The notes under the pieces are model-generated. The model had not been told where the DNA came from. It made no database searches and saw only the letters and a list, made by a program, of their open reading frames with translations. A DNA stretch of 64,000 nucleotides from Polytrichum commune (lineage: Eukaryota > Streptophyta > Polytrichopsida > Polytrichales > Polytrichaceae), in NCBI GenBank assembly GCA_950295325.1, contig OX485806.1:25480001-25544000 (forward strand), written 5' to 3'. The translations under genes were made by a program, and so were the position numbers. Shown here piece after piece: positions 1 to 64,000 of this stretch (its first letter is position 1; the number at the start of each line of letters is the position of its first letter).

Positions 1-130
1 AACACTGGCCAAGAAACAAATGAGTAAGTTAAACCCAATAGCCCGAAACCCTGCAACCACATGGCAATTTGTCTAAGGAACAAGAAGTGAGAGATTATAC
101 TAAAATCTTATTGAAATTAAAAGCATCTCA

Positions 131-397
131 ATGTTTCCAAATAGACCAAGTGTCCTGGTAGATTTTAAGGCAAAACCAGTGGAGATCCAAGTGTTTCCAC
201 ATCCAACCGGTTGTAAGGTGAACATGTCTTATTTGGTTACTTATCTGAGTTGGTCAACTATATTTGAGTGTTGTGTGATTAGGTTTGGATCGAGCAATGG
301 ATATGAAAAGAACATGTGTTTCAAAAGGATTGGACTACAAGCTCAAAAATATATTAACTATACTAGGGTCAACAATCTTCACAATTGGGGGGTCTAG
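131..397 (+). pseudogene. Module X remnant, copy A (unidentified)
   Basis: Coding-like stretch in which VLVDFKAKPVEIQVFPHP can be read, ending at a stop where the copy-B version continues. Compared with 3026-3463 it keeps the same frame but is cut by a stop after HNWGV. The family is not recognised. Since two copies keep the same reading frame and mostly similar residues, the module probably derives from a real protein, but this copy is broken. Confidence 0.45.
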
Positions 398-827
398 GTG
401 GTTGTTTACGGCTCCAATCACTTTGACTGTGAAAATTTACAACATCAGCATGAGAGATTAGTAAATTCATAGAAAATCACATTTGCGGATCCAAGAAGAA
501 TCCCGAGTTTGAAATCCAAAATGAGAATCATGGCAAACCACAAAAACTAAACCGTTTGCGACACATTACTACAAAACGGGTAAGTTCCTTCTCCGCAAGA
601 CTGAAGACTAGAGAGGCCTTTAATCTCTGAGGATTATTTTGGGCATAATCGGTCAAGATCCTAGTGTTCCCAAATCCAACCCATTACATGTTTTGAACTT
701 TCGGATTCTCTTTATTAAGTCAAGATATATTCAATATATTACTCTAAAGTGATAGAGAATTTTCATAAAGTCTTGAACTTCAACCCGCTATTTCTCAAAC
801 TCAACCGGTTCATTTGTGATTACATTG

Positions 828-1036
828 TTTTGTCTAATTAGTGTGCGTCACCGTTCGGAGTTATGCATTGCTATACCATTTTACTCAGAGTATCCTTTTT
901 TACCCAAATAACATAAGGTGTTAGTGTGCACGCCGAAGAATATGATACAACTTAGTTACGTAAAAAATGATAATGTGGGTAAAAAGTCAGAGCATCAAGC
1001 CATTTCGAAGGGTAACCCACACTAATTAGACAAAGC
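828..1036. mobile_element. MITE-like element inside repeat copy A
   Basis: The ends are inverted repeats: TTTTGTCTAATTAGTGTG on the left, and its complement reading CACACTAATTAGACAAAG on the right, with similarity continuing about 12 bases inwards (ACCnTTCG). The interior is about 150 bp without coding capacity. A second copy sits at 3746-3955 in repeat copy B. No clear target duplication was seen, so the superfamily is open. Confidence 0.55.
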
Positions 1037-1334
1037 AGTGCAGCGGTCGGTCCCCCTCCGTTCCTTGGAGGGCCTCATATGACAACTTTGTAAATAAAGG
1101 GCCAAAGGGGATCAATAATTACAAATGATGTGGAATGAGAATGTAATTGAATTGTGTGGCTCTCCTCCTGCTCCTGCAGAACCTGCACCCAAGGCTCTCG
1201 GATGCCATTCCCTAAACCTCCAAAACCCTCCACAAATAAGGCAGCTCACTTTTGGCTGAGCATGATCCCCAAGACTCTTTCAACATTTGTGCATAACTTA
1301 CTTTCAAGACGCTTCCCGTACTTTATCAGTCATG

Positions 1335-1760
1335 TGCTTCCTGGTAGATTTTAGCCAAAACCGGTCGAGACTCAGGTGCTCCAAATTTAACTGTTTATAA
1401 GGTGAAGTGCTTTATTCGGTTACTTCTCTTAATTGGCCACCTGTATTTGAGTGGTATGCGGTTAGGTGTGGACTTAAGCGTGGATACCACAAAGACATGT
1501 GTTTGAAAGTGATTGGATTATGTGCTCAAGTTTCTAAAATTATTCTAGCATCAATAGTCACCATAATCGGGGGTTTAGGTGGTTGTTCTAAGGTTCCAGT
1601 TATTTTGACTTTGAAAACTCATAGCATCAACATGAGAGATCGGTATAATCCATAGATTGTTACCATAATCTCATATCGCATTCGCTTATCTAGGAAAAAT
1701 CCTAACATTTGGAATCCAAATTGAGAATCGTGGCAAACAACAAATACTAACCATTTAACC
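1335..1760 (+). pseudogene. Module Y remnant, copy A (unidentified)
   Basis: A diverged relative of module X: both begin with CCTGGTAGATTTTA and share the pattern of VTSL/VTYL, FEWYAV/FECCV and MCLKVIGL/MCFKRIGL. The readable stretch is 1407-1655, with residues such as PPVFEWYAVRCGLK and GYHKDMCLKVIGLCAQ. The frame shifts relative to X upstream of it, so it is probably non-functional. A near-identical copy is at 4154-4408 and a more diverged one at 20753-20992. No known family was recognised. Confidence 0.45.
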
Positions 1761-3019
1761 CCTAACTTCTCAAGGAGCCCATTTCTGGCTGATGAGTACC
1801 TTCTTCCCTATATCAAGTCTGTCCAACTCATTCATCCACAATCGAAATAACTATAAACATCAAGCCAACATGGATATGTATGGATAGACACATGAGCCAT
1901 GCAATTTATAGATGATTAGAATGTGTAAAAAAATGTCAAAGTGGGAAGTGGTCATGTTTTCGTTGTGTTGGGAGCTCATGTGAGGGTGTTGACTCCAATC
2001 AATAGTTGTCACGTCAATGCTTGCATGAACAACAAAGATGATTATTTCAGTAAAACCGAAATGCTTTTTCATGTCTATGTAGAAACGGTCTTCATGCTCA
2101 CATCAATCATTCAATTCATCATTTGGACACTCGCGAAGGATACAACATGAAATTTTCTTGTGCATCGCTTCCTTGTTATAATCTAAAAATTCCAAGGATT
2201 ATTTGTGCACATTTCCCCTCTCGTTATAGCTCATCTCCCATGTTTCAAGATCCTACAAACAAAACTTATTTTAGTCTCAAAACTAGTCCATGTAAATTCA
2301 TCAACCAACATTGAACCCAATGCACTGAGAACAACCCTTTCATAAGATTGGGAGGTGGAGGGTTAAGACACGTTACCTTGTGTTGATACCTTTTCGATTT
2401 CCTTTCATTAATTCAACATCTATTGCAAGAATTCCTCCAAACTGCTGCGCTATTTACCTAAATTGGTGAACCTCAACCTGCTAATTCCCGCCGGCTCACC
2501 CATCTATTTGGACATGTACCACTAAAACTTTGAATCGTTATAACTTTGACACATATTTGAACGGAGTTCAAAAATGGCATACTTTGGTGCGTTGCAATCC
2601 CTTCCAGTTACTAACAAGTTCTATCTAGACTTTTTGTAGAAGAGTAATTTTGATTGCCCACAATGGGTCACTTCCATTGCAAACTCCAAGGAGGAGGATC
2701 CACTCAAGATCTCCAAATCGTAGCCTGCATTCAATGCCAGTGGGAAATGGGCAGAATATTGTTGGTAAGTTCCTTCTGTAAACAAAGGGCGAAAGGCCCC
2801 ATCCAGTATTGCAGACAATGTGGAAGAAAATGTAATTTACTCGTGTGGCCTTCGCCTGCTCATCATGCAGAACCTGCACTGAAGGCTCTCTGTTGGCATT
2901 CCCAAAGCTTCTAGAACCCTCCAGAACAATGTGATTTCCTTAATTAGCTAAGCATCGTGGCCAAGACTCTTTCAACATGTGTGCATAACTTACAGACACA
3001 CTTCCTTTGCTTTCTTGGC

Positions 3020-5250
3020 CCATAGAGTCATAGACCAAGTGTCCTGGTAGATTTTAAGGCAAATCCGGTGGAGATCCAAGTATTTCCACATCCAACCGCT
3101 TACAAGGCGAACGTGTCTTATTCGGTTACTTATATGAGTCGGTCAATTATATTTGAGTGTTGTGTGGTCAAGTTCGGATCGAGCAATGAATACGAAAAGG
3201 ACATGTGTTTCAAAAAGATTGGAGTACGAGCTAAGAAATTTGTGAAGTGTTCTAGGGTCGATAATCTTCACAATTGGGGGGCCTTGGTGGTCGTTTATGA
3301 TTCTGATTACTTTGACTTTGAAAATTCACAGCATCAGCATGAGAGATTAGTAGATTCCATAGATGTTGCATCAATCTTATATCACATTTGCGCATCCAAG
3401 GAGAATCATGACTTTGCAATCCAAATTGAGAATCATGGCAAACTACAAAAACTAACCGTTTGAGACACATTACTACAAAACGGGCAAAATATCATTGGTA
3501 AGTTCCTTCTCCGCGAGATTGAAGACTACAGAGGGCCTCAATCTCTGAGGATAGTTTTGGGCATAATCGGTCAAGATCCTAGTGTTCCCCAATCCAACCC
3601 ATTACATGTTATAATCTTTCGGATTTTCTTTATTATGTCAAGATATATTCCATATATCACTCTAAAGTGATCGGTAACTTTCATGAAGTCTTGAACATCA
3701 ACCGGTTATTGCTCAAACTTAACCGGTTCATTTGTGACTACATTGTTTTGTCTAATTAGTGTGGATTTCCGTTTGGAGTTATGCATTGCTATACCATTTT
3801 ACTGAGAGTATCATGTTATACCTAAATAACATAAGTTGTTAGTATGCACGCCCAAGAATATGATACAACTTGGTTGGGTAAAATATGATAATGTGGGTAA
3901 AAAGTTAGAGCCACACGACACTCCGAATGGTACCCGCCCTAATTAGACAAACCAGTGCAGTGATCTGTTCTCCTCCGTTCATTGGAACGCCTCATATGAC
4001 AAAATTGTAAGCAAAGGGCGAAAGGGGTCAGTTATTCCAGAGGATGCCGAATGAAAATGTAATTGAATTGTACCTTCTCGGTCATGTGCGTCCTGGTAGA
4101 TTTTAGCCAAAACTGGTCGAGACCCAGGTGTTCCAAATTTAACTGTTTATAAGGTGAATGTGCTTTATTCGGTTACTTCTCTTAGTGGGCCACCTGTATT
4201 TGAGTGGTATGCGGTTAGGTGTGGACTTAAGAGTGGATACCACAAACACATGTGTTTGAAAGTGATTCGACTATGTGCTCAAGTTTCTAAAATTATTCTA
4301 GCATCAATAGTCATCACTATTGGGGGCTTAAGTGGATGTTCTAAAGTTCCAGTTATTTTTACTTTGAAAAATTGTAGCATCAACATGAGAGATTGGTATA
4401 ATCCATAGATTGTTACCATAATCTCATATCGCATTCGCTTATCTAGGAAAAATCCTAACATTTGGAATCCAAATTGAGAATCGTGGCAAACAACAAATAC
4501 TAACCATTTAACCCCTAACTTCTCAAGGAGCCCGTTTTTGGTTGATAAATGACTTCTTCTCTATATTATGTTTGTCCAACTCATTCATCCATAATCAAAA
4601 TAACTATAAACGTCAAGCCAACATGGATATGTATGGATAGACACATGAGCCATGCAATTTATAGATGATTAGAGTGTGTAAAAATATGTCAAAGTGGGAA
4701 GTGGTCATGTTTTCGTTATGTTGGGAGCTCATGTGAGGGTGTTGACTCCAATCAATAGTTGTCACGTGAATGCAATATTTTGCATGAACAACAAAGATGA
4801 TTATTTTGATAAAACCAAAATGTTTTTTCGAGTATATGTAGAAACGGTCTTCATGCTCACATCAATCACTCAATTCATCATTTGGACACTCGCGGAGGAT
4901 ACAACATGACATTTTCTTGTGCATCACTTCTTTGTTATAATCTAAAAATTTGAAGGATTATTTATGCCCATTTCCCCTCTTGTTATAGCTCATCTCCCAT
5001 GTTTCAAGATCCTAAAGACAAAACTGATTTTAATCTCAAAACTAATCCATGTAAATTCATCAACCAACATTGAACGAAATGCACTCAAACAACCTTTCAT
5101 AAGATTGGGAGGTGGAAGGTTAAGACACGTTACTTTATGTTGATATCTTTTCGATTTACTTTCATTAATTCAACATCTATTGCAAGAATTCCTCCAAACT
5201 GCTGCGCTATTTACCTGGACTCGTGAAGTTGAACCCGCTGGCCCATCGGT
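3020..5250. repeat. Composite repeat unit, copy B
   Basis: Second copy of the unit described at 120-2460, in direct orientation. It contains module X (3026-3463), an inverted-repeat element (3746-3955), module Y (4090-4520) and the tail (4520-5216). Similarity to copy A fades at about 5216-5250, where the GC-rich island starts. Parts of the same unit recur at about 47160-47390 and about 48600-49450, so it is a dispersed family and not only a local duplication. Confidence 0.8.
3026..3463 (+). other. Module X, longest open version (unidentified)
   Basis: Open stretch of about 145 codons from just after a TAG at 3023 to the TGA at 3463. It reads HRPSVLVDFKANPVEIQVF at the start and ends with IENHGKLQKLTV. 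There is no ATG before the conserved part; the first possible non-ATG start is a GTG at 3068. If it was ever translated it was probably an exon, or lost its start. It is the least damaged of the X copies and the best query for a homology search. No motif, signal peptide or membrane segment is obvious, and I do not recognise the family. Confidence 0.4.
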
Positions 5251-6060
5251 AACTAGAGGTTGAATATCTCCGAATTCTTCCCGCAGTAAAATCCCATTTC
5301 CCTCTTCATTGCTGCACCATTTTCGATGCCGGAGGTGCACAGTGGCGTGCAGGGATTATGCAAGGCGCAGCATACCAGGCTTTCAACCTCACGCCGACTG
5401 GAAGGTACCATATTTCCACTTGCATTTTGTCGGTTTCCTTTCCTCTCTTGAGTTTCCGAGAAGGAGCAGCGCCATAGCCTGTTCCTCGCGGAGTTTCTGA
5501 GGGAGAGGGCAACGCCATGGCCAGCTGCACACACGCTCAGACAACTCTCCACCCAACATTACAGGCGCCTGCTTCTTCTCGGAGATCGTCCCTCTGCTAC
5601 ACGAGTGCCAAGTAGTGTCGTTCGCTCGGTTTCTCAGTGGAAGAAACTGCATGAAGGGAGTTCAGTTCGAGTGCTTGCACTAGCGGAGGTTTCATCGAAA
5701 GCTTTGACATGCGATATTACCCTAGAACGGATGCCAAAGACGAGGTGGAGGGCGTGTGATTGGATCAGCAGCTAACGAACTTGGTAGTTGTTTGTGGGCC
5801 TCATTGCGGAGTGCTGACGACGTCTGCCGTTTTGATTCTGCAGCAGCTTTGGAGTGCAAAGGGGTGAGGATGAAGTGCAGGGTTAAACCCCTGTTCCCGT
5901 CGTCTTTTGTCTCGTCTCTTTCGTGTGCAACACTTTTGTTCACTCACAGTATAACTACATCCATGTTTCTTCTGTTTCAGGGAAAAGGAGCATCGGATGC
6001 TGCTGGCCCCTCTGCATCGACGGAAAGGTGAGCCCCTGGTGAAGCTCGGGCTTTAGGAAA
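5250..6060 (+). other. GC-rich island with gene-like signals (unidentified)
   Basis: This stretch is clearly richer in G+C than its surroundings. An ATG at 5517 lies in a strong context (gccATGG) and opens 32 codons rich in Ser, Thr, Ala and Arg, beginning MASCTHAQTTLHPT and ending at TAG; this composition resembles a plastid transit peptide. The next frame continues openly for about 55 codons with VRSVSQWKKLHEGSSVRV. Further on, GCAAAGGG|GTGAGG and TTCTGTTTCAG|GGAAAAGG look like a donor and an acceptor around a short intron, with another donor at AAAG|GTGAGCCC (about 6028). It could be the 5' end of a broken plastid-protein gene, a captured fragment, or a non-coding leader for the NLR at 8201. 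I cannot choose. Confidence 0.3.
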
Positions 6061-8185
6061 TAAATGATTGCATTCCACTTCTTCTTCTTGTTCGTTGTGT
6101 TATTGCTCGGCATGTTGGGAAGTGCGGGGGAGTGATTGGGTGGATTGGCAATCGTGCTCGTGGTCTCCGTGTGAGTGTGCTGAGGGGATGCACTCACGTG
6201 GAGGTGATTGGTGGTATGCGCCGTGTGTGTTGGAGTTGTTAGCTACATGAGGTCAGGTAGATGGGTCTTCCATTGTCACTTTTCCCGATCACCCCACTTC
6301 CCCGAGCGTCTGAAACGCGCGATTCGGTACACGATCCTGGTTAGCAATTCCAAATCGGGGCCGTGAACGATGTCCTCACAGGTTTTGGAGCTCATGTGGG
6401 TGACTTACTCATTGATAACCAAGGCAAGATTCTTGTGCTCTTTAATTGGTCTCGTGGGTCCCCCACTTATGTGGACTACTGTAGTGAGCCTGGAATAGAG
6501 TTATTTGTAAAGTAAAGCAAATGAACCCACGGAATTAGTCCCAAGCCTTGAGTTTATGAGGATCAATACAAAAGTCACCAAGTTTTCTTAATGCTTAGAT
6601 TATCATACACATAGAGCGGTGTCGGGTTATTAGAAACCGGCTTTCTAGATTCGATGTCCTACTAGGATGGGTGGGTCCAATTGGTCTTGCATTGGCTGTT
6701 GCAGGATTTAGGACAACGGGTCCCATGTGCATACCTAGTTTAGGTCCCAAAATTCTCTCAGTTTGGGAGGAGGAAAGAGGTCATCTCAAAAATTTCTCGC
6801 AACTTTGAAAATAGGCTTTGATATAGGACGACCTAGCATGCTCGTAATAAGAAGTTTTCTCAACAAGGATCAAACCCAAGGTTTAGTCTCCCTTTGAGAG
6901 ACTTTATGGATAAATCCAACGTTTACCATGTTTTGAGGACGAAGTCCAATGCAAGTTCTTAAGAAACGGGTGCCATTTTAGTATCCATTGCATGCCTAAG
7001 CATACGCCGCACAAGTGTAGGTGATCAATTAAGTTATAGGTAAGGTAGAAGGGTCTTCACGGGTTAGGTAACTTGATTAGCCCACATCTATGAGCGTATG
7101 AGATCAATACGAGATGGTTAGCAAATCCAAGTTGGGGTATGGGTCTGTAGACATTTTCGTCATAATTTTGGAGCTCATATGAATATCTTGTTGATCAATA
7201 ACAAAGTCAAGATTTGCATACTCATTGAGTAGTCATATAGGCCCCGCAATTATGTTGACTATTGAGCTTAGAATGTTGACCATAATTTGAGCACGTAGTG
7301 TGATCTCTTTTAAACAAGTGCCTTTCTGGTTTCCATTTTACATGCACGAGCAACCATACACCACACAAATTCAGGTGACTAATTAAGTCAAGTGACATAA
7401 TTGGGCACGTTCACCTTTGTTGTTTGAGCTCCGTCAAGGTTGTATACTGTTCCTTACCGAGGGAAATGGGTCCTAAAGAGATGCCAAACATCCCTTCACA
7501 AACCAGATTGAGCCAATATGGCATTTCATAGCTCTTCAGCATTCGAATTAGTACATTCGAATTAGTGCACGCTGGGATTGGTGTATTTGAGTTGTATTTG
7601 ATCTGTGACACAATGTGGATTGTGTAGCATCGCTGTCAATGTAGAGAGTATAGTGGATCTTGGAGTCTTGCATGATATGAGTGTATATGTATATGTATAT
7701 GTATATGTATCGTATATGTATAATTGATGGACGGTACGAACAACTTCTTGGGTTCTTTCAACTTTAAACCTTAAATTTAGTTGATGTTTGAAATAAATGC
7801 TCGATTTGGATTGGATAGCGCTTGAGGTTTCATGAAGCACGTGAGAGAGTGTTGGATTAGAATGTGCTACAATCCTCAAGTTGAACACATTGTTCTTTTT
7901 ATTCCTTTCAAATTCCTAGTCAGATTCGTGTGGCATGTCGGTAGTAGCAATGATTAGTTAGGTTATTGGATCTTTGAGGTTTAGATTTGGACCAAATTTG
8001 AATATTGTCGGTTGCATATCAAGAGTTTGTTGTGTTTGTATGTCATTATAGTAATATGCAAACTCAATGTCCTTTATCATGGTAAATGTATTGTGGTGGT
8101 GCTCAAATCTCAAGTCCCATCAACATTATAATGTAATAAACATATGGGTACTATCATTGGAATTGACAACCAACCTGGGTAATAT
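6060..8185. other. AT-rich spacer with diverged duplication
   Basis: No gene found. About 6255-6500 and 7040-7275 are a diverged direct duplication; both read GGTTAGCAA, TTTTGGAGCTCAT and CAAGATT in the same order. A second pair is about 6965-7040 and 7315-7395 (CCATT, GCAT, CACAA, GGTGA, AATTAAGT). The segment 7681-7720 is a short run of GTATAT units. The 3' end (8187-8200) is a plausible splice acceptor or proximal leader of the NLR gene. Confidence 0.6.
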
Positions 8186-8200
8186 TTGTTTGCATGTCAG

Positions 8201-11200
8201 ATGGGAAATCCAGATGTTGTGAACGCAACGCTAGGTGCTGCATTTGGTGTCGCTTTTGGAGGCGTTTGGACCTTGCTTGCAAAGGTGATTGAAGGATTGA
8301 AGTTTGTTCACCATTGCCATGAACAATGCACATCTTTAAGAGAATATTTGGAGAAGATCAAACCTATGTTGTCACAAATATCCAATCAATGTCAATCAGA
8401 GGAAGCATTGAAAAATTGGTTGGATGCATTTCAAAAGTGTGTTGAAGATGCGAACAAGATTTTGGAAATTTGTAGAGATGGCTCTAATTGGGAGCGGATC
8501 CATGAGGTGGAATATGGGCTTCAAATATCGAAGCTAATAGATAAAATCAAGGAAAATGTGAATATATCACCCATGGCACTTTTGACACACGAGAGTATTA
8601 CAAAATCCAGCATGGGCACTAGTGTGATGATGCAAGAGGTTCCCCAAGAGATTCTTGGAATGGGGGATCTCTTCGAAAGAGTGAAATCGAAAATCATTGA
8701 AGGGCAAAGTGTGAGTCAAAGCGGTAGATGCGTTGCCATCCAAGGCATGGGTGGATGTGGGAAAACCCTAGTTGCACAAATGGTGAACAACGATGAAGAT
8801 ATCCAAGAATTTTTTGGGAAAAACTCCATTTTTTGGATCACAGTTGGACGTGATGCATCCGTTTCCGCCATTTACGTACGCTTGAGGGAGCATCTACATG
8901 TTCAAACAAATTGCGAAACACCTCTTGAAGACCAACGCACACATTTGATGAATGTGTTTTCAAATCATAGAGTTTTGTTAATATTGGATGACGTGTGGGA
9001 TAATGTGCACGAGTTTAAAAAGATGGTATATTGGTTGAACATCGCAAAAGGATCGGGGACTGTGACACTGGTCACTACAAGAGATTCGTCGATCGCATGC
9101 CGCTTTAATGCAAGTGTGGAGGTTCTCTCATTACTTTCGAAGGAGCACAGTTGGATATTGTTTTGTACGCATGCGTTTGGTACGAATGGGCTTCCATCAA
9201 ACCAAGAATTGATGAAATTGGCTAAAGATGTGTGCAATGAATGCAAAGGCTTGCCGTTGGCTTTGAAAGTCATTGGGGCGGCAATGAAGAGCAAGGATGA
9301 TATTGCGGAATGGAGATCGACATTGCAAGATCTACGGAAATCGAATGCAACGGTTGACAATAGCATTGAACAAGAACTTTTCAATCGCCTCCGAATCAGC
9401 TATGACCAATTGGACGAACCCACAAAAAGATGTTTCTTATATTTTGCAGCCTATCCTGAAGATTCGAAAATACCACGAAAGGAGTTATTTGATATGTGGG
9501 TTACCGAAGATTTCTTTGGCGAGGACCTTGATGCGGAGGATGCTTTGGATAAAGCGCGCTCTACTTTGAATGAGCTTAGGAGGCGATTATTAGTTGATGA
9601 TTGCGAGACTCATTGGGAAGAGGAGTGTGTCAAAATGCACGACATTTTACGTGATCTTGCAATGCATATGACAAAAGAAGGTGAGGAGGTTGTATGCGAG
9701 AATTTGTTCAAGCCCGGAATGAAAAATTTGAAGCAATTTCCGACTGCTTGGTTAAGGAAACCATTGAAGGTGAAGAGGATGTCATTACTTGGCCAGAATA
9801 TCAATAGATTTCCCAACAACTTCATAGCTCCAGAGTTGGCAATATGCATGATTGGTGATTCTTCAACCACATCATCAACATCTTCAAGCGTACAAGAATG
9901 TGTCATAGAAGAGGGCTTCTTTGAAAATATGGCCAACATTAAATACATGCGACTACATTTAAATGAAACTTTGAAAAAAATACCTTCGACCATTGGGATG
10001 CTAAGGTTACTTCAACACCTCGATCTGAGTCTTTGTATGGCATTGAAAGAGCTTCCGGAGAGCATCGGAGGATTGGGGTCCCTTCAACACCTCGATCTGA
10101 TCTCGTGTTGGGAGTTGAAAGAGCTTCCGGAGAGCATCGGAGGATTGGGGTCCCTTCAACACCTCGATCTAACCGAATGTTCGTCGTTGAAAGAGCTTCC
10201 AGAGAGCATCGAAGGATTGGGGTCCCTGCAACACCTCGATCTGAGGCTTTGTACGGCGTTGAAAGAGATTCCGGAGAGCATCGGAGGATTGGGGTCCCTT
10301 CAACACCTCGATCTATCCGAATGTTGCTCGTTGAAAGAGCTTCCAGAGAGCATCGGAGGATTGGGGTCCCTTCAACACCTCGATCTAACCAAATGTTGCT
10401 CGTTGAAAGAGCTTCCAGAGAGCATCAGAGGATTGGGGTCCCTGCAACACCTCGATCTGAGGCTTTGTACGGCGTTGAAAGAGATTCCGGAGAGCATCGG
10501 AGGATTGGGGTCCCTTCAACACCTCGGTCTGAGCTGTTGTATGGCGTTGAAGGAGCTTCCGGAGAGGATCGGAGGATTGGGGTCCCTGCAACACCTCGAT
10601 CTGAGATATTGTGGGGTGTTGAAAGAGCTTCCGGAGAGCATCGGAGGATTGGGGTTCCTTCAACACCTCGATCTGTCCACTTGTATGGCGTTGAAGGAGC
10701 TTCCGGAGAGCATCGGAGGATTGGGGTCCCTGCAACACCTCGATCTGAGCTATTGTAGGGCGTTGAAAGAGCTTCCGGAGAGCATCGGAGGATTGGGGTC
10801 CCTGCAACACCTCGATCTGAGCTATTGTAGGGCGTTGAAAGAGCTTCCGGAGAGCATCGGAGGATTGGGGTCCCTTCAACACCTCGATCTGAGATATTGT
10901 GGGGTGTTGAAAGAGCTTCCGGAGAGCATCGGAGGATTGGGGTCCCTTCAACACCTCGATCTGACCAATTGTGGGGCGTTGAAAGAGCTTCCGGAGAGCA
11001 TCGGAGGATTGGGGTCCCTTCAACTCCTCGATCTGTCCACTTGTGTGGGGTTGAAAGAGCTTCCGGAGAGCATCGGAGGATTGGGGTCCCTTCAACACCT
11101 CGATCTAACCAAATGTTGGTCGTTGAAAGAGCTTCCGGAGAGCATCGGAGGATTGGGGTCCCTTCAACACCTCGATATGAGCAAATGTAAGGCGTTGGAA

Positions 11201-11392
11201 AAGCTTCCGGAGAGCATCGAAGGATTGGGGTCCCTTCAACGGCTCTATCTTGATTCATGTGTGGCACTCACTCAGCTTCCGGATGCCATGGGAGCATTGG
11301 GGTCCCTTGCATTACTTGATATAAAGAATTGTGAGGCATTGAAAGAATTTCCATGCTTCACAAACAGTTCCCGACTTCAAATTTTATGCTAA
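8201..11392 (+). CDS. RPW8-type NLR immune receptor (RNL-like)
   Basis: Intracellular immune receptor of 1063 aa in one uninterrupted exon. I start it at the ATG at 8201 (MGNPDVV); five more in-frame codons lie upstream but begin with TTG, and the bases before the ATG (TGTTTGCATGTCAG) look like a splice acceptor. Residues 1 to about 130 resemble the RPW8 four-helix domain (hydrophobic LGAAFGVAFGG start, then YLEKIKPMLSQI). The NB-ARC domain follows: P-loop GMGGCGKT 182-189, kinase-2 LLILDDVW 259-266, GLPL 350-353, RNBS-D CFLYFAAYPED and MHD 479-481. All are intact, so nucleotide binding is plausible. From about residue 591 there are nineteen 24-residue LRRs on the pattern LKELPESIGGLGSLQHLDLS, ending shortly before the stop (LQILC). 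In this family the N-terminal domain is thought to act at membranes after activation; the ligand here is unknown. Confidence 0.93.
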   Translation: MGNPDVVNATLGAAFGVAFGGVWTLLAKVIEGLKFVHHCHEQCTSLREYLEKIKPMLSQISNQCQSEEALKNWLDAFQKCVEDANKILEICRDGSNWERIHEVEYGLQISKLIDKIKENVNISPMALLTHESITKSSMGTSVMMQEVPQEILGMGDLFERVKSKIIEGQSVSQSGRCVAIQGMGGCGKTLVAQMVNNDEDIQEFFGKNSIFWITVGRDASVSAIYVRLREHLHVQTNCETPLEDQRTHLMNVFSNHRVLLILDDVWDNVHEFKKMVYWLNIAKGSGTVTLVTTRDSSIACRFNASVEVLSLLSKEHSWILFCTHAFGTNGLPSNQELMKLAKDVCNECKGLPLALKVIGAAMKSKDDIAEWRSTLQDLRKSNATVDNSIEQELFNRLRISYDQLDEPTKRCFLYFAAYPEDSKIPRKELFDMWVTEDFFGEDLDAEDALDKARSTLNELRRRLLVDDCETHWEEECVKMHDILRDLAMHMTKEGEEVVCENLFKPGMKNLKQFPTAWLRKPLKVKRMSLLGQNINRFPNNFIAPELAICMIGDSSTTSSTSSSVQECVIEEGFFENMANIKYMRLHLNETLKKIPSTIGMLRLLQHLDLSLCMALKELPESIGGLGSLQHLDLISCWELKELPESIGGLGSLQHLDLTECSSLKELPESIEGLGSLQHLDLRLCTALKEIPESIGGLGSLQHLDLSECCSLKELPESIGGLGSLQHLDLTKCCSLKELPESIRGLGSLQHLDLRLCTALKEIPESIGGLGSLQHLGLSCCMALKELPERIGGLGSLQHLDLRYCGVLKELPESIGGLGFLQHLDLSTCMALKELPESIGGLGSLQHLDLSYCRALKELPESIGGLGSLQHLDLSYCRALKELPESIGGLGSLQHLDLRYCGVLKELPESIGGLGSLQHLDLTNCGALKELPESIGGLGSLQLLDLSTCVGLKELPESIGGLGSLQHLDLTKCWSLKELPESIGGLGSLQHLDMSKCKALEKLPESIEGLGSLQRLYLDSCVALTQLPDAMGALGSLALLDIKNCEALKEFPCFTNSSRLQILC
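9971..11338 (+). repeat. 19-unit 72-bp LRR-coding tandem array
   Basis: Units begin TTGAAAGAGCTTCCGGAG and recur every 72 bp without a single indel: from 10043 to 11339 is exactly 18 x 72, and one more diverged unit precedes at 9971. Each encodes one 24-residue LRR. Most bases are identical between units. Differences cluster in the codons of the DLSxCxA segment, for example LCMA, SCWE, ECSS, YCRA, YCGV, NCGA and KCWS. Some variants recur (RLCTA twice, RYCGV twice, SYCRA in two adjacent units), which points to duplication by unequal exchange. Confidence 0.95.
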
Positions 11393-13360
11393 TTTACTAT
11401 ATTCTCAAGTTTAGTTCATGCATTCAACTAGTTAATCGTCAACAAAATGAACTTTGCATGCCACGTACGAAAGTTAACGTGAACTAAAAAAAAGGTTTTT
11501 TTTTGGAGGTTTCAACATACATAGCATGCATAGGAGAGAGGTCTTTGTTTTGTTTAAACATTTAAATTTTTGTGAAGAATAGACTGAAGGTATATGTACA
11601 AAAGGGGGCCCTAAGGTTTAGAGAAAACAATGACAATAAATGTATTAGTTTTATCCGATTCACGTTTTCACCTGTTGTTGACATGTATTGATAGACTTCA
11701 ATGATTACCATCTCCTGATTTGTTAGAATTTGCAATTGGATTCTAGATGCTTACACACCGGATGCTTTTGGAGCACTCGTGGGCTCCCTCCAATTTTGCT
11801 CTTTAGATTGTGTACTAGTTATTGCGCTCTTGTATTTGTTTGTTTGATGTAATCATTCACTTACATGCTATGGATGGAAAAAATGTAGAACGATTTTCTC
11901 ATTGCAAAGTGAAAGTGGATTTTTGATATGAAATAACGGAATATCCAATTCATGATTTGTATATATATGTCTAGTGTAGGAATTCATCACATTAAAGTGA
12001 AAAACTTAGTACAAATGCGTGAGTCTATTTTCTACTATGCCATTGATACACATATATTTGTTTTTTACTTTTATAAAATTCTCAAATAAAGGACGTTTGA
12101 TTTCATGGTGACCCATGTACGTCATTTAGGTTTCCAATGAAGAATCCACTTGTTGGGTTTAACCAATTCGACAAGGTTTTAGAAATTTAATTCACTTTAT
12201 AATATCCTCATGACAATGTGTGATATAATTGGGTGCAAACATGGTAAAGTGGACCTAGAAAGTGTTTCGGTCTATGTAAATTTGGAGGTGCCATTAGAAA
12301 GTAACTACTCTTAAATTTAAGTGTGATTCTTCTATGAATATCAATATATTGTTCTTATAGTACACTAGTATGAGCATCAAATGAGTGAAATAAAAGTGAA
12401 GAAAACATGTATTTTAGAATATCTATATATCATTTTTCAACACCTATACAAACCGGTCACGATTTGCAAGTGGTTGAAAGTGACATATGACTAGTCTCAT
12501 AACAACATATTGAATTAGAATTTTCGTATAATGAGCTAAAACATATCTATATGCACATATATGTTGGAAAAAATGAACAAAACCATTTATTTTGGTGTAA
12601 GAAACAATTGCATAAAACTCAAATTTAGTAATTTTCCCCATTCTTTTTGGAATTTTCATAATATCATATACACAAAGGTCATGATAAATGAATTTCCACT
12701 TTATTACATATTTAAAAAAAATTATAACATAGTTAAAATTTGATTTTCTTTGGAACAAAATGCTATATCTACTAGTTCTAGTGCAAGGAGCACTAGGAAT
12801 GCAAGTGAGATTAATGAGGGAATCATGGAAAAACATCCCATTTTTTTTATCATCATTCATCGTAAATCTTCATACAATCATTAATGAACTTAGGATCCTT
12901 TAAATTTTGGAAGCATTGGGTTTAGAAAGCATATCAAGTAGGCTTATAATAAACCTATGGGTACTTTATGTGACATAGAGTGCAATAAACGTCCATGTTG
13001 AATGCGGTTCCCTTTATGTTCTCTCATGTTCCCTCCCATGTTCTATGACATTAACAAGTGGTGAATTCACTTACAACAAATGAGTGCAAGGATCAGAGAT
13101 TGTCCATTTTTATGTGTTTGCTCCCAATGACATAAATGAACCTTTTGTGGGGCCTCGTCTAAGGATGTCTTGGAACATTAAATTTGTTACAAAATATCAC
13201 GGCAATGTGCAAAGCTTGGACATATGGCTATAATATTGTCTAAACCTCATCTTCACCCAAGGCAAGGGCTTAATTCACATTTCCTAGAAATTTAGAGGTT
13301 AAGCAATATGAAATCCACAAAGTATTAGGACCAATGACATTCCTAGCACATGGTTTTGTG
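11393..13360. other. AT-rich NLR downstream region
   Basis: No further gene. AATAAA at 11635-11640, about 240 bases after the NLR stop, is a candidate polyadenylation signal. The rest is AT-rich with no convincing ORF; the longest (12444-12860, minus) is low-complexity and unlike any protein I know. Confidence 0.5.
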
Positions 13361-13499
13361 CCACACCCTACCCCTACGGCCCACCCAAGCATAGTGGGTG
13401 TGTCTGAGTTCATTGGATATTTTTAGTCGACTATGTGGGGACCTAGGAACTTGCCCTAGGGTGAGATAGGCGCAAGCCAATTTGCCCTCCTTAAGAAGG

Positions 13500-13867
13500 T
13501 GGTCCACCTTTTATGGTATTTAAGATCACATGCGTAAGAGACTCACTTACCCTATTATGAGGCATTTCCTAGGTTACACTCACGATTAACAACTTCATCA
13601 TTGATAGCGTCACCTCATGACGGTCGCTAGGAGTACGCTCAAAAACATCTTAACCTTGTATACTAAACGCAAGACTATCATCTAAGGTATCGCAATGTGC
13701 CAGCTACTCTAAATGTCACAATGTAGATATTTTTCACATAAAGAATTCATCTATGTTGACCAATCGAATCATATTGGCAATTAGCGGACATGACAATTTA
13801 AGACCTCTACGCATCTAGTTTAGGCCCTTTGCAAATAGTGTACGTGACAATAAATACCATAAACGGT
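13500..13867. repeat. Dispersed repeat, left copy
   Basis: Matches 62650-63115 in the same orientation. Both carry CCTTTTATGGTATTTA, the run ACTCTAAATGTCA followed by AGTGTAGAT or a near variant, and CATCTAGTTTAGGCCCTTTG, and both end at CATAAACGGTGGAG. Immediately after that shared edge this copy runs into helicase pseudogene sequence, while the other copy does not. The repeat edge is therefore a junction. Confidence 0.7.
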
Positions 13868-14820
<953 letters not shown>

Positions 14821-14967
14821 TAAACCCTACAGTAAGTGAAGTTGTTGTTTTGCAGACACGTTCCGCCCGTATGTTTAGTTTCAGAACACCAAAATTTTGC
14901 AATAAAAGAGTTTGCATGGCGATCAAGACTTTAGGGTACGCCCGCTCAATTTGCAAGCGTACTCTAA

Positions 14968-16848
14968 CTGATCACATAGCTGCATAACCTTTTGTTACCA
15001 CTAACCAAAGGTTGGTTGACTAATGCTTTGCTCAACTTGCCCCGGTTTTTAACATGACATTAATTATGACGCATTATAATTATGTGGCCCAAACAATTGA
15101 TGTTTCATTATTATTAAAATAATATAAAATAATATAATTATGATTAAATATGTATTTCTAAGTTTGAACATTGATTTGATATTTTATTTTATTTTATGTG
15201 TAAAATAATTTATAGTTTTAACATGTATGCTAATTTTACAATGTATGTTAATATAGGATGATGTAAGGAATATTGTGGTCCACCTCGTAGCATAATGGAA
15301 AATAAGAGGTGGGCATTCAAGACAAAAACTTGGGCTACTCATTTGTAAAAGTTGGTTAGCATTAGGGGTATGAGTGAGTTAACGTTTCTTCACAAAAGCA
15401 AGTTCCCAAAAGTTAGCTAATTTCTACTTTGATGACTTTTATTTGAACCTTGATTTTAACTAGGTGGTGTGGCCCTGAGATAGATTAGCTCTCGAATATG
15501 TTGGCTAAGTCTCGTACCTAGGCAATACAGGCACAATATAACTAATTTGAGTGGTTACTTACTCTAACTGGAGCCTTAACCGGGATGTGCAATTGGGCAG
15601 TTACAAGGTAGATGGACGTTAAGCAAATTACACCCTTTTATGGAATTACATATTGGAATCACATAATTCTACGACCTCCATGACTTCGTATTGTAAATTT
15701 CATGTTTTACAAGAAAAGTTAAGTAGGTTGTGTGGACATTATAGAACATAAAAAACTTCACTTGGTGAGAAACTACATTCTCAATAACAATAATAACATA
15801 CTTTAGTATTGCATAACTCCAACTGGTAACTAACACTAAAACCAAAACCAAAGTAGCCTACACATGTTTTAATAGTGTGAAGTAGAGGTACAATATTTTT
15901 CAGCCACAAGTCTGAAATTTCTACTGCTTGTGAACATTTTCAAGTTTGAAATATGTAATTTTGGAAAGGAAAAAAATGATAAAGGATGTATACATGCAAC
16001 ACTCTAAGAATCCAAAAGGTGTTCATCTTGCTTCCAAAAGTTATAGCCTCAATACATCCTATAGATTGACTTTTGTGCTTGTGTAATTTCTACATTGTTC
16101 TAAGATCCTTACATATGAAGAAATGTTGGAAATCCCTTTTTATAGGCTTGCTTATCTTTATAAACAACAAAATTAAGAACCAACTTCAAGTACTATAAAA
16201 CTTGCATGAATGCTAAAGGACTTCCAAAATTGACCCAACCCATATTCCGGTTAAAGCTTTGGTCAGAGTAAGTAACCACTTAAATTAGTTATATTGTGTC
16301 CACACCGCCTAGTTAAGAGAATTGGCTAACATATGAGGTAGCTAACCCATATGAGAGCTAATCTATCTCAAGGCGGCCACACCACCTGATCAATATTTGG
16401 GTTCAAATTAAAAGTTAGCTAACTTTTGGGACCTTGCTTTTGTGAAGAAATGTTACCTCATCTATGCCCCTAACGCTAACTAACTTTTAAAAATGAGTAG
16501 CCGCATGTTTTTCTTGATTGTCCGCCTTTCATTTTCCCCATCTCTTCTCTATCCCGCTATGAGGTGGACTACACTATTTTTTACACCATCTTGAATTAGC
16601 ATATATCTATAAATTTAAAAACTAATACATGTAACTGGTAAAATACTAATAAATATAATATTCAAATTTCAAATTTAGATTATATTTATTATTTTGTATT
16701 ATAATCATATTGAAACATAAATGGTTTGGGCCACAAAATGACAGTATATGATAATTAGCGTCATGTTCAAAACAAGTAGAGCAAAACTTTGGTCAGTCAA
16801 CCCTTTGGTTAGTGGTAACCGAGATGTGCGGCTGTGCGATAAATTGGT
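14968..16848. mobile_element. DNA element with about 600-bp terminal inverted repeats
   Basis: About 14968-15594 and 16236-16848 are long inverted copies. The outer ends share GTTACCACTAACCAAAG; inner landmarks are AAAGTTAGCTAA, GGTGGTGTGGCC and TGGTTACTTACTCT. The core of about 640 bp (15595-16235) shows no transposase. Long inverted repeats with no coding capacity fit a non-autonomous MULE or foldback element. Exact ends and target duplication could not be fixed by eye. Confidence 0.75.
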
Positions 16849-18617
16849 GTATGAATTAGTTGATTTCATTAATTCAAATAGTTAGCTAATTCTCCTAACT
16901 AGGTGGTGTGGCCATGATTTTAGTTAGCTAGAATTTTGGTTAGCTAACCTTTATTACCTCATAAATTAGCTAATTCTCTTAACTAGGTGGTGTGGCTCGA
17001 CTATTTGAATTCTATACTGATCAATTAGTAGTAGGGTTTTTTTTTCTAGTTACACATGTTTTGTGTATGTGTCAATGATGTGTCACCCATGTGCAATTGT
17101 GAAGAAACTTGTTAATGATAGTCAACACCATAAGTTAGTTTTCTTATTTCTTATGTGTAGTTTCAATATTTGATTTGAACCCATCAAGTTATGTAATATT
17201 CTTAGGTGCTATCTTCAATTCTATAGACTTCCCTTCAAGTCTTTACATGTTCCTATGCTCTATGTGCTCCACTTTCAAATAGACGATGATTGCAATATAA
17301 GTTACAGTGTTAGGATGTGGCCACGGATGTTTTACGAACATATACTTTATTCACTTTGGCCTCCTCCGGCGACCGGAGTTCTTCTTCTACAATCGATCCT
17401 CCATGGTGCTTTGCAATGTTTGCTAGAACTAATAAATCACATATAAGTTGCAGGGCATGCATGAAATGTGAGAGATCTATATATAATGGACAATATGGTG
17501 GTGGTGATGAGGCCGTTCCCCATCGTTCCAAAAAGGTGGGGGAGTGGTGTGACATATGTACATGTGCAAAGGGTTGGGACGGCATAGGCTCATACTAGTA
17601 GTGTGCATAGGACTATTTGCTCCCTCTTTGAGGGCCAAAAGCCCATTGTATACTATTATGTGCAATTTGGTTGCCTTCGTGAATAGGTTACCCTTTTACC
17701 CATGCAAATTACGTTGAGTCGAACTCAAATTACAAAACCTATAACTTTGTAAGTTCATCCGTATAGCAACCACCATAAAACTATATTCGTTGTATTTTGA
17801 TACTATGGTAGTGAATATTCAAAATAATGTGGATTGTCAATATATTAGCATGGGGCAACCTAATTGCACATATTAGTGTAATTTACTTAGGGCACGTTGT
17901 TGTGTGTTGGTCATTATGGCGAAGCAAAATAGAATTTGCCAACATCAATGAAGCTTTCACCAATATTTTCAAGCATCTTGGTGCCCTAGCACTTTCATGT
18001 GGAGCAGGGTGACCAACACGTGAGGGAATAGATTTGCCTAGTTGTCCAACATGCAAGTTGGAATGTGATTATCCTCACTCTTACCCATTTTGGAGGTTGC
18101 GTTACTGATTGATTGAACTTTGTAACTAGAGATGCTAGAAATACAAAAAATTAATCCAAAAATTAGGAAGGCTTTGGACAAAGCCTTGAATACTAAGAAC
18201 ATGGGAATTGGTATGAAAATGATCAATGTAAATGAAACAATCTCAAGTCTTGCATCAACATGTTTGTGGAAACCAAGTTATTATCTCTGAAATGAAAGTC
18301 AATTTCCAGTTTCTAGGATAGAGAGGTGGTCACCTTCCCCCCTCAACCTTTTACTATCATACAAACCATTAAAATTTTGTCTTAACACACACTTCCATGT
18401 AGAGGGGTGTCCAAACTTTTTGGTTACCTAGTAGTATTCGCTGACTTTCCCGGCCCATGGAAGTGCGCCCTTAGAGCTTGTTCTGGTTCGCAATTTAGAG
18501 ATGCATGGCTACCTTACGGCAATTGACATGGACATTATTTGGTATAACTTAGGTCACACGTGCCAATGTCAATTTCAAAGTTGGTGGCCCTTGGGTTTGG
18601 TTTGTTGTGGCCCATCC
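16849..18617. other. Spacer with small inverted-repeat debris
   Basis: About 16870-17010 repeats TAGCTAATTCTC plus CTAACTAGGTGGTGTGGC twice and is bounded by ATTCAAATAG and its complement CTATTTGAAT, so it is a relative of the preceding element. 17250-18600 has only short open frames on both strands, none of which I recognise. Confidence 0.4.
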
Positions 18618-18893
18618 TATTGGATATCAATAAGACTAGAGATAAGATTCCACATGCATATAGACATACACAAAGGCAGATGAACAATGTGTGGAGTGAG
18701 ATGATCTCATGCTCTCCTTGCTTTGTCTTTTATTGTTTTTCTTCGCTTCATTGGTTCATACAAACAATATGGGATAACTCTTATCCCTCTTCGGACTAGC
18801 ATTATAGCCTTATCCTAACCTTATTCTTTCTCATGCCTCTTTCATTACATTTTTATTGACTACAAGCAATCTAATGCTCTGCCTTCTAAGGTT
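18618..18893. repeat. Dispersed repeat, inverted copy at 52405
   Basis: The reverse complement of this stretch matches about 52405-52660: GCAGAGCATTAGATTAC, GAAAGAGGCATGAGAAA, ATAAGAGTTATCCCATATT and GCATGAGATCATCTCACTCC occur in order, with small differences. It has no coding capacity. The two copies are about 34 kb apart. Confidence 0.75.
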
Positions 18894-19029
18894 ACATAGT
18901 TAGGAGCATGAATTGCTTATTTATTTTGAAGCTTACGATCATGACAATGAAGACTGAAAAAATGTCCTTTTGTACTCGTCATGTAGAGCGATTGGATGTG
19001 AGAATTTAACATGCAAATTACATAAAAAT

Positions 19030-20175
19030 CGGCCTATGTGATTGACAATATATTCAAGACCAACCGATATGGTCTACCATTGTATGTTGCAATGTGTCCA
19101 AACAACTGCGGATATGATATGCCCATTTTTCCTATGTTTTGTTCAAAATATTAATTAAACGGTCATAAGGCAATAGTGTTGAGACACACTTTGCAGGCAA
19201 TGTTTGAAATAACAGGGCATGTTAGATCCAATACAATAGTGATCGACAAGAGTGCAACGGAGCTCAATACTTTCACAATAATGATCAATGATGACCTATG
19301 ACGCTGGATGAACAACATCTTAGGTGGTGTGTGAACCAAATGCAAATTATTTTTGTGTTGATTTTATGGTAAAACAACATGGAGGAAGTATCTTGTGTCC
19401 CATGTCACTCATCAAAATAAGAAAAACAAAATTGTATTGTGATCTGTGTAGCCTTTCAAAATATCTCATAGAGATCCAATTCAATTCAAAATATGATGAA
19501 TTCAAAAGTACGTTGTTGGGATATTGCAAGTGTCATGACATGTGGCCACGATTCAACTATTGATACAAGAATGAATTTGTTAATAAAACAAATTTTGTGG
19601 AGAGGTTGTGACATTTATAAAATATAGTTTGCTTGATTAAAAAATGCATTGGTGTTTGGATTAACTCATTTGGATGCCTCATAGGTAAGTGTGATCGTTT
19701 TTATTGATATTCATAATTATTATAAAATAATTGTAAATAATTGTAAATAATTAGATAATATCAATATTGGTTCATGTTACATCATTATATTTAATGTTCA
19801 TACAACCTAGGACATGAATTCGGGTTGGACGCAGTACATTGATAAAAACACTAGATGTATGCAAATGCACCAAATGCTTTATTAAACTAGTTAACAATGG
19901 TATAGAGATAGACAATTCACAATCCACTTGCAAAGAGCTAATGCAATAATAGAGAGGATGAAGTCTGATCCATCATCTAACCTCCATGTTATCGACGATG
20001 ATATGAAATTTCTCATATGTAGCCGAACAATACTTGAGTGTAGGTATGCATTGAATTTAGGCAATGAATGTTGTGAGTGTGAGGATAGAGTGTCTATTTG
20101 CAAGCATTTGCCTTCAGACCTCAATTCATTCATGGACGCATCTCTTTACCTTGCGCTAGGAGCAATATCACTCTT
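19030..20175 (+). pseudogene. MULE-type transposase remnant
   Basis: Pieces of a Mutator-like transposase in three frames. At 19038 VIDNIFKTNRYGLPLYVAM matches the conserved block around the first catalytic Asp (D.TF.TN.Y..PL). At about 19233 TIVIDKSATELNTF matches the block with the second Asp. At 19345-19375 YFCVDFMVKQHG fits the CxFHxxx region. At about 19545 WPRFNY, followed by NEFVNKTNFVERL, fits the NNxxE part. At 20068-20112 ECCECEDRVSICKHL is a CxCx(n)CxH SWIM zinc finger. Stops and at least two frame changes separate these blocks, so it is dead. Flanking inverted repeats were not identified. Confidence 0.72.
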
Positions 20176-20744
20176 GTTCAAGCCAATGTGTCGAGGACAA
20201 TGTTGGGGCATGGGAGGCCATAGAAACCAAATAACAAGGATATAGTTGTTTCAAGTGCAAACACAAGTATCTCACAAACATCATGTATTTATATTACACT
20301 ATGATTTATTGAGGTTTATATGTAAAATTTTTAGATTTTTATAAAATAACATAATGTTAATTTTTCCAACTTTATGGTATGTAGGACCACCACTAATTAG
20401 GAGCATGGCATTGGCACGACCACAAACCGCAAGGGAGGCTTGGCGACGACAATCGGTGGCTCCGAAGTGGAAGATAGTGGAGCTTTAGAACATGAACATT
20501 AATATATGTCAATTGGGAAAAACTCGTCTATAACTTCTCAAAAAATAGAAAAGGTGCACATTCTTACACCATTCTAATTCAACAAAATAGTATATCCATC
20601 TCCAAGATTACCTTACCTGATGGATATACTGGATTTGCTTGACACTGTAATGTAATCAAATTATTTAATATTCATTCATAGTATCACGTACTTGAGTCCA
20701 TTTAGTATGTGCAATTATTGAAATTACAAGGAACAACCTTGTAA

Positions 20745-20992
20745 GCCCCTGATTGCACTTGCTTGCATCTAACATAAACAATCCTTATTCATTTACTTTG
20801 CTTAGTAGGACGCTTGTATTTCAGTGGTATGCAGTTTGGTGTGACTCCAAGAATGGACATCAAAACGACACGTGTTTTAAAAACAATACATTGCATGTTC
20901 AAATTGTGATCACCACTTTAAGTTCAACAATCAACATAATTGAGAGGACATGGAACCATTTAATAAGAAGAAAAAAATCCTCACTTCGATAA
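20745..20992 (+). repeat. Diverged module Y copy
   Basis: Reads FQWYAVWCDSKNGHQNDTCF, which parallels the FEWYAVRCGLK and GYHKDMCLK pattern of module Y at 1407-1655 and 4154-4408. It is an isolated, strongly diverged piece. It shows that the family is spread beyond the left-end array. Confidence 0.5.
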
Positions 20993-21275
20993 TGTATGAG
21001 ATAATCATACGAGCTCCAAAAATTGTGAGGGAAGTTGCTACGCCCTCAATGTAAATTTCCTCAGCATCTCATGCTAATCACACATTTTTTATCCTAAAAG
21101 AAAGTAGGCTAGTTGTAGTAATGATTTGAGACCTAGCCTCCTTAAGGGCCCGCTCCATCTGACTTTATATGCGCAATATCTAGGGTTGTGAGGTGTTTAA
21201 TTTACCCACGTTTCTTACATGCTTGGGTAACTATTGACTAGCCTACCTGGCCTAAAAGCTAGCTTCTACCTCCGA

Positions 21276-21672
21276 CCAGTGTTCAAGATTGAAGTCTTCA
21301 ATGCCCTTCAAACACGATTTGGCCCTTCAAATCCAACCCGTCTCAAAATAGCCCTTCAAAATGCAACCCCAGATTGAAAACGAAGACGTCACTTGAAGTC
21401 CTCAATATAATCTGTCCACCACAAGAACCAACAAGCACAGGGCATTGTCACTACAAGAAGTGGAGTTAGATCGTTGATTCTTAATTCTTCACATTGTATT
21501 AGAAACATGTACCGTATAATTCATGCACAAGTTTAATATGGGTTTTGTATTTCATTTCTATATTCTTGGATCGATGTCTTGGATTTGAACCAACCCTTCA
21601 ACTAAAGAGTTGAGATTTGAGAGCCCTTCAAAATGAAACTCATATGAGGTCTTCAATCTTGAACACGGCCCC
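21276..21672. mobile_element. Short inverted-repeat element
   Basis: The left end GTGTTCAAGATTGAAGTCTTC is matched by the complement of GAGGTCTTCAATCTTGAACAC on the right. The sequence CCGACCA lies just before the element and again just after it, a possible target duplication. The interior contains several CCCTTCAAA repeats and no ORF of note. Confidence 0.55.
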
Positions 21673-24600
21673 CGACCATTGTTCAAGTTTGGAGTGTGCA
21701 CAATGTGAAGGGCTTCAAAATAATCACACTTCACTCAAACTTTCAAACTTTTTTGCAACACTTCACAAAAAGAAACTTGATATTGGTTGTTTTGTATTGA
21801 ATATGAAAATAATATGATGTCTCACTATATTGAAGAAGTACATGCAATCAAATGATGCACTGAGATTATTTCGATTCCCCACATAATGCACTTAATCATC
21901 ATTCAACTCCAAAGGCAAAGCCCTCCGGTTTTTTGGTCGATTTCCAAGTGTCAAAAGTTCTAGCCCCATCTATATTTTCCATCGGAAGACCGCATAATGA
22001 CACTCACATCAATGCATCCAATGTTTCAAGTTTCAATCGACTTCTGCAATCACCCTTCCCTTAATTCTGTTTGGAATATCCACGTTCACATATAGCTATG
22101 TTGCCAAGCCGAAGTTGCAGTCAGTGCCGCGTCGAAGTTGCAAAGTTGAAATTGCAGGAGTTATTGGAATTCAGAAGTTTCAGCTAGAGTGCCAAGATTG
22201 GAGTCCAACCGTGTTTCTATTTGCAAATTACGGTATTTTGTGACATGCAGCTTTTGGAGAAGTCTTCACTATGAAGTATGGAAACTTTGCAGAGCACATT
22301 TTTGTGAAGTGCCCACCCCCCCCCCCCCCCCCAAAAAAATTTTTTTTGAGGGCCAAACTGGCATTTGACAGGTGTTGAAGAATTCAATCATGAACACTAC
22401 CTCCCACCCTGGATGCAAGGTAGAAATGCCATAACCCGTTAACCACCCTCTAGCCATGCACTAGACCGCCATCATAATGGTGAAGTGCCATTTCTAAAAT
22501 CGATCATGGCTCAGCAACAACTTTAATGCGTGTACACTTAGTATAGCCAATGGGAGGCAAGTGTTAATGTACTCATGAGGTTACCGATTTCGGCGATGTT
22601 CTGTATGGAAATGCGGATTACCATATTCGGTGTAGGGAGAATCTAGTGAACAAGTAGGGGTTTGGACAACTTTCCACTTTGAAAAATTGTAGCATTTTTT
22701 GCATAGGGCAGAAAAATATGAAACAACTTGCATTCTTCATGAACCCTTCTCGTCTATCTTGGGAAATTATCTCATGATTGTCAGACCAGATCTTCAATGC
22801 GAATGAATCACCTTGTTTAATTTTCACGGGTTATGGTATTTCTACCTTAATTAGTGAGCAGGAGCCAACTTCGAACGCTATTTCTAGTGCAGGACTAAAG
22901 ATGTGAGCATGCTACGAATTCTTTGGCCATTCAACGTTGTCAGTTAATGGTGGTATCCAAGTGAGTATATAAGATAACACTCATACATGTTGCGATAAAG
23001 CAGCAATCAACTGCCGCTTCCCTTGCCAGTGACATCGCCCAGAGAATCTCCCAACGGGGAAAAAAAAAACACACTTTCCTACTTTAAAATGAGAAGACGT
23101 TCTAGAATTCCACTTAAAGCCTCCCATCAACTGCACAACTAGCTCCTCCGATGGCTAATCCATCAAGGTCGTACGTGGGGATTTGGTGGTGCTCCTCATG
23201 TGCACAATGTAGACAACTTGCTGAACATTCCTCTCCGAACTCAATGATTTATGTATTTTTTTCCTGCTTTGGTTGTTCAAGCTTCTTCGATCCATTCGCA
23301 GACCGATCCACTTGCTGTCAAGACATGGGTGCATAATTTCTAGAAATTACTGAAGTTAGAAGTCTAGTCTGCGTGAAAGGCTTCGGTGAAACTTTCTTGA
23401 TGAGTGGCTGGCTTGCACATACACTATTCAAGAGACCTACGATTCTGCCGAAGTCACAATATGTGGCCACTTGGCTGCCTAGTTTCACTTGATCTTTCGT
23501 TGTCTTGGCTCCTCCTGCCACCGCAAGCAACTACTTTGCTCACATATCATTGACAGTCTCTTCAAATCTGAAGTTGGTGTCTACTACATTGGAATTGCTG
23601 GATTTTCAAAATATAGATACATGATCTTCACACCATCTAATTTAAAGACTCTCAAGTGTTGGATGATCAGGTGCTGGTTGATTTATAGGTTGCCAATTAC
23701 AAGCCTCTGTTAACTGAACCAGCAGGGGTAGAGAAATCAGAAGGTTTACTGGAGTCATCTGGTAGGCCACATTGTGAGACAAAACACCCAAAACAAATTC
23801 CTTTGAGCATCAGTTTGTTTCTGTGTACGAGCTAACTAAATCGGTGTTTTAGTTGCCGATATCTACAATATATGTATATATTTCGGTCAAGATTGCTCAG
23901 TATCGTGAGGATTTTTCAATGAGTTTGTTGGGTTTGACATCATTTGTGCTTCACAACGTAGAGTAGAGCGATTAATGGTAGGCTGTGACAGTGTCGAATG
24001 CGGCCAACTATGAAACAACAAGCACCGACCGACTACTTCGAGCTGAAAACAATATGTTGAACCCTGTCGAGGAGCAATGAAGGTGAAATCAAGAGGGAGG
24101 GGGGGAATTACTAACCGCGTGAGGACGTTTGCAGGTGGTATGATTGAAGCCGCTTTGGTTGCAGGTGCTTCAAGTTCGATTTGCAGTTGTTTTGAAGTAG
24201 GTAATGATATTTAGTGGTGGAGAGAGCAAGCTCAAACTGGGAGATTGCTTTTGGCACAAACTAGGAGAGGTTGAGAAGGTTGCGAGAAACCATTGCTTTT
24301 AGACACGACCTGGCCAACCTCAAACTCAAAAAAAAAACCCCACAAAGTAGGAATATAGATGAAAACCAGAAAACGGTAGAAACGTGAGGTTCTGTCCTCT
24401 CTTATGAAAGACTATAATTGTAGTGGTATATTTTGCTCATGTCAGTTCATGGCTATTTATTATACCTATAACCGACTATAGTCAATCAATTTTTTCCAAT
24501 ACATTTTAGGGAACAACTATAGTTAACTAAATGTATATAACTATAGTTAACTACATTTTTGGGCATGTCAAATCACAAACAATTATAATTACGAAAGGCA

Positions 24601-24686
24601 ACTACTGTAGTTAACTAAGAGTTGAATTTGTTTGTTAGTTGTCCAAGGTATGCAAAGTTTCACCATCCTCGTTAAACAAGTAACGT
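21673..24686. other. Spacer; poly-C and palindromic repeats
   Basis: No recognisable gene. 22315-22332 is a run of C followed by A and T runs. 24400-24620 repeats the near-palindrome ACTATAGTTAACTA several times. ORFs here (for example 23151-23336 and 23489-23713) are short and match nothing I know. Confidence 0.4.
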
Positions 24687-24892
24687 CCAAGTGTGAACAC
24701 AAAGTGGTTAGGAAATTTGCTCTTGAAACGAAGAAGTTGATGATAGTCTCTGTCCTACAGACAAAGCCAATAAACTAGACCAAAAATAGCAAGAAAAAAC
24801 GTTCAAGTGTGAACGCAAAATGGTTAGGAAACTTACTCTTGAAACATAGAAGTCAATGCATAGTCTCTATCCTACAGACAAAGCCAATAAAA
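24687..24892. repeat. Tandem duplication of about 116 bp
   Basis: GTCCAAGTGTGAACACAAAG at 24687 and TTCAAGTGTGAACGCAAAAT at about 24804 begin two direct copies. Both continue through GGTTAGGAAA, CTCTTGAAAC, ATAGTCTCT and CCTACAGACAAAGCCAATAAA. Confidence 0.8.
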
Positions 24893-25782
24893 CCACATAG
24901 TGTGTGAACAACCCCAGCCCTACAAAGTGGGGTAGGTTTATTAGGCTTCAAAAACACAACACCCTAAAGTCAGGTGGGGCTGATGCTTTACCTGGAAAGA
25001 CACTATTTGAGCTTCTTCCCCAGCCCCAGGCCCTGCTTAAAAATCCAGCTAATTAAGTACTCAATCCTTACTTGAAGCCACCATAATGAGGGAGGGGGCC
25101 AGTTCTTTTGTGGGCCTGTCCCTAAAGCCTCTGCCCGCATCCGAGTCCAACTGCCCGGGCTCCATTCATTACCGTTCATTCAGCTTAATCAGTTTGAATA
25201 TGTATGTATACTTGTGCCACAAGTAGAAGGCATTAACTAAACTATTATAAACTAAACAAACTAAATACAAGTTTCGTTGTAGAATGACAAAAGACCTTTT
25301 CAAATGGTAAGTCACATACATTCTAACCTCAATGTTAATGAGGATTTGGTAACATTTTTTACTTCCAAGTTCATTACATGCTTTATTTGCCAGAGATTCA
25401 CATGTTTTCGGTTTCACTTCAAGATTGAAATCCTGGTCAATTGCTTGTTTACTAAGGGGAAGGTGAACATATATATTGAAATTTGGGCCTTCAAGGTGTA
25501 GTGCACTCAATATGTGATTTGTGGACAAGTGGCATCCAAGAATGCAAGGGTGACTTTTTAATTTTTTTTAAAAAAAAAATTGGGTGGGATGGGCAACAAT
25601 TGTCAATCAACATCAAAAAATTTGGAAAAATTTGGTGGAGCTGCTTGGGGGTACTGGATCATAAGCCTAGGCCTTGAGACCCCTCCCCCCCCCCCCATGA
25701 TGGGGTCATGACTCGGCCAGTTGGGGCCTGCCCAAATGGCATGAGTCCTAGCCCCAACTGGTAACAACTAGGTTACAAAGTG

Positions 25783-26165
25783 CAAAGTTGCACTATATAT
25801 TGTATTCAATGTCACCGATTCTATTGTCTTGTTGAATATTTGTAAACTGCTTGTGTACTGTCACTAACACTAAACAAGAACCTAACATTACTTGTCATTA
25901 TTTGTAAGCAAAAGAATTTGGGCTTTATAGATTTACAGAGTTGCAATTACTTTCACTTATAAGATGGTTTTTTCATCCATATGTCAATCATCCATGAAAA
26001 TATTTCATTACAGTAATGTTAGGATGTTGAATATACCAAACTTTGTATCAATTTAATTACGGAAATGTAAGTTGGAATGACAGTACTTGTAAACTTATTC
26101 ATAAGAGGTGTCATTAGAAAAGTTACCATACAACACTAAATACAATATTTAGTTTAGTTCACAAA
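25783..26165 (+). mobile_element. MITE family M, copy 1
   Basis: Non-coding element of about 380 bp with landmarks CCTAACATTACTTGTCATT, TTTATAGATTTACAGAGTTG, TTCATAAGAGGTGTCATTAG and an end like CACTAAATACAATATTTAGT. Other copies: 52866-53232 in the same orientation, and about 40668-41185 and 59112-59465 in the opposite orientation. The ends contain TTTAGTGTCAC-like words in both orientations, consistent with short terminal inverted repeats. Confidence 0.7.
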
Positions 26166-27656
26166 GCCCAATCTCAGTGGAGACAAATCAAGGCTGACAT
26201 GCCACCTAGCTATTTCTACCAGTTGTACGTTGGTATACAAGGATGTGTTTCATCAATATATATTTCCATGAACACATGATAAATCCAGCCTGAATCTAGT
26301 GGTAGCATCAGGTTTAACTTTACAGGCACAATTGCTCTCATATGTCTAGATCCACCAATCTTCACATGGTTGCCTCACCAACCTGGTAGAGGAACAACTT
26401 GCAGGCACCTGGAGCTTCATGATAACTAGGTAAACTCATCGATCTTGTAGGAAGAGTCTATTGTAAAACAAACCCCATTGCAGTTTGAAGGCTGATTCAT
26501 TGCATTTGAATATTGGACCCCACTGGATTTATTCCAGATCCTTGATGCCATTTACAGCGAGAAATTGTCTAAAAATTATCTAAAGCTATGTAGGCTATTG
26601 AATACATTTTCAACCACGAGCCACAAGACTCACCTACAAAACCAAAGGTTGTAGAAAAAAATGATTTGATATGAAATTCCATTCAATAAAAATTACAAAT
26701 TCACCTGAACATTTGACTATCAGTTGAGGTCACAACTATTCCTGGATACAGAAAAATTAAATTGACCATATAAGGAGAAGAGACGATAGACTTCACCAAA
26801 TCCATGCTTCAAATTTTGAAGAGAGAATGTTCCATTGAAGATGCACTCTCATTTCCACCAGTCCCTCTCCAACTTTAATCACATTGCACAATGATATTGC
26901 TCAGACTTTCTAAACAATGATTAGTACTGGGATGAATGCTAGAACCTGTCCAATTTTTCACTTACGTAGTATTGACAATGGCTACTTCAATTCGTTCTTC
27001 AATGCCACCTTGGCTACCTTGCATAATTGAATAAACATAAACTGATAATGAGCATGGAAAAGGATGTTTACTCAAATACTAACCTTTCATTGTACAAACA
27101 AGTGTGACACAAGCATCTCACGGCCAAATTATAAAAGAACACGTAAACCCCTTCATCCTCAAGGTGTGGGGGGGAAGAATTTTATACAACTCAAGATGGG
27201 AGCTCCAGCCAGAAAGGGAAAACTCTCTTCAGCCGAAGACAACAGGGCTGTCAAACAGTCCAATCCCCAAGGCTGCAACTAAGTTACAAATGTGCTTGGC
27301 ATCGGCAATCAGTTGAGGAAGTAGCCTAAAAATCTGCCTGTGGCATTTGCCTAAGGCCACCATAACATGGGCTCTCCACATCTCAACTATGGACAAGCTC
27401 CAGGCCTTAGACAAAACAAACGAGAAATGAAACACTTCTCTCTCTGTCACAAGCACCGCGACCACTCTAGCACAAAATTAACTTTGCAACATTCTCATAC
27501 CTAAACAATTTTCTGATTCCTACCAAGATATGAATCTTCTAAAAAAAATCCAATTATCATACAACCTGTCAGCTTCTATGAGTAGAGGACCTCAAAATTC
27601 ATGTACAGGATTGAATATCAGGGAAGAAAGGAAAGGTTTGGAATATGCTTAAATTG
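26166..27656. other. Kinase downstream region
   Basis: No separate gene recognised. The bases just below 27657 should hold the kinase 3' untranslated region. An antisense-free ORF on the minus strand (27229-27465) has no family match and probably lies in or beyond that UTR. I did not find a clear polyadenylation signal. Confidence 0.35.
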
Positions 27657-30600
27657 TCATCCATCTCCCTGGGCAGCTTCTTCCCTGCGTATTCTCTCCT
27701 CTTCCTCCTTGTTGTAGATTGCATTCAATTGTCTCTCAAGCTGCAAGAGTATCAAATTAATTTCATCGTTAATAGTCATGTGGTCTAGCTACATAGACGA
27801 CACTCTCACAACCATTCTAACTCCTAGTGGCTTTGTCTACCAAGCACTCTAGGCGTAAGTTCAAGATTTTACCCCACACTAAATTTCCTTCAGTAAGGTA
27901 GATCCATTGGTAAGTGGGCATTCTTGATTAAAAGTTAACTAACCGAGTTATTCTTCGATTTCATCATCTGATACTCCTCCAAAAGACTTGAATATTTGCC
28001 CTGCAATTCAATGATTTGTTGTTGGAGATCCTTTTCCCTGTCACTTCCACTATCCACCATCTGAAATACCAATATGACATAGGTCACCAAAGATGTCAGT
28101 GGTTCTGGGGTTGAGCCTCATAATTTGATATCTCCAACTACATTTCTGAGGATGCCAGTGCCTAAAATATTTCCCAGGAACAAGCACAGCTACTTGTTCA
28201 TAACTGTTAAGATCTTCAGTAGACCCCCTTTGGTAGAGTGTGAGGAAGGATTATGTTTAAGGGATTGATCATCAGAAACTCCTCTATGTGATCAGCATTC
28301 CTGTGTGGCAGTCATTCCCTGCCCTCAGCTCTGCTTAGATTGGAACACAGCAAACCCCTAATGACAAAAGAAACTTCAAGAGGAGCATAATGGGGAAATG
28401 ATCAGGCAAATATATGCTTACTGCATAATCACTGCTGATATTTACACATGAGCTTCGGGAACTCCTTGCACCATTCATCATGCGAAGAGCTGGCACAAAA
28501 CAACATTGCAAAATCAGAAGAGCAGTACACACCTGATGCTTGGAAGACCTAGATTTTTCCTGATACAATTAGTTAATGATCCAAAGTGTTTGAAAGTTGG
28601 AAATATTTGCAATTTACCCCAAAATACACCTCAAGCAAATTTCAAACAGAAAAAACTCTTTCTATTTCTATAGATAACAGAAAACACATTAACGCCATAT
28701 CCTATAGGAGAACATAACAAATTCAGCTACCCATGTCTATAAGCAGAATAACATACATAACAGGAACTGCTCAATGTAGTCATTGGAACACATCAATCCC
28801 TCTGAATCCCAACTCATTAGGGTGAAAATCATATCGTCACCCTCCCTCGTACATATAACAGGATACGTTTACAAATTTTGTCTCTGGCTGGAACAAAGTA
28901 CAGAAGAAGAACACTTACGGTTAGATTCATTCGGATTTATGCAATTCATGATGTGCATAAGAGCATCCTGTAATTAACAAAAACGGCAAAAAACCAATTC
29001 TTGTCAGGTGATGCACAGAAAGTCATGTAGTCATACTAAGCAGGACCACAATACAGGCATGGAAAATGATGACCCAAGTTCAACAAATTGGTCAAATTTA
29101 TAAAGTATAGAGAGAGAGGACCTCAACAGCACAAGAATAGAGAGCTATTGGAAGACATCGGACAGGAGAGCAAGAGACAGCACATGCTACATATCCAAGA
29201 TGAGGAACTATAACTCGTGTTAAGAGGATCACATACATGTTGCATGACTGCAAGTTGCAGAGCATTCTGCAAATGAGGTACTATAGCCACAACAGGTACG
29301 GAGGCGCTGTTGAGATTTGATGCAGATGAAGATGCTGGAATTGGTAATTGCTGCTGAGACCCCTGCAGCAACCACTTCACTTATAAATGGAAAATAGGCA
29401 TATGCCAGGACATGACCCACCTTGCATGCAATAAGGGCCTAACCAAATTTGCACAGGTGGCTAAAGTGCTTTTGTAGCAACCCGCATGTTGTGATGTAGA
29501 TTTGAACACTGAGCAGACCTTGCAGTGCTGCGACAACCTATGTGGACAAAGCAAATATGTTTGGAAGTATTTTATATAAAATAATTACAGTTCTAATAGA
29601 GAAATTTGCTAGACACAAGAAAGTGCATCAAAAGCATACGAAGAGGAAGGTCAATTCTATCACATGAAGCAAAAGAAGAAAATGATCATATCTACATTTA
29701 ATCATTAAGAAAGATGCAAATTTGCAATCCAAGAAGCGCTCGAAATGCCTATGTCAGTAATTTTACTTACAATCTGATTAGACACATTTTGGTGGTTCTG
29801 GATGCTTCTACATAATGCCATCACATTCATAGAAAGAGTGAAATCACTCTGTACCACAAGCACCCAGACTTGCCATGATCTGCAGATATAACTCAAAATA
29901 TAATATGGTTGTATCTGGAACATTCCTCAGGGAACACAACTAAGAAATGCATAACATGACTATCATAGGTAACATGCCAGATGATGAATGCCCTGATTCA
30001 GAGCACTAACCTGGGAGCTTGTAGGTCTCCTTGGATTAACGTGTGACGGTTCCTACAGATGAGTTGTAGCACAGCGTACCAAAAACATGTCACACACTTT
30101 GCAACAATAATTTAAAGACACGGAGCTCCCTAAGTCATAGAACATCCAGTTATATGTGTACATAGTACGACTGCACACTCTATGTGAACAAGAGTGTTCC
30201 ATAATGCCAACAATTCAGCTGCAGATTGTAGGTAATTCATCTGCAATGCCATAAGGTATAGAAGCCAAGAGATTGAACCGAATATTGTTAGCTTCCAGAG
30301 TGACATGAAACTTCTTAAAGCGAAGCATCAGTTCACCTAGCCTTGCTATAAGAGTCAACTTTGCTCTCACCACTTACCTTCAGCAGGTAAGGCCCCAACT
30401 TCATGTGTCAGATTTGCAGTAACATGATAATTTCCATCTTTGGTATCTTTACCAGATTTGATGGAAGATTCAAGAAATGACATTACATGGAATCTCACTA
30501 GTTTCTAAACCAATTGTCTCAAGAGATTACTGCATATCAGATCCTATCCATAGATCACAAATATGCTGAATACATCGTTGACAATGAGTGCACACAGGGA

Positions 30601-33600
30601 TCTTGTGTATCGACAAGACGTACTACAAAGATTTAGTTGAAAGATCAGATAATAAAGGATAAGATAAACGTTGCTATCATTTAGGAGAAAACATTTAAGA
30701 ATGATGAAAGCAGTCAAACATTCATCTCTGTTGAGCAATTATCCATGATAGCACTTATGTGTAGCATGTTGGGAAAGTGTACAATCTTTGTCATAATCTG
30801 TAGCTTCCACAGTACCAACTCAAACTTCATAAGAATAATGAGCATTTAAGCAGAAGTACCTCATCTGCATCATCAGATGTGACAGAAAAGCGACCTTTCT
30901 GTAAAATTCCTGCTTTCTGAGTAGGTCCTTTCAACTTGTCCTCTGCTCCTTCCTTACTTCCTGAATTGAAGGCAGAGAGACCACCATAATGAGTTAAGGA
31001 ATACAGGATTTGTTCTTTTCAGTTTGAAAAAGCCATTGTCTAGTTTATTCCCACACAATGCATCAAACCTTTTCCATTTTCACTTGCAAAATCAGAGATA
31101 GGATAAGAAGAGCCATGTTTCTACTGTATTATACTAAACCCTACATTGCCCCAGCATGAGTGTGGAACTTTCATACCACCTTTGATGCCAAGAGCAAAGG
31201 AGCCCACAATGACCAACACATTTTTTAGTCAGCCACTTGTATGTGAACCAACTCTAGTATGAAGATGTGGGGAAAAAATCATTTCATTTCAACAAAATTT
31301 GAGAAGATCCAACAGTCGCAAAGTTGAAGTTTTCAAGTTGGGGCAGCTAGTGAAAATCTTCGTTTTTTCTATAGATTTGGATGATGGGATAGGCAAGCAT
31401 CCCCCATTAAAACAGAAATAGTTATATATACTTAGAATACATGCATGTGAGAATTCCGATTTCGAAATTTGGACTTCAAATGCATATTCTTGAGGTGGTC
31501 AAAGTTCATTGACCGGATGATAAGTCTCTCACGTGGAACTTGCATGCCATTTTTCAAGCATCTTTGAGTTATGGTGCTGCCCACTCTCCTAAAGATGACT
31601 GAGACTTACAATAGGCAGCACCCACGGACAAGAAAACTTGCCTTCTCGCTCAAGTCTTGATTCACTTCGGAGCATAGTTCACCTCCACATCAAAGCAAAC
31701 TCTAACGGACTTGCACCTATTTCTTCTTAAAAATTATAAAAGAAACTTCAGGCCAAGTGGGAGAGCCGATGAGGACTTCAGTCACGGTCTAGACTACTCC
31801 CACACCAAGAGATGACCCCTTGGGTCACCAGGGACAATAAAGGTTAAAACATAGACAAGAAGGACGAGGAGGTGACATACCAGAGGGTCTAGAAACTCCA
31901 TTGGATAGTCGATAATCTGATGCTGCCCGCTCACCACTGGGTAATAAAGGTCCACTAAAGGCTCGATGTCGACAGGAATCATCCACTGATCTTCCAGATT
32001 GCCGATGCTCCTTGTCTCTGCAAAGTATTATCAATGGAGTTCAAGGTTATAACCATGAATATCCTCGAAGGTAAAATGGTGAGATATTTCAAAAATCCAA
32101 CTTCTTTACTTTTAGACCAAATATGCAGTGCACTATTTATGCTTACAGAAATGAAACTTCATATTTCCAGCTTTATGTTGAACTTCATTAGTCTAGGAAA
32201 CAGCAGAAATGTTGTGCAAGAGACATGCATATCACATTCAGGTAATAAGATCTTACAGGACACCCTAAAAGGAGAACAGAAGAAAAGAAAAGAAGACTAT
32301 CATCAACTATGGTCTACCATCCTCAACCATATGTCTATAATGATGGCTAAATGTTCGCCTCAAACATGTTACATCGCTTCTTTTAGCAATCAGTCCTAGA
32401 AACAAGTTCAGTCCGGCATGCTGTCTAGATGAAACCTCAATCCTGATAACTACGACTATGAATATTGACAAAACCTGTAACAGGTGTCACTAATGTTCTT
32501 CAAATTGAGGAGGTTCTTCCTGGTGTAGGATTTTATTATATTTTAGGAATTATGAATTCTGATCAAGTATTTAACCCACAGTAATATACAAGCCTCAACT
32601 CTTGTTCTCTGATCCATCAGATTCAGGCACAAAAGGTAAAATAAAAAAGAAGACAAGAAAGAAAACTGCAAACCTCTCGCGATCCTCATCACGTCCCCGT
32701 ACACTTGATAAAACACGCTCAGGCACAAGAGGACCACTGCCACCTTTTCGAGACTCATCTCGTTCCCTTTCATCAAGAAATTTATGTTCCCTCTGCTCAT
32801 CCCGCCGATCCCTATCATCAACTTTCCGATGTTCCTTCTCCTCTCGATCTCTCTTTCCTTGCTCGGCACTAGGTGAACCATGCCACCCTGGGCTCTCAAG
32901 GACATCCGAATCATCTTCGAACACATCAAACCGACCTCTGTGCACCATATACAATACGCAAAATGTGAGACAGACACAACAGGAGGACAACATAGGCAGG
33001 GAAGTTTAGGGAAGGTCCAACAACAGCACCAAGTACGGTAGACTTCACACCACTGGGTATAATTCATTAACATGGGCACTCTCAGTTGTATCCGCAATGG
33101 GACAAGTTAGCTTACAATATAGTAACTTACTATCCCACAGGAGAGAGTAATACTTCTTAATCCTCTTAGAAAGCAATGGTAATATTACCTTCTTCCCAGG
33201 TTAGGAGTAACATCCAGTATCGACATACATGGGAATCAACTTAGGTTCACATCTTTGGTGGGTAGCAATGCACAAGGTATGATCAGAAGTCAGGTGAGAA
33301 CTTACAGAATTTCTTAAATATACCCCATTGTGCAGAATCTACCATAGACAGGTACTTAACACATTGACAAGTTTAACTATATATTGACAGCATAACTCTA
33401 CCACTCACATGTGCTTGGGCTCTTTCCTTCCAGGAGCAAGTATCGACCTGCAAGGGGCAACATACGATAGTGGTCATGCATACAAACAGGCGCTTCCCAA
33501 GTGCTCAATGCCTGCTTCAAAACATGGCCATGTAAAAGAGCAGGGTAGATTCTGACAATCCATGAAGCACAGACTCATATACCAAACTGGTACCCCAACC

Positions 33601-36600
33601 AGTCTGTGATGCATGATGTGGAAGACCCAGACTACAAGATCCAAGGCACAGAATAATCTGTAAAACTGAAGACAGAAAAATCTCCAAAAACACAAGTCTT
33701 TTGACATCCAGCACACTGTTACATACCAACCCTTCGCAGAAAATAAAGGGGATTGCAGTGACTTGTGCAATAAACAGTCAAAAGCTTGGTTACAGACCTT
33801 GAAGCAGGTTTTGATAGGAGCACATTACGAGAAGTTGTCAAATGACCACCGTTCTACACATGCAAATCACCTCAGAAACACATGTCAACACACAGCAGAT
33901 AGAGCACTCACTTTGCACCATTAGTAGACTTTGTGGGCAGCACAGGTCTTGGAAGAGGTCCAGAGCGGACCCTTGTCACACAGTCCTCAGCCTGTCCATT
34001 GTGAGGACCCAGGGCCAGAGTATTCTATAAGGGCATCATCAAATTCCTAAAGGTTGTGCTTTATACTTCCAACTTCAGACTTTGTTTCTTACGACACCAA
34101 ATTTGTATATAACGCTAACTGACTTGACTCTAGCATTGCACAATGGTCAAGAAGTAGGCTCAAGCACTTACATCATGCACAACTTCAGCTTTTAGAGTGT
34201 GTAAAATGACTGGCGGCTGCAATCTGTCAGAAGAAGATCCATTATGTGATTGGCCCAGCTGAGAAGGAGAGAGAAATTGAGGGGAAGCATCAGGAGAATC
34301 ATCACTCCCACCATGTGCCTGTTGCTTTCCAAGACCGTCATCCTCCTTTATTGTCTGTGGTGGAGTATCATCATCATCTGGAATCTGACCACAGCAAGCA
34401 AGATGAATTAGTTGATGAGATACAATCAACCATACCAAACCTTGAAGAGAGCAAGCACAGCACATCCAGCACCAGATTCATAGAATGTCACAGGCACTTA
34501 GTCATTCTACAGTGCTCTGCCAGAATAAAGGCTTAACAATGTCAACCCACACATACAAGGTTTGCTCTCAGAGAGTTAAACCCAGCAAATCCTCAAACAT
34601 AAAAGCAACAAATTAACCTACCAAAGCTGATTCTGCCTTCAGATCTTCCACATTAAAATTCCAACTGCTCACTCCTCTTTTATACTCAGTCTGTGAAAAC
34701 AAAAAGCAGAATGTCAGAGGTCACCCAGCATGATATACAATGTACAAATTCGTAATCACTAGACAAGGTATAATGAGAAGCTTGAGGTTGCAATAAATAA
34801 TAAGTCCCCTTTACTTATTAGAAAGCGTACCTGAGACCTCTCTTCCTGCTCACCAAACGGCAACTTCTTTTCTGCAAGCCTAGCAGCATCCGAAATCTGA
34901 CATACATATCTCACTCTATCATGTTAGTATGCATTCAAAATCTTCAGATTTTACAAGTTCATGACAAAATAGAATACAAGCCTTGGTTCACCAAACCAGC
35001 TGTGACAACTGATAGCAACACTAGGAAAAACTCGACAGGTGCAAACCACAGTCAAGAAATGAAATGCCTTGTTAACAACTGGAAACAGAATCGACTCTAA
35101 CAAACTGTGAAACTTTGATGCCCACCTTAAGATTCTTGACTCGTTCTCCTAGAGACGGGAGACCCTCTAATACATGTCTATAGATGTAATCAGAAGTCCG
35201 AGCATGCTTGAAGAATGAATGTCTGAGTAGCTTCTCTGCGGTTGGGCGTTTTGTAGGTTCCTTAACAAGGCACATCGCAATCATCTCCTTGAAAGACTGC
35301 ACTTGGTAAAATATGCTAATCAGAGGCACTTCAACATGCTCAAGTTTACCATGCAAGGAGACATAGGGAGGGTAAACATTAGTTTATATGGCCACTTCTA
35401 TATCAGGCATCCTGCAATTGGAGTGTACTGCATTAACCCACTATCAACTTGAGAGGCGAGTTCACTAACAACGTGCAACTGCTATGCAAGTGCTTTCAAG
35501 AACACAGTTAGTGGAATAAATTACGGTGCCACCTAATGATTCAAGACCACTTTATTTTCTAGTTGGAAAACCATATTCATTCAATCTCTACACCTTACTC
35601 AGAATTGCCCTCCTGAGTAGCTCACCTTAGAGAACTTCTTGTCACGGTCATAATCAAGCCCTGGAGGTGCATTTTGAAGTGTCATCAGCAAAACCTGCAA
35701 TACAAAAATCTCAAATCAGTAAACTGGAAAGGAATGAGGTGAAAAAATTGATAATAATTTTTGTCAACACAGCCATGACTATATGCATCTGCTTCATGAA
35801 ATAGAAAACTGGGAGGATCTTCCATTGACACTACCTTCATGGGAGGATATTTAGAGAAAGGTGCATGACCATGAGCAAGCTCCAGAGCAGTTATCCCAAA
35901 GGACCAAATATCAGCTCTGCACTCAACATATACATATCTAGTTAATAAACATATTAGTGAACATATTAATAATGTACTCCAATAGCATTTTCAATGACGC
36001 TATAAAAAAGTCTATAGAATTTTGAAGGGATCCCAAACTTGTGGAACTCATTCACAAGACCCAGTACCTGTGAATGACAGCATGACTGGCTTACTAACAT
36101 GACATGCTCACAGCTACCTAGTCCCCTATCAAACCACCCACAGATGACCGACATACAGTCTAACCAAAAGACCCAATTTCGAGAGCACAGTAAACCAACA
36201 AAATATACACTAAGCAATATGACGGTTCAAGCACAAGAGCAAACAAACAAATACAAGCTCCCCTCTATTATACAGGAATGGAGGACTTCGTATCTTACAA
36301 ATTACAAATTGTGTGCTGAAATAAGAAAATCAGAATGTTGGAAAAACTCTTGAACTCCTGTAAATCTCGCACCTCTAAGTATGACAATGGGTGGGTGTGT
36401 AAGCCTTGTCAACTTTGAGTCTAAAATGAGGTAAACAGAACCTGACATAACATTCACAAATGCAGAGACCCACAAGCAAGTGCTTACTTGAAATCATATC
36501 CATGAAGCTGCTCCATGACCTCTGGTGCCATCCTGCAAACATGTAAAGAATATGTTGTAATTAAGCTTGAATGATCCATACAATTTAATCATTTCAAACA

Positions 36601-39600
36601 GCTCCTTAAAAGACCAGCTAAGCATTGCCAAAAGTCTCAAACATATGTACCACAATCCTATGGCTGCCAATGCCAAAATATGCACCAGAAGGGATTCCTC
36701 TAAGACGTTTGAACACAAACGGGTTTGAACCTAAACCCCTACAAACACAAAAGTGGAGAAAAACACACCAGCAAGGAGTGCCCACAAAAGTCTTCCTGGA
36801 ACGTTGCCGATCACCCGTATCAAACATGCAAGCAGATACACCAAAGTCTCCCAACTTTACAGCACCATTCCCATCCACCAAGATATTTCCAGCCTGTTCA
36901 CCAATATAACATCAAACTGTCAGAATTAACATGTGAAGTGTGAGTGATGAAGTCCTATTTCAGACTTGAATGTTTAAATTTTGAGCAGCATTTATATGAT
37001 GTTGTGGTACTCTTTTCATGATACTTCTGCAGTCTTACTGTAGAAGCACGTTTTCCAACCAGCTATGGTGTGTGAGAAAGACTTCAAAAAAGAAGTGCAA
37101 CATGCATTATGTATCCTGCAAGAACTCCCAAAATTGAGGGCAATGAAATCCTCCTGTATGAACACAAACTGCCCCATCACCTCCTCCACAAAACACCCTT
37201 CCACAGATCAAACTTCCCCATCATCATAGCTAGAGTATAATAGTACCTTAACATCCCTATGGATGTGGCCATGGCGATGCAGGTACTCAAGAGCCTTCAG
37301 TGATTCCTTTAAAACAGTAGCAATTACAGGCTCCTCAAAACCCTCTGGAAAAGCTGCTTTCATAATGTGAAGGCATGACCCACCAGCCATGTAGGGCATA
37401 ACAACCCAGAGATTGCGATCTACAACAAAGGAGCAATAGGCCTTCACAACATTTGGATGGTTGATCAAGCTCATTGTCACTGCTTCTCTGCGTATATCAT
37501 CCTGCACACAGCATCCCTCATCAGTAACTCTGACTGGAACTCACCAGGACTAAGAGAGGAAACTCCACTCTTCATCCTGGTTAACTTATATTAATCAAAT
37601 CCTATAGCTTCCTTCTTTTTTATGCCACTTTGCATGACCACACAGATTCTCAAAATTCAGGACAAATCTTACCATAACCAGGAGAATGGTGATAAACCTA
37701 GGATTGTGTACAAACCCCTTCACATTAATTTAAAGAATACCCAAGAAATGTCTCTCTGTCTGATTGACACCCTCTGGACCATAAAATTAGGGATTTGTTG
37801 ACCACTCTGCAATAGGACCTTGAAGAAAAAGCCCAACAAATAGGAGGAGCGAGATGTTGCCATGATCCCTCAAATTCACCTTGAGAAAGTGACATGAGTA
37901 ACCAACTACTTTAGATTTAAGACCTAATGTAAGGATCATGAGTGGACAACCTAGCAGCAACAAGGTGTGGTGAAAGTCCAATTTCACCAGCAACTCAAGA
38001 TGTCCACTATATGTATACCCCAATTTTGTGTCTGTTCTGTTGAACCTGATGCATAAATATATGCACTGGAGGAAACCTTCTGAAGGCACGCAATCAAACC
38101 TTGGATGTACAACACTTACATACCCAAATCAAATTTTAAAACCTGAAATGAAATCTTCTGTTACCAGATACAGCGAAGGCTGAGACTAAGCTGCTATCAA
38201 CTTAAACCCCAATCCTGTAATCCCTCTATCTTCACACGTCAAAAGAAAGAAGTTCATCAACAGTGGTTAGACAAAGATTCTTATACTTCACCATGCTCAG
38301 AAAGCTTCCAGCAGTGGCAGTATTTCCCACAACATACCTAATTGGGTACATACCCAAATCCGAGAGCATCGAAAAGGTAAGTGACAGGGTAATCAATCCA
38401 GGACAACAGAAGGGCTGAACATGGAGGAATGGAATGGCTGAAGATGGCGGATAGAAAGTGCATGCGTAACACTAACCCCACTTCAAACCCAATTAAATTG
38501 CACTTTTACACAACAAAATACTTCGACCAGCTAGACAGACAGACAGTCCACACATCCTTTTGGTTACCAGAGTAAACTCAGTGCATGGATACAGAGCAAG
38601 CTACTCAGAACCTCAATGCCACGAATTTCAATGACGATAAATTCTATCAGAGCCTCCAAACCGCAAGAAATGGGCTAACCATGCAATGACGACAAGATTT
38701 TCCCTAAATTCTCAGAAATTCGGGATGATGCATATGGAGCTGCATGATGAGCGGGGGATACTTATCCAGCAACATCCTCCTCCATCGGTACACGTGGACA
38801 CGAAGCGAGCTACTCACAAGCTCAATGCTGCGGTGGTGATAAATTCTCACAGAATCTCCAACCCCCAAGAAATGGGCTATCCATGCAATGATGACATTTT
38901 TTCCCCAAATTCTCAGAAATTCGGGTGATGCATATGGATCTGCATGATGGGAGGAAGATACAACGTCCAACAACTTCCTCCTCCATCGGTATGTGGGGAC
39001 ACAGAGCGAGTTACTCAGAAGCTCGATGCTGCGATGATGATAAATTCTCCCAGAACCTCCAAACCGCAAAAAATGGACCAACCATGCAATCATGACAATT
39101 CTTTCCCCAATTCTCAAATTCGGGATGATGCACATAGAGCTGCATGGTGGGAGGAGGATACAACATCCAACAACATTCCCCTACGTAGGTACACGGGCAC
39201 ATAGAGCGAGCTACTCAGAAGCTCAAAACTGCAATGATGATAAATTCTCGACAAACCTCCAAATCGCAAGAGATGGGCTAACCCATGCAATGGTGACAAA
39301 TTTTCCCCCGATTCGTAGAAATTCGGGATGATGAACACGGAGCTGCATGATGGGAGGAGGATACAAAATCCTCCTCCATCCTCCCGACAACAAAAAGGGA
39401 AGGACAAGGGGGGGCTCAAAATTTATTAAAAAGAAAAAGAAATAAAGGACCACCCACCAGGCTACTGTTGCACTTTTCCAGATCCAGGCTCTTGATTGCC
39501 ACCACTTCATTGTAAGGAACGCAGAGAGCCCGAAACACCGTGGCGCTCACGCCCTGCCCTATCTCCTCCAACAACGTGTAGTCCACCGCGGCCACCGGGT

Positions 39601-39631
39601 ACACCTTCCGCTCGCTCTGCCCGCCTTCCAT
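27657..39631 (-). CDS. STE20/FRAY-type Ser/Thr kinase, BLUS1-like, 22 exons
   Basis: Cytosolic signalling kinase of the plant STE20-group FRAY subfamily, the family of stomatal BLUS1. Coding exons (minus strand): 39631-39458, 37501-37247, 36893-36769, 36532-36488, 35916-35835, 35694-35626, 35296-35126, 34896-34831, 34690-34622, 34384-34172, 33991-33912, 33447-33409, 32937-32674, 32017-31881, 30960-30860, 30052-30011, 29848-29771, 29362-29237, 28967-28919, 28489-28422, 28060-27944, 27740-27657. All are GT-AG and give 817 aa plus TGA. Motifs: [11 protein letters not shown] loop, VAIK Lys47, HRD 139-141, DFG 159-161, GTPCWMAPE to 189, SFFKHA end at about 282. Conserved [17 protein letters not shown] follows (331-347). 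Then come a Ser/Pro/Asp linker, GRFDV (464), an RD/RE-rich charged stretch (about 482-530), GRFSV (619), and a coiled coil (about 758-812). All catalytic residues are present. It is longer than typical angiosperm members. Least certain: the joins at exons 11-12 and 17-18. Confidence 0.92.
38601..39385. repeat. Four-copy, 200-bp minisatellite in kinase intron 1
   Basis: Units start at 38601, 38810, 39011 and 39211 with (C/T)TACTCA, and each contains GATAAATTCT, CAACCATGCAATG-like, AAATTCGGG and a GCATGATGGGAGGA-like motif. The last unit is shorter. They lie in the 1956-bp first intron, 70-850 bases downstream of exon 1 in the direction of transcription. ORFs on both strands here are by-products of the repetition. 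Confidence 0.9.
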
Positions 39632-40275
39632 CTCTCTCAACTCCTCAACTCCGACTCCACACCTCCACCACCTCAACCAAAATCCTCAACCAAACTCCTC
39701 AACACCAAATTCTCAACCAAAATCCTGGACCTAAAACCGCGCTCCCACCCTGCTACATCCTTCTACCACAACACCCAAACCCGCACCCAAACCGCTCCAC
39801 CATCTCCACCATCTCCCACACAGGACTCCGAGCTCCCCCCCGCCACATCATCATCCTCTCCCCAAACCCAAACCGTTCCATCCCAAACTCCAAACTCCAA
39901 ACTCCAAACTCCAAACACACACGAAAGAAATACCTCTCAGCAGATTAAGTTACTGACGTCCAACACGGGATTACCAAACCAAACCAAACCAAACGGAACC
40001 GAAAAGGTTGATGATGGTGTCGCCTTGCCTTGAGAAGCGATGAAGATGAAGATGAAAAGAAAAGTAAAGAAAAGACAACCAATGGAAAAGCGAAGAAGCA
40101 ACTTCAAGGGAGGTGGTTGGTTGCGGGAGAATTGAGCGAGCCACCGTGACGCCCCTCGCCGAGAACTGGTTGGAATTGCGTTTGAAATTCGGGTGCGCGA
40201 CGACGGTGGCTGTGGGCAGTGTCAGAATTCGCCACAAGGAAGGCAATTTCAGCGGTGATTTTTTTTTATATAATT
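39632..40275 (-). promoter_or_regulatory. Kinase 5' leader and putative promoter
   Basis: The sequence upstream of the ATG at 39631 is rich in TTGAGGA/TTTGG words on the minus strand. It includes five tandem AAACTCC units (39891-39918, plus strand). A TATATAAA on the minus strand (40265-40272) could be a TATA box about 635 bp upstream, which would imply a long 5' UTR. A GAGA/GGCGGGCG-rich stretch lies beyond it (40314-40365). No transcript evidence is available. Confidence 0.35.
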
Positions 40276-40313
40276 ACGGTGGGAGAGAAACATAGAATTA
40301 GCGACGGGAGAAG

Positions 40314-40385
40314 GGGAGAGAGACAAAGAGAGAGACAAAGAGAGCGGGCGGGCGGGCGGGCGGGAGAGAGGGACGGAGGAGAAGT
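40314..40385. repeat. GA-rich and GGGC-repeat tract
   Basis: Runs of GAGAGA/GACAAAGAGA followed by four GGGC units and then GAGAGAGGGACGGAGGAG. It sits upstream of the kinase TATA candidate. GAGA tracts are common near plant promoters, so it may be regulatory; that is inference. Confidence 0.6.
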
Positions 40386-40667
40386 GGACAGAAGCAGGGA
40401 GGCTATAGTGCCACGGTGGCAGTGTGGGCCCCGCCAAAATATCTACGTGGCGGTGTGTTGCTGATGAGGTGGCTTATTCAATTGGGTTTGGATTACATTA
40501 CGGCCGCTCCGGGTTCATGGCATCTACTTAGGTAAACTCAATGAAAGGCAATGAAGGATACAAACATGTTCACAATGCATGAAAATGTTGAAAATGTTGA
40601 TTCCTATGTAGAGCTCCGGGGTTTGTATTTCTAGCCAAATTAGTATCACGAGACTCCAAACAACTGC

Positions 40668-41185
40668 ACTCAATATGATGTTATCTTAGGGTCATATGAT
40701 ATTTTATTTCACTGTGGTAACTTTTTGGATGACACTTCTTATGAGTAATGACCCACCCAGACTTACTGGTGGGGGTCAGCGGTGAACGGTTCCGACCAGT
40801 AAGGGCCATTTTTAGAGTTGGTTTAGTCAAAGAGAGCCACTGGATGTGACCAGTGTTGGAACTGGCCGTTCACTGGTGACCCGCACCAGTGAGTGTGGGT
40901 GGGCTATATATGAGTGAACAAATATTGTCATGGATGATGGATGAGTTCGTCCACTGGCCAAAGCCCTACCTTCTCTTGTCAACAACTTGTGATGAAATAT
41001 TGTCATGGATGATTGAAATTTGGATTAAAAAAATGACTTGGTAAGTGACAGTAATTGCAATATTGCAATTCTATCTATAATCCCCCAAAAAATTTACAAA
41101 GAGTGACAAATAATGTTGGGTTAACATCTAGTGTCGGTGACACTCTACTACGGTTTACAATTCATTTTGAGCAAGACCACTAGAA
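40668..41185 (-). mobile_element. MITE family M, copy 2, with nested insertion
   Basis: Reverse-oriented copy matching 59112-59465: ACTTTTTGGATG, CCCTACCTTCTCTTGTC, CAACTTGTGATG, ATTGTCATGGATGAT, AATCCCCC and TTAGCATTTAGTGTTGGTGAC-like words in order. It is longer than its partner because of the 162-bp element at 40747-40908. Confidence 0.72.
40747..40908. mobile_element. 162-bp MITE with target duplication
   Basis: Inside MITE M copy 2. The ends are inverted: CCCACCCAGACTTACTGGTG (from 40752) against the complement CCCACCCACACTCACTGGTG, with similarity continuing through GGGTCA and GTGAACGG for about 38 bp per arm. TATGAGT flanks both sides (40740-40746 and 40909-40915). The related copy at about 59190 lacks the insertion. 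A 7-8 bp duplication suggests hAT or a similar superfamily. Confidence 0.85.
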
Positions 41186-41989
41186 TTGGTGACTCTAACT
41201 ATCATAGTTAGTGTAAGTGTATCAAGGTTGGTTTAGTATGAATCCAAAGGGACGGATTTTGACTACACCCCTATATGGTAGGTGTTGGGTAACCAAATCC
41301 GACAAAAGGGGGTTTATTTGATAAGGTATGTGGTCTTATGGTGGGTATAATAACTCCATGAACAATTTTAGCGGGTGGCTTCAAGGTGGGTCAGGGCATT
41401 GTCTCATGCGGTTTATGATTGTGAAACCACAACAAAAAAAAGTCATTTCAGTTTAGAATAAGTGTTGGGATATGTAAGTTATGCCAAGTTGAGTTGAAGG
41501 CAAAATTATAAAAAGAAAAAGTGATCACATAGACCTTCCCAATCGTTGAAACTACCAAACTTGGAATGGGTATCATATTACGTTCAATGTTATCACAACG
41601 CATGTGTTTTTGACGTACATTCATAAGCACAAGCCTCGTTGTTTAACGATGAAATAAATGTGTATAATTAAGAAGAGTGGCCAAATAAGGGTTGGCATAC
41701 CTTAGTGAAATCAAGCCTCCTGTTAGTTGACATGCGATTCATTCCAATCGGATCATGTTGCATTGGTTTCGGTTACCATGCCATGGTGGGAATCCACTCC
41801 CAAATCTAGGTGGCGATGTGTTGTCGACGAGGTTCTAATCGGGGTGTCTTTATTAGATTACATTACAACGGCTTCAGGTTTGTGGCATCCAAGTAAGGGT
41901 CATTTTACATGCATGATCAAGGGTCCTACGAGAAATTGATTTAGGATTTGTTATGGTCGTGGTTGTGATCACGTTTATGGTCAGGAGCT

Positions 41990-42235
41990 ATGTTCGGGGA
42001 AAACCGACAGCTAGTTCATTATCAGCCGATGGATTTCCCTCATGGCCGGTCCAAATTTCTAACCCTCGGATGGCAATCCGACTGTAATTTCAATCCTCCG
42101 GCAATTAGTCGATGGACCATAACATGTCCCGGAAATGTAGCCGATTCTTCTTGTGAGTTACTGGATTTCAGCCGGAAGCATCCAGAGCGCTATTTGTCTG
42201 GGGTATCTGATGATGCACTTGAGGAAGTACCCTAA
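41990..42235 (+). other. Isolated 81-codon ORF, unidentified
   Basis: Begins ATGTTCGGGGAAAACCGACA and encodes a Trp/Pro/Cys-containing peptide ending SDDALEEVP. No family, signal peptide or neighbour supports it as a gene. Its slightly higher GC content than the surroundings is the only reason to list it; it could be a captured fragment. Confidence 0.15.
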
Positions 42236-43196
42236 ACCTCAAACTTTTTGAATTATGCAACCTTTTCATGACCAAATCCAATTGCTTCTATGAAGAATTG
42301 GGGGACCCTTGGCCTTCAAGCGGTGAAGGCATTGCTAGGTTCAATTTCTGCCAAGGATATTAACTCTTCAAATTTAAAGTTTTGAACATGTCTTTCTTTT
42401 CACTCATTCAAGATTTTGTACTAAGAAATGATTTCTAATAACTTTTCATACATATTCTAAACAATCAGTGCCGATATGAATTCCATTTAATCGGATATTG
42501 GCCAATGAAAATATGAAAATATAGGCAATTGGCCGATTGATTTTACAAAAGACCGGCTCTTGCCGATGTAAATTGGAAAAAATCCGACCCTTCGTAGCAA
42601 CTACCGGCAATTAGCCACTAAGGCTTCAAAAACTTCCCAAACTCTGGTCAGGAGTCCGAACCCATGACGACGAGAAACCCCCATCAATTTTAAAAAGCCT
42701 TGGCCACATGACATAGTCGGGAGCGGACATACATAAGGATATATTGTTTTCAATCAAAACATACAACCCACTCAATAATAAATTGGTGGCCTGCTATTAT
42801 TTGCTCCCTCATATTCGCCTTCATTTTACGTGGAAACGACCTATTTGGCTTGTTTCGCTGCAAAATGTGGCTGACCACCAAACAATATCCATACATGGAC
42901 ATGTACAAATTACATGTCATTTTATCATCCACTTCTTGACATGGTCAATGTGATTTTGGGTGGTTGTGTGTGAAGAGAATGAGACTAGCTCTCATTTCTT
43001 AACCACTGAGCGAATTCATAAAACATTGGTCATGGTCCATGATCGCTCGTCAAACTTGACAGACCATATCATTCCGACTTGACCCCCCCACGCTAGTTTT
43101 AGTCATTGTGCCAAATCAAGGGTACAGTCCAAGGTCTACATGGCAACATGTTGTTGATTAGGTTTCTTTTTGGGGGTGGGTTTGGAGATATTACAT

Positions 43197-43438
43197 GGAG
43201 AGAGGGAATTATCATATATAAGTGTACCTCTCATTCATCCGTCACAAACGCCATGAAAGTGCATGCAGCCCATACATTGATTGTTTTTTTCATGATTTGA
43301 AACATGAATTAGCTTTAAAGATCCTTAATTACACTACAAGAATTCATTTGAGATGAATCGACAACAAACCTATAGGATATAAAAATTTTATGCTAGATGG
43401 GTGAGAGGTATAGTCATGTATGATAATCCCCTCTCTCC
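43197..43438. mobile_element. MITE family N, copy 1
   Basis: The left end GGAGAGAGGGAATTATCATA continues to GTACCTCTCATTCATCC. The right end is the inverted counterpart (GGGTGAGAGGTATAGTC, then TGATAATCCCCTCTCTCC). About 242 bp, no coding capacity. Complete copy 3 is at 54788-55032; a right half only is at about 46170-46275. Confidence 0.8.
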
Positions 43439-44011
43439 ATATTATGGCGGCTAAGGCTTCATGGCATCCACGTTAATGCGATGAAAGCGGCTCTTATAGT
43501 TAAATTAGCTCTCCTATCACGAGCTTAAGTTGATGCCCAATATAGTGTAGTCTAACTAGATCCCATTATAGTGGTCTTGACAAGTGTCGTGTGGGGCCAA
43601 GATCAACATCCACATGGCGGTATGTTACTCGTGGTTTATTTTATTTTATTAAGGTGGGTTTGGATTGCATTACTACAGTGGCTCAAGGTTCATGGTATTT
43701 TTTTTAACTCGTACATTGTGGATGAAAGCGGCTCTCGTAGTAAACACATGCATCCTATAGGGTGACGGCTGATTCATTCCAACTGGACCCCACTAAATTT
43801 GACTATGATTATTATGCCAAGTTGGCACATGGCGTCTAGGGAAACTCATATGCTATGGATGAAGGAACTATGGTAGTAAATCAAAATATTAAAAAAACAA
43901 AACAAAAAAATACCATGCTATAGGTGTGCCAAGATCCTACATAACAAGATCATGTAGAGTGCCATGGTTTGGCCAACTCATAAATATATACAGCGGAGTG
44001 TTCATGATGAC

Positions 44012-44160
44012 CATAACATTGTTCACATCCATAACAATGTTATGTGGGACTCAAAGTATTTCACGTAGTATTCCCTGATATCTCCCGCATTCAGACGGGA
44101 GTATTGCATGGAATACTCTCGGTCCCACATAACATTGTTATGGATTTGAATAATGTTATG
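44012..44160. mobile_element. MITE family P, copy 1
   Basis: 149 bp with near-perfect inverted ends: CATAACATTGTTCACATCCA against CATAACATTATTCAAATCCA on the complement, both continuing to TAACAATGTTATGTGGGAC. Most of the element is arm, so a transcript would fold into a long hairpin. A related copy is at 45000-45108. Confidence 0.85.
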
Positions 44161-44999
44161 ACATTCTTATAAGGTTGGGTTTCAATTACATTATTGCAAA
44201 TTCCCATAGAACAATGTTATGAACAATGAATAGGGTTTATGTTTTAAAACAAACCTTCTATGAGTTGCCAAGGGTTAACTCATCCGACTTCAATCACAAA
44301 TGATTGATTTAGGCTATTGTACCACTTGTATGGGTGGGCCCATTGCCCCAAGATCTACGTGTCATGTGGATGATGGAATTTTTATTGGGATGTGTGTAGT
44401 TTACATTAAAACGACTTGGGGTTTGTGGCGTCATGGTCGAGGTAATTCCATCCATCATGGATGAAAACAACCCTTAAAGACCACCTACAAACTTATTGGG
44501 GGTTTAGAACTCGAAGGGCAATGACCCTAAGCACATGATATATGTGATATGTATGCTTTAGCATATACAAATACATTGAACACACATTTGAGATCTCGTA
44601 TATGATGCATGACACTCATGGGTGCAAGATACACAAATCCAACATTTCCGGATCTTAGATCTAGCACAAGATTTTCATGGACACAAAGATCTATTTTTTC
44701 AAGATCTCAAACTTGATTAATGACTACCCAACTTGTTACGCCTACCCCTACATTTCTTGCTTATAAGAGTTGAGAGTTTAGGTGCATTCTCATATAGTTT
44801 GTTGGAGAGTTGAGAGGCGGGGGTGAGAATTTGAAGGCTTGAGAGTCTTAGAATGAGGTTTGAGGACATCGATATATTCGGTTGTTGCATGATTCTTAAG
44901 GAGTGAGAACTTGAGTGTTTCTTGTGCATCTTGGCCTATGACATATTTAGTGTCAATTGAAAAAGGTTCGTGTAATAATTTCATGCATGATGATTGAGG

Positions 45000-45108
45000 C
45001 ATAACATTATTCTGATCCATAACAATGTTATGCGGGAAATGTCCGGGAATATTCAGTGGAATATTGTCATTCCCGCAAAACATTGCTATGCATCTGAATA
45101 AAGTTATG
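45000..45108. mobile_element. MITE family P, copy 2
   Basis: 109-bp relative of 44012-44160: CATAACATTATTCTGATCCA on the left, and the complement CATAACTTTATTCAGATGCA on the right. The arms continue through CAATGTTATGCGGGAA-like words. The interior is shorter than in copy 1. Confidence 0.8.
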
Positions 45109-45593
45109 TGTTTCAAGAAGGTTGGAATGTAGATTGAAGGAGGATTGAATTTTGTTGGAGTGTTATGCATCTCCTATGTTTTGACGATTTAGGTGTTCAT
45201 GGCAGGTGTTGGGCTTGGGTATTGCCGTGTTGATTGGATGTTGATCGAGTGTACGGTATAGAAGAACGGGCTCCCATTCACGTCAATGTATAAACTAAAC
45301 CCCGATGTTACTTTAATTTATTTGATTGAGTGTTAATATGAGATTCATGGATGTTGAAAACATTTTTTACTCGCACGTGCTAATAACAACATATGGATAA
45401 TGAGTCCTGACATGACACTCAAGACCTAGTGTTTGACCCCAAACTAGAAATCAAGTGTTCTAACACATGGTTGCATGTGAAATGTTCTACACTATACTAT
45501 TAAAAGAATTCGCATTGTTTGTTAATCTGAATAAATAAATAAATTCATTCTATTTTGAGTATGTTCCCTCTAAAGGAATTCATTTTATTTGTT

Positions 45594-46110
45594 ACACTAA
45601 TAAATCTACAAAGAAAGGATATATAAAACTACATGTGGAACATCCTAGGCACAAAGTGTTATATGTCCTATCACATGTCAAATACCAAATATGGTATCTA
45701 TAAAATTGCATTTAGAATACAGTCGTTTTCAACATATTACTACATGGAACAAGCTTTACACACGGTTTATGTACTATCACATCTAAGATCTAAGATCCAC
45801 AAAAGACTTTCCACAAATCTAGACATAGGACACAATTGTTGCACTTAATATTGTGTCCTATCATGTCTTGAATATCAAATCCACAAAAATACATACATGT
45901 AGAATACATTTTGTTTGACATCTTTATGTACGTAGCATGTCTTGTGTGCTATCATATGCTATATCTAAATGAAGAATGATATGCCAATTACATGTAGAGC
46001 ACAACTCTAGGCACACAATGTTATATGCTATCACATCTCCAAAACAAAAATAGGTACTACACATAGAAAACAATTGTGTTCTACAAATGCATGGAATGTG
46101 GTGAGCTATT
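45594..46110. repeat. Degenerate tandem array of about 100-bp units
   Basis: Five or six decayed units share ACATGTAGAACAC-like, TTATATGTCCTATCACAT-like and CAAATCCACAAAA-like words, for example at 45630-45690, 45775-45800, 45850-45910, 45950-45990 and 46000-46055. No coding capacity. It looks like an old satellite fragment. Confidence 0.6.
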
Positions 46111-46169
46111 ACCATGTATTTTTAGTTAATTGGACACCAAAATAACCTTTAATGACCATGAGTTGGTCT

Positions 46170-46275
46170 AGTTGGGGCCGTTTGAGATGAATCGATGACA
46201 AACCTATAAGTAGTCAAGTTTGATGTCGGATAGATGAGATGTATGCTTGTATACGATAATTCCCTCTCTCTATGG
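46170..46275. mobile_element. MITE family N, truncated copy 2
   Basis: Only the right half is present: TTTGAGATGAATCGATGACA, AACCTATAAG, GATAGATGAGATGTATGC and CGATAATTCCCTCTCTC. It matches 43340-43438 and about 54890-55030. Confidence 0.65.
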
Positions 46276-47160
46276 CCCAAAATGGGTTTTGTGGATCTAC
46301 AATCTTGGGCAACTTATAGAAGACACTAAATAGCGTGTGGCAAGGAAAAAAAATCCTCTAGCTAAGCTAAATAGTGTGGACATGACTTTGCTTATGCATG
46401 TTGTTCAATTTTGGGGTTTGGTGGAGGGCTTCGTGGCCCTCATTTGGGTGAAAATGCAATCACCCATATTACATCACAAAGCAATCTTCATCTAATTTGA
46501 TTGTGGGATTAACATCATAAACCCTACCCGAATATATTGGACTCATGTTGGGATGAAAGGAAAAGACACACAACAATTGACCTAACAACAATTGTTTTTG
46601 ACTTAGGTCATTTTCAACCCACAATATCATATGCTCACAATCAACAACGTGGAATCAATGTTTTTCTCAACATAACATGAATTATTGTTGTGAGTAAAGA
46701 TTTTATTAGCAAATCTTTATCATGGTGATGAAAATTTGTAAATTTATTTGAATGTTAATAATATATGAAATCTACATAGTAATTTCAGTTTTCAACATAC
46801 AGACAAAGTGCGATAGGCCACGGTGTGTTCCTACCCATGCTAACTTGCAACACACAATAATAGGTTTGAGAGTCATTCAAACCGTGTTGGGGCCAACTTT
46901 GTGTGTTGGAGTATAAGGGAGCAAGGTAAACAAATTTGGAATTGATGACATCACCCTCTTACCCTCCCCACGTGGAGACGCCAATTAATGCACACGGTTT
47001 TGGTAGCTTTGAGTTGAATAAGTTACACATTGATTAGGAACCAAAGGGGACCATTCTTGTTGTGAAGGTCATTGCAAATACACTTCTTCGTTGACCAACC
47101 CCAACCATTCTTATGTTCTACAATGGGGGTCAACTATAAGTTAGTTGGTTGTTTGACTCC
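46276..47160. other. AT-rich spacer, nothing recognised
   Basis: No ORF, repeat arm or RNA gene could be supported here by eye. Confidence 0.4.
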
Positions 47161-47390
47161 TCGTTTCATGAGACTTTACAATGAACCCAATCAAAGCCCG
47201 GGAAATGTTTGGGCATAGTCGGTCAAGATCCTAGTGATTCTAAATCCAACCAATTACATGTTGACATCTTCCGGTTTTGCTTATGTTCATTTGATGTATA
47301 TTCTTCTATAGATTCTTCTAAAATGACCAGTAATTCTCAAACTCAAATGGTTAATTTATAACTAACCACCGGTTCACTCTGAACCCTGAA
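47160..47390. repeat. Fragment of the left-end composite repeat
   Basis: GGGCATAGTCGGTCAAGATC, CCAATTACATGTTG, TTCCGGTTTTGCTTATG-like and TCAAACTCAAATGGTTAAT-like words match about 645-825 and 3545-3740 in order. Only this part of the unit is present. Confidence 0.65.
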
Positions 47391-47423
47391 CCTAATGTTT
47401 GGTCCAAGATGACCCTAAACTAT

Positions 47424-47560
47424 TGGATGATAGTGGAAAGGTACCCAAACCGAACGGAATGGTTGGCGGTTCGATTCCCGGCCGTGAAATTGTCTCTCTA
47501 CTTGACGGAAAACTAGCCAGGTGGTCAAGCACCTCCTGTGTTCCAAAAGAAAAACAATAA
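47424..47560 (+). other. SINE-like tRNA-derived head
   Basis: GGTTCGATTCC at 47468-47478 is a perfect Pol III B box. TAGTGGAAAGG at 47431 is close to an A box, 37 bases upstream, somewhat closer than in most tRNAs. There is no convincing cloverleaf and no CCA-proximal acceptor pairing, so I do not call a tRNA. A SINE or decayed tRNA relic is the best reading. Confidence 0.35.
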
Positions 47561-48599
47561 ACCCAACGTTGGTACACTAAATGGTTCCATTAATGTGGGC
47601 TACCTTAATATCCAACACACGCTAAAATTTTCGTAGACAATTAGTGTAGGCCACATTAATTTTCAGCCCATTCCAAATTTTTAATAGAAAATTAGCATGG
47701 GCCACATGAATTGTCTTTCTAGAAAGAAAAAAGTGGGCGATCTTTTTATTTTGTGATGGTTTTTTTTTTAATATTCAATGCGTTGGTGGAAAGTCTTGAT
47801 GAAGACTTAGGGAAAGACCTAGGGTCTTGGACCCACGTTGATTTCACCTTAACGAGAAATTAGTGTGGCCTGCACTATTTATTTTCACGCTAATTTCCAC
47901 CCACCCTAATAGGACTATTTAGTGTACCTTTCAAACTTTCATATTCTGGGACTTGTCGGATTTTAGTACCGGGGGGAGGACAAAAACATACTCCTCCCAA
48001 GGTTGTTGTTCAAAAGATTTTTTTGGGAATTTTGTGGTTTATGTGTGTTTGCCTACATTCCAAAGAGACTCTCTATCTTGACAAAAAATAATATTTCTTC
48101 TTCCTTTGAATTTTGCCATGTGTCATGCTCACATTGGCTAAGACCCACTTGTATCCCACGAAGAAACCACATGCGGCACTTGTAAAAATGAAATAGAGCA
48201 CCGTTTATTGCAAACATGTCTTATTTTAATAACCTAGATTGTGACTTATATTGAGTCCTTAGAGTGATTAATATGAATCAATAGTGTCATATATGCATCA
48301 CATGGACTCACGTATTCTAAAGTCAACAAAACTTTGAACATCCATAAAGCCGTGAGATTTCGTTCAACTACCACAAAGAATGTCGCCTCTTTTGAAGTAA
48401 ACACATTGAAAGGGCACATACAAACAAACACGACAATATTTCCCCGGATGACAAGGTCCCATGTTCCCACATGACCTATTGAAATATTTGAACCACCTAC
48501 ATTCCACCATTGTCGTTGGGTGTGAATAGCAAGAAGTGATGAGGATCAAACATTTGTAATAGCCATGGCGAGAGGCCCTTGTTGCACAAAGGAACGATG

Positions 48600-49450
48600 G
48601 TTAAGGTTGAAACTTAGGTACTTATTAACCCTAACTTCCCAAGCAACTAATTTATGGTTGATGGACGATTTCTTCCCTACATTAACAACCCACCTAACTC
48701 GTTCATCTACAATCAAAATGATCATAAATATAAAGTCAACATGGATATTTGTACATAGACATATGAGTTGTGTAATTCATAGATGATTAGAATGTGTAAT
48801 AATACGTCATGTAATGGGAAGAGTTCATGAATGCTTTGTTGTGTTGGGAGTTCATGTGAAGGTGTTGACTCCAATCTATAGTTGCCATTTCAATGTTAAC
48901 TTTGCATGAACATCAATGATGTTTATTTTGGTAAAAGTGATAGTTTCAATGTTCATGGAGACATGGCCTCTGTACTCACATCGGTTGTTCAATTTAGGAT
49001 TTGGATGCTCTCAAATTTCCAAGGAATTCTTTGCATGTATGTGAATTGAATTGTGGCACAATTTACATACTCCAAATGCAAGGTGGCTAGCCTATTGTGT
49101 ATTGCACATACCGGCATGAGAATTTGTGGAGATGCTCCACTATTGAGTTGTTCCCATCTAGTGGATCACACAAGCCTTCTGCTCATTTTCCAGGTGAATT
49201 TAATCGGTCAAAGGTTTTTTTTCGGGGGATAAAACATGGCATTTTCTCGTGCATCGCTTGCTTCAATTGTTATAATTTTAAAATATCAAAGGTTATTCGT
49301 GTCCTATTTTCCCCTCGTTATAGCTCATCTCCCATGTTTCAAGATCCTATAGACAAACCCATCTTAACCTCAAAACTCAAGTCCATGAAAATTGCACAAC
49401 CAACATTAAATGAAATGCACTCAAAACAACCCTTTCATGGGCTTGGAAAG
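48600..49450. repeat. Third, partial copy of the composite repeat tail
   Basis: Matches 1760-2340 and 4515-5100 in the same orientation and order: CCCTAACTTC, GTCAACATGGATAT, TAGATGATTAGAATGTGTAA, GTGTTGGGAG, GTGTTGACTCCAATC, TCATCTCCCATGTTTCAAGA and ATGAAATGCACTC-like words. About 195 bases at 49020-49215 are absent from the other two copies. That segment carries part of a 135-codon ORF (49097-49504, starting at a TAC-flanked ATG) that I do not recognise. Confidence 0.75.
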
Positions 49451-49553
49451 TTAAGGGTTAAAGGGAGTGTTAGACTAGTAAGGCCACTAGCACTACTCCT
49501 CTAACATTAAGTTTCCTATTTGAATAGAGAGTAGCAATAGCAATCTTCAAGGA

Positions 49554-49555
<2 letters not shown>

Positions 49556-49608
<53 letters not shown>
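49556..49608. repeat. (TC)n microsatellite
   Basis: About 26 uninterrupted CT units. The Arg-Glu-rich ORF on the minus strand across it is an artefact of the repeat. Confidence 0.97.
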
Positions 49609-49612
<4 letters not shown>

Positions 49613-49765
49613 TACGTGTATTTTGTGTATCATGCCAACATCGTATTTTTTCTCTCTCCCTCCTAATATGTGTTTTTTTGTGTATCATGCCAACATCGTA
49701 TTTTTTCTCTCTCTCCCTCCTAATATGTGTATTTTGTGTATCATGCCAACATCGTGTTTTTTCTA
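49609..49765. repeat. Three-copy tandem repeat of about 56-62 bp
   Basis: Each unit reads TAATAYGTGT, TTTTGTGTATCATGCCAACA, TCGTRTTTTTTCT and ends in a CTCTCCCTCC tract. The third is truncated. It is next to the (TC)n tract, which probably seeded it. Confidence 0.92.
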
Positions 49766-52404
49766 AGTATGTACTCTATCGCTTGATGACCCTTAACTCT
49801 AGGAGGGATTAACAAGAATATCAAGTCATTCATTCATGGTGGTTGTCTTCTTGTGTTGCCACGAAGGAGGGTTTATTTTGGCTATCTAAGTGTTGGGGCC
49901 TAGTACTTCCACTACAAGCAATGCGGTGGCCATATGCTATCGGCGAGCATGTATGTCACTCTACCTGCATTTGTCATTGTCAATGTCATTGTCCATGTCG
50001 TGTTTGTTTTATTTGTGGTTTTATGCACCTTTGTTGTTAACATCCATTCATAAATGACGTGATATTTGTAAGCATGAGTTGACAATAAATGAACATGAAG
50101 AATGCCACCATGCAACCTTGTGGAAATGGTGCACAACAAGTGACTCCGGCAATATTGCAATAAGATGACTCGCCTATATGAAGCCATAGTGGACGACATA
50201 ACTAAGCCGTCATGCATAATTGCAAATTGCAAGGTATGATTGAAACGAGGTTGAGTTAGTATAGGCCATGACTCAACATCCTTGAAACTAAAGGCTATTG
50301 ATAGATCCAAAGCTATTAGCAGAGGTTATGAAGTCATATCCATGGGCATAAGATCTTAGCAGGAGGAATTGTGTGTTGGAGGGCTCGAAGTTGTTTGGAT
50401 CCACCAAAAAAAAAACTTGACATGGTGCATGGTGTTGATTGTGGCTCACATCAACATCATAAAGTGAACCACTCCATTCCTTGCCCTAATGCACCATTTC
50501 ACCAACACATAGAGGAGTCGTTGAATTATGTATAGCAAGGAGTAGCATATACCACATTGGTGTGAGAGATTGTTTGTCTTGCTTCATATTGGCACATGGC
50601 AAGATTGCCTTACACCTTTGCCAAAATATATTGGGCAATGCAAGTTAATACAAGAATTTTGTGCAATGCCAAAGGTGGAACTAGCAAACATGGCACCCCT
50701 TCTCCAATATACAAATGGATAAAGAAGATTTTATAGTCTTACCAATAATGTGGAGCGTAGGATTTGGTTTTACCATGATGATATTGAACATTATGTGAGT
50801 GGCAACAAAAAGAAATATATTATGGATTGGCCTATACCACCCAACACGTGCCTGGTGAATATGCAAACCGATCTCTCAAGGGCAGAGGTGCTGGCACTTG
50901 TGCACATTGGATTCCAAGTGCAACAAAGGGAGGCATTTTTGTCATGTTGTAGGTCTTCAACAATTACAACACTCCTCGTCCCTTAGTCACATTTTTTGTG
51001 TGCCACCAAAATTGGACACCCACCCAACTCCCAAGTTCTTAAAGATAACATGCCAGAATCCAACAACACTGATGTAAAAATCTAGCAACATTGATGTAGA
51101 TCACAAATGGAGGAGTGCCAAACTCATGGACTGATACTTTATTGTTGGAATCGGTGCCATTTCATATCCAAGGTTTAGAGTGATCATCAATGTCGTTTCA
51201 CATGAGGACAACTCATGCTTGGTGACACTTGGTGATAATTGGTGACCTACCACCTGCCTAGACCTCACCAAAATGGCATCTTAGGCTTTTCGAAATAAAG
51301 ATAACTAGGTGTACTATAAACACCTTCACTATGTGTTCAAATTTCTTTGTAAGACGGACTACGATGACAACAAGTTTATTCATGCTCCAACACATACCTA
51401 CAACAAGGTCATGTGACTACTTGAACTTGCTAGTGTTGTTAAACACGAGTAGTTATGCTAGGGTAGTGTTCTCCACAACATTTATAAATCCCAGTGTATG
51501 ACATCAACCTTTTATAATCTACTTTGGTTGCATGCAACAATATTTTGGACCGCTATAATAAAGATCCAATAGATTGGAAATCTATCCATCAGTTCATGGT
51601 AACATTTTTTCGCTTGATTTCCCAACATGTAATTACTATCAAATTTGATAGTAAGTTATAGAATGTTGGAGTAAGTCCCCTCAACCCATGTGAATTTACT
51701 ATATTTGACATCATTGGTCACATGCCACAACTCACTTCTCTCATGTGTTACCACTTAATGATCACTGCTCACCACTGCATGCTCATGCACTCTCTTCAAT
51801 CTTTGTTACATAGTAGTCACTCAATTGCTTTTTGACGTGTACACATAATCTCAACCCACAATGACCTAAACATCTCAAAAAAGGTACCTTCAAATTCAAA
51901 TATTTTGAGCTTGCATATTCATATTAAGCATAAAATTATCCCCATGCAAGAATTATAAAATTATGTACCTAGTTCATTATTTGCTATTGGCCTTGTACAC
52001 ATGATGAAGTGCTCATAGTTCAAAGATACAATTTGACAATTTGATTGCTTCAAGATCATATTATGTATGCAACTTTCCACCAATATTCATTCTCTCTAAT
52101 TTCAACCAATTATAGCACTTCATGTTTCTCACCAAATCAACAAATTTTATGGTTATGATGAAATTGTTAAAAAAAACACAAAAAAGAAACAACTTTTACG
52201 TTCATAGTGGTCCCTAGTGAGGGTCTCCAAATATATAAAAATGAAATTGTTGATTCATAGTACATCTTACAAAACGTTGTACCACAAAGGCCTTCCAAGG
52301 GTGAGCCTCCAATGTCATGAAAGAGTAATTCGATGCTTGAGGTCATTTTGGTGGCTACAACCATGTCCAAATTAAAGTCTCAAACCCAAATTTCTCTTGG
52401 ATGT
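49766..52404. other. Spacer with unidentified coding-like remnants
   Basis: Two stretches look like decayed protein-coding sequence. 50735-50985 reads DWPIPPNTCLVNMQTDLSRA and REAFLSCCRSSTITTLLVP. About 51310-51440 reads KHLHYVFKFLCKTDYDDNKF then IHAPTHTYNKVM, with stops nearby. I do not recognise either; transposon protein remnants are likely. The rest is AT-rich and featureless. Confidence 0.3.
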
Positions 52405-52660
52405 AGAAGGCAGAGCATTAGATTACTCGCAGTAAATAAAAATGTAATGAAAGAGGCATGAGAAAACAATAAGGTTAGAATAAGGCTACAACACAAGTCC
52501 GAAGAGGGATAAGAGTTATCCCATATTATTTGTATGAATCAAGGAAAAGAAAAGAACAATAAAAGGCATGAGATCATCTCACTCCAAGCATTGTTCATAT
52601 GCCTTTGTGTGTGTATATGCTTGTGCAATCTCATCTCTACTCATGTTGACTTCCAATATT
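52405..52660. repeat. Dispersed repeat, inverted partner of 18618-18893
   Basis: See the partner entry. This copy reads GCAGAGCATTAGATTAC to TCATCTCTAC in the forward direction. The short ORF at 52534-52734 lies in it and has no counterpart in the partner, so it is not a gene. Confidence 0.75.
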
Positions 52661-52865
52661 GGAGCAGATCTACATTAGTATATCAATGTTCATTAGTGAA
52701 ATATTTAGTGATTTTGAACTACAAAATATCATAATGAAAAAGGAAAAAGGAAAAAAAGGAAAAAAAAAAAACATGTGTGCATGTCACTCAATTGATAACG
52801 AGTTTGCAACATCAACGAGAAGAACTGCACCTATAATTGTCTATTTGAGCGTATAGGTGTAATCA

Positions 52866-53232
52866 CTTCAATATACATTGCATTTAGTGTCACCAATTTT
52901 ATTTGGATTGCTCAATACTATTTATAAAACACATGTTTAGTGTCATCAACACAAAATTTAGACCTAACATTATTTGTCATTTCATGTTTAAAAAAAGGCA
53001 TTATAGATATACAACGTTGCAATTACGGTTGCTTACTAAGTGATTCATCATCTAAAGAGCAATCACCCATGACAATCATTCATCATAGAGTTGTTATGAT
53101 GCAATATATACCAAAAATGAATGAACTAAAAGCAAATTGGGATGACAATATTGTAAACTTATTCATAAAAAGTGTCATTAGAGAATTTACCATAGTGACA
53201 CCAAATACAATATTTAGTGTACTATTATATCA
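52866..53232 (+). mobile_element. MITE family M, copy 3
   Basis: Same orientation as 25783-26165, with CCTAACATTATTTGTCATT, ATACAACGTTGCAATTACG, AAACTTATTCATAAAAAGTG and TACAATATTTAGTG in order. The 118-codon ORF starting at 52940 spans it and is not conserved in the other copies. Confidence 0.72.
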
Positions 53233-54787
53233 CCTAAGATTTTGGTGGGTTTTGTTGGTGACTGAAATAGGGTTTATAACCCATTATATCATGTGATGTC
53301 ATGGTTGGATGTGATGGAAAAACTATGAAATTTCAAGTGTTGATCATAGGTGTATTGAAAGCCGGCTTGAGTTTTTATGTTCAAAGTGTGCTCATTTTAG
53401 GCAAGAATCCATATAGGTCACTCTTGTGTCAAGGTCAAGAAGTTACGTGTAGTTACCACTATATTGTGTGTCGGGTGAGAAGAGATCCAAGAAATATTAG
53501 TGTGACAAGTAAAACATTCACCAATCAAAAATATATAGATCACCACCTTTTTAGCAGTCTCGGGGGCTCCATTCTTCATTGGAATTCGAAATGGTGTGCG
53601 TGGGTAACTATGAAATAAAACTCCATGAAATGTAAAGAAAAACACAAAGGTATATGTACTAATGGTATGCTATAAAACATATTGATGTGTTTAGAATAAG
53701 GATTTCAATATAATATTATAAATTTCTCCACACATTCACAAAAACATGGAAAACAAAATTGGTCTTACTATATACATAATCCACTCTCACTTTCCATTGA
53801 GAAAGTTGATGAAGATAAGTTCATTCATAGGATGTACATGACAATAACCTGACCCTAGCAAGAGAGATAATGCCAATCTCATGTGTTGGGGTGAATGTGG
53901 GACGCTTGACCTTGATCATAGCCGTGAACTCAAATTTGTACAAATAAAAGTGCTACGAAAGATTTTATTTGTACTGACTATAGGAGGACAATACCTCCCC
54001 TTATGTATACAATACACAATAATCCTTAAAAAAAAATGGTTGTATTTACACTCATGCCAGTTTGTACAAGGTATGAAGAGTGGACCCTCCCACCCCCTGG
54101 TTTACAATGCCACACAATTCTTGAATCTCCCTAGACTTGTGGCCATCTTATTATGAGTTACAACCTATGCATGTAAGGAGAAGGTATTGACCACAAGCCA
54201 CTACCAAACTATAAACTTGGGTGTATATTCTATTTCATCGGTATGTGCTCCACACACACACCCAGAACACCCATGTGTTGTGGAGTACATTCTCATCCAT
54301 CGGTAAACTTCTCTTTAAGGGGTTGAATAGAAGTTGACCATAAGAACGACAAACAAACACACAAAGAAACCTACAAATGACGGAACCCCCCAACCCGTAA
54401 ATGCTAAGCAAATGTTTCCCTTCAAGCATTCATGACCTACACAAACATTTCGATCACCATATTCTACTTTGGTTGCCATACGATTACCAATATTTGTAGA
54501 GTGGATGAAATTATTTCATTAAGTGGATGGGTACCAACTTTATGTCCAATTTATGGATGGATGTCAAAATGCATGGCTCCACCACCACCAACAATGTGAT
54601 TGCCATTTTAACACTTACCAAAGGATGAAGATAATGGGCATACGGACCCTAACATTATTAAATGTGCCTATGCCATCATTATTACATTGAACTTCAAAGA
54701 GACCACGCATTAGCAAAGGAACATGTACTTTATCATTTGAAACTTGGCTTGAGACTTGGCTTGGGAGATTAGGTAGACCATTATGAG
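53233..54787. other. AT-rich spacer, nothing recognised
   Basis: Short ORFs at 53301-53618 and 53881-54156 show no known motif and no repeat relation that I could see. Confidence 0.35.
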
Positions 54788-55032
54788 TGGGAGAGGGGGA
54801 ATTATCATATACGAGCGTATCTCTCATTCACCCAACATAAAAAATTGACTTCTTATAGATTTGTTGCTGATTTATTTCAAATGACCTCTAGTAGATTCAT
54901 TTGAGATTTTTAAAACTAATCCCGGTGCCAAATTTACTATAAAAAGGTAATGTCCGGATTGCATAGTACTTCAAGTGTTTTATGTTGGATGAATGAGAGG
55001 TACTTTTGTATACGATAATTCCCTCTCTCCCT
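54788..55032. mobile_element. MITE family N, copy 3
   Basis: Complete element of about 245 bp. The left end GGGAGAGGGGGAATTATCAT, running to CTCTCATTCACCCAACATAA, is mirrored on the right by TTATGTTGGATGAATGAGAG and CGATAATTCCCTCTCTCC. The arms are about 60-70 bp. Confidence 0.85.
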
Positions 55033-55570
55033 ACAAAAGCTACATCTTAAAGGCTTAGGATGTCCTTCTCACATCCACCAATGTATTCTCAAATTGTCAC
55101 AATGCTCGAAGTTATTTCATGATGAGTTGGCCCTTGGTATTTGAGCAAGATAGAAGGCTCCACCAAAGAACGATACTTTGCGATATATTGACATGCCACG
55201 TCAACGATGAGTCCTTATTGGTGGCTTGGGATTCGTGTACCTTTTATTTGATGGGTTTGGACTGTGGATTTGAATTAGAGTAGAGGCGCCCATAACCACT
55301 CACTTAAGAGATTATGCTTGGAGAATCGTAAGGCGGTGCAAATTTCACCTGTGTAGGAACATAGAAATCAGGAGGATTGCAAGTTGCATTGGTGACTTTA
55401 TTCCTTAAATTAATGTGAAATTTTGGTCTGAACATATTACCAATGTCTAGAGTTTGTCATAACTACTCATTTTGAGATGAATTCCTTTTCACTGTAGCAC
55501 TCAAAAATAAGGACATGTGTTATGGCATTATTGATTCCCTAGTGATACCATAACCGAAGTTGGAGACTTG

Positions 55571-55692
55571 GGGTTGGTATCCATGTACGTTGCTTTGTCC
55601 ACCAAATTCTAGTAGAAATGTAGATTACACTTGGTGGCAACTACACATCCACTAGAATTTGGTGGGCAAGCAACCTACATGGAAACTAACCC
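55571..55692. repeat. Foldback repeat with 52-53-bp arms
   Basis: Arm 1 is 55571-55623 and arm 2 is 55641-55692, about 85% complementary by eye (GGGTTGGTATCCATGTACGT against GGGTTAGTTTCCATGTAGGT on the complement), with a 17-base loop. It could be a MITE, or a small-RNA precursor if transcribed. Confidence 0.85.
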
Positions 55693-57298
55693 TTACAAAC
55701 CGTGAAGTGTGGAACCTTGTTTTAACAACCCATGACAAAAAAAATATTGAAATCAATCCCAACTTGAAACATTGTATTCGTGAAAACGTCACATTCACAT
55801 GCGATGTCTTTTTCCAAGGCTGACTCACTTTCTAGTTTTGTGGAGTGCACTTGAAGTTTGGCTAAAGCTGTATTTGGCAAAAGTTCTTCCAAAGACCAAT
55901 TCAAGTCGACTTTCCTTGTATTCAAGAAAACGGCGCATGTAACATTTTCACAAATACCATGTTCTGATCAAAATTATGGCACCCTATAGATTCATGATAG
56001 GATCCCGATTAGGAATAGGCACTTGTACTTTGGACTCCCTATTACACTGGAACTCAAATTTGCAATGTTTGGGAGTTTGATGCTTGGGTTGTACAAATTT
56101 TATACTCAAAGATCAAGCTATTGATACTTCAAGCTCCCATTATCGTAGAGGGCTCTCTATTCTAACAAGAAATTTAAGAATTTATCCAAATCTTGTCACA
56201 TGCCATCCTTACATTGGCTAAGACACACTTGTATTCAACGTGAGAACTATATTTCGGCATTGGTAAATGAAATAGAACACCCTCTACAATGTAAAGCAAC
56301 ATTAGTGGGGAATGGTACCCAATAAATGGTAACTCACAACAAACATAGTAATTTTTGATAGTCCATTGGCTTGAGACCCAAAAAAAAGACAAGAGTCCTA
56401 AACTTGTAACATTCCTAAGTGATTCACATGAGCGAGAGCAAGCTTGTAGATATATACAAGACATTGGTTGTGCCAAAATATGGCAACCAATTCTCAAAAA
56501 AGCTTTGAAATCACTCGACCTCAAACTTTTATAGAGCCTCCATGCAATATCATAAGATTACTTAGTGTGCGGAGTTTGTTATTTCGGCCCAACATTTTGA
56601 GTGATATAATGGGGATAGAATGGTTTTGAAACAAACACACTCAAAACTCATTATGAATCTAAGTTCAACAATGTGCTCTTGGGACACATGGGTAAATCCC
56701 ATCAAAGCATGGAGATATCAATGATGCATAGAAGCTAAACATTGTAGAATGTGGAGGTCATATGTAGGTTTAGAAATGAGAAAAAGGATCCTTTGCATAA
56801 TATTGTCATGGACGTCCTCATTAATCATTCAAATATTAAAGTATAGTACTTGCCAATGCATAGACAATTACCATAAACAACATCTTATGTGGTCTTGTAA
56901 GTGTTCCTTTCTCCACTTTGTTTCCTTTGTAAACTTCAAAGATAAATGACACATGACCCCATTTCCTAGGTAATTGTTGTCATCTAGTCATTGATGATCT
57001 CAAATGGTACTAGGACACTCTATACCTCACGATAGGACTAGGGCAAGTTTAATACTCACATGTTGGATCATAATTCATATTTGTACCACATCTACTTTAC
57101 TACAAGTTTCGTGCAATGGTTTTGTGACATGTATCAACTCTCGCTCTAGATTGTAATAGGTAGTGGTGTCAAGAGGGGGATTTAGGATATTAGATGGACC
57201 TAACGTAGTTGGGAGTTGTGCCTAGTTGGGGGGGGGGGGTGGTGGGGTTTCATAGTCTATATTGGAATCCCTAAGTAGATTAAAATTTCCAATATAAA
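55693..57298. other. AT-rich spacer, nothing recognised
   Basis: No ORF, RNA gene or repeat arm could be supported. A poly-G run lies at about 57228-57245. Confidence 0.35.
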
Positions 57299-57526
57299 GT
57301 GATGTCACACACCGATGGGGTGACATGGGCCATAGCGGATTGGCCAACAATTGTGCAAAAGCGGCAAAAACCTCATGCTGAACGTGAAATCCTTACAAAT
57401 TTTACAAACAATGGCAACGCTTATTGCCCATGCATGAACAAGTGCAAACCATATCTAGAAGTTGAGGTAATTGAAGTTCATGTTTTCTCAATTGGTGTTT
57501 ATGTTTATACTTGTTGTTATTTTTGA
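57299..57526 (+). other. Possible transposase-associated Cys motif remnant
   Basis: Short ORF beginning at GTG, with EILTNFTNNGNAYCPCMNKC followed by EVHVFSIG. The YCPC..KC....HxFxxG spacing recalls the Cys/His head found at the N terminus of plant CACTA/EnSpm transposases. A donor-like GAG|GTAATT is at about 57463. The match is short and no transposase follows, so this is tentative. Confidence 0.2.
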
Positions 57527-59111
57527 CAGGTGCTTAATTTATGTGCAATGTCAGGCTATGCAGCAAAGGCTGCTTCAAACATCTATTGACAAAACATCCA
57601 TAGGTACTTTTGATGGCATATGGTAATTGATTTTAATTGCGGTCTAATAATTGGTCATGTGATTACATATAGAGTCTTACAAATTGCATGTAATAATGCA
57701 CTTTGCTCTTGCAATTGTAGACCGATGTTACTTTTGTGAGTAGGTTGACATGATTCATAGAAGAGCCTCGTGATCTTGTGGAGCTTATGGATATGTGTGC
57801 AGTCAACGTAGATTTCTTCAAATGTGTGGAGGATGTTAGTGATACTTTGAAGGTCTATTATGTGGCTTCTATCGAGGCCAATGCAAATTTCAATAACAAG
57901 GAGCTTGTTTGTAAATGATGCATATAGAGATATTGGTGTATGTGTTGGTGGAAATGATGATGAGGATATTTTCATTGCAACAACCATGATGAGATGAAGG
58001 TCGTAGACTCAACGGGTAGCGATATTTTTAGTATAACTTTTCATAATAATGGTTTAGGAAGTGTTTGAAGTGGTGGTAGATAGTGGATATTTTCAAGTTG
58101 TTATTGAAGTTGAAGATCTTCCTCTTGTTGTCTCCAATGAGGGTTTAGTGCCTTTCATCCTCTTCTTAAAGAAATTGAATGGTTCACTCTATTCTAGTGC
58201 AAGTACAACACAATTGTTTTGACCATATGGTTGATTGATTAGGCATGCACAAACTAAATGAACTATACTACATGGATGGATGAATTGCTAGTCATATTTC
58301 ATGATTCAAACTCATAACCTATTTGAGAAGCCATGGAGGGTGTTAGTAGTGGACCAAACACCAAGGTTGGTGACAACAAATGTTAAGTCATGTCAGAGCC
58401 AATGACATAGGCAGATGCTGTCAAGGATGTGTAAATGGTTGTTAGATCAAAAATACGATTGTAGTCATGGATGTTCTCTAAGTTGACTGCTCTAGGACAA
58501 CTCCATTCCAAAAAATCCAAAATCAATATGGACATTTAAATCTTCCTGCCAACAAAATCTAACCATCCAAAAGAATTCTTGAATTTAATTTTTTTCCCCT
58601 TTGTAGTCAACTGCTATTTTATAGTTGATCACCATCTCGATTATAAAGTAGTAGAGGACTTAGCAAAAGACTAAACCATTGACCAAGGGGTTGACAATGT
58701 CAGTTTTAATCCTGGGTAAACTGCCGGACTTACCCCCCACCAACGTGACGTTTTTGGGTATGTCATCACATCACGGTCACAAGACATAATACAACATGAT
58801 AGTCGTCAATGTGGAATCCTTGAATGTGGTGGCATTGCCTGCCACCTGTGATCACTCAATAGATCATGTAGTGGGGTTCAAAGACGACATGCTTTCTATT
58901 GTTTAGGTAATTTATGATTGAAATTGCTTTGAAGGTTTACAAGCTACTGGGTGTTGATTCCATAGTTGGAAGTGATTTGCAGGGCGCAATGTTAGGTATG
59001 TGTAGTTATATTCCTTGTAGTTTATAATTTCTAATTATATCCCTTTGTGGTTAGGTTTTTGCATGCTAATTGTTGGGTTATTGCAGGTATTTTGGAAGAG
59101 ATGCCAAGAAT
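57527..59111. other. AT-rich spacer, nothing recognised
   Basis: Only short ORFs such as 57655-57987 (minus), with no motif that I know. Confidence 0.35.
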
Positions 59112-59465
59112 TACACTAAACATGGTATTTAGTCATATGGTATATAATGACACTATGGTAACTTTTTGGATGGCGGTTCTTATGAATAAGTGAACCAATA
59201 TCGTCATGGATGATGGATGAGTTCATTCATTGGCCAAAACCCTACCTTCTCTTGTCAGCAACTTGTGATGGGAATATTGTCCTGGATGATCGAAAGTTGG
59301 ATGAAAAATCACTTGGTAAGCGACAGTACTTGCAACACTGTAAATCTATAATCCCCCCCCCCCAAAAGTAATTTACAAGGAATGAGAAATGGTGTTAGGT
59401 TAGCATTTAGTGTTGGTGACACTACACCGCGGTTCACAATTAGTATTGAGCAAGACAGTTAGAAA
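59112..59465 (-). mobile_element. MITE family M, copy 4
   Basis: Reverse orientation relative to copies 1 and 3. It is the empty-site partner for the nested MITE at 40747-40908: here TTATGAATAAGTGAACC runs without the insertion. It contains a poly-C run at about 59353-59362. Confidence 0.72.
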
Positions 59466-62400
59466 TTTAGGGTTGCTTTACACCAAGAGGTTGGGCCAAT
59501 TCCCCTTGAGGTCGATTACATGAATTTTCAGCCCTTTTTGGGTTGGATGTTGGCCTCAACTACACATTATAATAAGATTATAATGGGGGCCAATTTTCCC
59601 ATATGTAAAGGTCTTAGGGCCAAGAAGCTAGGCCGGAAATCCGATTTTGCCCAACAATCTCCCTGGATACTGGACATGAGCGACATGAACATTGAAGGAG
59701 CCTTGAGGGGAGTGCACATTTCAGAATGCTAACACTTACCAACGCCACTGGCGAACATTTCGCAAGCGTCTCTCAAAATTTGTAAGGTGAATATAAGTTA
59801 CTCAACATGGTTGGGAGACTCATATGACCACTTAATGAGCATGGGAATCTTCGTTTTGATAATGAACAAGATATTCATATGAGCTAAAAGATATATATTG
59901 AAAAATGGTTACGTGCATGATCTGGATTCGTTGATTGTGTCGCACTAATTGTGTGTTTCATATCCTACGAAAAGTGGGTGCTGAGAGGAAAAAAATATCC
60001 AAATAACACATATCTCCCATTACAAGAGGCCCTCTACATCTATGTCTACTCAAGAGTGGATGTCAACAAACACTTCATCTCAAACATCCTCAATCTTGGT
60101 TGCCAAACAAGGTTTGGTTCACATGGGACCCCAAGTCCTAAGTCCCATGCAATCTTAGCTTTTGAGAGCATGGAAGTTGGAACTTACCACTTCGCACGGG
60201 TCCGAAATCTTGAATCCCCAGCATGACATGAATGCCTCCATGGCAACACTTTTTGGAGGTGAGGGTTGGGACTTGTAGTGAGAGTTGGATCTAGCTAGAC
60301 CCAAGTCTCGACATGAAGTTCCTCGAATGTTTTTGCTTAAAATAATCAATTCTGACTTTAATGTTAATCAACCATATTTTGATGGTGTTTTGAAGCTCAA
60401 AAGTTAGGACTTGGGACCCCATTTGGAACCCTCAGTCACCTCCAAGCTTCTCTAGATGATACCTCTAGCTTTTAATATGAACACAAACTTCTGGAACATT
60501 TTTGAGTACCACGGAACACGGTATATTTGTTGTACTAAACAACCGACTTGTCCTATTCAAGTAATATATAGCACTTTTGGTAGAAATTCAACATTGCTCG
60601 ACAATGTGGGCCTTTAGAATATAACGGTCGAATGATGGAAGTTCAATTTGAATTGGAGTTTCCTTGTGCAACTTTTTGAGCATTTGATTGTTAGATTATA
60701 AGGGCTCACAGAACATGAGTTGCATGTTGAGTAATATTATATCCTTCATAAAAACTTCTTTATTAATCGTATTACTATATACCATATCATGGGGTTTCTC
60801 ATTGTTTTATTTATAATCCCTATGTTACCACACTCAATATGATATTTAGTGTCACTTATTATTTGTAGTTACATTTTCCTATATATTTTTACTATTCATA
60901 TAATTTGTTATCTAGTAAAGATGTTAATATTCTATAATGTCCAAACAACCAATTTGACCTTTCTTGGTAATAAAATGAGATATATAGTAAACATTATAGC
61001 TTTTCATAATTTCAAATAGTAAGTGACACTAAATACATAATTTAGTCTAGTGTCATTGTATATTTCCACAACATATCCAAGTGGGTCTCTGTCAATGTAC
61101 GATTGTAGATGGCAAAATTGATGAGGACATGAATGTTTATTTGGGTAGGAATAGTGTCCATGGTAGAATTTGTGAAGGTGTGGTATGTATTAATATTGGA
61201 AGTCATGATATCTAACATAAGATTATCAAGCTTAGAATTTACACATGCCCTATTCCAACATCTATATTTAGGTTATAAATTTCTTTTTTTCCTGTAAAAC
61301 AACTTGACTCTTCACCATCATAGAAGTAGGTAATAAATCATGATCACTTATTGGTGCAAGCACGGTAAAGTGGATAGCTCTTAATCCTTATACAAATTTC
61401 AGTGAAAGTGATTCAAAGCAATAAACCACCTTTGACTTCTGTGGTAGAAGAAGACATAGACATTTTAGAATATATTGATCTACAAAGTCAAGAATTTTAT
61501 TTTTGACCTAAACAATCTCAAAAGCAAATTCTACATATCTTATGAGACGGTGTAGGTAGTGATATTGAATAAGTAACTGTCACACTTTTGTTTCAAATAT
61601 GATAGAATTACATATAATTGATTATTTTCTAAAAATATATTTGATAATGACCTCAAGTGTACATAAAAAATTCACGGATTAAGGAAAATAATAAAAATAA
61701 AAGTTCAAAATAGTTAACGTCATGAAATTTACATACAAATCCAGATGTAGCCATTTGCTTATGAGCATTACTTTTGGGGGATTGTTAAGTTAACCATACA
61801 CTCGTTAAAACGATCACACAGACGCATTGCGTGGTCACGTGACCTGTTAGAATCTTGACAATTCTAGATAGATAGAAACTCCGGTCCCTTTTTAGCAAGG
61901 GGCCGGCGTGAATAAAGTGTCCGTTTGTAATGCCAATGACCCAATGCCCACCGGACAAGGGGACATTGGGACAATACTACTCTCCCCTTTTGAGGATGGA
62001 TACTATAGTGACACACTATACTAGTTCCTAGCTAGCCACTAGTGCCTTGAAGATACCGGACATGGTATCCCCCCAAAGGGCTTTGAGGTACCCATACAAT
62101 AAGGTCCAAGGACCCCCCACCATTAACAATTCTACTTATAAGCTGATTCAAATGTAAAGAAAGAAGAAGGAGAGGGTATACTTTCCTCATGCTCATGTGT
62201 GCAACAAAATATCAAATTTCAACATGTCACATGACCCCATGACACGTCTTTGTGGTTGGTTCAACAAACTTTGTGGTCAATTTAATGATTCCTTACTTTG
62301 AATGATAAGTCTTGAAAGTCTCATATTAGCATTCTACATTTGAGTACTTAGGATATAACAATGAAGGTCACCATGACCAAATATTCAATTTCAACAACAC

Positions 62401-62649
62401 TTGGCTACTACCTCTAAGAGTTTGACCCAAAAAATGATCTTAAATACGGGATCATTTTATTGGTCCACTTTACATGCTTGCACCCTCATATTATTCTCTT
62501 TAGTTGGGTGTGTAAGTCTTCCTAGTGTGCACACCACCACTATAAGTATACCGGCAATGGTCAGAGAGGGCTACCATCCAAACGTATGCATCACTTTCAA
62601 TAAGGAGTGTTGTCCATTGTATCTCTTGGAACACTCAACTCCCCCAAGT
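59466..62649. other. AT-rich spacer with weak element traces
   Basis: About 60832-61070 is bounded by ATTTAGTGTCAC-type words in inverted orientation (TTTAGTGTCACTTA on the left, AAGTGACACTAAATACATAA on the right), like the ends of family M, so it may be another 240-bp member. Around 61772 the run TTTTGGGGGATTG looks like a polypurine tract before an LTR start, but no second LTR or coding part was found. ORFs at 59520-59732, 59951-60226 and 62401-62673 are not recognised. Confidence 0.3.
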
Positions 62650-63115
62650 CACTACACCTTTTATGGTATTTAGTGTCACTTACCCTTTTTTTAGGCATAT
62701 GCTAGGTCAAATTGATTATTAACAACTTCACTATAATTGTCACCTTATGACACTTGGTGTTCAAGTGTGCTTACTAATATCTTGGCATGAGCATGTTTAA
62801 TAATATTATGAGATGCATGCCTGTGTTACACAATGGTCTACAAGTTGACTAAAGTGTACACAAAGGACACTTGCCATTAGTACGCTCAAAATTATGTTCC
62901 CATTGCATACTAAAACGCAAGTGAATCATTTGAAGCATCCCAATGTGCTACTCTAAATGTCATAGTGTAGATCTTTTTTCACTTAAAGAAGTTACTTATG
63001 TTGCCAAATGGAATGGTATTGGCAATTAACATGCTTGACACTTTGAGACCTCTAGGCATCTAGTTTAGGCCCTTTGCAAATAGTGTATGTAACAGTGAAG
63101 ACCATAAACGGTGGA
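62650..63115. repeat. Dispersed repeat, right copy
   Basis: Partner of 13500-13867, ending at CATAAACGGTGGAG and then continuing with unrelated sequence instead of helicase. It is longer than its partner by about 100 bases because of an internal stretch at about 62755-62870. Confidence 0.7.
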
Positions 63116-63162
63116 GGCCTTCACAAGAAGTGCATACTTGTAGAAACTATTCAATAAGTGTA

Positions 63163-63168
63163 GAGAGA

Positions 63169-63206
<38 letters not shown>

Positions 63207-63207
63207 A
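63163..63207. repeat. (AG)n microsatellite
   Basis: About 20 AG units with one CAG interruption. Confidence 0.95.
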
Positions 63208-63365
63208 CCGCTTGTGTCGGCATGAATGAGAAGCACTTAGCCTCTAGCCTAAGGTAAGGTTTTGGGATCCATGGCTATGGGATTCATTCTTGGGTTTTTG
63301 TACATGGGTGTATAGCTTTTGGTTTTGGTTTTATGTGGGTAGTATAGGGAGTTGGTTGTTTTCAA

Positions 63366-63391
63366 GTATATATATATATATATATATATAT
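63366..63391. repeat. (TA)n microsatellite
   Basis: About 13 TA units. Downstream to the window end there is only short-ORF sequence (for example 63509-63811) with no recognisable product. Confidence 0.95.
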
Positions 63392-64000
63392 TTCTGGTTG
63401 AGAATGAGCAGGGTGAAGTATTTGATGGCTATTAAGTGGGTTTGTTGCACATATGCATGAGTAGGCATGAGGAGATGTCGATTTTTTTTGGTGATGATCT
63501 ATGTGTGAATGCCTCCTCGGATGCCAATTGTAAAGATAGTTGGGGTGATGTACCATCTGGCATCTTCTTGTGCATTGACCAACCATTGGCATGTAAATTT
63601 TTGCATTGTTGATGTAACTCGCAACGGTGTTAGGGGGATGAATTCATGGAAATGTATGCTGGAGTTTTGGGTGGTGTATTGGGTAGTATTATGGGGGGAG
63701 GTGGTCCTATTGTACATTTGCAAGGGTATAGCTAGGGGGGCTCTTAAGCGAATTATGACATTCATTAGTAGGGTGTCTTGTAACTTGAAGTGTGATTGGA
63801 GGAGTTTATGAATTTCTTAGATTGCTTTGATGTGTTGACCGTACAAATATTCACGATGGTGCCCTTAGTGCACATAGAGAGGAGGCGGAGACATGTGATG
63901 ATGGCTTGTAGTGGGCATAGATGACAAAGAGGGCATGGGCTAGATGACATGTTTCCTTTGATAGCCCTTGTATCGGCCATGCTATTATTAGAATGTATGT

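Follow-up and report, generated by a model that had tools for sequence, protein, structure and literature searches.

The question raised by this locus is how a plant gene comes to carry a long array of LRR units that are almost alike over most of their length and differ at a handful of codons. The window considered here is a stretch of 64,000 nucleotides of Polytrichum commune, and the array lies within one of its open frames. The explanation that best accounts for the observations overall, and which we consider probable, is a CNL receptor with a recombining single-LRR array, a selected contact strip and interchangeable modules.

Judged by its domains, the window gene is a predicted CNL-type intracellular immune receptor (NLR), and the array is its LRR part. 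PF00931 matches at 145.8 bits against a cut-off of 23.5, and the C-terminal LRR domain is matched by Pfam LRR_14 at 309.9 bits. The N-terminal region scores 28.7 bits for Pfam RPW8 (curated cut-off 30.4) and 24.9 for Rx_N (cut-off 27.7), both below threshold. The translation contains GMGGCGKT, GLPLAL and, at aa 479-481 inside the winged-helix domain, MHD, which we take to be the P-loop, GLPL and MHD motifs, respectively. Solved sequences matching the gene include 7crb (RPP1), Roq1, ADR1, At5g04720, At5g66900 and RPP13-like protein 4, the last being ZAR1. No zf-BED was found among Pfam matches up to E 0.01 for the frame at 8201-11392, and Rfam returned nothing at the gathering threshold within the window. 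Open frames at 10033-10758 (+), 10385-11098 (-) and 10425-11267 (-) were rejected as genes, being alternative frames of the homogenised array. The initial annotation had not named the NLR identity of the array-bearing 1063-aa protein. The features are as follows, L001-L007 being close paralogues of the window gene.

5752..16312, + strand: segment duplicated about 58 kb upstream, the copy lying around G000:C4:25427400-25438000 (L004 plus flanks)
8201..11392, + strand: predicted CNL-type NLR open frame, 1063 aa plus stop; homologous uninterrupted frames in L001-L006
8201..8660, + strand: N-terminal region, CC/RPW8-like (Pfam RPW8 and Rx_N, sub-cut-off scores)
8672..9406, + strand: NB-ARC domain, aa 158-402 (PF00931, E 1.8e-42)
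9452..9661, + strand: winged-helix domain, aa 418-487 (PF23559, WH_DRP, E 6.2e-10)
9938..10009, + strand: 5' edge LRR unit, diverged
10010..11233, + strand: 17 core LRR units, homogenised, each of 72 bp (24 aa) with hypervariable codons 7, 8, 10 and 11
11234..11305, + strand: terminal LRR unit, not homogenised; identical in L003 and L004
11306..11377, + strand: C-terminal cap LRR unit, diverged

The stretch at 9971-11338 is, as the initial annotation had it, exactly 19 x 72 bp, in frame and with zero indels. In the LxxLxL register the full units are the 18 at 10010-11305, and Tandem Repeats Finder places 18 copies of period 72 at 10010-11308 (87% matches, score 1779). The units were also described as nearly identical in their backbone, which fits only about 17 of the 19, because the unit before the array, the terminal unit and the cap have diverged. 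The 17 core units differ from one another by 8.5 nt on average, and the terminal unit differs from them by 20-26 of 72 nt. The interior units are thus homogenised and the edge units are not. Fifteen of the 17 core units are distinct, and the variants said to occur twice are exact DNA duplicates, units 4 and 7 (apart) and units 11 and 12 (side by side). In none of 8 arrays did neighbouring units resemble each other significantly more than distant units did (p 0.06-0.76).

Differences are concentrated around the DLSxCxA codons, as had been proposed. Among the 15 distinct core units of the window gene, unit positions 7, 8, 10 and 11 show 4, 8, 9 and 5 kinds of residue, respectively, while all remaining columns show 1-3; position 5 is also variable in relatives. 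The Cys at position 9 occupies an LRR ladder position. The initial annotation had it fixed, which is true of all core units in the window gene; across seven genes, 2 of the 99 distinct core units are without it (L003 unit 7 and L004 unit 9). The Cys was rejected as a selected contact, since it behaves as a structural ladder residue (beta/alpha 0.11). A single-sequence AlphaFold model, following the suggestion to model the structure, shows a regular LRR solenoid whose strand falls at unit positions 3-5 to 3-7. The proposal that variation marks a ligand-facing strand holds for its placement, with the variable positions at or just after the strand end; we infer exposure of this strip from strand phase, and position 11, where 86 of the 99 distinct core units have Ala, Val or Ser, may be partly buried.

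Codon models give the variable columns of the window gene an omega of 5.5 (LRT against 1, p 0.009) and those of seven genes an omega of 2.0 (p 0.0015), on trees of recombining 72-bp units that break model assumptions. For five paralogues not involved in the choice of columns, which were fixed beforehand, omega was 1.72 (p 0.018), and only columns 5, 7, 8, 10 and 11 exceeded the backbone synonymous rate at 2dlnL > 10.8. The other columns pooled have omega below 1. Applied to 3 of 12 arrays at other NLR loci, a set from which arrays of <14 motif units were excluded, the LRT gave p 0.024 for L019, p 0.019 for the second frame of L021 and p 6e-5 for L023, the last with a degenerate estimate owing to zero synonymous change at variable columns.

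Part of the evidence would also suit concerted evolution without adaptation, in which recombination homogenises the units and surface positions are free to vary, neutrally or nearly so; homogenisation needs no selection by itself. A minimum-spanning codon-type count found no nonsynonymous excess at variable columns in the window gene (24/28, p 0.16) or in seven genes (53/74, p 0.94), and although this conservative count saturates and favours synonymous paths, it is still a negative. The synonymous rate is also higher at the variable columns (seven genes, p 0.008), so that a local rate effect may account for some of the variability. We nevertheless regard the neutral explanation as unlikely, since omega = 1 is rejected in the window gene, the seven genes, the five paralogues and the L019, L021 and L023 arrays, and pN at variable columns is 2.9 times overall pS in the seven genes (bootstrap 2.5-3.3). 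The comparison of dN/dS at variable and backbone codons that the initial annotation called for therefore separates them in the codon models (omega 1.7-5.5 versus below 1) but not significantly in the codon-type count. Backbone codons appear to be under purifying selection, and codons 7, 8, 10 and 11 (and 5 in relatives) appear to be pushed to change, a reading that is supported with this one count to the contrary.

The seven close paralogues carry 12-19 units each, in a family count that omits the weaker matches L008-L010 (L008 is 64% identical in its NB-ARC part, with unit identity of 61%). Through the terminal unit, the window gene has 18 units and L001-L007 have 19, 16, 15, 12, 15, 15 and 13, and array size in all eight copies is an exact multiple of 24 aa (72-bp steps). 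The N-terminal half has dN/dS of 0.48-0.82 (26 non-sister pairs of the eight copies) and is, on these values, under constraint. L007 is a split copy interrupted by a repeat insertion, as might be expected of a decayed or decoy family whose LRR no longer functions. This we consider extremely improbable, because 7 of the 8 copies, the window gene among them, are open without interruption over 919-1084 aa, backbone columns have pN/pS below 1 and N-terminal dN/dS is also below 1. An assembly artefact, with unit number or order made wrong through collapse or expansion, is very improbable as well. Tandem repeats are error-prone in assemblies, according to the available text of PMC6868369; here, the distinctness of 15 of 17 core units means that they can be placed, the contigs concerned are 42-70 Mb, and collapse cannot create many single-base differences between units. 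The paralogues moreover have different arrays in the same register, 6 of the 7 with an uninterrupted frame.

Interior units show no clear positional orthology between non-sister genes, lying 11.6 nt apart at equal index versus 11.4 overall; the first unit (9.5 nt) and the last-but-one (9.2 nt) are slightly closer. Terminal units of different genes are 4.3 nt apart (14 pairs), whereas a terminal unit and the core units within the same gene are 24.2 nt apart. In L005 and L007, units 1-7 are identical, L007 has three copies of unit 7, and the 3' part of the arrays differs. Recent exchange between non-sister genes is not supported by longest exact matches in 5 of 20 non-sister pairs among seven genes, because array matches (55-95 bp) are mostly shorter than matches among the opening 1800 nt of these genes (81-130 bp); the array match is the longer in 1 of the 5 pairs, L001/L002 (95 vs 81 bp).

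The clearest view of array change comes from the window gene and its duplicate L004. Outside the core array, the duplicated segment never exceeds 4 mismatches per 400 aligned bases and has a few indels, with 28 differences in 9321 aligned nt (41 in 9721 if the outermost part at 5351-5751, with 13 in 400, is included) and 1 difference in 1809 nt of the N-terminal half. The arrays have 12 units in L004 versus 18 in the window gene, and 54 of 936 nt differ in the best ordered match, with a lower bound of 35 of 936; even 35/936 versus 28/9321 gives a Fisher p of 1e-20. This shows that near-identical gene copies diverge much more in the array than elsewhere, in exact 72-bp steps. In this pair, the array difference may be older and the flanks may have been converted recently. 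Together with the codon models, this pair supports the initial suggestion of a repeat that expands and recombines while new specificities are kept.

Most of the NB-ARC loci sampled in the genome share this array design, homogenised LRR arrays being found near 9 of 11 systematically sampled loci, on the same strand. Kinase-NB-ARC frames, a class suggested as moss-specific in the available part of PMC3352924, are present at 4 of 5 loci scanned. In literature searches that listed up to 20 papers each, with few subscription papers covered, no title or abstract opening among those listed described homogenised single-LRR arrays as the general pattern of a plant genome. We suggest tentatively that single-LRR module turnover may be the standard source of new specificities for the whole NLR repertoire of this plant (CNL and kinase-NLR), with 24-aa contact cassettes interchangeable in the germ line, a turnover perhaps fast enough for siblings to differ in their arrays, and a plant LRR counterpart of the internally conserved fungal NLRs.

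Near-identical LRR repeats and internally conserved fungal NLRs are already known. Rice Xa1/Xo1 zfBED-NLRs and flax L/M TNLs likewise carry nearly identical tandem LRR repeats, and in Xa1/Xo1, as here, repeat number varies between genes, the pre-LRR half is nearly unchanged and the final repeat is less conserved (PMC7004385, available text). Their repeat units are of 93 aa (Xa1/Xo1) and about 150 aa (flax L/M), whereas that of the window gene is a single 24-aa LRR, and the frame at 8201-11392 has neither the zf-BED nor the 93-aa repeat of Xa1/Xo1. As the same text describes it, only NLRs of the Xo1 locus have such repeats among >1000 rice NLR sequences, in contrast to the 9 of 11 loci here. 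Podospora nwd-family NLRs share concerted evolution of superstructure repeats, change in repeat number and positive selection at the interface, but their repeats are WD, ANK or TPR, with no LRR found in the portion of PMC4986451 available, while the window gene is a plant NLR with LRR. High internal conservation is defined there as repeats that exceed 85% aa identity across at least 100 aa; the window units, by a not exactly equivalent method, average 81% pairwise and 86% to the consensus, with 8 of 17 at least 85% identical to the consensus. Fungal repeat number is polymorphic, whereas the 12-19 units here are among eight paralogous copies and not alleles, and selection at interface positions is indicated here by codon models with the codon-type count against, the interface itself being a presumed one. 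MAEPL-motif CNLs of nonflowering plants have the same CC-NB-ARC-LRR layout, and the available portion of PMC11218826 does not mention LRR homogenisation.

Arabidopsis hvNLRs, notably RPP13, likewise vary at exposed LRR positions (PMC8226289, in part), but they are defined by allelic amino-acid entropy between individuals, and our data are paralogues of one genome. The diversity of RPP13 lies at positions 7-10, and similarly placed ZAR1 residues bind RKS1 (same source), which would suit a strip that serves as a docking site for a host partner, such as an adaptor kinase or guarded protein, with the array following partners and not pathogen effectors. We consider this rather unlikely, in that such a partner is hypothetical and fast turnover would better fit a fast-changing target.

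In this predicted CNL receptor, the C-terminal solenoid is built of one 24-aa unit repeated about 17 times, and the array would work as a rack of interchangeable contact modules, likely changed as in-register units undergo unequal crossing-over and gene conversion. By LRR geometry and analogy with other NLRs, the variable strip would occupy the exposed beta-sheet end together with the following loop and touch effectors or guarded host proteins; binding would release the NB-ARC switch and so allow the N-terminal domain to signal defence or cell death. Because all modules have a common length and register, swapped arrays and numbers of modules lend themselves to direct tests.

An old question is how plants, which lack adaptive immunity, gain receptor specificities fast enough. 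The array and its variable positions could let the plant make new recognition surfaces, and the window gene and L004, with almost the same surroundings and N-terminal half and different arrays, isolate module turnover with selection on few positions. If the pattern holds across mosses, it would link the evolution of plant NLRs with the repeat turnover of fungi.

The nineteen 72-bp steps noted in the initial annotation at 9971-11338 fall inside the C-terminal half of a single frame that is predicted to encode a CNL-type plant NLR, with the following features.

8201-11392, + strand: open frame, 1063 aa, predicted CNL-type plant NLR (translation)
aa 158-402, + strand: NB-ARC (Pfam, E 1.8e-42)
aa 418-487, + strand: WH_DRP winged helix (Pfam)
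10010-11305, + strand: 18 full LRR units (LRR register)

The translation contains the P-loop, GLPL, and MHD motifs. In Pfam the protein matches many LRR models, and RPW8 and Rx_N match its N-terminus, each slightly below the cut-off. Its best solved-structure matches by sequence search include RPP1 (7crb), Roq1, ADR1, and other plant NLRs. The CAG directly 5' of the frame start could be a splice acceptor.

Re-reading and repeat analysis bore out the nineteen indel-free steps, with a unit register of LxxLxLxxCxxLxxLPxxIxxLxx. The near-identity claimed for the units holds for 17 of the 18 full units (mean pairwise identity 88% in nucleotides, 81% in amino acids), the terminal unit having diverged. 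Variants do occur twice, units 4 and 7 being identical in DNA, as are units 11 and 12. Over the 15 distinct core (homogenised) units, the differences are focused on a few codons as described, with 4, 8, 9, and 5 kinds of residue at positions 7, 8, 10, and 11 of the 24-residue unit and only 1-3 kinds in every other column. The Cys said to be fixed is replaced in unit 7 of paralogue L003 (Gly) and unit 9 of paralogue L004 (Tyr) and is constant elsewhere. With these small corrections the observation is confirmed.

A DNA search of the moss's own genome (408 Mb, 64 contigs) found seven more close copies, read as L001-L007, on contigs C2, C4, C5, and C7, as well as weaker matches on C6 and C3; the weaker relatives L008-L010 were excluded from family counts. 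L001-L006 are each one uninterrupted frame of 919-1084 aa, and the frame of L007, split by a repeat insertion, was kept unrepaired. Array lengths in all eight copies are exact multiples of 24 aa, with 18 units up to the terminal one in the window gene and 19, 16, 15, 12, 15, 15, and 13 in L001-L007; a typical terminal unit is absent from L005 and L007. The insertion (L007:1824-2798) is a 975-bp repeat with at least 40 near-full-length matches at 98% or more, itself included, among the 40 scored of 3334 candidates, several of them lying some 6 kb from a second copy on the same strand, an LTR-like spacing.

L004, about 58 kb upstream, is by its sequence a recent segmental duplicate of the window gene, with 1 difference in 1809 nt of the N-terminal coding half, 18 in 4246 aligned nt over 5752-10009, and 10 in 5075 nt over 11234-16312; the flank alignments contain a few indels. 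Its array has 12 units versus 18. Aligned in order over 13 units (including the cap), the two arrays differ at best by 54 of 936 nt, and matching each unit to its nearest in any order still leaves 35. Outside the core array there are 28 differences in 9321 nt, relative to which 35 in 936 is an approximately twelvefold excess (Fisher p 1e-20); the sum of 28 excludes the outermost stretch 5351-5751 (13 differences in 400), with which the excess falls to about ninefold. Either exchanges with other units altered the array after duplication, or recent conversion acted on the flanks and spared the array; under either alternative the array is decoupled from the gene. L005 and L007 exhibit the same decoupling, with units 1-7 identical, three copies of unit 7 in L007, and then a 3' part unlike that of L005.

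The segment duplicated in L004 also includes a frame at 14299-14823 with an HA2_N (helicase-associated) match (E 5.9e-07) that may represent part of a DEAH-type helicase. The window further contains a direct repeat of about 2.2 kb at 141-2482 and 3030-5239 (listed pieces 86-94% identical), short partial third copies of it between 47201 and 49357, and a 201-bp tandem repeat of 3.7 copies at 38631-39371.

Across seven genes, core units of equal index show no greater likeness than units in general: they are 11.6 nt apart when numbered from the 5' end and 11.5 when numbered from the 3' end, versus 11.4 overall, although the first (9.5 nt) and last but one (9.2 nt) are a little more alike. Two units of one gene are slightly more similar than two from different genes (permutation p 0.0005, run without L004), while the terminal unit differs by 4.3 nt between genes versus 24.2 nt from its own gene's core. 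Unequal crossing-over predicts a homogenised interior and preserved edges, as seen. Two expectations were not borne out: adjacent units show no significant excess of similarity, and in the 5 pairs of non-sister arrays compared, the exact matches lack any clear excess of length.

Selection on columns 7, 8, 10, and 11 was assessed with Nei-Gojobori proportions. Their pN is 0.59 versus an overall pS of 0.12 in the window gene (ratio 5.0, bootstrap 3.9-7.6) and 0.50 versus 0.18 in the 99 distinct units of seven genes (2.9, 2.5-3.3), and backbone pN/pS is 0.34 and 0.55, respectively. The codon test proposed earlier agrees: MG94-type likelihood on unit trees gave omega 5.5 (p 0.009) for the window gene and 2.0 (p 0.0015) for the seven genes at these columns, and 0.55 and 0.75 at the remaining ones, the selection p values being uncorrected for recombination and number of tests. 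Because the columns were picked on the window gene, the fair test is that on L001, L002, L003, L005, and L006, where omega is 1.72 (p 0.018). In these five paralogues a per-column test at 2dlnL > 10.8 places only columns 5, 7, 8, 10, and 11 above the synonymous rate of the backbone, with column 10 highest at 7.5-fold, and structural columns 1, 4, 9, 12, 16, and 19 reach just 0.10-0.23 of that rate. Contrary results are that a spanning-tree count of codon types gave no nonsynonymous excess at the variable columns, and that the synonymous rate is likewise higher there in the seven genes (p 0.008).

AlphaFold2, run on residues 523-1063 from the protein's own sequence without relatives, predicted a regular solenoid. 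The best of five models has mean pLDDT 76.6 (the other four, 62-73) and pTM 0.75, with model residues 1-46 unreliable; the strands run from unit position 3 to 5, 6, or 7, and the helices cover 17-21. VIA-align matched it to a bacterial LRR protein (Z 36.7), SHOC2 (Z 34.5), and the RPP1 LRR (Z 27.6). Since Leu 4 and 6 point inward, position 7 should face outward at or just past the strand end, and positions 8 and 10, which flank the inward Cys 9, should be exposed judging from strand phase. Position 11 may be partly buried; 86 of 99 units have Ala, Val, or Ser there. Excerpts of PMC8226289 place the greatest diversity of RPP13 at positions 7-10 and the ZAR1 residues that bind RKS1 in similar places.

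With the NB-ARC part as query, 98 matches were scored of 414 candidates in the genome. Contig C6 (44.65 Mb, 11% of the genome) holds 52 of these 98 and is, to judge from them, an NLR-rich chromosome. Sampling each eighth listed match from row 12 gave 11 loci, L017 among them, and 9 have homogenised LRR arrays near the NB-ARC, on the same strand and within the sequence examined (at least 5 motif units, best frame with mean unit identity of at least 82% at the DNA level; units were chosen by fit to the consensus pattern, which favours likeness). Of the other two loci, the first shows diverged LRRs (43%) and the second yielded none. In several of the nine, the array and NB-ARC lie in separate frames that would belong to one gene. 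Two of the nine, L033 and L035, repeat chiefly in 48-aa steps; such steps, two LRRs as one unit, also occur in L010.

Kinase and NB-ARC share one frame at 4 of 5 further scanned loci (L017, L021, L022, and L028), a class that excerpts of PMC3352924 suggest is moss-specific. The NLR frame of L017 (2759 aa) has 66 motif-matching LRR units, 48 with an exact DNA copy, and that of L018 (3204 aa) has 73, 62 with one.

In 20 of 20 arrays measured, overall pS is exceeded by pN at columns 7, 8, 10, and 11 but not by backbone pN, and this set ranks 191st or better among 10,626 four-column sets. Eight of these arrays belong to the window-gene family; the other 12, each of 14 or more motif units, come from loci chosen for a strong match to LRR or NB-ARC. 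Likelihood analysis of three arrays from other loci rejected omega = 1 at these columns in L019, the second frame of L021, and L023, the L023 estimate being degenerate.

Near-identical repeats of 93 aa in Xa1/Xo1 and of about 150 aa in flax L and M are described in the excerpted text of PMC7004385, which, out of more than 1000 NLR sequences of rice, reports such repeats at the Xo1 locus only. Fungal NLRs with WD, ANK, and TPR repeats, as excerpted from PMC4986451, combine homogenisation, repeat-number change, and positive selection, the same regime as in the moss LRR arrays; that text puts highly conserved ANK/TPR/WD repeats in plants at an infrequent 0.4%, and PMC5120217, likewise in part, treats repeat homogenisation with selection generally. 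Within the literature searched, what appears to be new is that the unit is a single LRR and that arrays of it are widespread among NLR loci in one plant genome. The initial interpretation, a repeat that expands and recombines while new specificities would be kept at a few positions of a putative modular receptor surface, is supported.
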